A DNA stretch of 64,000 bases from Mycobacterium adipatum (GTDB lineage: Bacteria > Actinomycetota > Actinomycetes > Mycobacteriales > Mycobacteriaceae): assembly GCF_001644575.1 (NCBI RefSeq), contig NZ_CP015596.1, positions 5,580,001 to 5,644,000 on the forward strand. Direction: 5' to 3'. The notes below the pieces were generated by a model. That model was not told the DNA's origin, did not search any database, and worked only from the letters and a program-made list of their open reading frames with translations. Shown here piece by piece: positions 1-64,000 of this stretch. Numbering within the stretch: position 1 is the stretch's first letter; each line of letters opens with the position of its first letter. The position numbers and the translations under genes were made by a program.

Positions 1-68
1 CATGATGCGGACGAGGCCTGACGTTATCAACCCTTGGCGATCCAACTTCTAGTGACCGAATCCCATCG

Positions 69-95
69 GTTTCACTTCGCTTCGCTCAGTGAAAC
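69..95 (-). terminator. Hairpin over the icl stop codon
   Basis: An 8-bp perfect inverted repeat (GTTTCACT at 69-76, AGTGAAAC at 88-95) with an 11-nt loop spans the last codons and stop of icl. The loop carries the TTCGCTTCGC-type motif. There is no U tract, so a terminator role is only inferred. Bases 1-68 hold nothing else that I can support. Confidence 0.3.
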
Positions 96-1372
96 TGACC
101 CTCTTCGGTCGATCCCGCCAGCGCGGTGGTCGACGAGGTGGGATCCACGGTGGTGGCGATCCGGTCGAAGTACCCGGCGCCGACCTCACGCTGGTGCTTG
201 GTGGCGGTGTAGCCGCGCTCCTCGGCGGCGAACTCGCGCTCCTGCAGTTCGACGTACGCGCTCATCTGGTTGCGGGCGTAGCCGTGGGCCAGATCGAACA
301 TCGAGTAGTTCAGGGCGTGGAAGCCGGCCAGCGTGATGAACTGGAACTTGAAGCCCATGGCGCCCAGCTCGTTCTGGAACTTCGCGATGGTCGCGTCGTC
401 CAGGTGCTGCTTCCAGTTGAACGACGGGCTGCAGTTGTAGGCCAGCATCTGATCCGGGAAGTCGGCCTTGACGGCCTCGGCGAACTTCTTGGCCAGCTCC
501 AGGTCCGGGGTACCGGTCTCCATCCAGATCAGATCGGAGTACGGGGCGTAGGCCTTGGCGCGGGCGATGCAGGGCTCCACGCCGTTCTTGACGTGGTAGA
601 AGCCTTCCTTGGTGCGCTCACCGGTGATGAACGGCTGGTCGCGCTCGTCCACGTCGGAGGTCAGCAGGGTGGCGGCCTCGGCGTCGGTGCGGGCGATGAC
701 CAGGGTCGGCACGTCGGCCACGTCGGCGGCCAGACGCGCCGAGGTCAGGGTGCGGATGTGCTGCTGGGTGGGGATCAGCACCTTGCCACCGAGGTGGCCG
801 CACTTCTTCTCCGAGGCCAGCTGGTCCTCCCAGTGCGACCCGGCGACACCGGCGGCGATCATCGCCTTCTGCAGCTCGTAGACGTTCAGCGCGCCACCGA
901 AGCCGGCCTCACCGTCGGCGACGATCGGGGCCAGCCAGTTCTCCACCGAGGTGTCCCCCTCGACCTTGGCGATCTGGTCGGCACGCAGCAGCGCGTTGTT
1001 GATCCGGCGGATGACCTGCGGCACCGAGTTGGCCGGGTACAGGCTCTGGTCGGGGTAGGTGTGGCCGGAGAGGTTCGCGTCGCCGGCGACCTGCCAACCG
1101 GACAGGTAGATGGCCTTCAGGCCCGCGCGCACCTGCTGCACGGCCTGGTTACCGGTCAATGCGCCCAGCGAGTTGACGTAGTCCATGGTGTGCAGCTGGT
1201 CCCACAGCACCTCCGCACCGCGGCGGGCCAGGGTGTTCTCCTCGACGACGTGGCCCTGCAGGGCGACGACATCCTCGGCGGAGTAGGTGCGCTCGATGCC
1301 CTTCCAGCGGGGGTTGGTGTTCCAGTCGTGCTGGATCTGCTCCGGGCTCTTCGGCGTGCCAACGGTGGACAT
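86..1372 (-). CDS. icl: Isocitrate lyase (glyoxylate shunt)
   Basis: A 428-residue isocitrate lyase of the short mycobacterial Icl1/AceA type. It splits isocitrate into glyoxylate and succinate, and in mycobacteria also acts as methylisocitrate lyase in propionate use. The catalytic KKCGHLGGK loop sits near residue 190, and the active-site region with the INPSF-like SPSFNW stretch lies near residue 318. The length matches the family. The ATG at 1372 follows a GGAG Shine-Dalgarno. It lies beside the divergent ramB regulator, the same arrangement as in M. tuberculosis, so control by carbon source through RamB is likely. Confidence 0.97.
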
Positions 1373-1621
1373 GAGGGCTCCTATCGGTAAGGCAAACTTC
1401 AGCTTCTTGTTAACGCTGCAGTGAACTTCGCTGCGTTGCTATACCGAGGATGCCCTACTGCATATCCGCAGGTCCACCCGTTTCAGTTGCCAATTTTCTC
1501 CAATCATCCGATGGATTTTGCGAAGCTTGTTAATTGCGTTCCGGCTTGACCGGTTCAGAAACTACTCGCCGGTAAGTGGTTTTCGCTGGTCAGTACGCCC
1601 GTACTGTTAAAACCCGCGCGC
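1373..1621. promoter_or_regulatory. icl upstream region with possible RamB half-sites
   Basis: This 249-nt gap between the icl start and the end of the thioesterase gene is more AT-rich than its surroundings. It holds GGCAAACTT (1391-1399) and ATTTTGCGAA (1514-1523), which resemble the TTTGCAAA core recognised by RamB in related actinobacteria. Neither is a clean palindrome. I see no open reading frame worth calling. Confidence 0.3.
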
Positions 1622-2416
1622 TCACCGTGCGAACAGTGCGGCGACCGCCCTGGTCTCGTCGCCGACGGCATATGTGAGCGTTGTAACAGTGCGATCGGTG
1701 AGCTCCGGACCGAACTTGTCGGTCGAGCCGGCCGGATACACGTGCGAGATGATCTCCAGGTCCTCACCGAGCGCCACCGCCGAGTCGTGCTCGATGGTCA
1801 CCCGCAACGGCGCCGCAAGCAGCTCGGGCGCCTCGTGCAGATACTCCTCGACCACACTCCAGTAGACCGAGTTGTTCATGTGGTCGAACAGATCGATATC
1901 GCTGACCCGCACGGGGTACTTGCGGATGGCCACCGCGGTCTCACGGGGCCCGGGCTTGAGGTAGGCCTTCCAGCGCAGCCGGTCCACATCGGTGGTGCGC
2001 CGCAGCCCGGCCAGGAAGTCGTCGGAGATCCGGGACGGCGCCTGGGTCTCCTGGCTGAAGTTGATCCAGAACGCCTCCGACTCCATCAGGCCGCCCCGCC
2101 TGCCCTCGATGCGCACCCGCATCTCACACCACCGGTTCGACGTCCCCGAGCACCAGCGACGCAGCCGCAGGGTGTCCTTGAAGGTGATCGGCTCGATCAG
2201 GTCGATCATGGTGCGCCGCACGATCCACGCCGGATGGGTTTCCTCGTAGCCCATTTCGCGCAACTGATCCGACCCGATGTCCTGAATGTGCCGGGTGGCG
2301 GCGTCGAATTTGAGCCGGCCCGCCCGATCGATATCGGCCACCCGCAACGGCCATTGCACATCGAACACATCGGGATGCGGGTCCGGCACGGGCATCAGGG
2401 TCTTGGCCAAGGTCAT
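1622..2416 (-). CDS. Acyl-ACP thioesterase family protein (Rv0466-like)
   Basis: A 264-residue double hot-dog protein of the acyl-ACP thioesterase family, predicted to release fatty acids from acyl carrier protein or act on related acyl thioesters. Two hot-dog repeats are visible: the first contains the RRTMIDL and WCSGTSNRWCEMRVRI stretches (residues about 60-90), and the second the DIDLFDHMNNSVYW motif near residue 175, typical of the family's catalytic Asn/His region. I chose the ATG at 2416. It gives the length I recall for the M. tuberculosis protein, and the upstream ATG at 2461 lies inside the ramB operator. It is divergent from ramB. Confidence 0.85.
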   Translation of the reverse strand: MTLAKTLMPVPDPHPDVFDVQWPLRVADIDRAGRLKFDAATRHIQDIGSDQLREMGYEETHPAWIVRRTMIDLIEPITFKDTLRLRRWCSGTSNRWCEMRVRIEGRRGGLMESEAFWINFSQETQAPSRISDDFLAGLRRTTDVDRLRWKAYLKPGPRETAVAIRKYPVRVSDIDLFDHMNNSVYWSVVEEYLHEAPELLAAPLRVTIEHDSAVALGEDLEIISHVYPAGSTDKFGPELTDRTVTTLTYAVGDETRAVAALFAR

Positions 2417-2440
2417 GGATTCCAATATGGTCTGCGAAGA

Positions 2441-2461
2441 ATGCAAAGCCAACCTTTGCAT
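2441..2461. promoter_or_regulatory. Probable RamB operator between ramB and the thioesterase gene
   Basis: Perfect 8-bp inverted repeat ATGCAAAG / CTTTGCAT (2441-2448 and 2454-2461) with a 5-nt spacer. It matches the TTTGCA-type core known for RamB binding in corynebacteria and mycobacteria. It sits directly upstream of the ramB -10 box, a position that fits autorepression and control of the divergent gene. Confidence 0.65.
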
Positions 2462-2467
2462 CCTTGA

Positions 2468-2473
2468 CTAGGC
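2468..2473 (+). promoter_or_regulatory. -10 box of leaderless ramB transcript
   Basis: TAGGCT fits the mycobacterial TANNNT consensus and ends 7 nt before the GTG at 2481, so transcription would begin at the start codon. Confidence 0.55.
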
Positions 2474-2480
2474 TGTCTTG

Positions 2481-3911
2481 GTGTCCAAGACCTACGTCGG
2501 ATCACGGGTACGCCAGCTCCGCCGGGAGCGCGGCTTCAGCCAGGCCGCGCTGGCGCAGATGCTGGACATCTCGCCGAGCTATCTCAACCAGATCGAGCAC
2601 GATGTGCGTCCCCTGACGGTCGCCGTGCTGTTGCGCATCACCGAGGTCTTCGGGGTCGACGCCACCTTCTTCGCCTCCCAGGACGACACCAGGCTGGTGG
2701 CCGAATTGCGTGAGGTGACCCTGGACCGCGATCTCGACATCGCCGTCGACCCGGCCGAACTCGCCGATATCGTCAGCGCCCACCCGGCGATCGCGCGCGC
2801 CATGGTCAGCCTGCACCAGCGCTACCGGCTGACCACCACCCAGCTCGCCGCCGTCTCCGAGGGCCGATTCGGGGCGTCCGAATCCGGGTCCGGCGCGATC
2901 ACCATGCCGCACGAGGAGGTCCGCGACTACTTCTACCAGCGGCAGAACTATCTGCACGAACTCGACACCGCCGCCGAGGACCTCACCATCAGGATGCGCA
3001 TGCACCGCGCCGAACTGACCCGCGAGCTGTCCGACCGTCTGACCCGGGTGCACGGGGTGCGCATCGTCCGCCGCACCGATCTGGGCGATCCGGTGTTGCA
3101 CCGGTTCGACACCGCGACCCGCACGCTGGAGATCGGCGGTCACCTCGCCAGCGGCCAGTACGTCTTCAAGCTGGCCGCCGAGCTGGGCTACCTGGAGTTC
3201 GGCGACCTGATCGACAAGCTCGTCGACGAGGGCAAGTTCACCAGCGAGGAATCCCGCACGCTGGCCAAGCTGGGGCTGGCCAACTACGTCGCCGCGGCCA
3301 CCGTGCTGCCCTACCGCCAGTTCCACGACGTCGCCGAGAACTTCCGCTACGACGTCGAACGGCTCTCGGCGTTCTACGCGGTGTCCTACGAGACGATCGC
3401 GCATCGGCTGTCCACCCTGCAGCGGCCGTCCATGCGCGGGGTGCCCCTGTCCTTCGTCCGGGTCGACCGAGCCGGAAACATGTCGAAACGGCAGTCCGCC
3501 ACCGGATTTCACTTCTCCTCGTCCGGCGGCACCTGCCCGCTGTGGAACGTCTACGAGACGTTCGCCAACCCCGGCAAGATCCTGGTGCAGATCGCCCAGA
3601 TGCCCGACGGCCGCGACTACATGTGGGTGGCGCGCACGGTGGAGCGCCGCCCGTCGCGCTACGGCCAGCCGGGCAAGACCTTCGCGATCGGCCTGGGCTG
3701 TGAGCTCCGGCATGCCCACCGACTGGTGTACTCCGAGGGACTGGACCTCTCCGGCGGTCCGAACGCGACGACCGCGACCCCGATCGGTGCCGGTTGCCGG
3801 GTGTGCGAACGGGACAACTGCCCGCAGCGCGCGTTCCCGGCCCTGGGCAAAGCGCTCGACCTCGACGAGCACCGCAGCACGGTGTCTCCGTATCTGGTGA
3901 AGAACAGCTGA
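2481..3911 (+). CDS. ramB: Transcriptional regulator RamB (XRE family)
   Basis: A 476-residue regulator of acetate and glyoxylate metabolism that controls isocitrate lyase genes in mycobacteria and corynebacteria. An XRE-type helix-turn-helix occupies residues about 7-62 (FSQAALAQML and SYLNQIEHD). A middle DUF955-like region follows, without a metallopeptidase HExxH motif. The C-terminal DUF2083-like domain carries clustered cysteines (CRVCERDNC near residue 440). The GTG at 2481 is preferred to the in-frame TTG at 2478 because the protein then begins MSKTYVGSRVRQLR, as I recall for orthologues, and the -10 box predicts a leaderless mRNA from there. Confidence 0.95.
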   Translation: MSKTYVGSRVRQLRRERGFSQAALAQMLDISPSYLNQIEHDVRPLTVAVLLRITEVFGVDATFFASQDDTRLVAELREVTLDRDLDIAVDPAELADIVSAHPAIARAMVSLHQRYRLTTTQLAAVSEGRFGASESGSGAITMPHEEVRDYFYQRQNYLHELDTAAEDLTIRMRMHRAELTRELSDRLTRVHGVRIVRRTDLGDPVLHRFDTATRTLEIGGHLASGQYVFKLAAELGYLEFGDLIDKLVDEGKFTSEESRTLAKLGLANYVAAATVLPYRQFHDVAENFRYDVERLSAFYAVSYETIAHRLSTLQRPSMRGVPLSFVRVDRAGNMSKRQSATGFHFSSSGGTCPLWNVYETFANPGKILVQIAQMPDGRDYMWVARTVERRPSRYGQPGKTFAIGLGCELRHAHRLVYSEGLDLSGGPNATTATPIGAGCRVCERDNCPQRAFPALGKALDLDEHRSTVSPYLVKNS

Positions 3912-3947
3912 GCGGTTCGGCGCAACCGCCCAGCGGGGGTTGCCACC

Positions 3948-3953
3948 TAGACT
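3948..3953 (+). promoter_or_regulatory. -10 box of leaderless AhpD-like gene
   Basis: TAGACT, 7 nt before the GTG at 3961. It indicates a separate leaderless transcript downstream of ramB. Confidence 0.5.
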
Positions 3954-3960
3954 CGTGCGG

Positions 3961-4518
3961 GTGAGCGCAGACGAGACGACGGCCCCGCCACGCATCCCGC
4001 CCGGCGGTCTCCGCGAACTGGGCCCACTCAACTGGGCCATCGCCAAGATCGGCGCCAACCGGATCAGGGCCCCGAAGTTCCACCTGATGAATGTGCTGGG
4101 CCAGCACCGGCTGCTGTTCTTGGCCTGGTTGCCGTTCTCCGGATATCTGCTCTATGCGGGCAAGCTGAGCCGCCAGGACGCCGAGCTGGTGATCCTGCGC
4201 GTCGGGCATCTGCGGGGCAGCGAGTACGAACTGCAGCAGCACCGCAGGCTGGCCCGCAGCCGCGGGCTCGACGCCGACGTCCAGGCAGCCATCTTCGAGG
4301 GCCCCGACGCGCCGGGCCTGGCGCCGCACCAGCGGACTCTGGTCACCGCGACCGACGAGTTCGTCATCACCCGGTCCATGTCGGCCGAGACGTGGGCCGC
4401 CCTGTCCAAGCTCTACAACCGCGCTCAGATCATCGAATTCTGCACCCTCGCTGGGCAATACGATGCGCTGGCGGCCACCATGGCGACGCTGCGCATCCCC
4501 CTGGACTTCCCGGACTAG
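3961..4518 (+). CDS. Carboxymuconolactone decarboxylase / AhpD-like family protein
   Basis: A 185-residue alpha-helical protein of the CMD/AhpD superfamily (Rv0464c-like). The core ELVILRVGHLRGSEYELQQH (residues about 72-91) is the family signature with the conserved Glu/His pair. The AhpD CxxC redox pair is absent, so peroxidase-partner activity is not supported. The GTG at 3961 is chosen for the leaderless promoter just upstream. Its stop overlaps the stop of the convergent reductase gene by 3 nt. Confidence 0.8.
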   Translation: MSADETTAPPRIPPGGLRELGPLNWAIAKIGANRIRAPKFHLMNVLGQHRLLFLAWLPFSGYLLYAGKLSRQDAELVILRVGHLRGSEYELQQHRRLARSRGLDADVQAAIFEGPDAPGLAPHQRTLVTATDEFVITRSMSAETWAALSKLYNRAQIIEFCTLAGQYDALAATMATLRIPLDFPD

Positions 4519-5615
4519 CCGGGGATGCGCGGGTCCCTGCGCACCCGCGGGTTGGCGTCGTCGATGAGCACACCCGGCTCGGCGTCACACACCGGGCCGA
4601 TCGCATCGATGACGGCACGCACCGACATCATGGTGACGGGATTGTGTAGCTCCAGCAGTTCGTATTCGAGCTGGGTCCGCAATTTCGACGCCGTGCCGGT
4701 GACCTCGATCGTGTAGGTGACCAGGCCCTGGTTCCAGTTCCCGAAAGGTAGGTCGTCACCGTGGAACGCGTTGGGGGCGCCCAGGAACCACACCTCTTCG
4801 TTGGTCGCGACGCATGCCGCACCGACGAAAGCCTTAGTCACCAGATGCAACGCGGCCACCGTTCCCGCGTCGATGGTGATCGACGGTAGCTCCAGCCGCG
4901 CGGCGGCCGGGCGGGCGAACACCTGGTTCTCGATCCGCACGTCGTCACTGCCGGTGAGCGAGAATGCGAGGTTGGCGACGGTGTCGCCGTAGTACATGTC
5001 GCCGTAGCGCGCCAACATGTTTTCCGCCGAGATCGCGTCGGGGTCACTGCCGAAGCCGATCGCGGCCAGTCCGCCCCACATGTCGGCGGGTGCCCCGGAG
5101 AAGTCCAGCGCCTCGATCGTTCTGATGTGCTGCGCATCGCCGAGGCCGGCAGCCAGCGTCATCGCGACTCGCTCGGTCAAATAGGAGGGGTGCACGCCGC
5201 CGCCGTACAGCGACGACCTTCCGGCCAGTGCCGCCTGCTGCAGCCGCTGCGCCGATTGCCGTTTCTCCGACGCCGAGTTCGATCGGGCGACATGGTGATA
5301 GCCGACCGTGGCGATCACGTTCTTCCCGGACTCCAGCATTGCGATCACGTCGTCATCGAGACCTGCGGTCAGCGCAGAGACCGCACACGTCAGAACGACG
5401 ACATCCGCGTCGAGGGCGAGCAGATCCACACTCGAGCACGTCGCCAAGACACCGCACGGCCCGACGCCGGCCAACTCACCGGCGTCGCGACCCTCCTTGT
5501 CGGGGTTGAACACTTTCACCCCGACGAGCTCGAGGTCCTTGTCGGCGAGCACGCCGGCTATCACCGATGCCCCGACCTCACCCGGACCCCACACGATCAC
5601 GCGACGACGTTCCAC
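4515..5615 (-). CDS. Dihydrodipicolinate-reductase-like NAD(P)-binding oxidoreductase
   Basis: A 366-residue protein with an N-terminal Rossmann motif (VIVWGPGEVG, residues 6-15) and the overall plan of the dihydrodipicolinate reductase / 2,4-diaminopentanoate dehydrogenase superfamily. It contains a GGVHPSYL stretch near residue 138 in the presumed substrate region. The true substrate is unknown. Lysine biosynthesis is unlikely, since DapB is shorter. Start is the GTG at 5615, 6 nt after a GGAGG that is itself part of a large palindrome. A TetR gene lies directly upstream on the same strand and probably controls it. The pair interrupts the conserved order of ramB-linked genes and lpdC. Confidence 0.65.
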   Translation of the reverse strand: MERRRVIVWGPGEVGASVIAGVLADKDLELVGVKVFNPDKEGRDAGELAGVGPCGVLATCSSVDLLALDADVVVLTCAVSALTAGLDDDVIAMLESGKNVIATVGYHHVARSNSASEKRQSAQRLQQAALAGRSSLYGGGVHPSYLTERVAMTLAAGLGDAQHIRTIEALDFSGAPADMWGGLAAIGFGSDPDAISAENMLARYGDMYYGDTVANLAFSLTGSDDVRIENQVFARPAAARLELPSITIDAGTVAALHLVTKAFVGAACVATNEEVWFLGAPNAFHGDDLPFGNWNQGLVTYTIEVTGTASKLRTQLEYELLELHNPVTMMSVRAVIDAIGPVCDAEPGVLIDDANPRVRRDPRIPG

Positions 5616-5621
5616 TTGCAG

Positions 5622-5661
5622 CCTCCATATAATTGTTTGTGTTCGAACAACTATATGGAGG
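5622..5661 (-). promoter_or_regulatory. Large palindrome covering the reductase ribosome binding site
   Basis: Two 18-nt arms (5622-5639 and 5644-5661) pair at 16 of 18 positions around a 4-nt loop. At the centre is the perfect 10-bp palindrome TGTTCGAACA. On the minus strand one arm ends in the GGAGG ribosome binding site of the reductase gene (5626-5622) and the other begins with its complement CCTCC. The element could be a TetR operator, an RNA hairpin hiding the binding site, or both. A further AGTTGTTCG half-site occurs at 5681-5689. Confidence 0.65.
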
Positions 5662-5694
5662 ATGTCGGGTCGTGGGAAGTAGTTGTTCGCGCGG

Positions 5695-6300
5695 CTACGG
5701 TGCGAGCGTTGCTCTCAACCTGCCCATCCAGGCCATCAAGGTGCCCGGCAGATCGAAGTTCTCCGGATCGACCGTCCAGAGGTAGGCGAACCCGATGACG
5801 GTGGCCAGCATCTCGCGGCTCTGCCCGATCGGGTCCACATCGGCGGCGACGGTCGCATCCCGCTTACCCGCCTCGACCGCGGAGCGGATCTGGGCCACCG
5901 ATTCGTCAAGCCACCGATTGACTCGCTGCCGCAGAAGATCATCGGCCTGCGCGGCCTCGAAATTCAGCGCAAACATCGCACGCAGCAACACTGGATCCTC
6001 GACAGCGAAGGTGTGCAGCAGTCTCGCCACGGCCAGGACGCGGTCCAGCCCCGACGCCTCAGGCTCGTCGATGCCCCGCAGCCGGGTCTCGTACAGCGTG
6101 GACAGGATCGAGTCGACCAGTGCCTCTTTGGTGCCGTACCGCACCCTGACCATGTCCCGGCTGTAGCCGGCCCGCAGGCCGATCTCCTGAGCGGTGGTGG
6201 CGGCATACCCCTTTTCGGCGATCAAGGCGACGGCGGCGTCCGCCAGCCGACGCGCCGACTCTTCAACCCGCTGCTTCTGCGTCCGTCGCTGCTTGTCCAT
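5695..6300 (-). CDS. TetR family transcriptional regulator
   Basis: A 201-residue TetR repressor. The N-terminal helix-turn-helix (residues about 15-60) shows the usual AVALIAEKGYAATT and EIGLRAGYSRDMVRVRYGTKEAL pattern. The C-terminal ligand domain is unassigned. ATG at 6300. It lies 79 nt upstream of the reductase gene on the same strand with the palindrome between them, so it is the likely regulator of that gene. The effector is unknown. Confidence 0.88.
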   Translation of the reverse strand: MDKQRRTQKQRVEESARRLADAAVALIAEKGYAATTAQEIGLRAGYSRDMVRVRYGTKEALVDSILSTLYETRLRGIDEPEASGLDRVLAVARLLHTFAVEDPVLLRAMFALNFEAAQADDLLRQRVNRWLDESVAQIRSAVEAGKRDATVAADVDPIGQSREMLATVIGFAYLWTVDPENFDLPGTLMAWMGRLRATLAP

Positions 6301-6328
6301 CAGTCAGTCACGCCAACAGACCCGCAGG

Positions 6329-6604
6329 TCAGAGGTAGGTCACGCCCAGCACGATGACCGTGAACAACAACGGCGCGACCGGTAGCGACCACAGGAATGC
6401 CGTCCATACCTGATCCTTGCGCTGGTACGCCCGCCACCCGAGCCAGGCGATGACACCGGCGGACACGGTGATCACGGCGGAGGTGATGAGCACCCAGAAG
6501 CTCACCTCGCTGGTGTTGATCGCCAACGAGATGGCCAGCAACCACAGCATGTGCCCGACCACCAGCCCGCCGATGGCGGCGACGATCACTGCCCGCGACG
6601 GCAC
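6329..6604 (-). CDS. Small membrane protein (Rv0463-like)
   Basis: A 91-residue protein with three predicted membrane segments (residues about 5-27, 33-52 and 66-88) and no soluble domain. I chose the GTG at 6604, 5 nt after the lpdC stop, because upstream codons in the frame lie within lpdC and are not protein-like. It follows lpdC as in M. tuberculosis and is probably co-transcribed with it. Function unknown. Confidence 0.75.
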   Translation of the reverse strand: MPSRAVIVAAIGGLVVGHMLWLLAISLAINTSEVSFWVLITSAVITVSAGVIAWLGWRAYQRKDQVWTAFLWSLPVAPLLFTVIVLGVTYL

Positions 6605-6609
6605 GTGCG

Positions 6610-8004
<1,395 letters not shown>

Positions 8005-8011
8005 GAACACC

Positions 8012-8017
8012 ACCCTA
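8012..8017 (-). promoter_or_regulatory. -10 box of leaderless lpdC transcript
   Basis: On the minus strand TAGGGT ends 7 nt before the GTG at 8004. It supports this GTG over upstream in-frame starts. Confidence 0.5.
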
Positions 8018-8146
8018 TCGGGGCGCGCGTTTGACTGCGGACCGGTCCGGGTAACCGCATCCGGGCATTCCGGACCTATCCGTACCGGCACCGGCTACGA
8101 ATGCCTGGCGATGTGTCGCGCCGCGACAAAACGAGGGGGACCGAGC

Positions 8147-9013
8147 ATGCCGAACAAACTCACACCGCATTTCGACGACGTCCAGGCTCACTATGACCTG
8201 TCCGATGACTTCTTCCGGCTTTTCCTCGACCCCACCCAGACCTACAGCTGCGCCTACTTCGAACGCGATGACATGACGTTGGAACAAGCGCAGCTGGCCA
8301 AGATCGACCTGGCGTTGGGCAAGCTGGGACTGCAGCCGGGAATGACGCTGCTGGACGTCGGCTGCGGCTGGGGGGCGACCATGCGCCGGGCGGTCGAACG
8401 CTACGACGTCAACGTCGTCGGCCTGACACTGTCGAAGAACCAGGCCGCCCACGTGCAGCGCAGCTTCGAGGCGATGGACAGCCCACGCGAGCGCCGCGTC
8501 CTGCTTCAGGGGTGGGAGCAGTTCAGCGAACCCGTCGACCGGATCGTGTCCATCGGAGCCTTCGAGCACTTCGGCTTCGACCGCTACCCGGATTTCTTCC
8601 GGATGGCGTACGACGCGCTGCCCGATGACGGCGTCATGCTGCTGCACACCATCTGCGCGTTCAATCCCGCCAAGGCCAAGGAAGCCGGCATCCCGGTCAC
8701 CTTCGAGCTGGCCCGGTTTGTGAAGTTCATCATCACCGAGATCTTCCCCGGCGGCCGGTTGCCGTCGGTGGAGATGGTCAGGGAGAAGTCCGCCGAGGGC
8801 GGCTTCACGTTGACCCGCGAGCAGTCGCTGCAGCTGCACTACGCCCGGACGCTCGACCTGTGGGCCGAAGCCCTGCAGGCCCACCGCGACGAGGCCATCA
8901 AGGTGCAGTCCGAAGAGGTCTACGAGCGCTACATGAAGTACCTCACCGGCTGCGCGAAACTGTTCCGGGCGCGTCAGACCGATGTCGTGCAGTTCACCCT
9001 GGCGAAAGGCTGA
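8147..9013 (+). CDS. Mycolic acid cyclopropane-synthase family methyltransferase
   Basis: A 288-residue SAM-dependent methyltransferase of the CmaA/PcaA/MmaA family, which modifies double bonds in meromycolate chains. It has the N-terminal family start (HFDDVQAHYDLSDDFF), SAM motif I LLDVGCGWG near residue 66, the substrate region TYSCAYFERDDMTLEQAQ (residues about 33-50), and GAFEHFGFDRY near residue 137. It looks closest to PcaA/MmaA proteins, but the exact activity cannot be assigned by eye. The ATG at 8147 follows GAGGGGGA. A single copy beside lpdC is not the M. tuberculosis arrangement as I recall it. Confidence 0.88.
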   Translation: MPNKLTPHFDDVQAHYDLSDDFFRLFLDPTQTYSCAYFERDDMTLEQAQLAKIDLALGKLGLQPGMTLLDVGCGWGATMRRAVERYDVNVVGLTLSKNQAAHVQRSFEAMDSPRERRVLLQGWEQFSEPVDRIVSIGAFEHFGFDRYPDFFRMAYDALPDDGVMLLHTICAFNPAKAKEAGIPVTFELARFVKFIITEIFPGGRLPSVEMVREKSAEGGFTLTREQSLQLHYARTLDLWAEALQAHRDEAIKVQSEEVYERYMKYLTGCAKLFRARQTDVVQFTLAKG

Positions 9014-9120
9014 GCCGGCTACCGTTGCAGCAGTGCCGAATCCAGGCCGACGTGCTCGGCAACGGTATCGGGACGACGAGAACCCCTCGGGGGTCTGACC
9101 GAACCACGCGGGGAAGATCT

Positions 9121-9591
9121 TCAGCCCACGCGCGGTGGAACCGGGCAAGCCTCTTCCGCTTCGGCGACGATGCAGGTCTGGGTGGCCTCCGGCCGGGTCC
9201 CGGCCTCGTACTGCGCACCGGTGATCGGTGCCGCCAGTTCGGCGGTCTCCTGGTCGGTGAACACCCGGCCGCGACTCAGGAACCGCATTCCTTCGGGGGA
9301 TTCCAGGCTGAACCCACCCCCGCGGCCCGGCACCACATCGATCACCAACTGGGTGTGCTTCCAGGCGTCGAACTGCGGGCCGGAGATCCACACCGGCACC
9401 CCGTCGCCGACGTCGAGCACACCGAGCAGGATGTCGCGGTCACCGACGATGAAGTCGCCGGCCGGGTAACACATCGGCGAGGAGCCGTCGCAGCAGCCAC
9501 CGGACTGATGAAACATCAAGGCCCCGTGTCGGTTCTGCAGCGTGCGCAACAGGTCCGCGGCAGCCGCGGTGATCAGGGCTCGGCTGGTCAT
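9121..9591 (-). CDS. DUF779 protein (aldehyde dehydrogenase-associated)
   Basis: A 156-residue DUF779 protein (Rv0459-like). It carries the conserved cysteine cluster FHQSGGCCDGSSPMC near residues 28-42, which may bind metal. In many bacteria this gene follows an aldehyde dehydrogenase gene; here the neighbours are a cyclopropane-synthase homologue and a peptidase. It is divergent from the peptidase gene, with a leaderless promoter between them. Function is not established. Confidence 0.82.
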   Translation of the reverse strand: MTSRALITAAAADLLRTLQNRHGALMFHQSGGCCDGSSPMCYPAGDFIVGDRDILLGVLDVGDGVPVWISGPQFDAWKHTQLVIDVVPGRGGGFSLESPEGMRFLSRGRVFTDQETAELAAPITGAQYEAGTRPEATQTCIVAEAEEACPVPPRVG

Positions 9592-9597
9592 GTGCCC

Positions 9598-9603
9598 AGG
9601 CTA
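9598..9603 (-). promoter_or_regulatory. -10 box of leaderless DUF779 transcript
   Basis: On the minus strand TAGCCT ends 6 nt before the ATG at 9591. Confidence 0.45.
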
Positions 9604-9613
9604 CGCGCACGGT

Positions 9614-11647
9614 ATGAATGAGTTCATGAGTTCCATTGACCCCGTCGCTTCGCTCGCCCCCGAAGACCCCACCGACCCGTACCTCTGGCTCGAAGACGTC
9701 ACCGGCGACGACGCACTGGACTGGGTGCGCCGGCACAACGAGCCGACGCTGGCCGATCTCGGTGACGACGAGTTCGAGGCCATGCGGGCCGAGGCGCTGG
9801 AGGTACTCGACACCGACGCCCGCATCCCCTACGTGCGCCGGCGCGGGGAGTATCTCTACAACTTCTGGCGCGACGAGACTCACCCACGCGGTCTGTGGCG
9901 GCGCACCTCGCTGGACAGTTACCGGAGCGACTCCCCCGAGTGGGATGTGGTCATCGATGTCGACGCCCTGGCGGCCGCCGACGACGAGAACTGGGTGTGG
10001 GCCGGCGCCGATGTCATCGAGCCCGACCACACGCTGGCCCTGATCAGTCTGTCCCGCGGTGGCGCCGACGCCGTCGTGGTGCGCGAATTCGACATGCGTA
10101 CACGCGAATTCGTGTTCGGCGGCTTTGAACTTCCCGAGGCCAAGACGCAGATCACCTGGGCCGACGAGAACACCGTGCTCCTCGGCACCGACTTCGGCGC
10201 GGACTCGCTGACCGAGTCCGGTTATGCCCGGCTGGTCAAACGGTGGCGGCGCGGGCAACCCCTTGCCGATGCCGCCACCGTCTACGCCGGTGAGCGGGCC
10301 GATGTCATCGTGGCGGCCTCGGTGGACCGCACCCCCGGCTACGAACGGACGATGATCAGCCGTGCCGTCGATTTCTTCAACGACGAGATCTACGAGCTGC
10401 GCGGGGAGGAACTCCTGCGCATCGACGCGCCGACCGACGCCACCGTGTCGGTGCATCACGACTGGCTGCTGATCGAGCTGCGCACCGACTGGGACGGGCA
10501 CGCCGCCGGGTCCCTGCTGGCGAGCAGTTACGCCGACTTCATGTCGGGTGAGAAGAATCTGGTCACGGTGTTTCGGCCGGACGAGGGCACCAGCCTGCAT
10601 CAGTACTCCTGGACACGGGACAAGCTCGTCATCGTCACCCTCGCCGACGTCGTCAGCCGCGTCCAGATCGTCACCCCCGGCGCGTGGACGACCACCGACC
10701 TGCCCGGCGTCCCGCCCAACTCCAACACCGTGATCGCCGCCGCCGACTCCTACGGTGACGAGATCTTCCTGGATTCAAGCGGTTTCGTCACACCGTCACA
10801 ACTGCTGCACGGCACCCCCGACGGCCCGGTCAGCCCGATCAAAGCGGCACCCGGTTTCTTCGACACCACCGGCATCGAGGTCTCCCAGCACTTCGCCACC
10901 TCGGCCGACGGCACCCGGATCCCGTATTTCACGGTCGGCAGGCCGGGCTCGACCGGACCGACGCTGCTGGGCGGCTACGGCGGGTTCGAGGTGTCCCGGA
11001 CGCCGGGCTATGATGGCGTGCTGGGCCGGCTGTGGCTGGCCCGCGGCGGCACCTATGTGCTGGCCAACATCCGCGGCGGCGGCGAGTACGGGCCGGGCTG
11101 GCACACCCAGGCGATGCGCGCGGGTCGGCACCTCGTCGACGAGGATTTCGCCGCAGTGGCAAGGGATCTGGTGACGCGCGGGGTGACCACGGTGGCCCGG
11201 CTGGGCGCTCAGGGCGGCAGCAACGGCGGCCTGCTGATGGGGATCATGCTGACCCGCTATCCGGACCTGTTCGGCGCGTTGGTGTGCAGCGTGCCGCTGC
11301 TGGACATGAAGCGGTTCCACCTGCTGCTGGCGGGGGCGTCCTGGGTGGCCGAGTACGGCAACCCCGATGATCCGGACGACTGGGAGTTCATCTCGAAATA
11401 CTCTCCATATCAGAATATTTCGAGCGATCGGCGCTATCCACCGATCCTGATCACCACCTCCACCCGCGATGACCGGGTGCATCCCGGGCACGCCAGGAAG
11501 ATGACGGCCGCGTTGGAGGAGGCCGGGCACCCGGTGAGCTACTACGAGAACATCGAGGGCGGCCACGGCGGCGCGGCGGACAACGCGCAGGCGGCGTTCC
11601 GGGCGGCACTCATCTACCGCTACCTGTGGCGGACCATCGGCGTTTAG
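9614..11647 (+). CDS. Prolyl oligopeptidase family serine peptidase (S9A)
   Basis: A 677-residue S9A peptidase (Rv0457c-like) with an N-terminal beta-propeller and a C-terminal alpha/beta hydrolase domain. The catalytic serine lies in GAQGGSNGGLLMG (about residue 537), the Asp in TSTRDDRVHPGHA, and the His in EGGHGGAADN near the C-terminus. It should cleave short peptides after proline or related residues in the cytoplasm; there is no signal peptide. ATG at 9614 is used, with ATG at 9626 as an alternative. The stop overlaps that of the convergent symporter gene by 4 nt. Confidence 0.92.
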   Translation: MNEFMSSIDPVASLAPEDPTDPYLWLEDVTGDDALDWVRRHNEPTLADLGDDEFEAMRAEALEVLDTDARIPYVRRRGEYLYNFWRDETHPRGLWRRTSLDSYRSDSPEWDVVIDVDALAAADDENWVWAGADVIEPDHTLALISLSRGGADAVVVREFDMRTREFVFGGFELPEAKTQITWADENTVLLGTDFGADSLTESGYARLVKRWRRGQPLADAATVYAGERADVIVAASVDRTPGYERTMISRAVDFFNDEIYELRGEELLRIDAPTDATVSVHHDWLLIELRTDWDGHAAGSLLASSYADFMSGEKNLVTVFRPDEGTSLHQYSWTRDKLVIVTLADVVSRVQIVTPGAWTTTDLPGVPPNSNTVIAAADSYGDEIFLDSSGFVTPSQLLHGTPDGPVSPIKAAPGFFDTTGIEVSQHFATSADGTRIPYFTVGRPGSTGPTLLGGYGGFEVSRTPGYDGVLGRLWLARGGTYVLANIRGGGEYGPGWHTQAMRAGRHLVDEDFAAVARDLVTRGVTTVARLGAQGGSNGGLLMGIMLTRYPDLFGALVCSVPLLDMKRFHLLLAGASWVAEYGNPDDPDDWEFISKYSPYQNISSDRRYPPILITTSTRDDRVHPGHARKMTAALEEAGHPVSYYENIEGGHGGAADNAQAAFRAALIYRYLWRTIGV

Positions 11648-12942
11648 TCGGCCTGGTCCGCCCGGGCGAGGGCATCGCTGTACTCGTCGAGGTCGAGTTC
11701 CTCGGCGGTCACCGTCTTGGTGCCGTTGTAGACGTCGCGGTCGATCTCGTCGTCGGCATTGGCCACCAGCATCGCCACGAAGGTGTCCCCGTTGACGTTG
11801 AGGAAGGTGCGGAAGATCCCGGCGAACCAGTCCACGGCGATCAGCAGACCGACGGCCTCGAAGGGCAGTCCCAGTGAGGTCGCCAGGAACATCGCGACGA
11901 CCGGGAACCCACCGGGGACGGTGATGGTGCCCATGTTGAGCAGGATGGCCAGTGCCATCCCGAGCGCGATCTGGCCGAAGCTGAGCTGGATATCGCCGGC
12001 CTGGGCCAAGAACATCACCACGATCATGTAATTCAGTACGGCCCCATAGGAACCCATCGTCAGCCCGATGGACAGGGTGAAGTTGGCGACCTTCTGACTG
12101 ACGCCGACCTTCTCGACGGCGTTGCGCAGCACCGTCGGAAAGGTCACCGCCGAACTGGTGGTGGTGATGGCGATCGCGGTCTGCTCGGCGAGCTTGTCCG
12201 GCAGCTTCCACGGACTCAACCGGGTACGCGCCGTGACCACCACGACGAACAGGGTGAACAGGATCAGTACTCCGAGCAGCGTGGTCCCGAGGTACTTCAG
12301 CGCCGTGGTCACCACCGCGAAGCCCACATCGCCGGCCAGGGCGGCCAGCAGGCAGAAGACGCCGAGCGGCGCGATGTACATCACCAGACGGATCATGGTC
12401 AACACGATCTGCTGAATCTGGTCGATGAAACCGAGCACGGAATCATCGCCGCGGGCGTTGATATGGCTGCGCAAGGCGATGCCGAACAACAGCGAGAACA
12501 CGATGATGGGCACCATGGTCGCGGTCGACATGGCGTTGAAGATGTTGGTGGAGACGAAGTTGAGCAGCGTCTCCTGCCAGCCCAGCGCCTCACCCGCGGA
12601 TTCCTGCAGGGCGGGATCGAGTTCCTGGGTGAAGACCATGCCGGCGCCGGGCCGGATCACCGTGCTGAGCAGCCATGCCAGCACGGCGGCGACGAACGAG
12701 AATCCGAGCATCCACTTGAACGTCCGGAAGGCGATTCGGCCGGTACCCGCGCCCGTCATCGATGCCGTCGCCACGATGACCGAGGCCACCACGAGCGGCA
12801 CGATGGACATCTGGATGAGCCGGATGAACATGTCCCCGATGAACTTCAGATTGCCCGCCCATTCGCCGACGATCAGGCCGAAGGCGATGCCCCCGACCGC
12901 GGCGATACCGATCTGCACAGCGGGACTGGAGAGAGTCTTCAT
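11644..12942 (-). CDS. Dicarboxylate/amino acid:cation symporter (DAACS family)
   Basis: A 432-residue membrane transporter of the DctA/GltP family with about eight membrane segments and re-entrant hairpins. The serine-rich hairpin SSAVTFPTV (HP1, about residue 260) and the NMGTITVPGGFP (HP2) and NVNGDTFVAM regions bind substrate and cation. The likely substrate is a C4-dicarboxylate, glutamate or aspartate. I chose the ATG at 12942 over the GTG at 12948 because a -10 box lies exactly 7 nt upstream of the ATG. Confidence 0.9.
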   Translation of the reverse strand: MKTLSSPAVQIGIAAVGGIAFGLIVGEWAGNLKFIGDMFIRLIQMSIVPLVVASVIVATASMTGAGTGRIAFRTFKWMLGFSFVAAVLAWLLSTVIRPGAGMVFTQELDPALQESAGEALGWQETLLNFVSTNIFNAMSTATMVPIIVFSLLFGIALRSHINARGDDSVLGFIDQIQQIVLTMIRLVMYIAPLGVFCLLAALAGDVGFAVVTTALKYLGTTLLGVLILFTLFVVVVTARTRLSPWKLPDKLAEQTAIAITTTSSAVTFPTVLRNAVEKVGVSQKVANFTLSIGLTMGSYGAVLNYMIVVMFLAQAGDIQLSFGQIALGMALAILLNMGTITVPGGFPVVAMFLATSLGLPFEAVGLLIAVDWFAGIFRTFLNVNGDTFVAMLVANADDEIDRDVYNGTKTVTAEELDLDEYSDALARADQAD

Positions 12943-12949
12943 CGCCACG

Positions 12950-12955
12950 AAGGTA
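12950..12955 (-). promoter_or_regulatory. -10 box of leaderless symporter transcript
   Basis: Minus-strand TACCTT, 7 nt before the ATG at 12942. It decides the start codon choice. Confidence 0.45.
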
Positions 12956-13018
12956 GTTCGGGCCCGCTACCCCGGGATGTCAGCGCGATGTCACCCGGGT
13001 TACCCGCACGGACGCCGC

Positions 13019-13024
13019 TAAGCT
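13019..13024 (+). promoter_or_regulatory. -10 box of leaderless small membrane protein gene
   Basis: TAAGCT, 7 nt before the ATG at 13032. Confidence 0.5.
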
Positions 13025-13031
13025 GACGCCG

Positions 13032-13280
13032 ATGTCCGGTCTGTCACTGTTCAAGCGCTATCTCGCCATTCAGGCGATGACGTTGGTGTGTGGCATCGTC
13101 GGGCCGATCTTCCTGTTCGTGTACTTCGCCGCCCAGCCGGACGCCACCATCAAATGGATGTACTGGGCGGGCCTGTTCGTCACCACCGCCGACGTGCTGA
13201 TCGCGCTGGCGATCACCTCGGCCAGCGCGAAGGCCGAGCGAGCAGCGCTGGAAGCCAAGGCCGCCAAGATGGCCGGATAG
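13032..13280 (+). CDS. Small two-helix membrane protein
   Basis: An 82-residue protein with two predicted membrane segments (residues about 13-33 and 43-63) and a charged Ala/Lys/Glu-rich C-terminal tail likely to form a cytoplasmic helix. I do not recognise a family. Its own leaderless promoter and good codon use support it as a real gene. It precedes the WS/DGAT gene, which has a separate promoter. Confidence 0.7.
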   Translation: MSGLSLFKRYLAIQAMTLVCGIVGPIFLFVYFAAQPDATIKWMYWAGLFVTTADVLIALAITSASAKAERAALEAKAAKMAG

Positions 13281-13295
13281 CCGAGTCCCGCCGCG

Positions 13296-13301
13296 TACGC
13301 T
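13296..13301 (+). promoter_or_regulatory. -10 box of leaderless WS/DGAT transcript
   Basis: TACGCT, 6 nt before the ATG at 13308. Confidence 0.4.
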
Positions 13302-13307
13302 CCCCCC

Positions 13308-14732
13308 ATGAACCGGCTTTCCAGCGTGGACGCAGCTTTCTGGTTCGCCGAGACCGGTGGCTGGCACATGCATATCGGGGCCTGTGCGATCTGCGACCCG
13401 TCCGAGGCGCCGGACTTCAGTTTCGAGCGCGTCCGCGAACTCGTGGCCAGCCGGCTACCCGAACTTCCCCAGTTGCGCTGGCGCGTGACCGGTGCGCCGA
13501 TGGGGATGGACCGGCCGTGGTTCGTCGAGGACGACGATCTGGACATCGATTTCCACATCCGCCGCATCGCCGTGCCGGCGCCGGGCGGGCGCAAGGAGTT
13601 CGACGAGCTGGCCGGCCGGCTGATGTCCTACAAACTCGACCGGTCCAAACCGCTGTGGGAACTGTGGTGGATCGAGGGCCTGCGGGGCGGTCGCGTCGCG
13701 GTCATCACGAAGATGCACCACGCCGTCGTCGACGGAGTCTCCGGCGCCGGCCTCACCGAGATCCTCTTCGATGTGACCCCCGAACCGCGCCCACCGGCGG
13801 TCGACGTGGATCGCTCCCTGGTCGGGCGGAGTCTGCCCCGTCCGGAGGTGCGCTTCGTCAACGCGCTGATCAACGTCGGCGTCAAGACGCCGTACCGGAT
13901 CGCCCGGCTCCTCGAACAGACGGTGCGCCAGCAGATCGCGGTGCGCGGGATCGACAACAAACCGCCGCGCTACTTCGACTCCCCGACGGTGCGTTTCAAC
14001 GCACCGATCTCTCCGCACCGCCGAGTGGCGGGGGCCCGGGTGCCGCTCGATCGGGTCAAGGCGGTCAAAGAGGCCTTCGGGGTCAAACTCAACGATGTGG
14101 TACTCGCGCTGGTGTCCGGCGCCATGCGCGACTACCTCAAGGAACGCAACGAGCTGCCGGACAAGTCTCTGGTCTCCCAGGTGCCGGTGTCCACCCGCTC
14201 GGAAGCCGACAACGCGGTGGGCAACCAGGTCTCGGCCATGACGGTCGTGCTCGCCAGCGATATCGCCGACCCGGCCAAACGCATCAGGGCCATCTACGCC
14301 TACACCCAAGGCGCTAAGGAGATGGCCAAGGCGCTCACCGCGAACCAGATCATGGGTTATACCGAGACCACGCCGCCCGGACTGCTCGCCCTGGCGTCAC
14401 GCGCCTATGCGGCCAGCGGGATCGGCAGTTCGATCGCTCCGATGAACGTGGTGATCAGCAATGTGCCCGGCCCGGACTTTCCGCTGTATCTCGCCGGCGC
14501 GAGGGTGGAGAGCCTGATGCCGCTGGGCCCGCTGCTGTTCGACGTGGCGCTCAACGTGACGTGCTTCAGCTACTGCGGTTCGGTCGATTTCGGTTTCATC
14601 ACGACCCCCGAGGTGGCCGCCGACATCCACAAGATGGCCGATCTGATCGAACCGGCGCTGTTCGACCTCGAGGTGGCCGCGGGCCTCGCGCAACGCACCG
14701 GCAAGCGGGTGCCGCCGCGGGGCCGCCGGTGA
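13308..14732 (+). CDS. Wax ester synthase / diacylglycerol acyltransferase (WS/DGAT)
   Basis: A 474-residue acyl-CoA-dependent acyltransferase that makes triacylglycerol or wax esters for lipid storage. The catalytic HHxxxDG motif is present as [11 protein letters not shown] (about residue 137), and the C-terminal family region [18 protein letters not shown] is near residue 380. Length is typical of mycobacterial Tgs proteins. Which paralogue this is cannot be told by eye. It is convergent with the next membrane protein gene, 3 nt away. Confidence 0.93.
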
Positions 14733-14735
14733 ACC

Positions 14736-15593
14736 TCAGCGCTTGCGAGTGGCGGGGACGTCGTCCTGACGGGACCCGCCCAGGCCGCTGAGCAGCGAGA
14801 CGATCACCCCGATGATCACCATTCCGCCGCCGACGGTCAGGGTGAGGTTCAACCACATGTGCATGCTGCCGACGGCGTGCGTGACCATCACATCGGCGAT
14901 CGCGTGCACATTGTCGGTGGTCCGGTTCAGCGCGTCGTCGACGTAGCGGCCGCCGATCTCGATACCCGCCCAACCGGCCGCACCGACCAGCAGCGCCGAA
15001 ACCCCCAGCGCGGCAAACATTCTGCCCCGCCTGCGGGAGGCCGTGAGGGCCAGCAGGGCGAACACGACCGTCAGCACCGCCACCCCGACACTGGCCCACG
15101 GGCCCCACAGCGCCACCGGGCGCAGCTGCCCCGGCCGCAGACCGCCGGAGGCGTCCTCGGTCACCGGCACCTGCAGGCTCGTCGGCACCTGGACCCCGAA
15201 CCCGTCCAGGGTCTGCCGGATGGAACTGTCGGCCAGCATCGGTGACAGGTCGACCACCCACTGGCCCTGCGCGTCGTTGGTGAACAGCCACCGGTGCGCC
15301 ACCCGGTTGGCCGCCGCGAACTGCCCGGGAAAGACCGCACTGGAGGTGTAGGCATTGGCCGCCGCACCGATCAGCGTGGCCTGCGTGCCGGAGGTACCGG
15401 TGGCCGCGGTGATCTGTGCGGTCAGCTCGGCGGCCATCGGCTGCTGCAACGCCGGGTTGCGGGCCGCACCGGCCGCCAGATCGGAGTACCCGTCCACGCT
15501 GACGATGTGGTGCTGGGTCCACAGCGCGGGAACGGTCACCGCGAGCAGCGCCGTGGTCACCAACCAGAGCAGGAGCGCCAGCAGCGAACGCAT
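14736..15593 (-). CDS. Hypothetical membrane protein
   Basis: A 285-residue protein with an N-terminal membrane segment (residues about 3-23), a roughly 130-residue presumably extracytoplasmic region, two segments near residues 165-182 and 190-212, a short loop, and a fourth segment near 245-268. The C-terminal tail is basic. I do not recognise a family. ATG at 15593 is preceded by GGAGAGGGG. It lies between the WS/DGAT gene and the ppk2 fragment bordering the secretion cassette. Confidence 0.7.
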   Translation of the reverse strand: MRSLLALLLWLVTTALLAVTVPALWTQHHIVSVDGYSDLAAGAARNPALQQPMAAELTAQITAATGTSGTQATLIGAAANAYTSSAVFPGQFAAANRVAHRWLFTNDAQGQWVVDLSPMLADSSIRQTLDGFGVQVPTSLQVPVTEDASGGLRPGQLRPVALWGPWASVGVAVLTVVFALLALTASRRRGRMFAALGVSALLVGAAGWAGIEIGGRYVDDALNRTTDNVHAIADVMVTHAVGSMHMWLNLTLTVGGGMVIIGVIVSLLSGLGGSRQDDVPATRKR

Positions 15594-15609
15594 GGCACCC
15601 CTCTCCGTA

Positions 15610-15684
15610 TCAGTCCATCGCCTCGTGGTCCGAGTTGTCGTAGTCGAACATACTCAGCAGATGGCGCATCGCGTCGATGCCGTG
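15610..15684 (-). pseudogene. Relic of a ppk2 gene 3' end
   Basis: On the minus strand this short stretch reads as a PPK2 C-terminus. It encodes AMRHLLSMFDYDNSDHEAMD followed by TGA, matching AMRHVLSKFDYDNKDHEV of the intact ppk2 at 18993-19865. No PPK2-like sequence continues upstream; it gives way to the lower-GC cassette. The different last residues suggest the fragment came from another ppk2 copy rather than being a recent copy of the neighbour. Confidence 0.75.
15617..15678. repeat. Direct repeat, left copy, flanking the type VII cassette
   Basis: 62 nt matching 19039-19100 at 56 positions in the same orientation. The right copy lies inside the intact ppk2 gene. The two copies bracket about 3.4 kb holding the secretion-linked cassette. 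Confidence 0.8.
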
Positions 15685-15760
15685 CCGACGCCGCAAAATT
15701 GGTGCTCAGATCACAGAACTCGCCGCAGTATGCTGAATTTCGACGAGTGAGGGGGTCTCG

Positions 15761-16070
15761 GTGATCGTCGATACTGATTTGCTGCGCATGGGCGCAGACT
15801 TTTCTCAAAGTGCCGGTGCGATCGCGCAGCGCGGTGCCGACAAGTTCGCTTCGTCCTCGTTGAAGGCCGGCATCTTCGGAGATTTTGACGCCGCGCACGG
15901 ATTTCACCAGGCACTTTCACGCGCACGAAGCGCACGTCTCCACTATGCGGGGGCACCACTCAGCATTCGAAGCGTTGGCCGGCGATGCGAACGCGGCGGC
16001 ACGCATCTTCGTGCACCAAGACGAGGCGAGCGGTTCTGCGATAGATGCAGCGGCGGGCGATCTTCGCTGA
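15761..16070 (+). pseudogene. EspC-like ESX secretion-associated protein, frameshifted
   Basis: The GTG at 15761 follows GAGGGGG and begins MIVDTDLLRMGADFS, continuing to GDFDAAHGFHQALSRA. The frame then loses sense, and the rest of the protein (HEAHVSTMRGHHSAF to AAAGDLR, stop at 16070) continues in the next frame. Joined, the two parts give a protein of about 103 residues of the EspC/DUF2580 type, small helical partners of type VII secretion substrates. The shift is near 15913-15925 and is explained by one inserted base. It is either a real inactivating mutation or a sequencing error; I see no slippery heptamer. Confidence 0.65.
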
Positions 16071-16076
16071 CGTCTG

Positions 16077-17605
16077 ATGAGTGTTTCCCTGCGGCATCTC
16101 GACGTCTTCACACTGGCTGATTCCGCCGGGGGTGACCCGTGGCTCCTGAACAAGACCATCCAGAGCGGTTCGCCGGGCGAGATCAGCGAGTTGGCCAATT
16201 CGTTCTACGAAGCCGGCGTATGCACGCAGGAGACGGGCGAGGAGTTCAACGCTGCGAAACAGCGTTTCGAATCGGCTTGGGATCGGCAGGATAGCGGGGA
16301 CCACCCGATCAACGACTCGGCGGAAGTACAGCGCGCGACCGAATCGCTGCGTCTGAGCAAGGAGCAGCTGAGCCGGGTCGCGGCCGACCTGCAGAGTATC
16401 TCCGCGTCCTTGGCTGAAGCCCAACGAAGTGCAGACATCTCCGTCAGCAACCTCGAGATTCGCCTGCAGATGATCGACAATCAGATTGACCTCGAGATCG
16501 TCGTAGCCGCCGCGAGCGGCCACGACGCCGATGTATCGGAACTCGAGCAGGCGGCTGTCGACGCGACTGCGCGAGCACTACAAGAGGTGCAGCAGTCAGG
16601 GATGCCTACGCGGAGAACCTCGACGCATCGAGACTGCAAATGGCGGCCGAGGGGTACGGCCCGGGCGCCACCACGGACGTGGACGGAGCCGCGGACGGAG
16701 CCGTAAACACTGAGGCTCGTGCTGCAGCGGACAGGTACGGAGCCGGGAATCGCGCCGCCGACGAAGCGCTTGTGAACTCCGCCGGGCCTTGGACACCGGA
16801 GAAAACCGCAGCCGCGGCAAGACTGCGCGATTTCGCCACAATCAACAATCGAACCGCCGGGGTCGACGAGGTGCAGTACGCCGGCCAGCGGCTCAACGAC
16901 CACTTCATGTCGCAGTTCTCGGGTCCGCTACCCAAGGACACTGTGATCGGAGGCGACGCACGCACCCGAGCGCAGGCCAGGTTGCAGATGCAGCAGGTGC
17001 TGGAGTCTCAGGCCTACTTTGCCGACAGACCCCCGATGACGCCGGACCAAGCAACTCATATGCTCAACGTGTGGGAGGCGGAAGGTCGCGCCATGGTGCT
17101 CCAACAGTTCGCCACTCAGCTTCAGGAAGCAGGCGTATCCCCGCAAGGAGCCGCAGCGGCGGTCAACCAGGTACAGAACGGTGCCTCGCCCAGCCAGGTG
17201 ATCAGAGACGCCACGTCGGGTCTCGCTACGCAGGCCAGCGCGCTCGGTGAAGGCGCCAAGGCCCATGCCGGCGCCATGCCGAGCGGCGCGCATTGGGGCA
17301 CGGCCCCGGTGTGGTCACCCGCCGACGTCGAGGCACTGAAGGGTTTCGGGTCGAAACTGGGGACGGCCGGTACAGCCGTCGATCTCGTGCTCACCGGCGT
17401 CGATATCTACCACGGCGCTTCCACGGGAGAAGAACTCGCGCAGTTCGGTGGCCGGACGCTGGGAACGATTGGTGGTGGTTGGGCAGCTGGGGCTGCATGG
17501 GGAACATTGGTGGGTCCGCAAGGCACACTCGTTGTCGGCTTCCTTGGTGCGATCGCAGGCGGAGTTGGAGGAGAGAAAGTGGTCAACTGGATGATGGGCA
17601 AATAG
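16077..17605 (+). pseudogene. Large ESX-type substrate with glycine-zipper C-terminus, frameshifted
   Basis: The N-terminal part (ATG at 16077, about 175 good residues) contains GDPWLLNKTIQSGSPGEI and HPINDSAEVQRATESL, a helical module I associate with mycobacterial T7SS-linked proteins that follow EspC-like genes. The frame shifts near 16590. Adding one G after GTGCAGCAG restores QVRDAYAENLDASRLQM and joins the downstream frame ending at 17605. The full protein would be about 509 residues. Its last 60 residues are a glycine-zipper, membrane-active-looking segment (GGRTLGTIGGG, GFLGAIAGGVGG). The C-terminal part alone could start at ATG 16640. Confidence 0.6.
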
Positions 17606-17607
17606 GT

Positions 17608-18300
17608 ATGTCGGATCTATTCATCGCCATCTTTGCTCTGTGCATCGGGGTGGCTGTCATCCAGCTGTTCTTGAAGCACAGCCGAGCATCGCAGCGCAGG
17701 ATGTACTGGAGTTCCACAGGGTTGGCCTCGATTTCGGGATTCGTCGCGGGTTATCCAGATTGGCAGCGAGCCGTCGGCCTCTCGGCACTGGCCGTGATCG
17801 GGCTGACCGTCGTCGCCTACGCTTACACGCCCTACATCAAAATCGGCGGCAAGATCCGCTCGCTGGGGCTGCAGACCCCGGACCCGGAGGATGTTCCCGC
17901 CGAACCACATGCGGACCAACAGGATCCGGCACCCGATGCATACAGCGGAGTGCTCAGCGCCCCGAAAATGTGGTGGCTGATGGTCCCGCTCATGCTCATC
18001 TCGACAGGAAACACCTATGCGTTCATGATCGGTGAGGGCGAATGGTGGGTGGCGGCGATCGGGATCGCCTTCCTGATCTTCCTGGCCGTCATCGTCGGCT
18101 ACGGCGATGCCAGTTGGGGCTACCCGATCGCTCGCGGCCAGACGATCCAGTTCGCCATTCTGGCGGTGGTCACCATCAGCACGTTCACCGTGCTCTACCT
18201 GGCGGCCTACGCCATGGCGCAACGCCGTCCGCTGCGGTCGAAACACTCGCTCAACTACCGGTCGCATCCCCACCTTCGCGACAAGTATCCAGAGCCATGA
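17608..18300 (+). CDS. Multi-spanning membrane protein, possible immunity partner
   Basis: A 230-residue protein with an N-terminal membrane segment (about 3-20), two more near 37-70, an Asp/Pro/Glu-rich cytoplasmic or external loop (about 92-115), and three segments near 122-140, 150-170 and 185-208. I recognise no family. It starts 2 nt after the stop of the glycine-zipper protein and overlaps the lipoprotein gene by 4 nt, so the genes are translated together. By analogy with toxin/immunity pairs it may protect against the preceding protein; that is inference only. Confidence 0.7.
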   Translation: MSDLFIAIFALCIGVAVIQLFLKHSRASQRRMYWSSTGLASISGFVAGYPDWQRAVGLSALAVIGLTVVAYAYTPYIKIGGKIRSLGLQTPDPEDVPAEPHADQQDPAPDAYSGVLSAPKMWWLMVPLMLISTGNTYAFMIGEGEWWVAAIGIAFLIFLAVIVGYGDASWGYPIARGQTIQFAILAVVTISTFTVLYLAAYAMAQRRPLRSKHSLNYRSHPHLRDKYPEP

Positions 18301-18986
18301 CCCGCCGACTCGCGGTACTTGTCGTCGCTTTGGCGGTGGCATGCGGTTGCGCACCCACCATTGAGGGCAATCCACGGGCGGCGGACGACGCACCAGCGAC
18401 CACGTCGGCACCGCCGGGTGCCACCTGGATCGCATCGGTGATACCGGATATCACCGAACTGTCGCAGGTTTTCACCACCTCCGCCGACGACATCGATCCC
18501 CTCGTCGGCGATGCATCAGACCTGCGCGACACGATGATCGGCGACAAGGTATCCGATGACCAGTGCATCAGTGCGATAGCACCGTTGGAACGGCGCACCT
18601 TCGATCGCGCGCCCGTGGACGAGGTCGCTTACGCGACACTGCCGGATGCCACGTTCGGCGCGGTAGCGCTGCCGTCCGCACAACGAGCCCGTTCCCTGTT
18701 CGACACCCTCGTCGAGCAGTGGCGCGCATGTGACGGCCGCGCTGTCGTACGCGCGAGCCGCAACTTCACCCACATCGACGCAGTCAGTTCCGTCGATGCT
18801 AAACCTGACTTTGTCTCGGCGGTTGTCGTCATGACCGCGGAATCAACGGGAATGCGGATACAAACAGCCCGGGCTCTCGGGGTGGCCGAGAACTGCATCA
18901 TCGACGTCGAGTTGCGAACGCCCATCTCGGCTCTGGCTGTCGCACTCACGCAAATGATGATGGCCAAAGTACCTGCACTGCAATAG
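18297..18986 (+). CDS. Sensor-domain lipoprotein (PknH extracellular domain-like)
   Basis: A 229-residue secreted protein with a lipoprotein-type signal (LAVLVVALAVACGCAP, candidate lipid cysteine 20 or 22), a Thr/Ala/Pro-rich linker and a domain resembling the extracellular sensor domain of the kinase PknH (PF14032-like). It has conserved-looking cysteines at DDQC, RAC and ENC that could form disulfides. ATG at 18297 overlaps the preceding stop. It probably sits on the outer face of the membrane with the multi-spanning protein. Confidence 0.75.
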   Translation: MTRRLAVLVVALAVACGCAPTIEGNPRAADDAPATTSAPPGATWIASVIPDITELSQVFTTSADDIDPLVGDASDLRDTMIGDKVSDDQCISAIAPLERRTFDRAPVDEVAYATLPDATFGAVALPSAQRARSLFDTLVEQWRACDGRAVVRASRNFTHIDAVSSVDAKPDFVSAVVVMTAESTGMRIQTARALGVAENCIIDVELRTPISALAVALTQMMMAKVPALQ

Positions 18987-18992
18987 GGTTCG

Positions 18993-19865
18993 TCAGTCCG
19001 AAAGCGCGCGTCCCACGATCAGCGGATCGGGCTGGCCGATCACCTCGTGGTCCTTGTTGTCGTAGTCGAACTTACTCAGCACATGGCGCATCGCGTTGAT
19101 CCGGGCGCGTTTCTTGTCGTTGCTTTTCACGACAGTCCAGGGCGCTGTCTCGGTATCGGTCCAGGCGAACATGTCTTCCTTGGCCGCGGTGTAGTCCTCC
19201 CATTTGTCCAGCGACGCGAGATCGGTGGGTGAGAGCTTCCACTGCCGGACCGGGTCGACCTGACGGATGGTGAAGCGGGTGCGCTGCTCGTTCTGGGTCA
19301 CCGAGAACCACAGTTTGGTCAGGCTGATGCCGTCGTTGACCAGCATCTGCTCGAACAGCGGGGCCTGGCGGATGAACTCGGCGTGCTGCTTGGGTGTGCA
19401 GTACCCCATCACCCGCTCGACGCCGGCCCGGTTGTACCAGGACCGGTCGAACAGCACGACCTCACCGGAGGCGGGCAGGTGCTGCACGTAGCGCTGGAAA
19501 TACCACTGGGTGCGTTCCTTCTCGGTCGGCTTCTCCAGCGCAACGACCCGGGCACCGCGCGGGTTGAGATGCTCCATGAACCGCTTGATGGTCCCGCCCT
19601 TGCCGGCGGCGTCGCGGCCCTCGAAGACGATGACGTGCCGCAGCCCGTTGGCCTGGCTCCACTTCTGCAGCTTGAGCAGTTCGATCTGCAGCAACCGCTT
19701 CTGCTCCTCGTACTCGGTGCGCTTCATCCGCTCGTCGTACGGATAGTTCTCCCGCCAGGTGTCCACGACCTCGCCGCCGGGCATCAACAGCAGTTCGGGA
19801 TCGTCGTCGTCATCGTCACGGACGGCATAGCGGGAGAGGTCCGGGGCGGAGAGATCCAAGGTCAC
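18993..19865 (-). CDS. ppk2: Polyphosphate kinase 2
   Basis: A 290-residue PPK2-family kinase that transfers phosphate between polyphosphate and nucleotides. The Walker A motif is FEGRDAAGKGGT (residues about 80-91), Walker B is LFDRSWYNRAGVERVMG (about 140-156), and the lid-module arginines lie around QNEQRTRF. Start is the GTG at 19865, with a -10 box 6 nt upstream. The 3' end is the source or counterpart of the fragment at 15610-15684. Confidence 0.94.
   Translation of the reverse strand: MTLDLSAPDLSRYAVRDDDDDDPELLLMPGGEVVDTWRENYPYDERMKRTEYEEQKRLLQIELLKLQKWSQANGLRHVIVFEGRDAAGKGGTIKRFMEHLNPRGARVVALEKPTEKERTQWYFQRYVQHLPASGEVVLFDRSWYNRAGVERVMGYCTPKQHAEFIRQAPLFEQMLVNDGISLTKLWFSVTQNEQRTRFTIRQVDPVRQWKLSPTDLASLDKWEDYTAAKEDMFAWTDTETAPWTVVKSNDKKRARINAMRHVLSKFDYDNKDHEVIGQPDPLIVGRALSD
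19039..19100. repeat. Direct repeat, right copy, inside ppk2
   Basis: Right copy of the 62-nt repeat (56 of 62 identical to 15617-15678). It encodes part of the intact PPK2 C-terminus. Confidence 0.8.
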
Positions 19866-19871
19866 CGGCGA

Positions 19872-19877
19872 AAGCTA
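19872..19877 (-). promoter_or_regulatory. -10 box of leaderless ppk2 transcript
   Basis: Minus-strand TAGCTT, 6 nt before the GTG at 19865. Confidence 0.45.
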
Positions 19878-19925
19878 TCCACCCGGGCGTACGGGACGGT
19901 GACGCCCGGGTGAACAGCGGGTGGT

Positions 19926-21437
19926 CTACTTCGCTTCGCGCTTGGGCCGCGACAGCGCCATCTTGGTCATCATCTTGTTCATCCGGGCAAGCGCCTTGAG
20001 CGAGTTGTTGTAGTAGTTGCCGCCGGCACCGACGGACAGCCGCGGCACCACTACGGTCTCCTGCCGGCAGTACTTGCGCACCCCGTCGACACCGCCGAAG
20101 CGGGCACCGATACCGGAGGTCTTCCAGCCGCCCATCGGCGCGGTGGTGCACATCAAATTGGAGATCACGTCGTTCACGTTGACCGCACCACAGTCCAGTT
20201 GCAGCGCGATGTCCTTGGCTCGCTCGACATCCTTGGAGAACACCGCCGCGCTCAGCCCGTACGGGCTGTCGTTGGCCAGCCGGACGGCCTCACCGACGGA
20301 GGACACCTTCATGATGGGCAGCGTGGGCCCGAAGGTCTCCTCGGTCATGCAGGCCATCGAATGGTCGACGTCGACCAGGACGGTGGGCGGGTAGAAGCTG
20401 CCCGCACCGTCGGGGCGCTTGCCGCCAGTCAGCGCCTTGGCGCCCTTGGCCAGCGCGTCGTCGACGTGCTTGGCGGTGACCGCCACCTGGGACTCGTCGA
20501 TGAGGGCGCCGAAGTCGTAACCCTCACCGGAACCCACCTTCAGGTTCTGCACGGCCTTCACCACGGCGGCGACGAACTGGTCATACACCTGCTCCATCAC
20601 GTAGACCCGCTCGACGGACACACAGGTCTGGCCCGCGTTGAACATCGCGCCCCACACCGCGGCGTTGGCGGCGAGTTCCACATCGGCATCGTCGAGCACG
20701 ATCATCGGGTCTTTGCCGCCCAGCTCCAGGCTGACCGGAGTGAGCCGGCGCGCGGCACGCTCCATCACCTTCACACCGGTGGCCGACGACCCGGTGAACT
20801 GGATATAGTCGGAGTTGTCGATGACGGCCTCGGAGACCTCGCGGGCCCCTTGGGCCAGTGCCAGCACCTCCGGCGCACCGGAATCCAGCCAGCCACGCAG
20901 CAGCACCTCGGCGGTCAGCGGGGTGCGCTCGGAGGGTTTGAGCAGAACCGCCGCTCCCGCGGCGAGCGCACCGATGGCGTCCATCATCGCGTTGGCGACG
21001 GGGTAGTTCCACGGCGCGATGATCCCGACGACGGCGCGCGGCCGGTAGTGCACGGCGATCTTCTTGATCGACAGGAACGGCAGTGGGGCCGGCCGGCTGT
21101 CCGGCGCCATCGCCTTCTCGACCGTCTTGATGTAGTAGGACAGGATCATGATGAGCAGCGGCACTTCCTGCGCCGCGTCGGTTGCCGATTTGCCGGTTTC
21201 GGCGATCAGCAACCGCTCGATCTCGTCGCGGTGCTCACCGAGCCAGACGGCGTAGCGGGCCAGCACCTTGGCGCGGCCTTTCGCCCCGCGCGCCTCCCAC
21301 CCGCGCTGCGCTTCGCGCAGGCCGGCAGCGATCTGCGGGACATCGGCGGGGTTGGTCCAGCGCACCTCGCCGGCCACCTCGCCGGTGGCGGGATTCAGGA
21401 TCGTCGACACGTCGGAACGGTCTGCAGTGGCAGTCAT
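19926..21437 (-). CDS. Aldehyde dehydrogenase (succinate-semialdehyde dehydrogenase GabD2-like)
   Basis: A 503-residue NAD(P)-dependent aldehyde dehydrogenase. The NAD site region VVGIIAPWNYPVANAM is near residue 135, the FTGSSATG turn near 215, the general-base Glu is in LELGGKDPMIV near 238, and the catalytic Cys is in NAGQTCVSVERVYV near 272. It resembles mycobacterial GabD2 (Rv1731), which oxidises succinate semialdehyde to succinate, but the substrate cannot be fixed by eye. The ATG at 21437 has a leaderless promoter, and a palindrome lies about 50 nt upstream of it. Confidence 0.88.
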   Translation of the reverse strand: MTATADRSDVSTILNPATGEVAGEVRWTNPADVPQIAAGLREAQRGWEARGAKGRAKVLARYAVWLGEHRDEIERLLIAETGKSATDAAQEVPLLIMILSYYIKTVEKAMAPDSRPAPLPFLSIKKIAVHYRPRAVVGIIAPWNYPVANAMMDAIGALAAGAAVLLKPSERTPLTAEVLLRGWLDSGAPEVLALAQGAREVSEAVIDNSDYIQFTGSSATGVKVMERAARRLTPVSLELGGKDPMIVLDDADVELAANAAVWGAMFNAGQTCVSVERVYVMEQVYDQFVAAVVKAVQNLKVGSGEGYDFGALIDESQVAVTAKHVDDALAKGAKALTGGKRPDGAGSFYPPTVLVDVDHSMACMTEETFGPTLPIMKVSSVGEAVRLANDSPYGLSAAVFSKDVERAKDIALQLDCGAVNVNDVISNLMCTTAPMGGWKTSGIGARFGGVDGVRKYCRQETVVVPRLSVGAGGNYYNNSLKALARMNKMMTKMALSRPKREAK

Positions 21438-21443
21438 AGGCCC

Positions 21444-21449
21444 ATGCTA
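21444..21449 (-). promoter_or_regulatory. -10 box of leaderless aldehyde dehydrogenase transcript
   Basis: Minus-strand TAGCAT, 6 nt before the ATG at 21437. Confidence 0.45.
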
Positions 21450-21480
21450 AACCCGGGCTGTGACGCAGCTCGCACCGGGG

Positions 21481-21494
21481 TTGACACCTGTCAA
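21481..21494. promoter_or_regulatory. Palindrome upstream of aldehyde dehydrogenase
   Basis: TTGACACCTGTCAA has perfect 6-bp arms with a 2-nt centre. Its middle lies about 50 nt upstream of the predicted start of the aldehyde dehydrogenase transcript, where an activator would bind. The regulator is unknown. It overlaps the stop of the DinB gene. Confidence 0.4.
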
Positions 21495-22000
21495 GTGCCG
21501 GCCAGGGTGCCCCTGATGTACGCGGCCTGCCCGAGGTGCTGAGCGCAGTCGTCGATGATGCTGACCAGCCGCGCACTCGCCGTCACCGGCGGGTCCCAGT
21601 TCTCGTCCACGACCCGCTCGAGCTCGCGCTCGTCGATCGAGGCGACGTACTCCAAGGTCACCTTGTGCACGGCGCGGTAGTACCCGCTCAGCAGGTCCGC
21701 CGAGGCGCGCACCTTGGCCACCTCGTCCGGGCCGTGGCCATAGCCGATGTCATCGGGCGGCAGGCCGAGGCCGAACCGGTCCACCCACCCGTCGCGGGTC
21801 CAGACCTGCTCGGTGCCCGCGATATCGCACAGTTGCAGATCCTGGCAGCGCGCGCTGTGCCAGATCAGCCAGGCGATGCTGTTGGCGCCGGGCGCCGGCT
21901 GCCATGCCGACACCTCCTCGGTGAGGCCATCGGTCAGCGCGTCGACATGCTCGATGAGCCGGGTGAAGCAATCCCGCAGCAATTCCTGCGCCTGGTTCAT
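21491..22000 (-). CDS. DinB / mycothiol-dependent maleylpyruvate isomerase-like protein
   Basis: A 169-residue four-helix-bundle protein of the DinB superfamily. Candidate metal-binding histidines occur in LIEHVDAL (about 17), IWHSARCQ (about 48) and CAQHLGQAAY (about 155), the typical spacing for the family, which often uses mycothiol or bacillithiol. Substrate unknown. ATG at 22000 is preceded by GGGAG. It follows the VOC gene by 22 nt on the same strand and is probably co-transcribed. Confidence 0.8.
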   Translation of the reverse strand: MNQAQELLRDCFTRLIEHVDALTDGLTEEVSAWQPAPGANSIAWLIWHSARCQDLQLCDIAGTEQVWTRDGWVDRFGLGLPPDDIGYGHGPDEVAKVRASADLLSGYYRAVHKVTLEYVASIDERELERVVDENWDPPVTASARLVSIIDDCAQHLGQAAYIRGTLAGT

Positions 22001-22022
22001 CGCTGCACTCCCACCAGCGACG

Positions 22023-22424
22023 TCATGCCGGTGCCGCCCCGTGGAACACGGCCTCCACATTGTTGCCGTCCGGGTCGCGGACGAAGGCTCCGAAGTACCC
22101 GGGGTGATATTCCGGCCAGAGCCGCGGCGCGTGCAGCGACTCCGCGCCCACGGCGAGCGCCGCGTCGTAGAACGCCTGCACCGCGTCGACGTCGGCGGCC
22201 TGGAACGCAAAATGCGTCTCGCGGTTCGGGCCCGCGGCCTCACCGGCGCTCATGTCCGCGATCCAGAAGTCGGGTTTGCCGCCGGTGCCGTAACCGATGG
22301 CGACCTGGTAGTCCATCTGCCGGGTGAACCCCAGTACGCCGAGGACCTTGTCGTAGAAGGCCTTCGACCGCTCCCAATCCGCACAGTTGATTCCGAAGTG
22401 ATCTATCACACCGTGACCGTACAT
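22023..22424 (-). CDS. VOC (glyoxalase/bleomycin-resistance) family protein
   Basis: A 133-residue vicinal-oxygen-chelate protein made of two beta-alpha-beta modules. It starts GVIDHFGINCADWERSKAFYDKVLG and ends with RDPDGNNVEAVFHG, the usual closing motif with a metal-ligand Glu. The reaction is unknown. ATG at 22424 is used, and the GTG at 22412 is an alternative. The start region overlaps the -10 box of the divergent amidohydrolase gene, so the two genes may compete for transcription. Confidence 0.82.
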   Translation of the reverse strand: MYGHGVIDHFGINCADWERSKAFYDKVLGVLGFTRQMDYQVAIGYGTGGKPDFWIADMSAGEAAGPNRETHFAFQAADVDAVQAFYDAALAVGAESLHAPRLWPEYHPGYFGAFVRDPDGNNVEAVFHGAAPA

Positions 22425-22425
22425 T
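22420..22425 (+). promoter_or_regulatory. -10 box of the amidohydrolase gene
   Basis: TACATT lies 6 nt before the ATG at 22432, so transcription may start at that ATG. Confidence 0.4.
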
Positions 22426-22431
22426 CGGGGT

Positions 22432-24213
22432 ATGACAATTTCGGGCGAGCGAAGCGATGGGAGATTGTTTTCGGGCGAGCGAAGCGACGGGAGAATGTTC
22501 GACCTCGTCATCCGGGGCGGCACCATCGTCGACGGACTCGGTGGCGATCCGTACATCGGGGACGTCGCGATCTCCGACGGGGTGATCGCGGCGATCGGCA
22601 CGGTCGGACCCGGTGTCCGCGAGATCGACGCCACCGGACGGGTCGTGACCCCTGGCTTCGTGGACCTGCACACCCACTATGACGGTCAGGCCATCTGGAG
22701 CGATCGGATGACCCCGTCCTCGGCACACGGCGTGACCACCGCCCTGATGGGCAACTGCGGGGTCGGCTTCGCCCCGTGCCGGCCCGAGGACCACGACACG
22801 CTCGTCGACGTGATGGCCGGCGTCGAGGACATCCCCGGGGTGGTGATGGTCGACGGTCTGCCGTGGACCTGGGAGACCTTCCCCGAGTTCCTCGATGCCC
22901 TGGACAGCCGCCACCGGGATATCGATGTGGCCGCGTTCCTGCCGCACTCGCCGCTGCGGGTCTACGTGATGGGACAACGCGGCGTCGACCGCGAACTGCC
23001 CACCGGCGAGGACCTCGCGCTGATGCGCAAGCTCGCCGAGGAGGCCGTCCGGGCGGGTGCGCTCGGCTTCGCGTCGTCACGGCTGACGCTGCACAAAACC
23101 GCTGGCGGGCAGCCCATCCCGAGTTACGAAGCCGAATACGCCGAGATCGAGGCCATCGCCCGCGGCGTCGACGACGCCGGCGGTGGGCTGCTGCAGTTCG
23201 TGCCCGACCTGATGGCCGGTGACTACGAGGGGGCACTGAAGGCCGTGTTCGACGTCGCCGCGGACGTGGGCCTGCCGGTCACCTTCACGCTGGCGATCGG
23301 CAACGCCGGCCCGCCCATCCATCTCGACGCGCTGCGCATGGTCGAGAAGGCCAACGCCAACGGTGGTGACGTCACCGGGCAGATCTTCCCGCGCCCGATC
23401 GGACTGGTCCTCGGCCTGGAGCTGTCGGGCAACCCGTTCGTGATGTACCCCTCCTACCGGGAGATCGCCGATCTGCCGCTGGCCGAGCGGGTGGCGCAGA
23501 TGCGCAAACCGGAGGTACGCGAGCGGATCCTGACCGACAAGCCGGCGAGCGACGGGCACCCGCTGATGTTCGCCGCCCAGGCCTGGGATTACATGTACCC
23601 GCTCGGCGATCCACCGAATTATGAACCTGCAGAGCAGGATTCGATCGGCGCGCGGGCCCGCGCCGGCAACATCAGTCCACTGGAGGAGGCGTATGACCGT
23701 CTCCTCGACGATGACGGCCACGCCATGCTGTTGGTCACCCTGGCCAACTTCCGCGACCACTCGCTGGACACGGTGGCCGAACTGATCCAGCGCGACGATG
23801 TCGTGCTGGGACTCGGCGACGGCGGCGCACACTACGGAATGATCTGCGATGCAAGCTTTCCCACCTACATGCTCACCCACTGGGTGCGCGACCGCCCGAC
23901 CGGGCGGCTGCCGCTGCCGCGGGTCATCCAGGAGCTGACATCGGTGCCGGCCCGGATCGCGGGGCTGGCCGATCGAGGCCAGCTGACCTTCGGTTACAAG
24001 GCCGACCTCAACATCATCGACGCCGAGACCATGCGGCTGCACCGGCCCACGGTGCGCGCCGACCTGCCCGCCGGGGGACGCCGACTGGACCAGGGCGCCG
24101 ACGGCTACGTGGCCACCGTGGTCTCCGGGCAGATCATCGCCGAGAACGGGGTGCCCACCGAGGCGCGGCCCGGGCGACTGGTGCGCGGACGCCGGAAGGC
24201 GCCGACCACATGA
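22432..24213 (+). CDS. N-acyl-D-amino-acid deacylase family amidohydrolase
   Basis: A metal-dependent amidohydrolase of the D-aminoacylase family: 593 residues from ATG 22432, or 572 from ATG 22495. The metal-binding HTHYDGQAIW motif lies near residue 78 of the long form. GNCGVGFAPC and the late GDGGAHYG motif are also present, followed by the usual C-terminal DLNIIDAETM barrel-cap strand. Homologues I recall begin at MFDLVIRGG, which favours 22495, but the leaderless promoter points to 22432. The extra 21 residues come from a 30-nt tandem duplication. The end overlaps the next gene by 4 nt. Confidence 0.85.
   Translation: MTISGERSDGRLFSGERSDGRMFDLVIRGGTIVDGLGGDPYIGDVAISDGVIAAIGTVGPGVREIDATGRVVTPGFVDLHTHYDGQAIWSDRMTPSSAHGVTTALMGNCGVGFAPCRPEDHDTLVDVMAGVEDIPGVVMVDGLPWTWETFPEFLDALDSRHRDIDVAAFLPHSPLRVYVMGQRGVDRELPTGEDLALMRKLAEEAVRAGALGFASSRLTLHKTAGGQPIPSYEAEYAEIEAIARGVDDAGGGLLQFVPDLMAGDYEGALKAVFDVAADVGLPVTFTLAIGNAGPPIHLDALRMVEKANANGGDVTGQIFPRPIGLVLGLELSGNPFVMYPSYREIADLPLAERVAQMRKPEVRERILTDKPASDGHPLMFAAQAWDYMYPLGDPPNYEPAEQDSIGARARAGNISPLEEAYDRLLDDDGHAMLLVTLANFRDHSLDTVAELIQRDDVVLGLGDGGAHYGMICDASFPTYMLTHWVRDRPTGRLPLPRVIQELTSVPARIAGLADRGQLTFGYKADLNIIDAETMRLHRPTVRADLPAGGRRLDQGADGYVATVVSGQIIAENGVPTEARPGRLVRGRRKAPTT
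22441..22500 (+). repeat. Two 30-nt tandem copies over a translation start region
   Basis: Units 22441-22470 and 22471-22500 match at 26 of 30 positions. Each carries TCGGGCGAGCGAAGCGA, then GGGAGA and an NTG codon (TTG in the first, ATG in the second). In frame they encode SGERSDGRLF and SGERSDGRMF. Confidence 0.85.
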
Positions 24214-24584
24214 GCGTGAAGGTCGATCTGGACAAGCTCGCCGAGACCCTTGCCGATTTTCCGTTCGGCTATCTGATTACCGTCGGCGACGATTTCCGCG
24301 CACACACGGTGGCCGTCACGCCGATCCTTGCCGACGGCGTCTTCACCATCGGGCCGCTGGGCAACACCACCCGCCGCAATGCGCTGTCGCACGAGGCCGT
24401 CACCGTGTTGTGGCCGCCGCGGGAGCCGACCGGATACTCGCTGATCGTCGACGGCACCACCGAGGTGACCGAGGACGGTGTGCACCTGACGCCCACCCGC
24501 GCGGTGCTGCACCGCAGCGCGATCGAGCCCGGCGCCGGCACCGACCCCGACGGGCTGCACGACTGCGTCCCGCTCAAGCACTGA
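24210..24584 (+). CDS. Pyridoxamine 5'-phosphate oxidase-like FMN-binding fold protein
   Basis: A 124-residue split-barrel protein resembling the PNPOx-like/F420-binding superfamily. It begins with LAETLADFPFGYLITVGDDFRAHTVAV and has the beta-strand pattern of those proteins. No specific activity can be assigned. The ATGA overlap with the amidohydrolase indicates a two-gene operon. Confidence 0.65.
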   Translation: MSVKVDLDKLAETLADFPFGYLITVGDDFRAHTVAVTPILADGVFTIGPLGNTTRRNALSHEAVTVLWPPREPTGYSLIVDGTTEVTEDGVHLTPTRAVLHRSAIEPGAGTDPDGLHDCVPLKH

Positions 24585-24646
24585 GTTATCCACAGGGCGA
24601 CCGCCGGGGGCTGTCGTGCGGCTTCGGTGTGAGCTGAGATCGGAGT

Positions 24647-25480
24647 GTGGCCGGAATCGAGCGTGCCCTCGCGGCGAACGGCGGGGTGCTCTCGGCGGCG
24701 CAATTGCGTGCGGCGGGTGTAGCGCAACCGCCGACCTGGATGCGGCTCCGGCGCGGTTGGTACGCCAGCCCGTCCGCGGATCCGCAGGTGGTTCGCGCCG
24801 TATCGGCCGGCGGCGTCCTCGGGTGCACCTCGGCGCTGCGCCTGGGCCGAGTCTGGATTCTCGATCCTGCGCTACACGTGCGCTATTCGAAACGCGCGCG
24901 CCGCCCGGGCGTGCGGTCCTGCCACCCCTACCGCCTCGACCCACCGATCGTCGCTGCCGTCGACCCGGTCGACATCGCAGTGGCCTCGGCGGCCAACTGC
25001 CTCGACGCCGAGCAGCTCGTCATCGTTTTGGACTCGATGCTGAACAAGCGAATGATCGAGATGGCCGACGCGCGGTCGATCGTGGCGGCCTCCCCTTTCG
25101 CGCGCCTGAACCTCGCCGAGCGATGTGATGCCAGGAGCGAGTCGGGAACCGAGACGATCATCCGATTACGGCTGCGGGCCCTCGGAATCCGGCTCCGGAC
25201 CCAAGTGGACATACCCGGCGTCGGGCGGGTCGACTTTCTGGTGGGCCGTCGACTCATCATCGAAGCGGACAGCCGCGAGCACCATCTCCCGAAGTACCAG
25301 AACGACCGAACCAGGGACAGGGTCGCAACGAGCCTGGGGTTCTTGGTGATTCGACTGACGTATGAGGATGTTGTCTACCGCTGGGACGTGGTCCTGGCCG
25401 ATATTCTGGCCGTCATCCGCCGCCGCGCGCATCGTGGCACGACGCAATGTTCCGCTGACAGCGCCGTCGTGGATATATAG
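24647..25480 (+). CDS. DUF559 endonuclease-fold protein with AbiEi-like N-terminus
   Basis: A 277-residue protein. The N-terminal part (ALAANGGVLSAAQLRAAGV, then RRGWYA) looks like the winged-helix AbiEi-type antitoxin domain. The C-terminal part has a Vsr/DUF559 PD-(D/E)xK-like core: ESGTETIIRLRL, VDFLVGRRLIIEADSREHH (about residues 195-213) and a final LVIRLTYEDV strand. Such proteins are common in mycobacteria as single genes, and their role is not settled. GTG at 24647. A bidirectional hairpin follows the stop. Confidence 0.75.
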   Translation: MAGIERALAANGGVLSAAQLRAAGVAQPPTWMRLRRGWYASPSADPQVVRAVSAGGVLGCTSALRLGRVWILDPALHVRYSKRARRPGVRSCHPYRLDPPIVAAVDPVDIAVASAANCLDAEQLVIVLDSMLNKRMIEMADARSIVAASPFARLNLAERCDARSESGTETIIRLRLRALGIRLRTQVDIPGVGRVDFLVGRRLIIEADSREHHLPKYQNDRTRDRVATSLGFLVIRLTYEDVVYRWDVVLADILAVIRRRAHRGTTQCSADSAVVDI

Positions 25481-25510
25481 GCACGACGACACTGTCAAGC
25501 GAACATTACG

Positions 25511-25542
25511 AAAGCCCGGCCCCGCGAACGGGACCGGGCTTT
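25511..25542 (-). terminator. Bidirectional terminator hairpin after groEL2
   Basis: A 14-nt stem (AAAGCCCGGCCCCG with CGGGACCGGGCTTT, one wobble pair) around a CGAA loop. It lies between the convergent ends of groEL2 and the DUF559 gene and could stop transcription from both sides. Confidence 0.8.
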
Positions 25543-25555
25543 CCGAAAACAGGAC

Positions 25556-27262
<1,707 letters not shown>

Positions 27263-27281
27263 CTAGCCTCACCGTCCCGAC

Positions 27282-27308
27282 CTAGCACTCACGTATCGAG
27301 AGTGCCAA
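27282..27308 (-). promoter_or_regulatory. CIRCE element, proximal (HrcA operator)
   Basis: CTAGCACTC - 9 nt - GAGTGCCAA, close to the consensus TTAGCACTC-N9-GAGTGCTAA. About 100 nt upstream of groEL2. Confidence 0.88.
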
Positions 27309-27316
27309 CGTCAGTT

Positions 27317-27343
27317 TTAGCACTCACCCCTGGCGAGTGCAAG
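27317..27343 (-). promoter_or_regulatory. CIRCE element, distal (HrcA operator)
   Basis: TTAGCACTC - 9 nt - GAGTGCAAG. This is the second HrcA operator, 8 nt from the first and immediately downstream of the TetR gene end. Confidence 0.88.
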
Positions 27344-27359
27344 GTCGATCAGCGCCTGT

Positions 27360-27899
27360 TCACTTGGCGCGAAGCCCGTCGAACACCACCGTCAGCCCCG
27401 CCTCGGCGACCGCCGGGTTGTAGGACTGCATGGCCTGCAGGCCTACGACGAGACCCTTGACCTCGGGCACGGTGACATCGGCGCGCACGGTGCCGGCCGC
27501 CTGGGCGGCCGCCAGCAGGTCGCCGACCATCCCGAGGAACTCCGCCTCGGCGTGCGGCACCGCGCGGTTGACGTCGATCCCGGCACCGGACAGCGCCTCG
27601 ACCAGGCCGCGGTCGGTGGCACCCCAGTCCAGCACCATGGCCCGCATCAAGGTGAAGATCCCGCCGGCCGGATCGGAGTCACACAGGGCGCGCCCCTCAT
27701 CGACGATGTGCCGCATCCGATCCTCGATCACGGCGCGGAAGAGATCCTCCTTGGCCGGGAAATGCCGATACACGGTGCCGGCACCGACGCCCGCTCGCCG
27801 GGCGATCTCATCGATGGGCACCCCGAGACCGTCGGCGGCAAACGTCTCATAGGCCACCTCGAGCACCCGCGCGCGGTTCCGTGCCGCATCGGCGCGCAT
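27360..27899 (-). CDS. TetR family transcriptional regulator
   Basis: A 179-residue TetR repressor. The helix-turn-helix IDEIARRAGVGAGTVYRHFPAKEDLFRAVIEDRM occupies residues about 30-63. Start is ATG at 27899, preceded by GGGAGG; a TTG at 27929 is also in frame. It is divergent from an SDR gene with a perfect 18-bp palindrome between them, so it likely represses that gene and itself. Confidence 0.9.
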   Translation of the reverse strand: MRADAARNRARVLEVAYETFAADGLGVPIDEIARRAGVGAGTVYRHFPAKEDLFRAVIEDRMRHIVDEGRALCDSDPAGGIFTLMRAMVLDWGATDRGLVEALSGAGIDVNRAVPHAEAEFLGMVGDLLAAAQAAGTVRADVTVPEVKGLVVGLQAMQSYNPAVAEAGLTVVFDGLRAK

Positions 27900-27940
27900 C
27901 TTTTTCTCGGCCTCCCGGGAACGAAACAAACGGGGCGTGC

Positions 27941-27958
27941 GTTCCGTATATACGGAAC
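27941..27958. promoter_or_regulatory. TetR operator between tetR and SDR genes
   Basis: GTTCCGTATATACGGAAC is a perfect 18-bp palindrome in the 89-nt divergent gap, 31 nt before the SDR start. Confidence 0.8.
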
Positions 27959-27988
27959 CATCCCTCCACTTCAGACAGGATATCCCTC

Positions 27989-28885
27989 ATGACCACATGG
28001 ACCACCGCACACATCCCGGACCAGACCGGTCGCACCGCGGTCATCACCGGCGCCAACACCGGGCTGGGCTTCGAGACCGCCAAGGCGCTGGCGGCCAAGG
28101 GCGCCCATGTCGTCATCGCGGTGCGCGACACCGGCAAGGGCAAGCAGGCCGCCGCGCAGATGCCCGGCGATGTCACCGTCCAGGAACTCGACCTCACCTC
28201 GTTGGCGTCCATCCGCGAGGCGGCCGAGGCGCTGCGGACCGGAAACGACAAGATCGACCTGCTGATCAACAACGCCGGCGTCATGACGACCCCGAAGGGC
28301 ACCACGAAAGACGGTTTCGAGCTGCAATTCGGCACCAACCACCTCGGCCACTTCGCGCTGACCGGTCTACTGCTCGACGCCATCCTGGACGTCCCGGGCT
28401 CCCGCATCGTGACCGTCAGCAGCAACGGACACAAGATGGGCGGCGCGATCCACTTCGACGATCTGCAGTGGGAGCGCAGCTACAGCCGGATGGGCGCCTA
28501 CACCCAGTCGAAGTTGGCCAACCTGCTGTTCACCTACGAGCTGCAGCGCCGGCTCGCCCCGCGCGGTAAGACCATCGCGGTGGCCGCCCACCCCGGCACC
28601 TCCAGCACCGAGCTGGCGCGCAACGTACCGACCGTGCTGCAACGTGCCTTCCAGGTGGTCAGCCCGCTGATCGCCCAGAGCCCCGCCGGCGGTGCGCTGC
28701 CCTCACTGCGGGCGGCCACCGATCCCGGTGTGCTGGGCGGCCAGTACTACGGACCCGACGGAATCGGGCAGCAGAAGGGCGCCCCCGTCGTGGTCGCCTC
28801 CAGCGACCAGTCCTACGACATCGGCCTGCAACGCCGACTGTGGGCGGTCTCCGAAGAACTCACCGGAGTGACGTTCGCCGTCTAG
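27989..28885 (+). CDS. Short-chain dehydrogenase/reductase, TetR-controlled paralogue
   Basis: A 298-residue SDR of the retinol-dehydrogenase-like type. It has the cofactor motif TGANTGLGFETAK (residues about 20-32), LLINNAGVM near 90, and the catalytic Tyr-Lys in AYTQSKLANL near 172. The substrate is unknown, probably a lipid or hydrophobic alcohol/ketone. It is very similar to the SDR at 38112-39035. ATG at 27989, with AGGA upstream. Confidence 0.88.
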   Translation: MTTWTTAHIPDQTGRTAVITGANTGLGFETAKALAAKGAHVVIAVRDTGKGKQAAAQMPGDVTVQELDLTSLASIREAAEALRTGNDKIDLLINNAGVMTTPKGTTKDGFELQFGTNHLGHFALTGLLLDAILDVPGSRIVTVSSNGHKMGGAIHFDDLQWERSYSRMGAYTQSKLANLLFTYELQRRLAPRGKTIAVAAHPGTSSTELARNVPTVLQRAFQVVSPLIAQSPAGGALPSLRAATDPGVLGGQYYGPDGIGQQKGAPVVVASSDQSYDIGLQRRLWAVSEELTGVTFAV

Positions 28886-28888
28886 CGT
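28883..28888 (+). promoter_or_regulatory. -10 box of leaderless cupin gene
   Basis: TAGCGT overlaps the SDR stop and lies 6 nt before the GTG at 28895. Confidence 0.4.
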
Positions 28889-28894
28889 GGGAGC

Positions 28895-29401
28895 GTGTCG
28901 TTCTGGGACCCGAAGAATGTGCCCGCCTATCCGCCGCCGCGCTACACCGCGGCCGAGCCGGAAGTCAGCGCCACGGTGCGCCGCGGCGACACGCCCGCGG
29001 ACTACGACTCCTTCGGCCTGGTCCAGTACCACTATCTGGCCAACCAACAACTGACCGGTGGGGACTACGGCCTGTACCGGATCGAGTTGGCCGCCGCGGC
29101 CGGCGGGCCCGGCCCGCACTACCACCGGGCCATGTCGGAGGCCTTCTTCGTGCTGTCGGGATCGGTGGAGATCTACGACGGCGCGCAGTGGTCGACGACG
29201 GGGACGAACGACTTCTTGTACGTGCCGCCCGGGGGCATCCACGGTTTCCGCAACACGGCCGACGCACCGGCCTCCATGCTGATGCTGTTTGCTCCCGGCG
29301 CGCCGCGCGAGCACTACTTCGAGGGCCTGGCCCACCTGGGCGAGCTGACCGACGAAGAACGCGCCCAGTGGTTCGTCGACAACGACAACTTCTTCGTCTG
29401 A
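28895..29401 (+). CDS. Cupin domain protein
   Basis: A 168-residue single-domain cupin. Motif 1 is GPGPHYHRAMSEAFFVLSG (residues about 70-88), with the HxH...E metal ligands, and motif 2 is VPPGGIHGFRN near residue 110. It could be an isomerase, a dioxygenase or a binding protein; nothing in the sequence decides. GTG at 28895. Confidence 0.82.
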   Translation: MSFWDPKNVPAYPPPRYTAAEPEVSATVRRGDTPADYDSFGLVQYHYLANQQLTGGDYGLYRIELAAAAGGPGPHYHRAMSEAFFVLSGSVEIYDGAQWSTTGTNDFLYVPPGGIHGFRNTADAPASMLMLFAPGAPREHYFEGLAHLGELTDEERAQWFVDNDNFFV

Positions 29402-29411
29402 CACGCCGCTG

Positions 29412-29428
29412 GCCGGGACACTCCCGGC
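29412..29428 (+). terminator. Possible terminator hairpin after cupin gene
   Basis: A 7-bp perfect stem GCCGGGA / TCCCGGC with a 3-nt loop, 11 nt after the cupin stop. There is no U tract. Confidence 0.35.
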
Positions 29429-29490
29429 GCGGATATGCGAACCCGTAACCCCTTGCCCTAGACTGCCCTTCGACCAGATAGGAGTCTCGG

Positions 29491-31212
29491 GTGCGGGCAT
29501 ACGTAGCGCCCAGCGCCCAGGATTTGCGGAGCTGGCAGCGTCGGGCATTGGTGAAGTACCTGGCCGCCAAGCCGAGGGACTTCCTGGCTGTCGCAACCCC
29601 GGGCGCCGGTAAGACGACCTTCGCGCTGCGCATCGCCGCGGAGTTGCTGGGCGACGGCACCGTGACGCAGGTCGTGGTGGTGGTGCCCACCGAGCACCTC
29701 AAAACCCAGTGGGCCCAGGCCGCGGCTCGGTTCGGGATGGCACTGGACCCCAAGTTCAGCAACTCGGCGGCGCAGACCTCCAGCGACTACCACGGCATCG
29801 TCGTCACCTACGCCCAGGTGGCCAGCCACCCGACCCGGCACCGGGTGCGCACCGAGAACTACAAGACGCTGGTGATCTTCGACGAGATCCACCACGGCGG
29901 TGACGCCAAGTCCTGGGGTGACGCCATCCGGGAGGCCTATGACGACGCGACCCGGCGGCTGGCGCTGACCGGGACACCGTTCCGCTCCGATGACAGCCCC
30001 ATCCCGTTCGTCACCTACGAGACCGACGCCGCGGGGTTCCAGCGGTCCAAGGCCGACCACGTCTACGGCTACTCCGAAGCGCTGGCCGACGGGGTCGTGC
30101 GCCCGGTGGTGTTCATGGCCTACTCCGGTGAGGCGCGCTGGCGCGACAGCGCCGGTGACGAGCACGCCGCCCGCCTCGGTGAACCGCTGACCGCGGAGCA
30201 GACCGCGCGGGCCTGGCGCACCGCGCTCAACCCCGAGGGTCAGTGGATGCCCGCGGTCATCGCGGCCGCCAACCGGCGGCTGCAGCAGAAGCGCGCACAC
30301 GTGCCCGACGCCGGCGGCATGATCATCGCCTCCGACCAGACCACCGCGCGGGCCTACGCGAAGCTGCTGACCACCATCACCGGCACCGCCCCCACCGTGG
30401 TGCTCTCCGACGATCCGACGGCGTCGAACCGCATCTCGGAGTTCTCCGACTCCTCCGACCCCTGGATGGTCGCGGTGCGCATGGTGTCCGAGGGCGTGGA
30501 CGTGCCGCGGCTCGCGGTCGGCGTGTACGCCACCAGCGCGTCCACTCCGTTGTTCTTCGCCCAGGCCATCGGCCGCTTCGTGCGCAGCCGTCGCCCGGGC
30601 GAGACGGCCAGCATCTTTCTGCCCTCGGTGCCCAACCTGTTGCAGCTCGCCAGCGAGCTGGAGGCCCAGCGCAACCATGTCCTGGGCAAGCCGCACCGCG
30701 AGTCCGACGGCCTCGACGACGAGCTGATCGAGGACGCGAACAAGACCAAGGACGAGAAGACGGACCAGGACCGGGGATTCGAATCCCTGGGCGCCGACGC
30801 CGAACTCGACCAGGTGATCTTCGACGGGTCGTCCTTCGGCACCGCGGCCGCGGCGGGCAGCGAGGAGGAGGCCGACTACCTCGGCATCCCCGGACTGCTC
30901 GACGCCAGCCAGATGCGCGATCTGCTGAGCCGCCGCCAGGACGAGCAGCTGCAGAAGCGGACCGCGGCCGCCGCGGCGGCCGGGATGCCCGCACCCCGCA
31001 CGACGCACGGCCAGCTGCAAGAACTCCGGCGCGAGCTCAACACCCTGGTATCGATCGCGCATCATCGAACCGGCAAGACACACGGCCAGATCCACAACGA
31101 GCTGCGCCAGATGTGCGGCGGGCCGCCGCTGGCGGCGGCCACCGGCGAGCAGATCAAGGCGCGCATCGACGCGGTGCGCAGCCTCTCGTCGGCGCGGTCG
31201 GGCAACGGCTGA
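29491..31212 (+). CDS. DEAD/DEAH-box (SF2) helicase
   Basis: A 573-residue superfamily 2 helicase. Motif I is ATPGAGKTTF (residues about 35-44), motif II FDEIHHGG (DEIH, near 131), and motif III LTGTPFRSDD near 158. The C-terminal helicase motifs V and VI are SEGVDVPRL and QAIGRFVRSRR, near 338-370. The C-terminal 150 residues are Ala/Arg/Glu-rich and carry no known domain. The nucleic acid target and role are unknown. GTG at 29491; a TAGACT box lies about 30 nt upstream. Confidence 0.88.
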   Translation: MRAYVAPSAQDLRSWQRRALVKYLAAKPRDFLAVATPGAGKTTFALRIAAELLGDGTVTQVVVVVPTEHLKTQWAQAAARFGMALDPKFSNSAAQTSSDYHGIVVTYAQVASHPTRHRVRTENYKTLVIFDEIHHGGDAKSWGDAIREAYDDATRRLALTGTPFRSDDSPIPFVTYETDAAGFQRSKADHVYGYSEALADGVVRPVVFMAYSGEARWRDSAGDEHAARLGEPLTAEQTARAWRTALNPEGQWMPAVIAAANRRLQQKRAHVPDAGGMIIASDQTTARAYAKLLTTITGTAPTVVLSDDPTASNRISEFSDSSDPWMVAVRMVSEGVDVPRLAVGVYATSASTPLFFAQAIGRFVRSRRPGETASIFLPSVPNLLQLASELEAQRNHVLGKPHRESDGLDDELIEDANKTKDEKTDQDRGFESLGADAELDQVIFDGSSFGTAAAAGSEEEADYLGIPGLLDASQMRDLLSRRQDEQLQKRTAAAAAAGMPAPRTTHGQLQELRRELNTLVSIAHHRTGKTHGQIHNELRQMCGGPPLAAATGEQIKARIDAVRSLSSARSGNG

Positions 31213-31278
31213 CGCCCGATCCACCGCACCGGCGAGGGACCTTCGCCTCTAGACCCCGCGGCGGCGCCCCGCGCAGAC

Positions 31279-31294
31279 TGTGACCGTGGTCACA
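31279..31294 (+). promoter_or_regulatory. CRP-type operator on the formate dehydrogenase start codon
   Basis: TGTGACCGTGGTCACA matches the CRP consensus TGTGA-N6-TCACA at all ten specified positions. It covers the GTG start (31280) of the fdsB-like gene. A mycobacterial CRP/Cmr-type regulator bound here would block transcription or initiation rather than activate. Confidence 0.6.
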
Positions 31295-32704
31295 CCTATT
31301 GCGGCGTTCCACCACCTCGGCGGGGTAGAGCTGCACGCGCAGCCCTGCCAGGGCACGGCGTGCTTCGTGGCCCGACATCGCGATCGAGACCGCTGGTCAT
31401 CGGCCGAACGGTCCGATCCGCGGGTGTACTGCCTGGGCCGCTGCTACGACGCACCGGCCGCCGCCGACGACACGACCGCACCGCGCGTCGAAATCGCCTG
31501 TGCGACGTCGATCCTGCTGGGCCGATGCGTGGATGGCGGCGCTGCGGACCTGACCGCCTACCGCCGCAGCGGCGGCTATGAGGGCCTGCGCCGTGCGCGC
31601 TCGATCGGCGTGGGGGCGACTCTGACGGAGGTCGAGGCGTCCGGGCTTCGCGGCCGCGGGGGAGCCGGTTATCGCACCGCCGACAAATGGCGAACCGCCC
31701 GATCCCAGCCCGCGGGTGCCCGCGTCGTCGTGGTGAACGCCGACGAGGGCGACGCCGGCGCCTACATCGACCGGGTCCTGCTGGAGAGAGATCCGCACGC
31801 GGTGCTGGAAGGCGCGGCGATCGCCGCGTTCGCGGTGGGCGCCGAGCGTGCCTACGTGTACGTGCGGCGGGAATACCCCGCCGCATCGGCCGCGCTGCGG
31901 GCTGCGGTGACCGAGGCCGAGCACGCCGGCATTCTCGGCGGGCCGGGCCTGACGGTGACCGTCGTCGAGGGCGGGGGCAGCTATGTGTGCGGAGAGGAGA
32001 CCGCTCTTCTCAACGCGATCGAAGGACGGCGGCCGATGGCTCGCGCCCGGCCGCCCTATCCCGCCGAACGGGGCCTGTTCGGGCAACCGACGGTCGTCAA
32101 CAACGTCGAGACACTGGCCAATGTGCCGTGGATCCTCCGGTACGGCGGCGCCGCGTACGCGGCGCTGGGATCGGGCACCAGCCGGGGCACCAAGGCGGTA
32201 TCGCTGAACTCCTTGTTCGCCCGGCCCGGGCTCTACGAAGTCGAATTCGGGATCCCCCTGCGCGAGATCGTCGAGGACATCGGAGGTGGGGTGGCCGGGG
32301 AACTCCGGGGCGTCATGGTCGGCGGTCCGCTGGCGGGCGTCGTGCACCCGAGCCTGCTCGACGTCCCTTTCGCCTTCGACGCGTTGCGCGATATCGGCGC
32401 CACCGTCGGGCATGGCGGCATCCTCGCGTTCGACGCTTCCACCGCCATCGTGGATCTGGTACGCCACGTGTTCCGGTTCGGCGCCTACGAGTCGTGCGGA
32501 GCCTGCACGCCGTGCCGGGTCGGGGCGGCCCGGATCGAGCGGCTCTTCGAGGCACCGCTGAGCGCGCAGGCTCGCACCGAGTGGGAGTCCATCGTCGCGG
32601 CGTTGGCCGCCACCAGCCTGTGTGGGCACGGGACCGGTTTGGCCGACTTTGCGCGCAGCATCATCACCCACTACGGCGCGGAACTCACCGGATGCCCCGC
32701 CTGA
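31280..32704 (+). CDS. NAD-dependent formate dehydrogenase beta subunit with fused NuoE-like domain
   Basis: A 474-residue diaphorase subunit passing electrons from formate to NAD+. The first 60 residues look like a shortened NuoE/FdsG [2Fe-2S] domain with cysteines 23, 28, 51 and 55. The rest is NuoF/FdsB-like: GRGGAGYRTADKW (FMN/NAD, near 115), EEGDAGA-type NADEGDAGAYIDR, GGGSYVCGEETALLNAIEG, and the C-terminal [4Fe-4S] motif ESCGACTPCRVG plus a distal cysteine. Start is the GTG at 31280; no better start lies downstream. It overlaps the alpha subunit gene by 13 nt. Confidence 0.85.
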   Translation: MTVVTPIAAFHHLGGVELHAQPCQGTACFVARHRDRDRWSSAERSDPRVYCLGRCYDAPAAADDTTAPRVEIACATSILLGRCVDGGAADLTAYRRSGGYEGLRRARSIGVGATLTEVEASGLRGRGGAGYRTADKWRTARSQPAGARVVVVNADEGDAGAYIDRVLLERDPHAVLEGAAIAAFAVGAERAYVYVRREYPAASAALRAAVTEAEHAGILGGPGLTVTVVEGGGSYVCGEETALLNAIEGRRPMARARPPYPAERGLFGQPTVVNNVETLANVPWILRYGGAAYAALGSGTSRGTKAVSLNSLFARPGLYEVEFGIPLREIVEDIGGGVAGELRGVMVGGPLAGVVHPSLLDVPFAFDALRDIGATVGHGGILAFDASTAIVDLVRHVFRFGAYESCGACTPCRVGAARIERLFEAPLSAQARTEWESIVAALAATSLCGHGTGLADFARSIITHYGAELTGCPA

Positions 32705-35418
32705 GGATCGACGGCCTGGCGGTGTCCTGCCCAGCGGGCACCTCGCTGCTCACCGCGGCCGTCGGCGCCGGGATCGACATCCCCGCGCTGTGCCACGATC
32801 CCCGGCTCAACCCCGCGGGCCACTGCCGACTGTGTGTGGTCGAGATCGACGGAGCAGCCCGGCCGGCCGCCGCCTGCACGACGCCCGCGGCGGACGGCGC
32901 GGTGGTGCGCACGGACACCACCGAGATCCGCGATCTGCGCAAAGGCCTGCTGGAGATGCTGGTGGCCCACTATCCGGCCGATGCGCCGGGGCGCGCGCCG
33001 GACCTGCGCTTTCACCGGCTGCTCACCGAGTACGGCGTCCGGCCGACCGCCACCGCGCAGTCGTCGCGGGTCGATGACTCCCATCCCGCGATCCGCGTCG
33101 ACCTCAACACCTGCATCTCGTGTTGGCGCTGCGTGCGGATCTGCGACGAGGTCCAAGGCCAGTTCACCTGGCGCATCGCGGGTCGCGGAGCCGACTCCCG
33201 GATCGTGCCGGACTCGGGGGACACGTTGGCCGCGAGTTCGTGCGTCTCATGCGGCGCCTGTGTCGACACCTGCCCCACCGGTGCGCTCTCCGATACCAGC
33301 GTGCTCACCCTCGGTCGCCCCACCGAGTGGACCCGCACGACGTGTCCGTACTGCGCGGTGGGATGTGAGATGACGGTCGGCACCCGCGAGGGCCGGATCA
33401 CCGATATCCGTCCGGTTCTGGATGCGCCCGTCAACCGTGGCCAGTTGTGCGCGAAGGGGCGCTACGGGTTCGGCTTCACCGCGGCGCCCGACCGGATCAC
33501 CACACCCCTGCTGCGCGGCGCCGACGGTCAGTGGCGTGCCGCCGGCTGGGATGAAGCGATCAGCGTCGCGGTCACCGGTATGCGGACCCTGATCGACCGG
33601 GGCGGCCCGGCCTCGGTGGGGGTGCTGGGTTCGGCGCGGGCGACCAACGAGGAAAACTATCTGGCACAGAAGTTCGCCCGGGTGGTGCTGGGCACCAACA
33701 ACATCGACTGCTGCGCCAGGGTGTGCCACGCGCCCAGCGCGGCGGGTCTGGCCGCGGTGTTCGGCACCGGCGCTGCGACGAACTCCTTCGACGATATCGA
33801 CCTCGCGCGGACCATCGTGGTGTGCGGGTCGAACACCACCGAGGCGCACCCGGTCGTCGGTGCCCGCATCAAACAGGCGGCGCTGCGCGGCGCCGGTCTG
33901 ATCGTCATCGACCCGCGCCGCATCGAACTCGCCCGCTTTGCCGACATCCATCTCCGCCCGCACCCCGGAACCAATGTCGCCGTGCTCAATTCGATCGCGG
34001 CCGCGATCGTGGACGAGAACATGGTGGACACCGGTTTCCTCGCCCGCCGGGTCAGCGGGTTCGACGATTTCGGGTCGTTCATCGGCGCCTACACCCCCGA
34101 ACGGGCCGCCGCGATCACCGGACTCGACCCGGTCGATGTGCGGCGGGCCGCCCGGCGCTATGCCCGGCACGGTCCGTCGATGCTCTTTCACGGGCTGGGC
34201 ATCACCGAGCACGTGCAGGGCACCGATGCCGTCATGTGCCTGGCCAATCTCGCGCTGCTCACCGGCAATGTGGGTACGCCGGGCGCCGGCTGCAATCCGC
34301 TGCGCGGACAGAACAACGTGCAGGGTGCGGCCGTGATGGGCTGCGAACCGCACCACCTGACGGGCTCGGCGCCGATCGCCGAATCCGCCGCGCCGACCGC
34401 CGCGGTCTGGGGCGCACCCGTACCCGAGGCCCGCGGGCTGGACGCCATGGAGATGCTGGACGCAGCCGCTGCCGGTGCGGTGCACGGACTCTGGGTCATC
34501 GGCTGGGACATCCTGCAGACCCAACCGCGGACGCCGTCGGTGGCCGACGCGCTGGCCGGGCTCGACGTGCTGGTGGTGCAGGACCTGTTCCTCAACGAGA
34601 CCGCCCGGCGCTACGGCACGGTGTTCCTTCCGGCCGCCGCCGCCTTCGAGAAGGACGGCACCTTCATGAACTCCGAGCGCCGGGTCCAGCGGGTCCGCGC
34701 CGCGCTGGCCCCGCCGGGTCTGGCCAAGACCGATACCGACATACTCTGCCTGGCCGCCGCAGCAGGCGGCCGGCGCGCGTCGTTCACCTACCGCGACGCC
34801 GAGGATGTGTGGGACGAGGTGCGCCGGGTCTGGCCCGCCGGCGCCGGCATGTCCTACGCGCGCCTGCAGCAACCCGGCGGCCTGCAGTGGCCGTGCCCCG
34901 ACCTCGACCACCCGGGTACCGCACTGCTGCACCAACACAGCTTCCCCGGGATCGGGCAGCGCGCCGCACTGCGGAGTGTCCGATTCCGTCCCAGCGCCGA
35001 GTTGGCGGACACCGCCTTCCCGTTCGTGCTGATCACCGGCCGCGAACTGTTCGCCTTCAATTCCGGCACCATGACCAGCCGATCAACAACCGCCGCGCTG
35101 ACCGGTGTTACGGCACTGGATATCTCACCCGATGACGCGGCAACGATCGGGGTCGGTGAAGGAGATGCGGTGCGGGTCGCCAGCCGCCACGGCGAGATGG
35201 TGCTGCCGTGTCATCTCAGCGACAGCATGCTTGCGGGCACGGTGTTCGCCACCTTCAGTTCCCCGGACATCCCGGTCAACACCGTCGTCGGGCCCGGCCG
35301 TGACCACGTGACGCACACCCCGGAGTACAAGGTGACGGCGGTCAACCTCCAACCCGCGGTGGACAATTGTGGGGTCAAAGCCCCAACAGCTCCGGCAGGT
35401 CGGCCACCGAGTCGATGA
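32692..35418 (+). CDS. NAD-dependent formate dehydrogenase alpha subunit (molybdopterin)
   Basis: A 908-residue FdsA/FdhF-type catalytic subunit that oxidises formate to CO2 at a molybdenum bis-MGD site. Domains in order: an N-terminal [2Fe-2S] domain (Cys 34, 45, 48, 62), a ferredoxin-like region with two [4Fe-4S] sets (CISCWRCVRICDE and CVSCGACVDTCPTGA), the Mo-domain [4Fe-4S] set CPYCAVGC (about 217), and the active site CARVCHAP with Cys 345 in place of selenocysteine. The molybdopterin dinucleotide-binding domain is C-terminal (ITGRELFAFNSGTMTSRS). No separate gamma or delta subunit or fdhD is in the window. The 3' end overlaps the convergent HAD gene by 44 nt. Confidence 0.92.
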   Translation: MPRLRIDGLAVSCPAGTSLLTAAVGAGIDIPALCHDPRLNPAGHCRLCVVEIDGAARPAAACTTPAADGAVVRTDTTEIRDLRKGLLEMLVAHYPADAPGRAPDLRFHRLLTEYGVRPTATAQSSRVDDSHPAIRVDLNTCISCWRCVRICDEVQGQFTWRIAGRGADSRIVPDSGDTLAASSCVSCGACVDTCPTGALSDTSVLTLGRPTEWTRTTCPYCAVGCEMTVGTREGRITDIRPVLDAPVNRGQLCAKGRYGFGFTAAPDRITTPLLRGADGQWRAAGWDEAISVAVTGMRTLIDRGGPASVGVLGSARATNEENYLAQKFARVVLGTNNIDCCARVCHAPSAAGLAAVFGTGAATNSFDDIDLARTIVVCGSNTTEAHPVVGARIKQAALRGAGLIVIDPRRIELARFADIHLRPHPGTNVAVLNSIAAAIVDENMVDTGFLARRVSGFDDFGSFIGAYTPERAAAITGLDPVDVRRAARRYARHGPSMLFHGLGITEHVQGTDAVMCLANLALLTGNVGTPGAGCNPLRGQNNVQGAAVMGCEPHHLTGSAPIAESAAPTAAVWGAPVPEARGLDAMEMLDAAAAGAVHGLWVIGWDILQTQPRTPSVADALAGLDVLVVQDLFLNETARRYGTVFLPAAAAFEKDGTFMNSERRVQRVRAALAPPGLAKTDTDILCLAAAAGGRRASFTYRDAEDVWDEVRRVWPAGAGMSYARLQQPGGLQWPCPDLDHPGTALLHQHSFPGIGQRAALRSVRFRPSAELADTAFPFVLITGRELFAFNSGTMTSRSTTAALTGVTALDISPDDAATIGVGEGDAVRVASRHGEMVLPCHLSDSMLAGTVFATFSSPDIPVNTVVGPGRDHVTHTPEYKVTAVNLQPAVDNCGVKAPTAPAGRPPSR

Positions 35419-36190
35419 CGTGACTGGGCTGCATGGCGAATTCATCTGCGGCCCAACGGTCCAACGTGTCCTGACGGAACTTCCCGGTGCGCACCAGCAC
35501 GCCCGTCATGCCGACCACCTGACCGGCCAGCACGTCGTTGTTCAGGTCGTCTCCGACCATGTACATCTCATCGGTGTCCACCCCGAGCCGTCCCGCGGCG
35601 GACAGGAATCCCTCGGGTGCCGGCTTACCGACGGCGGTCGCCTTGCGCCCCGAACACTCCTCCATACCGTGCAGGTACATTCCGGTGTCGATGCGCAACC
35701 CGTCGGTGGTCGTCCACGACATGCTGCGGTGCATGGCGACCACCGGCACCCCCTGGGCCATCCAGTCGTACACCCAGGACAGGGTGAGGTGGCTGTACTC
35801 CGGGCCCGCACCGCCCAGCAACACCACATCGGGCGCCTCCGGTGCGCCCGGCCCGCTGTATTGGCTGGAGTAGACGATGTCGATACCGGGCATGTCCTCG
35901 GCGATCTGCCCGCTGTTGACCAGAAAACACCGCGCCCCCGGGTACCGGTCCCGGACGTAGTCGGCGGTCAGCGCGGCGGCGGTGATGACCTCATCGGGGC
36001 TCACCGACATCCCAGCCTCGGTCAGCAACTCGGCGATCTGGGTGCGGGTGCGGGTGGTGGTATTGGTCAGGTAGGACCGGGCGATCTGGTTATCCGCCAA
36101 CACCTGCAGCGTCCGGGCGGCACCCTCGATCGGCTGCCACGACGTCACCAGCACCCCGTCGATATCGAAGAGCACTCCACCGATTGCCAT
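35375..36190 (-). CDS. HAD-superfamily IIA phosphatase (NagD-like)
   Basis: A 271-residue HAD hydrolase. Motif I is LFDIDGVLV (residues 7-15), with a Glu/Gly/Val variation after the nucleophile Asp; motif II is the Thr-rich YLTNTTTRT, followed by a NagD-type C2 cap and GKPAPEGFLSA then VGDDLNNDV (motifs III/IV). It probably dephosphorylates a small sugar or nucleotide phosphate. ATG at 36190 with a leaderless promoter. It overlaps the formate dehydrogenase alpha gene convergently. Confidence 0.88.
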   Translation of the reverse strand: MAIGGVLFDIDGVLVTSWQPIEGAARTLQVLADNQIARSYLTNTTTRTRTQIAELLTEAGMSVSPDEVITAAALTADYVRDRYPGARCFLVNSGQIAEDMPGIDIVYSSQYSGPGAPEAPDVVLLGGAGPEYSHLTLSWVYDWMAQGVPVVAMHRSMSWTTTDGLRIDTGMYLHGMEECSGRKATAVGKPAPEGFLSAAGRLGVDTDEMYMVGDDLNNDVLAGQVVGMTGVLVRTGKFRQDTLDRWAADEFAMQPSHVIDSVADLPELLGL

Positions 36191-36196
36191 GCAGCG

Positions 36197-36202
36197 AGAC
36201 TA
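36197..36202 (-). promoter_or_regulatory. -10 box of leaderless HAD gene
   Basis: Minus-strand TAGTCT, 6 nt before the ATG at 36190. It overlaps the stop of the PH-domain gene. Confidence 0.45.
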
Positions 36203-37582
36203 GGCGTACCACTGACTGTCTGCGACCCACGGGGAGGCGTTCGCCGCCACCGCCCACGCGATCTCGGCCGGCACATCGATCAGCATGTAGCGTTTGGTGC
36301 CCGCCGCGGTGGCCGCGACCAGGGTCGCCACCTTCGCGCGGCGCTGAAACCAGGTCTGCCGCACGGTCCACCCGATGATGCCCGCGGTCTGCACACAGTC
36401 GCGCCGGCGCTCCAGGCTGCCGGCGCTCGCCACCAGCCACCGGGCATCCACCCGGTGCCCCAGCGCCCGCACCCGGTCGTAGGCCAGCCCCGCGGCGAGC
36501 ACCGTGCCCGCCGCCCACAGTCCCCATGACCAGCCGGGCAGCGGCGCGAAGACGAGCACCATCGCCGCCGCCACCGGGACGGCCAGTGCCCGGACCCAGC
36601 GACGCCGCGCCGCCGCGGACCCGTGCGGTGTCAGCGGGCCGTGCACGACCTCCGCATCCCCCACCAGGTCGGTCAGCACCCCCGTTGCGGTGGACGACGG
36701 GCACGGCGGCAGCAGCAGCGAGGACTCCCCCACCCCGGCCACCCCGGTCATCACGGCATCGAGGCGGGCCCCGCCGAGGGCTCGTAGCAGCAGTGGTTGG
36801 CGCAGCGTGCCGCCGCGCAGCCGACGCAGGTCGAAGGTGTGCTCCTGAATCCGCAGCAACCCGTGCACCAGGTGCAGGGTGTCCACGCGCCGGGTGAGCA
36901 CGAGGTTGCCGTAGGTCAGCAGCGACCGCCCGACGGCGAGTGCCACCCCGGCCAGCAGGATGCCGGCCGCCAGCGCCGGACCGCCGAACGCCTGGACCCA
37001 CCTGCCCGGCACATGACCGAAACCGGCCTGCTGGGCGATACCGGTCGCGGCCCCGATCATCAGCAGCCCGGACCAGCTCAGCGGGCTGTATCGCAGCCAG
37101 GACGGTCTCCAGGTGGCCAGCACGCGGCCCGGTGCAGCGGCGCCGGGCTGTTCGCCCAATAGCATTGCCCGCAGCCCGGCGACCTGTTCGGCCGATACGG
37201 CGTCGAGCTCGAAGGTGTTGTCGCCCTTGGCCTCCTGACCGGTGCCGACCCGCAGCACGGTCAGCCCCAGCAGCCGGTGCAGCAGCCGCGCATCGGTCTG
37301 CACCGAGCGGATCCGGTTGCGCGGCAACGACAGTTCGTTACGCCGCAGAAGCCCGGTGCGCAGCGTGATGTCCCGGTCGTCGATCCGGTAGCTGGTGGTG
37401 AACCATCGCGCCACACCCATCAGCACGATGAAACCCACGCCGACCAACGACCACACCGGATTCTGGGTGGCCGACCCCAGCACGATCGCCCCGACCAGCA
37501 GCGGCAACTGGTTGAGCACCTCATGCACCGGGTGCACCAGCAACATACGCGGGGAAAGTCGTTGCCATGCAGCGCTGTTCAT
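36200..37582 (-). CDS. Bacterial PH-domain membrane protein (YdbT-like)
   Basis: A 460-residue membrane protein with two N-terminal membrane segments (residues about 24-60) followed by a bacterial PH (DUF304) domain (YRIDDRDITLRTGLLRRNELSLPRNRIRSVQ, near 68-98), another pair of helices near 175-230, a second PH-like domain (LVLTRRVDTLHLVHGLL), more helices near 330-370 and a third PH-like region. ATG at 37582 overlaps the stop of the upstream PH gene. It is typical of YdbS-YdbT pairs, whose function is unclear. Confidence 0.85.
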   Translation of the reverse strand: MNSAAWQRLSPRMLLVHPVHEVLNQLPLLVGAIVLGSATQNPVWSLVGVGFIVLMGVARWFTTSYRIDDRDITLRTGLLRRNELSLPRNRIRSVQTDARLLHRLLGLTVLRVGTGQEAKGDNTFELDAVSAEQVAGLRAMLLGEQPGAAAPGRVLATWRPSWLRYSPLSWSGLLMIGAATGIAQQAGFGHVPGRWVQAFGGPALAAGILLAGVALAVGRSLLTYGNLVLTRRVDTLHLVHGLLRIQEHTFDLRRLRGGTLRQPLLLRALGGARLDAVMTGVAGVGESSLLLPPCPSSTATGVLTDLVGDAEVVHGPLTPHGSAAARRRWVRALAVPVAAAMVLVFAPLPGWSWGLWAAGTVLAAGLAYDRVRALGHRVDARWLVASAGSLERRRDCVQTAGIIGWTVRQTWFQRRAKVATLVAATAAGTKRYMLIDVPAEIAWAVAANASPWVADSQWYA

Positions 37583-38073
37583 GTCGCGTCGGGTCCGCCG
37601 AGTGCGGCGATGTCGGTCAGTTGGGCGACCACCCGATCCGCAACGGCCACGTCGAGGGCGACGATGCGCACCGCACCCGCGGACGACGCGGTCGTCACCG
37701 TCACGTTGGCCAGGCCGAACAGCCGGTCCAGCGGGCCACGGTAGGTGTCGACGGTCTGCACCCGCGAGATCGGTGCGATGCGGCGTTCCTGCACCAGCCA
37801 TCCGGTGCGGGTGAACACCGCCCGCGCGCCGATCTCCCAACGGTGCACCCGGTAGCGCCAGATCGGGGCGATCACCACCGATACCAGCACCCCCAGCGCG
37901 GTGGCGGCCGCCGCACCCACATGCAGCCACGGCGCCCGGGCATCCAGCACGAACCACACGACCTGGCCGAAGGCGATGAACAGCCACGGAATCGCGGCGC
38001 CCAGCGCCCACACCAGCGGCGCGCTGCGACTGGGCGGATTTGCGGGGTCGGCCATCAGCACAGGTGCACCCAT
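37579..38073 (-). CDS. Bacterial PH-domain membrane protein (YdbS-like)
   Basis: A 164-residue protein with two membrane segments (residues about 21-41 and 50-70) and one PH domain ([32 protein letters not shown]). It is translated just before, and overlaps, the larger PH protein, so the two likely form a membrane complex. ATG at 38073 is used; ATG at 38055 is equally possible. Confidence 0.83.
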
Positions 38074-38099
38074 CGCTCGAGCATGGCGGTCGCAGACCG

Positions 38100-38105
38100 T
38101 ATGTT
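38100..38105 (+). promoter_or_regulatory. -10 box of leaderless SDR-moeA operon
   Basis: TATGTT, 6 nt before the ATG at 38112. Confidence 0.45.
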
Positions 38106-38111
38106 CTAGGC

Positions 38112-39035
38112 ATGAGCCAGAAATGGACCGAATCCCATGTTCCCGACCAGTCCGGGCGGGTCGCCATCGTCACGGGTTCCAATACCGGCCTCGGCTATGA
38201 GACGGCCCGGGTGCTCGCCGACCGCGGCGCCCACGTGGTCATCGCGGTCCGCGACACCGCCAAGGGCGAGCGGGCCGCGGCCGATATCCGCGCCACCGCG
38301 CCGGCTGCCGACCTCACCGTGGTCGCCCTCGACCTGGGCTCGCTGGAGTCGGTGCGCACCGCGGCCGACCAGCTGAGGACCGACTACCCGCGCATCGATC
38401 TGCTGATCAACAACGCCGGTGTGATGTACCCGCCGAAGCAGACCACCGCCGACGGTTTCGAGTTGCAGTTCGGCACCAACCATCTCGGCCACTTCGCCCT
38501 CACCGGTCTGCTGCTGGAGAACCTTCTGCCGGTGGAGAACTCGCGCGTGGTGACGGTCGCCAGCATCGCTCACCGCAATCAGGCCAAGATCGATTTCGAC
38601 GATCTGCAGTGGGAACGCAGGAAGTACAACCGGGTCGCCGCCTACGGCCAGTCCAAGCTGGCCAACCTGATGTTCAGCTACGAGCTGAACCGTCGGCTCG
38701 CGGGTAAGAACACCCTGTCGGTGGCTGCGCATCCCGGTGTCTCCAACACCGAGTTGATGCGCCACACCCCGGGTAACACCCTGCCCGGTTTCAACACACT
38801 GGCCGGACTGGTCACCAACTCCCCGCTCGTCGGGGCGCTGGCCACGCTGCGCGCCGCCACCGCCGCGGATGTCCGCGGTGGGCAGTACTACGGGCCGGCT
38901 TTCCCGGTCGCCGCCATGGGACTGGTCGGTCACCCGCAGCTGGTCACCTCGAGCGCACAGTCGCACGACACCGCCATCGCGCGGCGGCTGTGGACGGTGT
39001 CCGAGGAACTGACCGGCGTGACATTCCCGCTCTGA
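38112..39035 (+). CDS. Short-chain dehydrogenase/reductase (Rv0439c-like)
   Basis: A 307-residue SDR of the retinol-dehydrogenase-like group. It has [13 protein letters not shown] (cofactor, about 20), [12 protein letters not shown] (about 92) and the catalytic [12 protein letters not shown] (about 178). It keeps the same shared blocks as the paralogue at 27989 ([20 protein letters not shown] and the C-terminal SEELTGVTF). First gene of a tight operon: its stop overlaps the moeA start by 1 nt. Confidence 0.9.
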
Positions 39036-40261
39036 TGCGTTCGGTCGAAGAACACCAGCAGGTCATCGCCGACCTGGTGCAGGCCCGCCCCGCCGTCACG
39101 GTGGCCCCGGGCGATGCGCTCGGGCTGGTACTGGCCACCGACATCGTGGCGGCTGCATCGCTGCCGGGTTTCGACAATTCGGCGATGGACGGTTTCGCGG
39201 TGCTCGCCACCGATATCGCCCGGGCCAGTGCCGAGCATCCGGTCACGCTGCCGGTCGCCGACGACATCCCGGCCGGACGTACCGACACCCGGGCGTTGGA
39301 ACCCGGTACCGCACAACGCATCATGACCGGCGCCCCGCTGCCGCCGGGTGCCACCACCGTCGTCCCGGTGGAATCCACGGATGCTGATTTCGCCGCCCCC
39401 TTCGTCCCCGGCGCCGCGCGGGTGCAGATCCGCGCCGCCAGCACGGAAGGCCAGCACATCCGGCGCGCCGGTGAGGACGTCGCGGCGGGCACCACGGTGC
39501 TACGCGCCGGTCAGCGGCTCACCCCGGCCGCGCTGGGGCTGGTCGCCGCGCTGGGGCTGGCCGAGGTGAGCGTGCTGCCGCCGCCCCGGGTGCTGGTGAT
39601 GTCGACGGGGTCGGAGCTGGTCGCACCCGGAACCCCGCTTCGCCCGGGCCAGATCTACGAGTCCAACGCGGTGATGCTGGCCGCCGCCGTCCGCGACGCG
39701 GGGGCCGACGTGATCGCCTCCGCCACGGTCGGTGACGACATCGGCGCGTTCCGCGCGGCGCTGCAGGCCCATGCGGGGCAGGCCGATCTGATCATCTCCA
39801 CCGGTGGGGTGAGCGCCGGCGCCTACGAGGTCGTCAAGGACGCACTCGGCGGACAGGTCGAGTTCGTCAAGGTGTCCATGCAGCCCGGGATGCCACAGGG
39901 CTGCGGGCGGGTCGACGGCGTCCCGATCGTCACGCTGCCCGGCAACCCGGTCAGCGCGCTGGTCTCCTTCGAGGTGTTCCTGCGGCCGCCGCTGCGCGCC
40001 GCGATGGGTCTGCGCCCCGATCGCCCCCGCGTCACCGCCACCCTCGCCGAGGACCTGAGCTCGCCACCGGGCAAGCGCCAGTTCCGTCGTGGGGTGCTCA
40101 CCGTGTCGGCCGGGCAGGCCACCGTCACCAGCTACGGACCGCCCGCTTCGCACCACCTGCGCTGGCTGGCGTCCGCCAATTGCCTGCTGGACATTCCCGT
40201 CGGTGTCGGCACGGTGGCCGCCGGGTCACAGGTCGACGTGTGGGATCTGACAGGCTGCTGA
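39035..40261 (+). CDS. moeA: Molybdopterin molybdenumtransferase MoeA
   Basis: A 408-residue MoeA (MoeA2/Rv0438c-like) that inserts molybdenum into adenylated molybdopterin. It contains the N-terminal [13 protein letters not shown] (about 45), the RIMTGAPLP motif (about 96), the MoCF-fold STGSELV with [11 protein letters not shown] (about 190-215), [11 protein letters not shown] (about 255) and [18 protein letters not shown]. It supplies cofactor for molybdoenzymes such as the formate dehydrogenase 3.6 kb upstream, though the pairing is not exclusive. Confidence 0.94.
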
Positions 40262-40279
40262 TCCCGGCAGAATTCCACG

Positions 40280-40285
40280 TAGACT
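40280..40285 (+). promoter_or_regulatory. Possible internal promoter for psd-pssA
   Basis: TAGACT lies 11 nt before the psd ATG at 40297, with GGGAG in between. It would give a very short leader. Confidence 0.35.
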
Positions 40286-40296
40286 CGGGAGCCAAC

Positions 40297-41007
40297 ATGG
40301 CCAGACCTGCGCGTTCACCCGAAGACGACAGCTCAGAAGCGCAACGCTTCGTCGAGCTCGTGCGTTCCACCGTCCCTCCGCTGCATCCCGCCGGGCTGCC
40401 CTTCATCGCCGGTGGGCTGGGGTTGGCGGCCGTCGGCCGCAACCACCGCTGGTTGCGTAACACCGGGGTCGGCCTGGCGAGCTTCTCCGCGCTGTTCTTC
40501 CGGCATCCGCCCCGGACACCACCGACCCGCCCCGGTGTCATCGTGGCGCCTGCCGACGGGCTGGTGACCCTGCTGGACACCGCGGTCCCGCCGGCGGAGC
40601 TCGGGTTGGGTGACGCCCCGATGAAGCGGATCAGCATCTTCCTGTCGGTCTTCGACGCGCACGTGCAGCGCGCGCCGATCGCCGGCCAGGTGATGGGTGT
40701 GGTGCACCGGCCGGGCAAGTTCCTGTCCGCGGACAAGGACGCCGCCAGCGCGGACAACGAGCGCAACAGCCTGTGGATCCGCACCCCTGAGGGGGTGGAC
40801 GTCGTGGCCGTACAGATCGCCGGCCTGATCGCCCGGCGCATCGTGTGCACCGCCCGCACCGGTGACACGCTCGCCCTCGGCGCGACCTACGGGCTGATCC
40901 GGTTCGGCTCCCGACTGGACACCTATTTCCCGACCGATGCCCGCGTGCTGGTGGAGACCGGCCAACGGGCAATCGGCGGCGAAACCGTCCTGGCCGAGCT
41001 GCCCTGA
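40297..41007 (+). CDS. psd: Phosphatidylserine decarboxylase
   Basis: A 236-residue archaeal/short-type phosphatidylserine decarboxylase that makes phosphatidylethanolamine at the membrane. It shows [10 protein letters not shown] and [10 protein letters not shown] at the start of the core, [14 protein letters not shown] near residue 118, and the self-cleavage site in [10 protein letters not shown] near residue 204, where the Ser becomes the pyruvoyl group. ATG at 40297. It overlaps pssA by one base, so enzyme and substrate supplier are co-made. Confidence 0.94.
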
Positions 41008-41861
41008 TGCAACGGACGAAGCCGCGTCCGGCGGCGATGCGGATCCTGCCGAGCGCGACGACCGTACTGGCGATCTGTTGCGGCTTGACCTCCATCAAAT
41101 TCGCGCTCGACGGCCAGCCCCATATTGCGCTCGCGCTCATCGGTGCGGCCGCGGTCCTCGACGGTATCGACGGCGGTATCGCCCGCGCGCTGGATGCCCA
41201 GTCGCGGATGGGCGCCGAGATCGACTCGCTGGCCGATGCGGTGAACTTCGGGGTGGCACCCGCGCTGGTGGTCTACGTGACGTTGCTGCCCACGTCCCCG
41301 GTGGGCTGGATCTTCGCGCTGCTCTACGCGGTGTGCATCGTGCTGCGACTGGCGCGTTTCAATGCACTGCTCGACGACACCACCAAGCCGGCCTACACCC
41401 GGCAGTACTTCACCGGTATGCCCGCGCCGTGCGGTGCGGTCGGCGTGATCGGGCCGCTGGCGGCGATGCTGCAGTTCGGCGACGGGTGGTGGACCTCGCC
41501 GTGGTTCATCTGCCTGTGGTTCGCCGCCAATGCCGCGCTGTTGGTCAGCCGGGTTCCGACGCTGGCGCTGAAATCGGTCTCGATGCCGCCCAACGCGGCA
41601 CCGTTCCTGCTGATCGCCATCGCCGCGGCGGCCGCTGCCCTGCTGCTCTTCCCCTACGTGCTGGTGCTGCTGATCATCATCGGCTACGTGCTGATCATCC
41701 CGTTCACCGTGCGCAGTCAGCGCTGGGTCGCCGCACGCCCGGAGGCATGGGACGCCAAGCCCAAGGAACGGCGTGCGCAGCGCCGCGAAATCCGCCGCGC
41801 GCAGCCGCACCGCCGCTCGGTGTCCCGGCTGGGCCTGCGCAAGCCGCAGAGCCGCAAATGA
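41007..41861 (+). CDS. pssA: CDP-diacylglycerol-serine O-phosphatidyltransferase
   Basis: A 284-residue integral membrane enzyme making phosphatidylserine from CDP-diacylglycerol and serine. The CDP-alcohol phosphatidyltransferase signature DG-x2-AR-x8-G-x3-D-x3-D is complete (residues about 55-77). There are about seven or eight membrane segments and a basic, Arg-rich C-terminal tail. Overlaps psd upstream and the AAA ATPase gene downstream (4 nt). Confidence 0.94.
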   Translation: MQRTKPRPAAMRILPSATTVLAICCGLTSIKFALDGQPHIALALIGAAAVLDGIDGGIARALDAQSRMGAEIDSLADAVNFGVAPALVVYVTLLPTSPVGWIFALLYAVCIVLRLARFNALLDDTTKPAYTRQYFTGMPAPCGAVGVIGPLAAMLQFGDGWWTSPWFICLWFAANAALLVSRVPTLALKSVSMPPNAAPFLLIAIAAAAAALLLFPYVLVLLIIIGYVLIIPFTVRSQRWVAARPEAWDAKPKERRAQRREIRRAQPHRRSVSRLGLRKPQSRK

Positions 41862-44050
41862 GCCAGACCGAGTACGCCGAAGAGACACCGCTGAACCACC
41901 TTCGGCTGACCGCCCGGCTCAACACCTCCGCCCTGGACAGCCGACGCGGGGTGGTGCGCCTGCACCCGGAGGCCATCGCCGCCCTCGGTCTGCGCGAATG
42001 GGATGCGGTGTCGCTGCTGGGATCGCGTAGCACCGCCGCTGTCGTCGCGATCGCGCCCGCCGGCACCCCCGCCGGGGTGGCCCTGCTCGACGACGTGACG
42101 TTGTCCAACGCCGGCCTGCGCGAGAACACCGCCGTGGTGGTGGCCCCGGTGACGGTCAACGGGGCCCGCTCGGTCACGCTGACCGGTTCCCGGCTGGCCA
42201 CCCAGTCGGTGTCACCGGCCACCCTGCGGATGGCGCTGCTCGGCAAGGTCATGACCGTCGGTGACACCGTGTCGCTGCTGCCGCGCGACCTGGGGCCGGG
42301 CACCTCGACGTCGGCGGCGACCACGGCACTGACCACCTCGGTGGGCATCACCTGGACCTCGGAGCTGCTGACCGTCACCGGCGTCGACCCGGCCGGCACG
42401 GTGAGTGTGCAACCGAACTCGAATGTCTGCTGGGGCGACGGAGCGACCGTCGCCGCCCCGGCCGACGCCGGGGCGGCACCGGCGGTTCCCGCGATCCCGC
42501 TCGATGATCTCAAGGGTGCCCATGTCCAGGCCGGCAAGCTCGCCGAATGGCTCAAGCTGGCCCTCGACGAGCCGCAGTTGCTGGAAAGCCTGGGCGCCAC
42601 AGCACATCTCGGCGTGCTGGTGTCCGGGCCCGCCGGGGTGGGCAAATCCACACTGGTGCGGGCGGTCTGCGCGCAGCGCCGGCTGGTCGAACTCGATGGG
42701 CCCGAGGTCGGGGCGCTCCGCGCCGAGGATCGGCTGTCCACCGTGGCCTCCGCGGTCACCGCGGTGTGCGCCCCCGATCCGGCCGGCAGCGTGCTGCTGA
42801 TCACCGATATCGATGCGCTGCTGCCGTCCACACCAGAGCCGGCGGCCACCCTGATCCTTGCCGAGCTGCGTAAAGCGTTGTCCACCAAGGGCGTTGCGTT
42901 CATCGCCACCTCGGCGCTGCCCGACAACGTCGACGCCCGGCTGCGGGCACCCGAGCTGTGCGACCGCGAACTGGGTTTGAGCCTGCCCGACGCCGCCACC
43001 CGCACGGCGCTGCTGGAGGTGCTGCTACGTGGTGTGCCGGCCGCCGAACTGGACCTGCAGAAGGTCGCCGAACGCACACCGGGTTTCGTCGTCGCCGATC
43101 TGGCCGCCCTGGTCCGGGAGGCGGCGCTGCGCGCGGCGGCCCGTGCCAGCGCCGACGGCGAGGCACCGGCGCTGACCCAGGACGATTTCACCGGGGCGCT
43201 CTCGGTGATCCGCCCGCTGTCCCGCTCGGCCACCGAGGAGGTGGCCGTCGGTGCGGTGACCCTCGAGGACGTCGGCGATATGGTCGAAACGAAGCAGGCC
43301 CTGACCGAGGCGGTGCTGTGGCCGCTGCAACATCCCGACACGTTCGCCCGGCTCGGCGTGCAACCGCCGCGCGGCGTGCTGCTCTACGGACCGCCGGGCT
43401 GCGGTAAGACGTTCGTGGTGCGCGCGCTGGCCAGCTCGGGCCGGCTGTCCGTGCACGCCGTCAAGGGTGCCGAACTGATGGACAAGTGGGTCGGCTCCTC
43501 GGAGAAGGCGGTGCGTGAATTGTTCCGCCGCGCCCGGGATTCGGCACCGTCGCTGGTGTTCCTCGACGAGATCGACGCGCTCGCGCCGCGCCGCGGGCAG
43601 AGCCATGATTCCGGGGTGACCGACCGCGTGGTCGCCGCGCTGCTGACCGAACTCGACGGTATCGACCCGCTGCGCGACGTCGTGGTGCTGGGCGCGACCA
43701 ACCGTCCCGATCTGATCGACCCGGCGCTGCTGCGCCCGGGACGATTGGAGAAGCTGGTGTTCGTCGAGCCACCGGATGCCCAGGCGCGCAAGGACATTCT
43801 GCGCACCGCGGGCAAGTCCGTCCCGCTGGCCGCCGATGTGGAGCTCGACGCGCTCGCCGAGGACCTGGACGGCTACAGCGCCGCGGATTGCGTCGCGCTG
43901 CTCCGCGAGGCTGCCCTGACGGCGATGCGACGCTCCATCGACGCGGCCGATGTCACCGCCGAGGATGTGGCGAAGGCCCGCGAAAACATCCGCCCGTCAC
44001 TGGATCCGGCGCAGGTCGAGGCGTTACGCGCCTTCGCTGAGGATCGCTAG
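41858..44050 (+). CDS. Cdc48/VCP-like double AAA ATPase
   Basis: A 730-residue protein (Rv0435c-like). The N-terminal 200 residues resemble the Cdc48 N-domain double-psi barrel (TARLNTSALDSRRGVVRLHPEA). The first AAA module has Walker A GPAGVGKSTL (about 255). The second is the better-conserved one: GPPGCGKTFVVRAL (about 512), Walker B VFLDEIDALAPRRG (about 566), sensor GATNRPDLIDPALLRPGR. It probably unfolds or remodels proteins. The first module's Walker B ends in TDIDAL, lacking the usual DE, so it may be less active. The end overlaps the convergent SRPBCC gene by 27 nt. Confidence 0.92.
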   Translation: MSQTEYAEETPLNHLRLTARLNTSALDSRRGVVRLHPEAIAALGLREWDAVSLLGSRSTAAVVAIAPAGTPAGVALLDDVTLSNAGLRENTAVVVAPVTVNGARSVTLTGSRLATQSVSPATLRMALLGKVMTVGDTVSLLPRDLGPGTSTSAATTALTTSVGITWTSELLTVTGVDPAGTVSVQPNSNVCWGDGATVAAPADAGAAPAVPAIPLDDLKGAHVQAGKLAEWLKLALDEPQLLESLGATAHLGVLVSGPAGVGKSTLVRAVCAQRRLVELDGPEVGALRAEDRLSTVASAVTAVCAPDPAGSVLLITDIDALLPSTPEPAATLILAELRKALSTKGVAFIATSALPDNVDARLRAPELCDRELGLSLPDAATRTALLEVLLRGVPAAELDLQKVAERTPGFVVADLAALVREAALRAAARASADGEAPALTQDDFTGALSVIRPLSRSATEEVAVGAVTLEDVGDMVETKQALTEAVLWPLQHPDTFARLGVQPPRGVLLYGPPGCGKTFVVRALASSGRLSVHAVKGAELMDKWVGSSEKAVRELFRRARDSAPSLVFLDEIDALAPRRGQSHDSGVTDRVVAALLTELDGIDPLRDVVVLGATNRPDLIDPALLRPGRLEKLVFVEPPDAQARKDILRTAGKSVPLAADVELDALAEDLDGYSAADCVALLREAALTAMRRSIDAADVTAEDVAKARENIRPSLDPAQVEALRAFAEDR

Positions 44051-44464
44051 CCGTTCGATCGAGGCGGCCAGCTTGTCCGCGGTGGTGGCCCGGGCACGCA
44101 CCAGGCGCTTCTCTTCGGTCAGGTTCGTCCAGTCATAGGTGTGGGTCACCGTCGATCTGCCCGCGTCGATCGGCTCGATCTCCCAGCGCCACAGGTGCCC
44201 GGGCGGCGCCTTGCCCTCCTCGGAGGGCAGCCAGGCGATCCGGCGGCCTTCCTCGAATTCGACGATGCGGTTTTCCCGGACGGCGCCGTTGCCCAACGTC
44301 ATCGCGAACACGTCACCGACGGCGTGCACCCGCTGCCCGGCGGCCGCCTCGGCGAGGTTGCCGTTGCCGTCCCAGCGCGGCTGCTGGGCCGGGTCGGCGA
44401 TCAGTTCGAAGATGACATCGGGGGCCGCGGCGATCTCTCGGCTGGCGCTCACAATCCGGCTCAC
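44024..44464 (-). CDS. SRPBCC family protein (polyketide cyclase/dehydrase-like)
   Basis: A 146-residue START-like protein with the usual opening EIAAAPDVIFELIADPAQQPRWDGN and a hydrophobic-cavity fold ending in a long C-terminal helix. It probably binds a lipid or other hydrophobic ligand. GTG at 44464 is supported by a leaderless promoter. Convergent and overlapping with the AAA ATPase gene. Confidence 0.83.
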   Translation of the reverse strand: MSRIVSASREIAAAPDVIFELIADPAQQPRWDGNGNLAEAAAGQRVHAVGDVFAMTLGNGAVRENRIVEFEEGRRIAWLPSEEGKAPPGHLWRWEIEPIDAGRSTVTHTYDWTNLTEEKRLVRARATTADKLAASIERLAILSEGA

Positions 44465-44471
44465 CCCGAGC

Positions 44472-44477
44472 AGAATA
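44472..44477 (-). promoter_or_regulatory. -10 box of leaderless SRPBCC transcript
   Basis: Minus-strand TATTCT, 7 nt before the GTG at 44464. Confidence 0.45.
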
Positions 44478-44563
44478 CCTATCTTGACGGTGGCAAGTTC
44501 CGGTGGGATAGTCGAATCTAGTCAATGACAAGTTGCAGGTATCAGACCCACGGGAGGCCCGCC

Positions 44564-44971
44564 ATGCCCGATATCCGCGCCGGAGACCGCGAGCGGGAAC
44601 GGACCGCCACCGATCTGGGACAGGCCCTGGCCCAGGGCTACCTGCCCATGGCGGAATATGAGGACCGGTTGGGCCGGGCATTCGCCGCGAACAGCACCGG
44701 CGAACTGGACACCCTCGTCGCCGACCTACCGGTCGCCCGGCTACGGCACCACGATCCGCGCCGGCGTACCGCACAGCTGCGGGCGGCGCGGCTCAGCGCG
44801 CGCATCCACCTCGTCGCCTACCTTGCCGGCAGCCTGCTGATGCTCGGCATCTGGCTGGCCGTCGGACTCGGCGGCGGCGCCTGGTACTTCTGGCCGGTCT
44901 GGCCGATCTTGGGCTGGGGTATCGGTGTTGTCGGACACGTCATTCCGGTCATGGCTCATGTCAGGTCGTAA
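44564..44971 (+). CDS. DUF1707 and 2TM-domain protein
   Basis: A 135-residue protein. The N-terminal DUF1707 domain (RAGDRERERTATDLGQALAQGYLPMAEYEDRLGRAFAA, residues about 4-41) is a SHOCT-like module. A basic linker leads to two membrane segments near 84-105 and 108-128. ATG at 44564 follows GGGAGG. Function unknown. A TAGAAT box (44983-44988) past its stop may drive the Mrp operon. Confidence 0.82.
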   Translation: MPDIRAGDRERERTATDLGQALAQGYLPMAEYEDRLGRAFAANSTGELDTLVADLPVARLRHHDPRRRTAQLRAARLSARIHLVAYLAGSLLMLGIWLAVGLGGGAWYFWPVWPILGWGIGVVGHVIPVMAHVRS

Positions 44972-45038
44972 AACGGCCCAGGTAGAATGGCTTTAGCCCT
45001 CGCGGCTGACACCCCGACCCCAATCCGATCGGAGTGCC

Positions 45039-47915
45039 ATGCTCACCGTTCTCCTCGCCCATGCGATCGCCACCGCGTTGGCGCCGCTTCTGGTCGCCAG
45101 ATGGGGCCGGCTGGCGTTCTATCCCTTGGCGTTGGTCCCGCTGGGATCCCTGCTGTGGGTGGGGATGAACTGGCCAGGCGAGGACGACCCCCCGACGGTT
45201 CACATCCCCTGGGTGCCGGAACTGTCCATGGACATCACGCTGCGCTTCGACTCGCTGGCCGCCATCATGAGCGTGCTGGTACTGGGCATCGGCGCGCTCG
45301 TGCTGTTCTATTGCGCCGAGTACTTCCACCATCACGAGGGCCGTATCGAGAAGCGGCTGCCCAGTTTCGCCGCCGAGCTCGTCGCCTTCTCCGGCGCGAT
45401 GTTCGGGCTGGTGGTCAGCGACAACATGCTGTTGCTCTACGTGTTCTGGGAAACCACCACCGTGCTGTCCTTCCTGCTGGTGGGTCACTACGCCGAACGT
45501 GCCACCAGCCGTCGCGCAGCCACCCAGGCGCTGCTGGTGACGACCTTCGGTGGCCTGGCGATGCTGGTCGGCATCATCGTGCTCGGCAACCTCTCGGGTA
45601 CCTATCTGCTCTCCGAGCTCATCGCCGCGCCCCCGTCCGGTACGGCGGCCACCATCGGCATCGCGTTGGTCCTGGTCGGCGCGCTGTCCAAATCGGCGAT
45701 CGTGCCGCTGCACTTCTGGCTGCCCGGCGCGATGGCCGCCCCCACACCGGTCAGCGCCTACCTGCACGCCGCCGCGATGGTGAAGGCCGGCGTGTACCTG
45801 GTCGCCCGGATGACCCCGGGGTTCGCCGATACCCCGCTATGGCGACCCATGGTGGTGGGGCTCGGCCTGCTCACCATGCTGATGGCGGGCTGGCGCGCCG
45901 TCCGCGAATACGATCTCAAACTCATCCTGGCCTTCGGCACCGTCAGCCAACTGGGATTGATCACCATCATGGTCGGCGCGGGCGGGCCGGACATGATGCT
46001 GGCCGGACTGGCCATGCTCTGCGCGCACGCCATGTTCAAGGCCGCGTTGTTCATGGTGGTCGGTGTGATCGACCACGCCACCGGCACCCGCGACATCCGC
46101 AAGCTGGCCGGTCTCGGCAGGCAGCACCGGCCGCTGTTGATCATCGCAGTCGGGGCCACCGCCAGCATGGCCGCGTTGCCGCCGTTCTTCGGGTTCGTGG
46201 CCAAGGAAGCCGATCTGGAGACCGTGCTGCACAGCCCGGCCCTGGCCGCCGCGGCCCCGTTCGTGCTCGCCGGCATCGTGATCGGCTCGGTGTTCACCAC
46301 CATCTACAGCCTGCGGTTCCTGTGGGGTGCCTTCGCCGACAAGGGACTCGACGCGCCCAGCGTGCGCGTCGCCGAGATGCACCGCCCGCCGGTCACCTTC
46401 CTGCTGCCGCCGGCCATTCTCGCGGCCGCCGGTCTGGTGTTCGGCCTGTGGCCCGCCGGGGTGGATGCGGCGCTGGACGACTACGCCGGGACCGTGCCCG
46501 GCCCATCGGACTACCACCTGGCTCTGTGGCACGGATTCGGCGTCCCGCTGCTGTTGTCGGTGCTGATCCTCGGCGTCGGCACGGGCCTGTTCTTCGGCCG
46601 TAACCGATTGCCGCGTACGAAGCTCAAGTACACCCCGCTGGGCAATGCCGACCGGATCTACGACGAGGTGATGCGCGGCCTGGACGTGGCGGCGGTGCGC
46701 TTGACCGCGCAGACCCAGCGCGGTTCGCTGCCCGCCACCCAGTCGGTCATTCTCTGCACACTGGTACTGCTGCCGGTCGGCGCACTCGTGATGGGTGCCC
46801 GTACCCGCGCGGACCTCGCCCCGAAAATGGAGCTGTGGGAGTCCCCACTGCAGGTGGTGATCGGCCTGGTGATCCTGGCCGCCGCGGTGGGCGCGACGGT
46901 GATGCGCAACCGGCTGGCCGCGGTCCTGCTGGTCGGTGTCACCGGCTACGGCTGCGGCGTCATCTTCGCCTTCCACGGCGCACCCGACCTCGCCCTGACC
47001 CAATTCCTGGTCGAGACACTGCTGTTGGTGATCTTCGTGCTGGTGTTGCGCACGCTGCCCGCCGAGGCCGACCGTTCGAACGTCAACCGCAGCCGACTGC
47101 CTCGGGCGGCGCTGTCGCTGGCGGTCGGCGCGGCGGTGACCGCGCTGGCGGTGTTCGCGATGTCCGCCCGCGACACCCGCCCGATCGCCGAACTGCTGCC
47201 CGACGCGGCCTACTTCCGCGGGCACGGCGCCAACACCGTCAACGTGTTGTTGGTCGACATCCGCGCCTGGGACACCATGGGTGAGATCTCGGTGCTGGTC
47301 GTCGCTGCAACCGGAGTGGCATCCATGGTGTTCCGCAACAGGCGTTTCGGATCCGCACCGCGCGTCTCGCAGGCCACACCGGGCGCCGTCGGGCAGCCCG
47401 ATATCGGACTGGTCGGGGCGTACAGCCCGGCGGCCGGTGATGTCACCTGGCTGCGCGGCAGCGAACTGCGCGACCCGCGGCACCGCTCGCTGGTGCTCGA
47501 GGTGGCCACCCGGGTCATCTTCCCGCTCATCATGGTGCTGTCGGCATACCTGTTCTTCACCGGCCACAACACACCGGGCGGGGGCTTTGCCGGTGGGCTG
47601 ACGGCCGGGCTGGCGCTGGTGCTGCGGTATCTCGCCGGTGGCCGCTACGAACTCGGCGAGACGCTGCCGCTGGACGCGGGCAAAATACTCGGCGCTGGGC
47701 TCTTGCTGTCGGCGGGCACCGCACTCACGTCGCTGTTCCTCGGGGCACCGGTGCTGTCCTCGGCGGTGCTGCATCTCGACGTGCCGGTCCTCGGCGACAT
47801 CAAACTGGTCACCGCGCTGTTTTTCGATCTCGGCGTGTATCTGATCGTGGTCGGACTTGTCCTCGACATCCTGCGCAGCCTGGGTGCCCGCGTCGATGTG
47901 GAGATGAAACGGTGA
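45039..47915 (+). CDS. mrpA: Mrp Na+/H+ antiporter subunit A fused to B (MrpAB)
   Basis: A 958-residue multi-spanning subunit of the multi-component cation/proton antiporter. Residues 1 to about 600 are an NuoL/MrpA-type proton channel (VVSDNMLLLYVFWETTTVLSFLLVGHY near 125, with the conserved Glu; ALSKSAIVPLHFWLPGAM near 218). A central MrpA C-terminal region follows. The last 150 residues are an MrpB domain (FFTGHNTPGGGFAGGLTAG). B is normally a separate gene, but fusion is common in actinobacteria. It heads the operon; the leader is about 45 nt from a TAGAAT box. Confidence 0.93.
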   Translation: MLTVLLAHAIATALAPLLVARWGRLAFYPLALVPLGSLLWVGMNWPGEDDPPTVHIPWVPELSMDITLRFDSLAAIMSVLVLGIGALVLFYCAEYFHHHEGRIEKRLPSFAAELVAFSGAMFGLVVSDNMLLLYVFWETTTVLSFLLVGHYAERATSRRAATQALLVTTFGGLAMLVGIIVLGNLSGTYLLSELIAAPPSGTAATIGIALVLVGALSKSAIVPLHFWLPGAMAAPTPVSAYLHAAAMVKAGVYLVARMTPGFADTPLWRPMVVGLGLLTMLMAGWRAVREYDLKLILAFGTVSQLGLITIMVGAGGPDMMLAGLAMLCAHAMFKAALFMVVGVIDHATGTRDIRKLAGLGRQHRPLLIIAVGATASMAALPPFFGFVAKEADLETVLHSPALAAAAPFVLAGIVIGSVFTTIYSLRFLWGAFADKGLDAPSVRVAEMHRPPVTFLLPPAILAAAGLVFGLWPAGVDAALDDYAGTVPGPSDYHLALWHGFGVPLLLSVLILGVGTGLFFGRNRLPRTKLKYTPLGNADRIYDEVMRGLDVAAVRLTAQTQRGSLPATQSVILCTLVLLPVGALVMGARTRADLAPKMELWESPLQVVIGLVILAAAVGATVMRNRLAAVLLVGVTGYGCGVIFAFHGAPDLALTQFLVETLLLVIFVLVLRTLPAEADRSNVNRSRLPRAALSLAVGAAVTALAVFAMSARDTRPIAELLPDAAYFRGHGANTVNVLLVDIRAWDTMGEISVLVVAATGVASMVFRNRRFGSAPRVSQATPGAVGQPDIGLVGAYSPAAGDVTWLRGSELRDPRHRSLVLEVATRVIFPLIMVLSAYLFFTGHNTPGGGFAGGLTAGLALVLRYLAGGRYELGETLPLDAGKILGAGLLLSAGTALTSLFLGAPVLSSAVLHLDVPVLGDIKLVTALFFDLGVYLIVVGLVLDILRSLGARVDVEMKR

Positions 47916-47943
47916 GCGCAGCTTGCGGAGCGATTGGACAGAC

Positions 47944-48408
47944 ATGATCACCTACCTGGTTCCGCTCGTCCTGATCGGCGCCCTCACCAGCGCCGGGGTG
48001 TATCTGCTGCTGGAACGCACCCTGACCCGAATGTTGTTGGGGCTGTTGTTGATCGGCAATGCCGTGAACCTGCTGATCCTCAACGTCGGCGGACCGTCCG
48101 GGAATCCGCCGGTGTATGGCCGGTCCAGCAACGGCGCGCAGACCGATGCCGACCCGCTGGCGCAGGGCATGATCTTGACCGCGATCGTGATCGCAATGGG
48201 CATCGCCGCCTTCGTGCTGGCGCTGGCCTACCGGTCCTATCAGCTGACCACGATCGAAGAGGTCAGCAACGATCCCGAGGACACCAGGGTGGCCGAACGG
48301 GCGGACGACGACGCCGTCGACCGCGACGTCCCCGACGTGGTGCCCGCACGCGACACCGACGCCCCCGACGAACTCGACGCCCTGCCGGGCGCGGAGGGCT
48401 CACGCTGA
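47944..48408 (+). CDS. mrpC: Mrp antiporter subunit C
   Basis: A 154-residue NuoK-like subunit with three membrane segments (residues about 4-22, 28-48 and 75-98). The conserved GLLLIGNAVNLLILNVGG and AQGMILTAIVIAMG stretches identify it. It has an acidic C-terminal tail rich in Asp and Glu. 28 nt after mrpAB; its stop overlaps the mrpD start by 1 nt. Confidence 0.92.
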   Translation: MITYLVPLVLIGALTSAGVYLLLERTLTRMLLGLLLIGNAVNLLILNVGGPSGNPPVYGRSSNGAQTDADPLAQGMILTAIVIAMGIAAFVLALAYRSYQLTTIEEVSNDPEDTRVAERADDDAVDRDVPDVVPARDTDAPDELDALPGAEGSR

Positions 48409-50000
48409 TGACCCTCGCCACGATTCTCACGCCACTGCCTGTGCTGATCCCCACTATCGCCGCCGCCACCACCCTGGTCGCCGGCCGCAGTCCGCGTCTG
48501 CAGCAGTTGATTTCGCTGACGGCGTTGACCACGGTGGTGGCGGTGTGCGCGGCGCTGCTGTACTTGGTCGACCGCGACGGCACGGTCGCCGTACAGGTCG
48601 GCGGCTGGGGACAGAGCGAACCCGGGATGGGCCCGCTCGGCATCACCCTGGTCGCAGACCGGCTCTCGGTGCTGATGCTGGTGGTGTCCTCGATAGTGCT
48701 GCTGGCGGTGGTCTTCTACGCCATCGGACAGGGCATCAGCGACGGCGACGAACGTCAACCGGTCTCGATCTTCCAGCCCACCTATCTCATCCTGTCCGCG
48801 GGTGTCTGCACCGCGTTCCTGGCAGGCGATCTGTTCAACCTGTTCGTCGGTTTCGAGGTGCTGCTGGCCGCCAGCTTCGTGCTGCTGACCATCGGTGGCA
48901 GCGCCGAGCGGGTCCGGGCCGGCATCTCCTACGTGATGGTGTCGATGGTGTCCTCGCTGATCTTCCTGATCGGCATCGCGATGGTCTACGCGGCCACCGG
49001 CACGCTCAACATGGCCGAGGTCGCGGTGCGCCTCGCCGACGTGCCCGACGGCACCCGCACCGCGCTGTTCGCGGTGCTGCTCGTCGCCTTCGGGATCAAG
49101 GCCGCGGTCTTCCCGCTGTCGGCCTGGCTACCCGACTCCTATCCGACCGCGCCGGCGCCCGTGACGGCCGTATTCGCCGGCCTGCTGACCAAGGTCGGTG
49201 TGTACGCGATCATCCGCACCCATTCGCTGTTGTTCCCCGGAGGCCGACTCGACGATGTGTTGATGGTGGCGGCACTGCTGACCATGGTGATCGGCATCCT
49301 GGGTGCCATCGCGCAGAACGACATCAAGCGATTGTTGTCGTTCACCTTGGTCAGCCACATCGGCTACATGATCTTCGGTATCGCGCTGGGCAACCACCTC
49401 GGCATGTCCGGTGCCGTCTACTACGTGGCGCACCACATCGTCGTGCAGACCACGCTCTTTTTGGTGGTGGGCCTGATCGAACGCCAGGCCGGAGCATCGA
49501 CCCTGCAACGCCTGGGCGGGTTGGCCGCGGCCAGCCCACTGCTGGCATTCGTCTTTGTCATCCCGGCGCTGAATCTCGGTGGCATCCCGCCGTTCTCCGG
49601 GTTCATCGGGAAGGTTGCCCTGGTCGAAGCCGGGGCACAGTCGGGCTCCTCGCTGGCGTGGGTGCTGGTGGGCGGCAGCGTGACGACAAGCCTGCTCACG
49701 CTCTACGCCGTCACCCGGGTGTGGACCAAGGCGTTCTGGCGGGCGCGCGCGGATGCCCCGGAGGGGGCACTGTCCAACACGGTGCCCGCCGCGCTCATCG
49801 ACGATGACGACGATATCGCCTTCGCAGATCGCAGCGATGTGGGCAGGATGCCGGTCGGGATGCTGTTGCCCACCGGCGCGCTCATCACGGTCGGGTTGGC
49901 GCTGACGGTATTTGCGGGACCCATCTACGGCTACAGTGAGCGCGCCGCCGATGAGATACTCGACCGCAGCCAGTACATCTCGGCGGTGTTGGCGCCATGA
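48408..50000 (+). CDS. mrpD: Mrp antiporter subunit D
   Basis: A 530-residue NuoN/NuoM-like proton-channel subunit with about 14 membrane segments. It contains LFNLFVGFEVLLAASFVLL (conserved Glu near residue 147), FGIKAAVFPLSAWLPDSYPTAPAPV (conserved Lys and Pro, near 230) and the FTLVSHIGYMIFG helix. An extra Asp-rich loop (IDDDDDIAFAD) lies near residue 468. Overlaps mrpE by 4 nt. Confidence 0.94.
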   Translation: MTLATILTPLPVLIPTIAAATTLVAGRSPRLQQLISLTALTTVVAVCAALLYLVDRDGTVAVQVGGWGQSEPGMGPLGITLVADRLSVLMLVVSSIVLLAVVFYAIGQGISDGDERQPVSIFQPTYLILSAGVCTAFLAGDLFNLFVGFEVLLAASFVLLTIGGSAERVRAGISYVMVSMVSSLIFLIGIAMVYAATGTLNMAEVAVRLADVPDGTRTALFAVLLVAFGIKAAVFPLSAWLPDSYPTAPAPVTAVFAGLLTKVGVYAIIRTHSLLFPGGRLDDVLMVAALLTMVIGILGAIAQNDIKRLLSFTLVSHIGYMIFGIALGNHLGMSGAVYYVAHHIVVQTTLFLVVGLIERQAGASTLQRLGGLAAASPLLAFVFVIPALNLGGIPPFSGFIGKVALVEAGAQSGSSLAWVLVGGSVTTSLLTLYAVTRVWTKAFWRARADAPEGALSNTVPAALIDDDDDIAFADRSDVGRMPVGMLLPTGALITVGLALTVFAGPIYGYSERAADEILDRSQYISAVLAP

Positions 50001-50530
50001 GGAAGATCACGTTACGCATCTGGACGCTGTGCTGGCTCATGCTGGTGTGGGTTCTGTTGTGGGGCACCTTCTCTGCGGCCAACATCGTCAGCGGCCTGCT
50101 GGTGGCGCTGGTCATCACGCTGCTGCTGCCACTGCCCCGGGTGCCGGTCGAAGGCAAGGTCCGGCCGCTGGCGTTGCTGCGCCTGATCCTCTATGTCGCA
50201 GTCAAACTGGTGGTGTCGTCGTTCCAGGTGGCCTGGCTGGCGATCAAGCCCGGGCCGCCGCCGCTCACCGCGGTGCTGCGCGCGCACCTGGCCGTCAAGT
50301 CCGATCTGGTGCTGGCCCTGGCGGCCGGTGTATTGACCCTGATTCCGGGATCGGTGGTGCTGGAGATCGATCAGCGACGGCGGCTCCTCTACCTACACGT
50401 GCTCGACGTCGGGTCCGAGGAGAACGTCGACCGGTTCTACCGCCAGGTCAAAACGGTCGAACGGCTGATGGTGGCGGCGTTCGAGCGGGACGCCGACTGG
50501 CGACCGGCAGCCGAGAAGGAGGCCCTCTGA
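49997..50530 (+). CDS. mrpE: Mrp antiporter subunit E
   Basis: A 177-residue subunit with two or three N-terminal membrane segments and a soluble C-terminal part. It contains NIVSGLLVALVITLLLP and the family stretch AVLRAHLAVKSDLVLALAAGVLTLIPGSVVLEID. Overlaps mrpD and mrpF. Confidence 0.92.
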   Translation: MRKITLRIWTLCWLMLVWVLLWGTFSAANIVSGLLVALVITLLLPLPRVPVEGKVRPLALLRLILYVAVKLVVSSFQVAWLAIKPGPPPLTAVLRAHLAVKSDLVLALAAGVLTLIPGSVVLEIDQRRRLLYLHVLDVGSEENVDRFYRQVKTVERLMVAAFERDADWRPAAEKEAL

Positions 50531-50811
50531 TGCACCTGGTATGGATCGCCGCGGCGGTGATGCTCTCGGCTGCCGCCGCCATCACCGTGTACCGACTGCT
50601 GGCCGGGCCCAGCACCCTGGACCGGCTGGTGGCATTGGATGCCTTTGTGGCGGTGTCGATGTGCGGTATCGGGACGTGGGCGGCGTTCAGTCTGGACAGC
50701 ACCGTCACCTACACGCTGACCGCGCTGGCATTGATCAGCTTCGTGGGCTCGGTGAGCGTCGCCCGGTTCCGGGTGCCCGACCGCGAGCACAACGATGGGA
50801 GCCTGCGATGA
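50530..50811 (+). CDS. mrpF: Mrp antiporter subunit F
   Basis: A 93-residue subunit with three membrane segments and the MrpF signature RLLAGPSTLDRLVALDAFV (residues about 22-40), including the conserved Asp in the second helix. ATG overlaps the mrpE stop by one base and its stop overlaps mrpG by 4 nt. Confidence 0.92.
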   Translation: MHLVWIAAAVMLSAAAAITVYRLLAGPSTLDRLVALDAFVAVSMCGIGTWAAFSLDSTVTYTLTALALISFVGSVSVARFRVPDREHNDGSLR

Positions 50812-51164
50812 CCGTCGTCGAGATCATCACCTCGGTGCTCGTGCTCGGTGGGTCCGCGCTCGCCCTGACCGCCGCGATCGGTGTGGTGCGCTTCCCGGAT
50901 ACATTGTCGCGCATGCACGCTGCCAGCAAGCCTCAGGTGCTGGGGCTGCTGCTGGTGCTGGCCGGAGCGGCGATCCGGCTCAGCGGTCATCCCGATGTCG
51001 GCATGATCATCCTGGCCGGGCTGTTCACCATCTTCACCGCACCGGTGGTGGCCAACCGGGTCGGGCAGCTCGCCTACCGGGAACAGACGATCGGCGACGA
51101 TGTGGTCACCGATGATCTGGCCGACAACCCGTTCCCCGATCCGAGCCGTCACTCCGAGAGCTGA
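50808..51164 (+). CDS. mrpG: Mrp antiporter subunit G
   Basis: A 118-residue subunit with three membrane segments and the MrpG signature IGVVRFPDTLSRMHAASKPQVLG (residues about 24-46). It closes the operon; with it all Mrp subunits A-G are present. The end overlaps the convergent LON-domain gene by 16 nt. Confidence 0.92.
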   Translation: MTVVEIITSVLVLGGSALALTAAIGVVRFPDTLSRMHAASKPQVLGLLLVLAGAAIRLSGHPDVGMIILAGLFTIFTAPVVANRVGQLAYREQTIGDDVVTDDLADNPFPDPSRHSES

Positions 51165-51784
51165 AACTCCACCATCGCCGCGACGGTCTCCACGGCCTCG
51201 CGCAGCGCCTCCAGTCGGGCCTGCGCATTCGGTGCGGCCAGCACGGCGTACCGGTCGGCCTGGCCGATGGGGATGCGGGCGGCCAACGCGTACAGCCGAT
51301 CTCCGGCCTGCTGGCCCGGCTCCGGACCGCCGAGCAGGTCCTCACGCGGCGGTAGTGTCGCGTCACGGGCCGCGGCGATCCGCTCGAAGAGCGCCATCAC
51401 GATGTCCTCCACGGCGGCGATGTCCGCGCCGGTCACCGACGGGCCGGCTTCATCCGGCCACGGCACGGTCGTCGCCCGCGGATACGGTGCGTCCGTAAGC
51501 CATTCGGTCACCCTGATCCGCTGGCCGAGGATGCAGCGCAGCCGGTAGCGTCCCTCACCCAGGTCGGCGTGTTCGACGATCCGGGCCAGCACACCGACGT
51601 CATGGCGAGCCTCACCTCCGCCCACTTCGCGGCCGGCGGCGATCATCACCACACCGAACATGGGCTCACCGGCCAGGCATTGCGAAATCATCGCGCTGTA
51701 GCGGGGCTCGAAGATCCGCAGCGGTAGCTCCTCGCCGGGCAGCATGGCCATCTCCAGCGGGAACATCGGCGTCACGGACGTCAC
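51149..51784 (-). CDS. LON N-terminal (substrate-binding) domain protein
   Basis: A 211-residue protein consisting of the LON substrate-binding domain without ATPase or protease (Rv0434-like). It begins with the typical MFPLEMAMLPGEELPLRIFEPRYSAMI. The GTG at 51784 overlaps the stop of the ligase-like gene (GTGA), so translation is coupled. The role is unknown. Confidence 0.87.
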   Translation of the reverse strand: MTSVTPMFPLEMAMLPGEELPLRIFEPRYSAMISQCLAGEPMFGVVMIAAGREVGGGEARHDVGVLARIVEHADLGEGRYRLRCILGQRIRVTEWLTDAPYPRATTVPWPDEAGPSVTGADIAAVEDIVMALFERIAAARDATLPPREDLLGGPEPGQQAGDRLYALAARIPIGQADRYAVLAAPNAQARLEALREAVETVAAMVEFQLSE

Positions 51785-52914
51785 AGGACCAGCTCGCCGA
51801 TCAGTGCATCGACGACCGCGCGCAGGTCCCCGTCGTTCTCCTCGGCCACCCGCCGCTGGCGTTGATAGGACCCTCCGCCTCGGTAGATGCCGGACACCCG
51901 CGCCAACTCGTCGGCGCAGCCCAGTGACACCGCCACCGGTTCGAGCCGGGTGAGCAGGTCGTCGAGATCATCGGTGACCAACCGCTCGTTGCTGTCCGCG
52001 TCGAGGATGATCTCGGCATCCAAGCCGTAACGCGCTGCGCGCCACTTGTTCTCCTGCACATGCCAGGGCGGCATGGTGGGCAGCTGCTCACCGGCATCGA
52101 GGCGGCGGTCGAGGTCGACGATCAGACAGTGGGTCAACGCGACCAGCGCCCCCAACTCGTCGATATTGGACACCCCGTCGAAGATCCGCACCTCGATGGT
52201 CCCCAGATGTGGCGAAGGCCTTATATCCCAACGAATTTCGTTCATGTGGTCGATGATGCCGGTCTTCTTCTGATCATGGACGAAGCCTTCGAACTGCGAC
52301 CACTCCTGGAACTGGAACGGCAGTCCGGCGGTCGGCAGCTGTTGGAACATCATCGCCCGGTTGCTGGCGTAACCGGTGTCGTCACCATCCCAGTACGGCG
52401 ATGACGCCGACAGCGCCAACAGGTGCGGGTACTGGTTGAGCAGCGAGGTGATGATGGGCATGACCTTGTGCGCCGAGGAGATCCCGACGTGCACGTGCAC
52501 ACCCCAGATCAGCATCTGGCGGCCCCACCACTGGGTGCGTTTGATCAACTCGGCGTACCGGGGGCCCTCGGTGAGCTGCTGGTTGGACCACTCCGCGAAC
52601 GGATGAGTGCCCGCGCAGAACAGTTCCATCCCGCGTTCCCGCGCGATCCGGCGCACCGGGACCAGCGTGTCGTGCAGATCGGTCATCGCCTCCGGGACGG
52701 TCTCGCAGATCCCGGTGACGATCTCGACGGTATTGCGCAGCAATTCCTTGTGCACATGCGGAGTTTCGCCGATCTCGGCGATCACCGCCGCGGCCTCGTT
52801 GGACAGGTCGCGGGTATCTGGGTCGACGAGCGCGAACTCCCATTCGACACCGACCGTCGGCCGGGGTGACCCGGCGAAATCGATACGGCTCGGATTAATC
52901 CGCGGAGATGACAC
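51781..52914 (-). CDS. Carboxylate-amine ligase / glutamate-cysteine ligase type 2 (YbdK-like)
   Basis: A 377-residue GCS2-family ligase (Rv0433-like). It has [18 protein letters not shown] at the start, [16 protein letters not shown], the WGVHVHVGI motif near residue 130, and [22 protein letters not shown] near 230. It forms a gamma-glutamyl amide bond by YbdK precedent; the natural amine is uncertain. I chose the GTG at 52914, giving [20 protein letters not shown] and a length close to orthologues. It overlaps the sodC end by 20 nt. Confidence 0.9.
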
Positions 52915-53569
52915 CGCAGGCCACTCGGCCGCCGGCGTCACCGGTGGCCAGCGTCTGCTGGTCGGGACCGGGGGTGCCATTGACCTGCTGGTACTTCTCG
53001 GCGGGGATATTGCCGAAGTTGTCGGCCTTCTCGTGGATGACGATCGCGGTCTTGGTGCCGGCGAGCAGTTCCTCGGCGGTGAAGGCGTCGGTGGTGGTCA
53101 CCAACTTCGCCGAACCGTCGCTGCGCACCTGCAACGAGCTGAGGTCACCGCTGGAGGGATGCCCGGAATGCCCCTCGGCCTGGAAGTGCCCGCCGGCACT
53201 GGTGAAATCACCCTCACAGGTGCCGACCTGGTGGATGTGCAAACCGTGGAAGCCCGGCGTCAGTTCACCGGCGGTGGTGGTCTCGACGGTGACGGTCGCG
53301 AAGCCGTCGGTGAACTCGATGGTGGCGGTGGCCACCTCGGTGCCGTCCGCGGTCTTGAGGTCCGCGGTCAGCGTCTCCCCGGAGCCCTGCGCCGCACCCG
53401 AGCCATGACCACCCGCGGCGGCCGGCGCCGAGGGCGAGGGCGATCCGGTCCACACCGGCGGCGTGGTCCCCGGCTCAGTGGCGACCGGCTCGTTGGGCGA
53501 GCATGCGGCGGCGATCGGGACGATGACGGCGGCAGCGGCGAGAAGGCGAATCGTGGCTGAGATCGGCAT
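52895..53569 (-). CDS. sodC: Cu,Zn superoxide dismutase, lipoprotein
   Basis: A 224-residue periplasmic/cell-surface enzyme converting superoxide to peroxide and oxygen. The lipoprotein signal [17 protein letters not shown] ends in the lipobox IAAAC (Cys about 22), followed by a Pro/Ser/Thr/Gly linker. Copper/zinc ligands are seen in [13 protein letters not shown] (about 115), [18 protein letters not shown] (about 135-152) and [12 protein letters not shown]-terminal GGRVACGVI supplies the disulfide partner. ATG at 53569 begins the signal peptide. Confidence 0.94.
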
Positions 53570-53579
53570 GTCGGAGAGC

Positions 53580-54047
53580 CTAGCCGGTGACCACCACGAT
53601 GACGCCCGGTGGTTGCTCCACGAGTTCGGGGCGTCGCGGCTCGACCGGCGCCTCCAACAGCCTGCCGACGTCCTCGGCGGCCTCCCGCTCGCCCGGGGCC
53701 TCACCGAAGTAGACCGTGGTCACCGGTACGCCCTCCAGCACCAGGTTCCCGGTCTCGGTGACGTTCCAGTCGGCGTCGCGCAGCCGGGTCGCCGTCCCCT
53801 CGGCCGCACCCGGCACCTCGGAGATGTTGAACACCCGGACATCGGTCTTGGCCTGTTCGGGTCCCGGGGTGGGTTTGGCGCTGGTGGTGGCGCTGCTGGT
53901 CGTGGTGCTCACCACGGCGGCGTCATCGTCGGCATCGTCGTCGGGGCCCAGGTACTGGAGCGCAACCAGCAGGAACACCACCCCGAGAAAGAGCAGCACC
54001 ATGACCATGGCGCGCAGCGGCAGCCCGGAAGAATCTCGCTGGTTCAT
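53580..54047 (-). CDS. LytR C-terminal domain membrane protein (Rv0431-like)
   Basis: A 155-residue protein with one membrane segment ([20 protein letters not shown], residues about 10-29), an Asp/Ser/Thr-rich external linker and a LytR_C domain ([27 protein letters not shown]). The orthologue in M. tuberculosis has been linked to vesicle release, as I recall. ATG at 54047 is preferred to the TTG at 54056. Follows the DUF3263 gene by 19 nt. Confidence 0.85.
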
Positions 54048-54066
54048 CGGGGGCAAGCCTAACGGC

Positions 54067-54375
54067 TCAGGTGATGTCGAAGCCCAACCGCCGCGCGGCC
54101 TTGGCCTTCTGCCGGCTCGCTCGCACCCGCCGCAGCCGCTTGACCAGCATCGGGTCGGCAGCCAGGGCTTCCGGTCGGTCCACCAATGCGTTGAGCACCT
54201 GGTAGTACCGCGTCGCCGACATCGAGAAAAGCTCCTTGATGGCGTCTTCCTTGGACCCCGCGTATTTCCACCACTGGCGTTCGAACGCCAGGATGTCGTG
54301 TTCGCGGCGGGTCAACCCGTCCGCGGGTTCGGAGTCGTCCCCGGATTGGCCGGTCCGCGCGATGGCGCCATCCAT
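54067..54375 (-). CDS. DUF3263 protein (Rv0430-like)
   Basis: A 102-residue actinobacterial protein with a small helical DUF3263 domain (LTRREHDILAFERQWWKYAGSKEDAIKELFSMSATRYYQVLNAL, residues about 20-63) that looks like a helix-turn-helix module, and a basic C-terminal RLRRVRASRQKAKAARRLGF. Probably DNA-binding. ATG at 54375 (MDGAIARTG) fits the family start better than ATGs at 54411 or 54438. Confidence 0.85.
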   Translation of the reverse strand: MDGAIARTGQSGDDSEPADGLTRREHDILAFERQWWKYAGSKEDAIKELFSMSATRYYQVLNALVDRPEALAADPMLVKRLRRVRASRQKAKAARRLGFDIT

Positions 54376-54488
54376 ATCGCTCTTTGGACCCTTCCGATAA
54401 CTCGCAAATGACATGTGTGTGGTTCGGCGATCATTCAATCACGGCGCCGGTAGTTGAGGCGTGATCGTTACCCGCGCGTCGGCTGACT

Positions 54489-54494
54489 TAAGCT
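54489..54494 (+). promoter_or_regulatory. -10 box of the leaderless def-jetABC-xthA operon
   Basis: TAAGCT, 8 nt before the def GTG at 54503. This is the only promoter I can see for the seven-gene operon. Confidence 0.5.
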
Positions 54495-54502
54495 AGCCAA
54501 CC

Positions 54503-55096
54503 GTGGCTGTCGTACCAATCCGCATTGTGGGAGATCCCGTCCTGCACACTCCGACCACTCCGGTGCCTGTCGCCGCCGACGGAACGCTACCGGCCGAACT
54601 GGCCGCGCTGATCGCCGACATGTACGACACCATGGACGCAGCAAACGGTGTCGGCCTGGCCGCCAACCAGATCGGTCGCACCGAGCGCGTCTTCGTCTAC
54701 GACTGCGCAGAGGACCGTGGCAAGACCGCGCGCCGCCGCGGGGTGGTCATCAACCCGGTGCTGGAGACCTCCGAGGTCCCCGAGACCATGCCCGACCCCG
54801 ACGACGATGACGAGGGATGCCTGTCGGTGCCCGGCGAGTCGTTCCCGACCGGGCGTGCGGAGTGGGCCCGGGTCACCGGCCTGGACGCCGACGGCTCCGC
54901 GATCACACTGGAGGGCACCGGGCTGTTCGCCCGGATGCTGCAACACGAGACCGGCCACCTGGACGGGTTCACCTATCTGGATCGTCTGATCGGCCGGCAC
55001 GCCCGCGCCGCGAAGCGGATGGTGAAATCGAACAAGTGGGGGGTCCCGGGATTGAGCTGGTTGCCCGGCGAGGATCCCGACCCGTTCGGCCACTAG
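54503..55096 (+). CDS. def: Peptide deformylase
   Basis: A 197-residue metalloenzyme that removes the N-formyl group from nascent proteins. All three motifs are present: [10 protein letters not shown] (residues about 50-59), EGCLSVPG (about 109) with the metal Cys, and QHETGHLDG (about 149), a HExxH-type site with both metal His. GTG at 54503. First gene of the operon; the next gene starts 2 nt after its stop. Confidence 0.96.
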
Positions 55097-55098
55097 CC

Positions 55099-55986
55099 GT
55101 GCCTTTCGCGGCATCCCTCGGCGCCCGGGTGTCCCTGCGTTACCGAATGTCCGATGGCCTGACCGATGTGGTCGGCCATCTGGAGGCACTCGCCCCGATG
55201 GTGATCGTCCGTCCGAAATCCGGTGACGACGTCGAGATCGATCCCGCCGATGTGGTGTCGGTGCGCGAGCTGTCGCACCGCCCGGTGCGCAACTCAGAGA
55301 TCCGGGCACTGGAACACGCCGCCGCCCTGGCCTGGCCGGGCACCGAGCAACACTGGCATGACGGCTGGTTGCTGCGCGCCGGTTCCGGGCATACCAGCCG
55401 GGCCAACTCGGCTGTCCCACTGCTGTTCTCGTCATCGACGGAGGTGCTGTCGGAGATCGTGTCGTGGTACGCCGAGCGTGGCCTGGCACCGTGGCTGGCC
55501 CTGCCGGAACGGCTGCTGCCGATCAAGGCCCCCGGGGTCAAACCGACCCGTGTGCTCGTGCGCGATCTCTCCCCCGCGCCGTCCGTCCCGGGCGTCGCGC
55601 TGGCAGAGGTGCCCGACGAGCAGTGGCTGCGGGTCTACGCGCGCGACGTGCCGCCCGAGATCCTCACCGCCGTGCTGGATGGCGCGCTGACGTTCGCGAC
55701 CGCAGGCGCCGCCGTCGGGCGCGGCGCGGTGACCACCGCACCGGACGGTGTCCGGTGGCTCGGCGTGTCGTGCGTGCGTGTCGCGGAATCGGCGCGGCGC
55801 ACCGGACTGGCCCGCATGGTCTGCTCGGCGTTGCAGAACTGGGGCGCCGAACAGGGCGCGACCCGCGCGTATGTTCAGGTGCTCGACGAGAACCTGCCGG
55901 CGTTGCGGCTCTACGAATCGCTGGGCTTCCGGCTGCACCACCGTCACCGCTACGTGCGCGCAGATAGCCTCGTGGCCCATGCGTGA
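55099..55986 (+). CDS. GNAT family acetyltransferase (Rv0428c-like)
   Basis: A 295-residue protein. The C-terminal GNAT domain has the acetyl-CoA loop VRVAESARRTGLARMVCSAL (residues about 225-244) and the closing VLDENLPALRLYESLGFRLHHRHRYV. The N-terminal part (about residues 1-130) is a separate beta-rich domain ending in the WPGTEQHWHDGWLLRAG stretch. Substrate unknown. GTG at 55099, 2 nt after def; its last 8 nt overlap the jetA start. Confidence 0.88.
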   Translation: MPFAASLGARVSLRYRMSDGLTDVVGHLEALAPMVIVRPKSGDDVEIDPADVVSVRELSHRPVRNSEIRALEHAAALAWPGTEQHWHDGWLLRAGSGHTSRANSAVPLLFSSSTEVLSEIVSWYAERGLAPWLALPERLLPIKAPGVKPTRVLVRDLSPAPSVPGVALAEVPDEQWLRVYARDVPPEILTAVLDGALTFATAGAAVGRGAVTTAPDGVRWLGVSCVRVAESARRTGLARMVCSALQNWGAEQGATRAYVQVLDENLPALRLYESLGFRLHHRHRYVRADSLVAHA

Positions 55987-57379
55987 GTTACTCGATGCCA
56001 ACCGTGAGGTGCAGGGGTCGCGCGCCATGCGGCTGCTGGCCACCTCCAACCTGGCCGTGTACGCCACGCTGATGGAGCGCCACCTGTTCGACGGACTGGT
56101 CGGTGAGACCGAACTGGTGGTCCGGCTGGAACGCGACCTGGAGGCGCTGGGCGAGACCGGCGAGCCGTCCGGTCTGGCGCTGATCAAGACCTGGGCCAGC
56201 CAAGGCTGGCTGCACCGCGTCGCGAGCGGGGACCGCAACGTCTGCTACCTGACCCAGGACGCGCGCCGCGCGCTGGACTTCGTGCGCGGTATGCGCCGCA
56301 ACGACACCATCGCCACCGGCGGATCCATCAACGGTATCGCCTCCCGGCTCAAGCAGGTCGCCATCCGCGTCGGCGATGACCCGGACCGGATCCGGGCCGG
56401 TATCGAGGCCGAGATCGCGGCGCTGCATGCCGAATTGGACGAACTCGACGCCGGCACCCGCCCCGAGCCCGATGTCACCGCCATGTACGACGAGGCCCGC
56501 GCCATCGCGATGCAGATGGAGCGGCTGATCACCGACATCGGCCTGTACGGCACCATGATCGAGCAGGCGACCGCGGCGCTGGATGACCCGATCGACACCA
56601 ACGTCGAATACCGCGACCGGCAGCGTCAGATGTACGCCGACTATCAGGCGGCCTGGGATTCGGCCGGCCGCGACTCTCATCGCGCGTTCCTGCGGATGAT
56701 CAACGACCCCGATCAGCGCGCCGAGTTCGAGGCCGATATCGCCACCGTCGCTGCCACCCTGCCCGAACTGGATCCGGCACTGCGCAAGGTGATGGCCGGG
56801 TTCTTCGAACTGGTCGGCCACCAGATCGACGAGGTCGAGCGCATCCAGCAGCGCTGCGCGCAGCGGGTCAAGAGGTTCACCGCGTTCGGCACCCTGGAGC
56901 AGACCCGTGGGGTGGCCCGCCAGCTCAACGAGGCCATCGGCGCGGCGCGGGCCCTGCTCAAGGAGTCCCTGACGGACTCCCGGCTGGCCATCGAGGTCCC
57001 GCTGGCCCGGCATGCGATCAGCTCGGTCGGTGCGCTGAGCTTCCGGATCAACGACCTGTCCGCACCCAAACCCGCCGAGCCGGCCGACGGCATGGTGGAC
57101 CTGACCACGTTCTCCGCACTGGCCACCCAGGTCGACGCACCCGCCTTGTCGCAGCTGCTGAATTCATCACTGCCCGTTTCCCTTCCGGAGGCCCTGGGCA
57201 TGCTGGAGGCACCGTATCTGGGTCATGTGATCGTGCTGTGGTCGTGGGCGCTCAAGCAACCGTCCACCACGGACGCAGAACCGGTCACGGTCCGATTCCA
57301 CTCGCTGGACGGCCATGACCGCGAGATGGAGGTCCCGCACCTGATGTTCACCGAGCCCGTCCTGGATGGCGCGTCATGA
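55979..57379 (+). CDS. jetA: Wadjet/Mks kleisin-like subunit JetA (MksF, DUF3375)
   Basis: A 466-residue DUF3375 protein, the kleisin-type (MukF-like) subunit of Wadjet/MksBEF SMC complexes. The N-terminal winged-helix region (SNLAVYATLMERHLFDGLVG, WLHRVASGDRNVCYLTQDARRALDFV) is followed by long helices with coiled-coil character (residues about 140-340) and a C-terminal winged-helix-like part. ATG at 55979 lies inside the GNAT gene end, giving an 8-nt overlap; it overlaps jetB by 4 nt. Length is near the family norm. Confidence 0.9.
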   Translation: MRELLDANREVQGSRAMRLLATSNLAVYATLMERHLFDGLVGETELVVRLERDLEALGETGEPSGLALIKTWASQGWLHRVASGDRNVCYLTQDARRALDFVRGMRRNDTIATGGSINGIASRLKQVAIRVGDDPDRIRAGIEAEIAALHAELDELDAGTRPEPDVTAMYDEARAIAMQMERLITDIGLYGTMIEQATAALDDPIDTNVEYRDRQRQMYADYQAAWDSAGRDSHRAFLRMINDPDQRAEFEADIATVAATLPELDPALRKVMAGFFELVGHQIDEVERIQQRCAQRVKRFTAFGTLEQTRGVARQLNEAIGAARALLKESLTDSRLAIEVPLARHAISSVGALSFRINDLSAPKPAEPADGMVDLTTFSALATQVDAPALSQLLNSSLPVSLPEALGMLEAPYLGHVIVLWSWALKQPSTTDAEPVTVRFHSLDGHDREMEVPHLMFTEPVLDGAS

Positions 57380-58044
57380 CCGACACCGCCACATCGAAAC
57401 CGGAAATCGATTTCGCGTCCCTGCCCGAGGTGGACCAGTCCGGCCGGGCCCCCCAGCAGCGGCGCCCCCGGTTCGACGGTGATGTCAGCGCCATGCCCGA
57501 CCGGGCCTGCTGGGCGCTGCAACACCTGCTGACCCGGCGCTATGTCAGCAGCGAGTCCGACCCGGACATCTACAGTTGGATCCTGGAATACCGCACCGAC
57601 CTGTCGGTCCGGTTGTCGGAGTTGGACCTGCAACTGCGCATCACCGAACAGGTCGACATCGCCTACATCGAGCAGGCGCGCTACGAACCCACCCGGGGCG
57701 CCAAGCTGCTGCGCCGCGAGCCGTTGGGCACCTACGACTCCATCTTGGCGCTGCACCTGGCCCAGATGATGCGCGCCGGTGGGGATTCCAGCTTCCTGAT
57801 CACCCGCGACGAGATACACGGACTGTTCTCCGGTGTGCTCAATGACACCGACCGCGACACCGTCACCTTCACCGCCCGCATCGACGCCGCGATCGCCCGC
57901 CTCGCCGGGCTCGACATCCTGCGCAAGACCCGCGATGACGAGGACAGCTACACCGTCAGCCCGGTGATCACCGCGATCATGACGGCCTCGGTGATCACCG
58001 AACTGCAGCAGCAGTTCGAGCTGTTGAAGGGCGGTTCGGAATGA
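57376..58044 (+). CDS. jetB: Wadjet/Mks KITE-like subunit JetB (MksE, DUF4194)
   Basis: A 222-residue DUF4194 protein, the MukE-like KITE subunit that binds the kleisin. After a disordered N-terminus, two winged-helix folds are indicated, from [14 protein letters not shown] to [25 protein letters not shown] and [11 protein letters not shown] to [24 protein letters not shown] overlaps on both sides tie its translation to jetA and jetC. Confidence 0.9.
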
Positions 58045-61000
58045 GTGAGCAGTTCCACCTCTCCCGGCTGCAGGTGATCAACTGGGGCGTCTTCGACGGC
58101 TACCACTCGGTGCCGATCAGTGCCGGCGGAGCGCTGATCGCCGGGGCCTCCGGAAGCGGTAAATCGTCACTGCTGGATGCCATTTCGCTCGGATTCCTGC
58201 CGTTCAACCGGCGCAACTTCAACGCCTCCGGCGACAACACGGCCGCCGGCTCCAGCGCCGGCCGACGCACCGTCGACAAGTACGTACGCGGGGCCTGGGG
58301 CCAGCGCAGCGATGCCGGGGTCAGCCAGGTGATGTACCTGCGCGGTGACGGCACCACCTGGTCGGCGGTCGCGGTGACCTACACCAGCAACACCGGCCGG
58401 TCGATCACCGGGCTGGTGCTCAAATGGCTCACCGGTGAGTCACGTTCGGACTCGTCGAGCAGATTCGTGCTCGGTGACGGTGATCTCGACATCGAAGAGG
58501 TGTGCAACCGTTGGGCCGCCGGACGTTTCGACGCCGGGGCGTTCAAAGACCAGTGGCGGTTCTCCACCAAGGTGGAGTCCCAGTACCTGGCCCAGTTGTA
58601 CGCCTCCATCGGGATCCGCGCCTCCGAAGCCGCCCAACAGCTGCTCGGCAAGGCCAAGTCACTCAAGAGCGTCGGCGGTCTGGAACAGTTCGTCCGCGAT
58701 TTCATGCTCGACGAGCCCGACAGCCTGGCCCGGCTCCCCGAGGCCCTCAAGCAGATCGACCCGTTGGTGGAGGCGCGCGAACTGCTCGCGGTCGCGCAAC
58801 GCAAACGCAGGATCCTCGGCGATATCGAGACCATCCAGGCCCGCTATGCCTCGGAATCCTCGGATCTGGGCATCATCGACCTCGTCGACGCGCAGATGGT
58901 GCGCGCCTATACCGATCACGTCCGGCTGCAGCAGTGCCCGGCCGAGGTCGAGAATCTGGACGGCACCATCGACCAGCTGGAGAACGAGTATGCCGATCTG
59001 ACCAGGCAGCTCAATCTCGCCAAGGCCGAAGGCGATTCGCTGAACGCCCAGATCAGCGGCGCCAGCACCAATGTCGGTCCGCTGCAGTCCCAGGTTGCCG
59101 CCGCCGAGGCCCAGGCCGAGGAGATCGCCCGGCGCCACGGGGCCTATGCGGAGATGGTGACCGCGCAGGGTTTGCCCGTGCCCGACAGTGCCGACGAATT
59201 CTGGAACCTGCGTGAGGATCTCAGCAAGCAGGCCGCCGGGCTCGCGGTCAAACTGGAACGCGGCCGGGAAGCCTCGACCGATGCCGAATACGCCCAGAAG
59301 GCGGCGCGCATCGCCCGCGATCACGCAGCCAAGGAGCTCAAGCGTGTCGAACAGGTCGGCTCGGCGTTGCCGGAGTTCGCGGTCACCATGCGCGAACACA
59401 TCTGCACCGCGGTGGGTGTGGACCCGTCAGCGCTGCCCTATGTCGCCGAGTTGATGGATCTGCGCCCCGAGGAGACCAGATGGCGGGCCGCGGTGGAGAA
59501 GGTGCTGCGGTCGGTCGGGTTGCGGCTGCTGGTTCCCGATGAGCACTACGCCAAGGTGCTGCGCTTCGTCAACGAGACCAACATGCGCGGGCGGCTGGCG
59601 CTACACCATGTGCGGATCAACGCCCCCGACCGCCGCCCCGAGCCGAACACGTTGGCCGGCAAGTTGTTCGCCGTCAAATCAGAGCATCCGTGCGCGGCCG
59701 AGGCGCTGGACATCCTCAGCGCCGCCGGCGATCACATCTGCGTGGACACCCCGGACCTGTTCGCCCGGTACCGCCGTGCCGTCACCGATACCGGGTTGTA
59801 CAAGGATTCCGACCGGCTGGCGATCAAGGACGACCGCCGGGCGCTGAAACCCTCCGAGTACATCTACCAGGGCGACATCACCGCCAAGTTGGATGCGCTG
59901 ACCGCCGAATTGGCCGAGGCTGAACAGGTTTTCGAGCAGGCCCGCCAGGCCGCCGACGACATTGCCGCCGGTCGGCAGCAGTGGCGCGACCGGGCGGCGG
60001 CCTGTAAGGCGATCTGTGAGCAGTTCCCGCAGTGGAGCCAGATCGACACCGAGACCGCCGAGGGTCATGCCGACCGGCTGCGTGAGCAGTTCGATCTGCT
60101 GATGGCCGACAATCCCGATGTCGAGGCGCTCAGCGCCCGCGCCGAGGAATGCTGGATCGACATCCAGACCCTGATGACGCGCCGTGGCGCCATCGCGACC
60201 CGGCGTGACGATCTGGACGGACGTCGCACCCGGCTGATGGATCTGCAGGACCGCCTCGCGCCGGCCGAGATCACCGATGCCGCCACCGACCTGCTGCGCC
60301 GCTACTCCGCGCAGGTCCCGATCGCCCTGGAGCTGCTCAATCCGGAGCCGCACCGCGAGGCACTGCTGGCCGCGATCCGCCGCGAGCGCGACCAGCTCAC
60401 CGAGAGCCGCAGGCGCTCCCACGAGGAGCTGGCCCGCATCATCGCCACGTTCGACACATCGTTCCCCGATGCGATTCCGAACGACTCCGAGGATTTCGAC
60501 GAGCGGGTCCACGATTACGTGGCGGTCTGCCGCCACATCGACGAGCGGGAGCTACCGGACGCCTACGACCGGATGATGCGCCTGATCACCGAGCAGGCCC
60601 CCGACGCCATCCTGACCTTGCACCGGGTAGCCGAACAGGAGACCAGGCGGATCAGCGACCAGATCGCCAGGGTGAACACGGGTCTGGGCGCGGTGGAGTT
60701 CAACCGCGGCACCCGGCTCACGCTGCGTGCCACCCCGCGTAATCTGGTCGCCGTCGCCGAGCTGACCGATATCGTCAAGTCCATCTCGCGGCGTATCGCC
60801 GAGGTCGGCCTCGGTGACAAAAAGGCGATCCTCGACCAGTACGCCGACATCCTGCGGCTGCGGAACCGGCTGGCCGGCAACACTCCCGAGGATCGGGCCT
60901 GGACCCGCGACGCCCTCGATGTGCGCAACCGTTTCACCTTCGACTGCGCCGAGTGGGATGTGCACAACGAGGAGCTGATCCGGACGCACAGCAATGCCGG

Positions 61001-61379
61001 CGACAACTCCGGTGGTGAGCAGGAAAAGCTGATGGCGTTCTGCCTGGCCGGCGCGCTCAGCTTCAACCTGGCCAGCCCCGAAAGCGGGGACAACAAGCCG
61101 GTTTTCGCGCAGTTGATGCTCGACGAGGCATTCTCGAAATCCGATCCGCAGTTCGCCCAGCAGGCCCTGCAGGCGTTCCGCAAATTCGGGTTCCAGCTCG
61201 TCATCGTCGCAACGGTGCAGAACGCCACCACCATCCAGCCCTATATCGACGGGGTGGTCATGGTGTCCAAGACCGAGGCCAGCGGCCGCAACGCACGCCC
61301 GGTGGCCTCGGTCACCACCAAGACCATCAGCGATTTCACCGCGCTGCGCAAAGAACTCAAGATCCCGGAGCCCGTCTGA
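58041..61379 (+). CDS. jetC: Wadjet/Mks SMC-like ATPase JetC (MksB)
   Basis: An 1112-residue SMC/MukB-like ATPase. Walker A is GASGSGKSS (residues 35-43). Two long coiled-coil arms (about 280-450 and 620-860) flank a hinge-like middle (about 450-600). The ABC signature [17 protein letters not shown] is near residue 989, Walker [12 protein letters not shown] near 1025, and the H-loop position VATVQNATT near 1055. It should drive ATP-dependent DNA loop extrusion with JetA and JetB. Full length with no visible defects. No JetD follows; the stop overlaps the xthA start by one base. Confidence 0.93.
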
Positions 61380-62161
61380 TGCGTATTGCCACCTGGAACG
61401 TCAACTCCATCCGGACCCGGGTGGACCGGGTGACCGACTGGCTGTCGCGCGCTGACGTCGACGTGCTGGCCATGCAGGAGACCAAGTGCACCGACGCACA
61501 GTTCCCGGCGATGCCGTTCGCGGCGCTGGGGTACGAGATCGCGCACGTCGGGCTGAACCAGTGGAACGGTGTGGCGATCGCGTCGCGGGTCGGTCTGGAC
61601 AATGTCGAGATCGGCTTCGACGGCCAGCCCGAGTGGCAGGCACTGGTGGAGGCCCGGGCGATCGGTGCGACGTGCGGCGGGATCCGGGTGTGGAGCCTGT
61701 ATGTCCCCAACGGCAGGACCCTGGCCGATCCACACTATCCGTACAAGTTGAGTTGGCTTGGCGCACTGCGTGATACCGCGTCACGCTGGATCACCGAGGA
61801 TCCCTCGCTGCCGGTGGCACTGGTCGGCGACTGGAACATCGCCCCCACCGACGAGGACGTCTGGGATCCCGCGTTCTTCGAGGGCTCCACCCACGTCTCC
61901 GCACCGGAGCGGGCCGCCTTCCAGGCCATGGTCGACGCCGGCTTCACCGACGTGGTGCGCCCGTTCACGCCGGGGCCGGGGGTCTACACCTACTGGGATT
62001 ACACCCAGTTGCGGTTCCCGAAGAAGCAGGGCATGCGTATCGACTTCATCCTCGGCTCCCCCGCGCTGGGTGAGCGGGTGACGCACGCCGAGATCGTGCG
62101 TGAGGAGCGAAAAGGTAAGTCGCCCAGTGACCACGCACCGGTACTGATCGAGGTGAACTGA
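61379..62161 (+). CDS. xthA: Exonuclease III (AP endonuclease family)
   Basis: A 260-residue exonuclease III/AP endonuclease for base-excision repair. It shows [14 protein letters not shown] (Asn 8), MQETKCTD (catalytic Glu near 37), YVPNGR (about 110), VGDWNIAPTDEDVWD (Asp/Asn near 150), RIDFILGSP (about 225) and SPSDHAPVLIEV (catalytic His near 252). ATG at 61379 overlaps the jetC stop. In M. tuberculosis the orthologue follows the GNAT gene directly; here jetABC sits between them. Confidence 0.95.
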   Translation: MRIATWNVNSIRTRVDRVTDWLSRADVDVLAMQETKCTDAQFPAMPFAALGYEIAHVGLNQWNGVAIASRVGLDNVEIGFDGQPEWQALVEARAIGATCGGIRVWSLYVPNGRTLADPHYPYKLSWLGALRDTASRWITEDPSLPVALVGDWNIAPTDEDVWDPAFFEGSTHVSAPERAAFQAMVDAGFTDVVRPFTPGPGVYTYWDYTQLRFPKKQGMRIDFILGSPALGERVTHAEIVREERKGKSPSDHAPVLIEVN

Positions 62162-62808
62162 TGGATCTGCTCCCCAAGGTCGAGTTGTCCGACAATGACG
62201 TCGCCGAGGTGCTGGCCCGCGCGGCGGCGCTGTCCGGGCTCATCCTGGACGTGCTGGCACAGTTCGATCCGCTCGGGGTTCGCCGGCACCTGGAGATCCT
62301 CGAGGTGCCCGGGACGCAGGCCTGGGAGGCCAAGGATCGCGCCGCACGGATCAGGTGGTGGATCCGGCGGGTGGGTGCGCTGGACACCGTCGCGGTGGCC
62401 TGGCCCGGCGCCCTCGGCGCGATCGCGAGCCGGTTGCCGGTCCAGGATCTCCTGGGGTTCTCCAGTCAGACACTCATCCTGTGCGCCGTGGCGCGCGAGT
62501 ACGGGTTGACCGACCGGCGGGACCAGGTGCGGATGCTGGCCTCGGTGTTGTGCGGCCGGGAGATCCCGGACCCTCCGCTGCCGGAGATCGACGAGCCGTG
62601 GCCGGATAACGTCGTACAGAAACTGTGGCACCTGACCGGGATTCTCAACGCCATCGGCGACGAGCTCGGCAGGCGGCCGCACCCGCGGCGGATCTTCCGC
62701 TATCTCGGCATGGTCCCGGTGGCCGGGGCGCTCGCCGCCTATCTCGGTGAGTTCGGCGCGCTGCACCGCGCCGCCGAGGCGGCCGAGTTGTGGATCACGC
62801 GGGTTTGA
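62161..62808 (+). CDS. Conserved hypothetical protein, last gene of the jet operon
   Basis: A 215-residue, mostly helical protein that I do not recognise. Two hydrophobic stretches are visible: VAWPGALGAIASRLPVQDLLGFSSQTLILCAVA (about 78-110) and FRYLGMVPVAGALAAYLGEFGAL (about 180-202), suggesting membrane association. The Gly/Ala-rich C-terminal pattern recalls EcsC-like proteins only loosely. ATG at 62161 overlaps the xthA stop by one base, so it is translated with the operon. It has none of the features of JetD. Overlaps the convergent methyltransferase gene by 14 nt. Confidence 0.7.
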   Translation: MDLLPKVELSDNDVAEVLARAAALSGLILDVLAQFDPLGVRRHLEILEVPGTQAWEAKDRAARIRWWIRRVGALDTVAVAWPGALGAIASRLPVQDLLGFSSQTLILCAVAREYGLTDRRDQVRMLASVLCGREIPDPPLPEIDEPWPDNVVQKLWHLTGILNAIGDELGRRPHPRRIFRYLGMVPVAGALAAYLGEFGALHRAAEAAELWITRV

Positions 62809-63436
62809 CGCCGACGGTGATCAGGTCCGACACCGGCGTCCACACCGGGCGGCGCACCCGGTGCTGGTCCTCGACCTGAAAACCCGCTTCCACGAAGAGC
62901 TTCCGCATCGCCTCCGCGGTCGGTGCGTGTGCCGGAGCGCCCAGACCCGCCGACAGCGCGTGCAGAACCGGCAGCGAATGGCGCGGGCTCATGGTGGTGA
63001 CGGCGACGATACCGCCGGGGGTGAGCACCCGGTGGAACTCCGCCAGCGCCGCCGGCTGGTCGAAGAAGTGAAAGGCCGAGGTGGTCACCACGGCGTCCAG
63101 GAAGCCGTCCTCGAAGGGCAGCTGCTCGGCCGGCGCCGACATCCAGCGCACCCGGTCGCAGCGCTGCCGGGCCTGGGCGAGCATGCCGTCGGACATGTCC
63201 AGGCCGTACACCTCGTCGGGTCGCAGCTCCTGCTGGATTCGGGTGGCCAGGATGCCGGTTCCGCAGGCGACGTCGGCGATCTGCTTGCAGCCGTGCCGGC
63301 GGAGCTGCTCGACGACCTCGTCCTGGGCCGGCTTGTACACCAAGCGCTGCAGGCAGCCGGTGTCGTAGGCCGGTGCGGCGAAGCTCCAGAACCGGGTGAT
63401 CGCGTCGTTGAAGGCCCTGCGCTGAATGGTCGTCAC
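62795..63436 (-). CDS. Class I SAM-dependent methyltransferase
   Basis: A 213-residue methyltransferase of the UbiE/Methyltransf_11 type. Motif I is IADVACGTGILATRI (residues about 53-67), the acidic motif II is VYGLDMSDGMLAQARQRC, followed by APAEQLPFEDGFLDAVVTTSAFHFF and LTPGGIVAVTTM. Substrate unknown. ATG at 63436. Unrelated in orientation to the jet operon. Confidence 0.87.
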   Translation of the reverse strand: MTTIQRRAFNDAITRFWSFAAPAYDTGCLQRLVYKPAQDEVVEQLRRHGCKQIADVACGTGILATRIQQELRPDEVYGLDMSDGMLAQARQRCDRVRWMSAPAEQLPFEDGFLDAVVTTSAFHFFDQPAALAEFHRVLTPGGIVAVTTMSPRHSLPVLHALSAGLGAPAHAPTAEAMRKLFVEAGFQVEDQHRVRRPVWTPVSDLITVGVKPA

Positions 63437-63457
63437 CGAGCCGAGTGTAGGCGCGGG

Positions 63458-63721
63458 CTACCCCGACGGATTTCCATGGGACCGCGGCCCGGAGATGTCG
63501 GCACCCCGCGGCGCGTTCACCCCCTGGAATCCCGGCTCCCAGTCCGTGTCGACGAATTTCACCCGGAGCCCGAAGGGCAGTTCGATCACCTGCCCGCTGA
63601 AATCAAACGGCGTTCTGGGATCCGGATCATCGATCTGCGGGAGCGCGTGAGCCGGTGCAGCTACGCCGATGGACGCTGCAGCCAACGCCGCGGCGACCAC
63701 CCCCAAGATTGTCTTCTGCAT
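63458..63721 (-). CDS. Small secreted protein
   Basis: An 87-residue protein with a classical signal peptide (MQKTILGVVAAALAAASIGV, cleavage expected after AHA near residue 26). The mature part of about 60 residues is Pro/Gly/Asp-rich with no cysteines. ATG at 63721. I do not recognise a family. Confidence 0.68.
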   Translation of the reverse strand: MQKTILGVVAAALAAASIGVAAPAHALPQIDDPDPRTPFDFSGQVIELPFGLRVKFVDTDWEPGFQGVNAPRGADISGPRSHGNPSG

Positions 63722-64000
63722 TTGCTATTCCCCCTCCGAACCATTCGAAGCGCTGACCTCCGGTGCGCGGACGTGCGAGCCATGCCTCACCAGGTTATCC
63801 CCGCCTGTAAGGCTTCGAACAGGCCGAGATCGCCGTTCACGATCAAGAACTTGCCTGCGCAAAGGTACGATCTTGAAGCCCGGCGAAGTTAGCCAGCACC
63901 GGCTTCCCGGTGGGGGCCCCGTTGAGCGCGGAGCTGCGGCTGTGAACAGGCATTATCGGCGGATCACCGACTCGGCGCCGCGCCACGCGCTGTTCCCGGC
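63722..64000. other. Right-edge region without a supported gene
   Basis: 279 nt past the secreted protein start. A GTG at 63942 opens a frame (MNRHYRRITDSAPRHALFP) that runs off the end of the window and may be the start of a plus-strand gene, but it is too short to judge. I see no strong hairpin or repeat. Confidence 0.3.

Follow-up and report, generated by a model that had tools for sequence, protein, structure and literature searches.

Background

Three types of Wadjet have been distinguished, and JetD counts among the defining parts of the system (PMC10586767). Type I is JetABCD, the EptABCD of M. smegmatis and the MksBEFG of C. glutamicum. The same source regards MksBEF as a likely product of JetD loss: in P. 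aeruginosa, MksBEF is thought to be JetABCD minus JetD and helps to organise the chromosome. MukBEF, in turn, replaced Smc-ScpAB in enterobacteria (PMC10586767). The C. glutamicum complex targets plasmids and has no role in chromosome folding (PMC7083940), and its nuclease is MksG, described in a paper that also covers EptC of M. smegmatis (PMC10123090).

Wadjet is common in this part of the bacterial tree, having been reported in 42% of actinobacterial genomes (PMC10482375) and, in a PADLOC survey, in 662 of 665 genomes of the M. kansasii complex (PMC11316565). DUF4194, DUF3375 and AAA_29 are among the domains tabulated in PMC10551460, in what is apparently a table of rapid growers; PMC12287153 and PMC10512200 are further relevant literature. 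The literature searched, judged mostly from listings, showed no description of JetABC without JetD in mycobacteria.

Here we describe such a set, lying in a 64,000-nucleotide stretch of the Mycobacterium adipatum genome (contig NZ_CP015596.1, positions 5,580,001 to 5,644,000), which we call the window and in which positions are counted from its first letter. By JetD-less we mean a jetABC set with no jetD alongside. The best reading of the sequences is that type I Wadjet has been converted, independently and more than once, to a nuclease-free, MksBEF-like SMC complex.

Genes of the locus

The set lies within a cluster of housekeeping genes, and its features are as follows:

54503..55096, + strand: def (peptide deformylase), at the head of the host cluster (PF01327, 131 bits)
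55096..55986, + strand: GNAT acetyltransferase, Rv0428c-like (PF24553, 298 bits), its 3' 8 nt shared with jetA
55979..57379, + strand: jetA (DUF3375), kleisin subunit, 466 aa (Pfam DUF3375, 343 bits; PADLOC JetA1, 822 bits)
57376..58044, + strand: jetB (DUF4194), KITE subunit, 222 aa (Pfam DUF4194, 130 bits; PADLOC JetB1, 371 bits)
57466..57483, + strand: PRFDGD codons, a nearly invariant short motif of the JetB N-terminal tail, kept without JetD
58041..61379, + strand: jetC, SMC ATPase subunit, 1112 aa (Pfam AAA_29 and SbcC_Walker_B; PADLOC JetC1, 2035 bits)
58143..58169, + strand: Walker A codons of jetC (GASGSGKSS), conserved across relatives' loci
61005..61028, + strand: ABC signature codons of jetC (NSGGEQEK), motif intact
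61113..61133, + strand: Walker B codons of jetC (LMLDEAF), motif intact
61379..62161, + strand: xthA, exonuclease III (TIGR00633, 267 bits against a cut-off of 99)

The three jet genes are uninterrupted open reading frames on the + strand, and they carry what is expected of a type I Wadjet core: PADLOC JetA1, JetB1 and JetC1 in order, and a JetC with all three of the motifs that we take to be Walker A, signature and Walker B intact. Coordinates and sequence give overlaps of 8 nt (GNAT/jetA), 4 nt (jetA/jetB), 4 nt (jetB/jetC) and 1 nt (jetC/xthA), the last being shared by the jetC stop codon and the xthA start codon. Pfam, PADLOC and the sequence itself thus bear out the initial annotation, which had described full-length DUF3375, DUF4194 and SMC-like genes with intact JetC motifs, joined to GNAT and xthA by overlaps of 1-8 nt. 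It had also stated that the window holds no JetD-like gene, and indeed neither JetD_C (PF09983) nor DUF3322 (PF11795) matches anywhere in it; a nuclease too diverged for both models would escape such a search.

In comparison with solved structures, residues 3-1076 of JetC align with E. coli JetC (8as8_A, E 4e-62). A JetB profile matches solved JetBs (E 6.7e-9 and 2.2e-8), a JetA profile found nothing credible in the PDB, and neither JetA nor JetB as a single sequence has a PDB match. The best fold matches of the AlphaFold models are a Wadjet chain for JetB (8as8_C) and a chain of the E. coli JetABCD core for JetA, followed by MukE and MukF chains. These models are of low confidence (mean pLDDT 54 for JetB and 52 for JetA, best TM-scores about 0.3 or less by query), so their fold matches only agree with the other evidence.

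No NCBIfam model matches JetA or JetB, and a scan of the window region for sigma-70 promoters and terminators gave nothing exceeding shuffled sequence. Directly after xthA lies a 215-residue gene (62161-62808) with no Pfam match, found in the same place in five relatives in which jetA is likewise fused to GNAT.

Distribution

The JetD-less set is widespread, occurring in nearly half of the sampled related species. By hand count, a JetC of this family (at least 54% identity) is present in 92 of 198 genus genomes, a number that takes in a contig-edge fragment (G008), two split genes (G019 and G031) and one gene with a stop (G044). JetD has no match in 81 of these 92 genomes. Three further genomes hold only remnants (G158, G028, G113). 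Any JetC match at all is found in 114 of the 198 genomes, and the JetCs at 50-51% identity (G172, G180, G085, G163) have an adjoining jetD.

In a sample of 201 family genomes, JetC is matched at E 1e-100 or better in 51, two of which have an adjoining jetD (G200, G362); a jetD match is present in 34 of the 201. This strict cut-off omits most JetD-bearing types, so the 51 genomes are not a census of both kinds. We also looked at 80 named loci, the best 80 of 139, of which 77 are titled Mycobacterium or Mycolicibacterium, one is from a Mycobacteriaceae bacterium and two are from bins (Actinomycetota and Acidobacteria). In the sequence examined, up to 9 kb on each side, all 80 lack a JetD match. 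The JetD-less set is present in M. colombiense and, with an interrupted jetC, in M. montefiorense, both presumably slow growers.

Matches were found in 16 of 72,556 plasmid records and one of 50,697 phage records, none reaching 60% identity, which gives no support to a plasmid or phage origin of the cassette. One small plasmid, a 22-kb replicon of Tsukamurella tyrosinosolvens (L231), carries a partial JetD-less set in which jetA is short, jetB is present, jetC is annotated as two pieces and jetD is absent.

Probable loss of JetD

JetD appears to have been lost at least three times, independently. A tree of 71 JetCs, 47 without JetD and 24 with it, requires three changes between the two labels, all forced by supported branches, against a mean of 20 for shuffled labels. 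It is a quick tree with long branches and two flagged joins, its rows were chosen by hand among the fetched loci, and L109 and L201 were omitted because their JetC is split. The JetD-less JetCs form three sets: one from other genera, one whose sister group is JetD-bearing (L108 and L266), and the large set to which the window belongs.

Three label changes could also represent one loss followed by two regains. However, the JetDs of the nearest JetD-bearing kin (L107, L108/L266 and L109) form one clade (support 100/99), and their branching matches that of the L107 and L108 JetCs. We therefore favour loss over regain, i.e., JetD was probably present in the ancestors of the JetD-less sets.

Position between GNAT and xthA

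The position of jetABC between GNAT and xthA is derived. It is seen in at least eight of the 198 genus genomes (a hand count among the matches listed). Among 20 species that have an examined GNAT locus and carry jetABC elsewhere, GNAT and xthA are about 4-53 nt apart in 17, and no xthA lies within the 1.5 kb examined in the other three. In the best 80 of 139 loci, jetA is fused to GNAT in ten and separated from it by a spacer of 2-4 kb in four. The insertion proposed in the initial annotation is therefore supported. What the annotation had not seen is how widespread the set itself is.

On a 26-row JetABC tree, two changes account for the fused state and one for the spacer state, in a clade that also includes three loci at another site. 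A CCTATCTTGGACCGTC-like motif (up to 4 mismatches of 16), looked for in the 140 nt before the aligned start of JetA in the 77 examinable loci of the 80, is present in all four spacer loci, in none of the ten fused loci and in 60 of the 63 others; control windows gave 19 of 1540. The motif is promoter-like and conserved where the cassette lies elsewhere, and from this we infer that the cassette arrived with its own promoter, which was lost on fusion to GNAT.

Flanks of the free-standing loci vary in the 80%-identity group, and no conserved neighbour that might be a new effector was seen among those fetched. The 59%- and 55%-identity groups each have a fixed neighbourhood that looks metabolic by eye (one MaoC dehydratase by Pfam). 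In L110 and L111, GNAT and jetA are separated by a gene of about 500 residues, rich in Pro, Ala and Thr and encoded on the opposite strand; the 317 residues scanned have no Pfam match.

Predicted function

JetA, JetB and JetC are the three core subunits of type I Wadjet without JetD alongside. The complex that they are predicted to form would be loaded on DNA and would extrude loops, driven by ATP hydrolysis, as solved homologues and the literature suggest, and it would do so without cutting. Its substrate could be the chromosome, or else extrachromosomal DNA that it compacts instead of cutting. We favour the chromosome because most genomes with the set have no JetD, because the set is linked to housekeeping genes here, and because its divergence tracks that of core genes: JetC distances correlate with the def, GNAT and XthA distances at a Spearman coefficient of 0.79 (22 genomes, 231 non-independent pairs). 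On balance, JetABC is probably a nuclease-free, MksBEF-like SMC complex with a condensin-like role. The condensin-like reading of the initial annotation is thus supported, in the form of a predicted three-subunit complex with no JetD of its own.

However, a Wadjet motor need not act on the chromosome, given that the MksBEFG of C. glutamicum targets plasmids and has no role in folding. JetABC might instead defend against plasmids without cutting them, by reeling in and compacting small circular DNA, thereby silencing plasmids or causing their loss when the cell divides. The core is, after all, that of an anti-plasmid system, and its genes are lost or broken in some genomes; such loss and breakage are common for defence systems. 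On the other hand, a defence cassette would not usually diverge like core genes or be so tightly linked to def, GNAT and xthA. The C. glutamicum complex is reported to affect plasmid copy number (PMC10123090, PMC7083940), but reported restriction needs MksG there (PMC10123090) and all four genes in B. subtilis (PMC10586767). We therefore consider non-cutting defence unlikely and retain chromosome organisation as the preferred reading.

XthA and a possible link to DNA repair

Given its position, XthA might be co-transcribed and work with JetABC in this clade, either in place of the lost nuclease or as a repair partner. The overlap of jetC with xthA is kept in most fused relatives, and jetC also extends into xthA in a second fused lineage. 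Against this, the fused loci L152 and L153 have a gap or inserted genes before xthA (the inserts of L153 look unrelated by eye), and XthA is an exonuclease III of the ordinary kind, matched in 197 of the 198 genus genomes. Moreover, xthA is near jetABC in only 14 of the 80 named loci (the best 80 of 139), all of them at the GNAT position. The replacement of the nuclease by XthA, which the initial annotation had raised as a possibility, is therefore not supported as a general rule among these loci, and even a partnership confined to this clade seems improbable.

Another repair gene, for an AlkZ-like DNA glycosylase, lies downstream of jetC at -4 to +39 nt, as judged from our own gene calls, in nine of nine JetD-less loci from four other genera (L241-L247, L250, L251; PF06224, 240-274 bits, in all nine scanned), and it is absent from two loci of a fifth genus. 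The same nine loci have a superoxide dismutase-like gene upstream. A defence DNA glycosylase has been found near Wadjet genes, and XthA is not required for it (PMC11078745). It is conceivable, if rather doubtful, that after JetD loss the Wadjet motor became a loop-extruding partner of base-excision or crosslink repair, with XthA here and the AlkZ-like glycosylase elsewhere encoded at the former gene position of jetD. Most other JetD-less loci have no recognised repair gene adjoining jetC, so we treat the repair link as a lead only.

The distant jetD

The M. adipatum genome has two jet systems, one with JetD and one without. Across the whole genome (6.05 Mb in two contigs), PF09983 and PF11795 each match once, in the same gene (C1:4616315-4617418), which lies about 1 Mb from the jet genes of the window. 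This sole jetD is the last gene of a separate jetABCD (PADLOC JetA1, JetB1, JetC1 and JetD1), the JetC of which is 28% identical to that of the window. This complete, divergent type I system occupies L002 11307-17863 (C1, about 4.616-4.623 Mb), and its surrounding 19 kb also holds an integrase-core transposase-like gene and other genes that look defence-like by eye. A canonical Smc is encoded in the genome too (1069 bits). The second contig of the assembly (G000), C2, is about 250 kb by subtraction of C1 from the total and is possibly a large plasmid.

The initial annotation had suggested that the nuclease might be encoded elsewhere, in which case a JetD supplied from a distance would arm the JetABC of the window as a split Wadjet. 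A genome-wide search did find a jetD, but inside its own divergent jetABCD. Across the genus, jetD has a match in 30 of 198 genomes, and it occurs together with JetD-less JetC in 11, where 13.9 are expected (Fisher p 0.32), so co-occurrence is at chance level and not the constant pairing that a split system implies. By coordinates, jetD adjoins the JetD-less jetC in none of these 11 genomes. Co-occurrence only at chance, together with the membership of jetD in another system, makes the distant jetD unlikely as the missing partner, and the lack of a JetD match in 81 of 92 set-bearing genomes makes the split reading far-fetched.

What speaks for a partner of some kind, apart from the mere presence of a jetD in the genome, is the JetB tail. 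A 26-residue block that includes PRFDGD is nearly invariant in JetD-less JetBs and their nearest JetD-bearing relatives. It is among the two best-kept stretches in four JetD-less groups (0.95, against group means of 0.72-0.85), scored at sites common to the JetD-bearing L107 and L108. The JetD-bearing JetB of this genome has no such tail, and in the AlphaFold model JetB residues 1-41 are a low-confidence part. The N-terminus of JetB has an IFDR motif that is contacted by JetD (PMC10586767). PRFDGD could not be equated with this motif; the JetB of a P. aeruginosa plasmid has LFDQYR further upstream. It is therefore only possible that the conserved tail is a retained dock at which an unrecognised partner still binds.

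Selection

The JetD-less genes are under strong purifying selection, as judged by substitution rates. Against five fused relatives, dN/dS is 0.056-0.124 for jetC, 0.064-0.108 for xthA and 0.241-0.280 for GNAT; against L110 the values are 0.114, 0.141 and 0.317, respectively. All 138 loci have Walker A (132 match the first pattern and six have GGSGSGKSS), and 136 of them have signature and Walker B, the exceptions being L225, which lies at a contig end, and L144, in which the gene is truncated; some genomes are counted in both sets that make up the 138.

The set is nevertheless dispensable, because some genomes carry interrupted or fragmentary copies. Low dN/dS combined with such copies indicates a set that is kept by selection and can yet be lost. 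In L166, L167, L182, L191, L193 and L195, one to several genes that look unrelated by eye split the jet genes and jetC is open; one inserted gene in L191 is nuclease-like by eye. That the set is merely a decaying Wadjet remnant on its way out, as the interrupted jetC of L144, L145 and L201 and the remnants in G158, G028 and G113 might suggest, is very hard to credit given a jetC dN/dS like that of xthA, ATPase motifs intact in nearly all loci and a jetC that is open where the jet genes are pushed apart (L182, L191, L193, L195).

Comparison with known systems

Type I Wadjet is matched in its JetA1/B1/C1 models, gene order and ATPase motifs, and the window JetC matches solved JetC over its length; the difference is that the window operon has no jetD. 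The likeness to P. aeruginosa MksBEF lies in make-up: both are three-subunit, MukBEF-like sets without a nuclease gene that occur beside a canonical Smc. However, JetB is a DUF4194 protein that scores 21.6 bits against the MksE model PF21980, below its cut-off of 27. We therefore take this likeness to be convergent, with a common lineage not established. MukBEF is more distant still: MukE and MukF chains match the low-confidence folds of JetB and JetA less well than Wadjet chains do, and MukBEF replaced Smc-ScpAB, whereas here the canonical Smc coexists with JetABC.

These loci have a practical consequence, namely that mycobacterial genes annotated as "Wadjet" are not necessarily those of a plasmid cutter, as PADLOC gives the names JetA1, JetB1 and JetC1 to JetD-less proteins as well. 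They also provide repeated, densely sampled cases in which an immune SMC machine has lost its weapon and its motor is still selected. Because close relatives exist with and without JetD, the route from Wadjet to condensin proposed for MksBEF and MukBEF (PMC10586767) becomes testable. Set beside these systems, JetABC is a real, widespread and selected nuclease-free variant of type I Wadjet, which has probably arisen repeatedly and in this clade is inserted in a housekeeping cluster.
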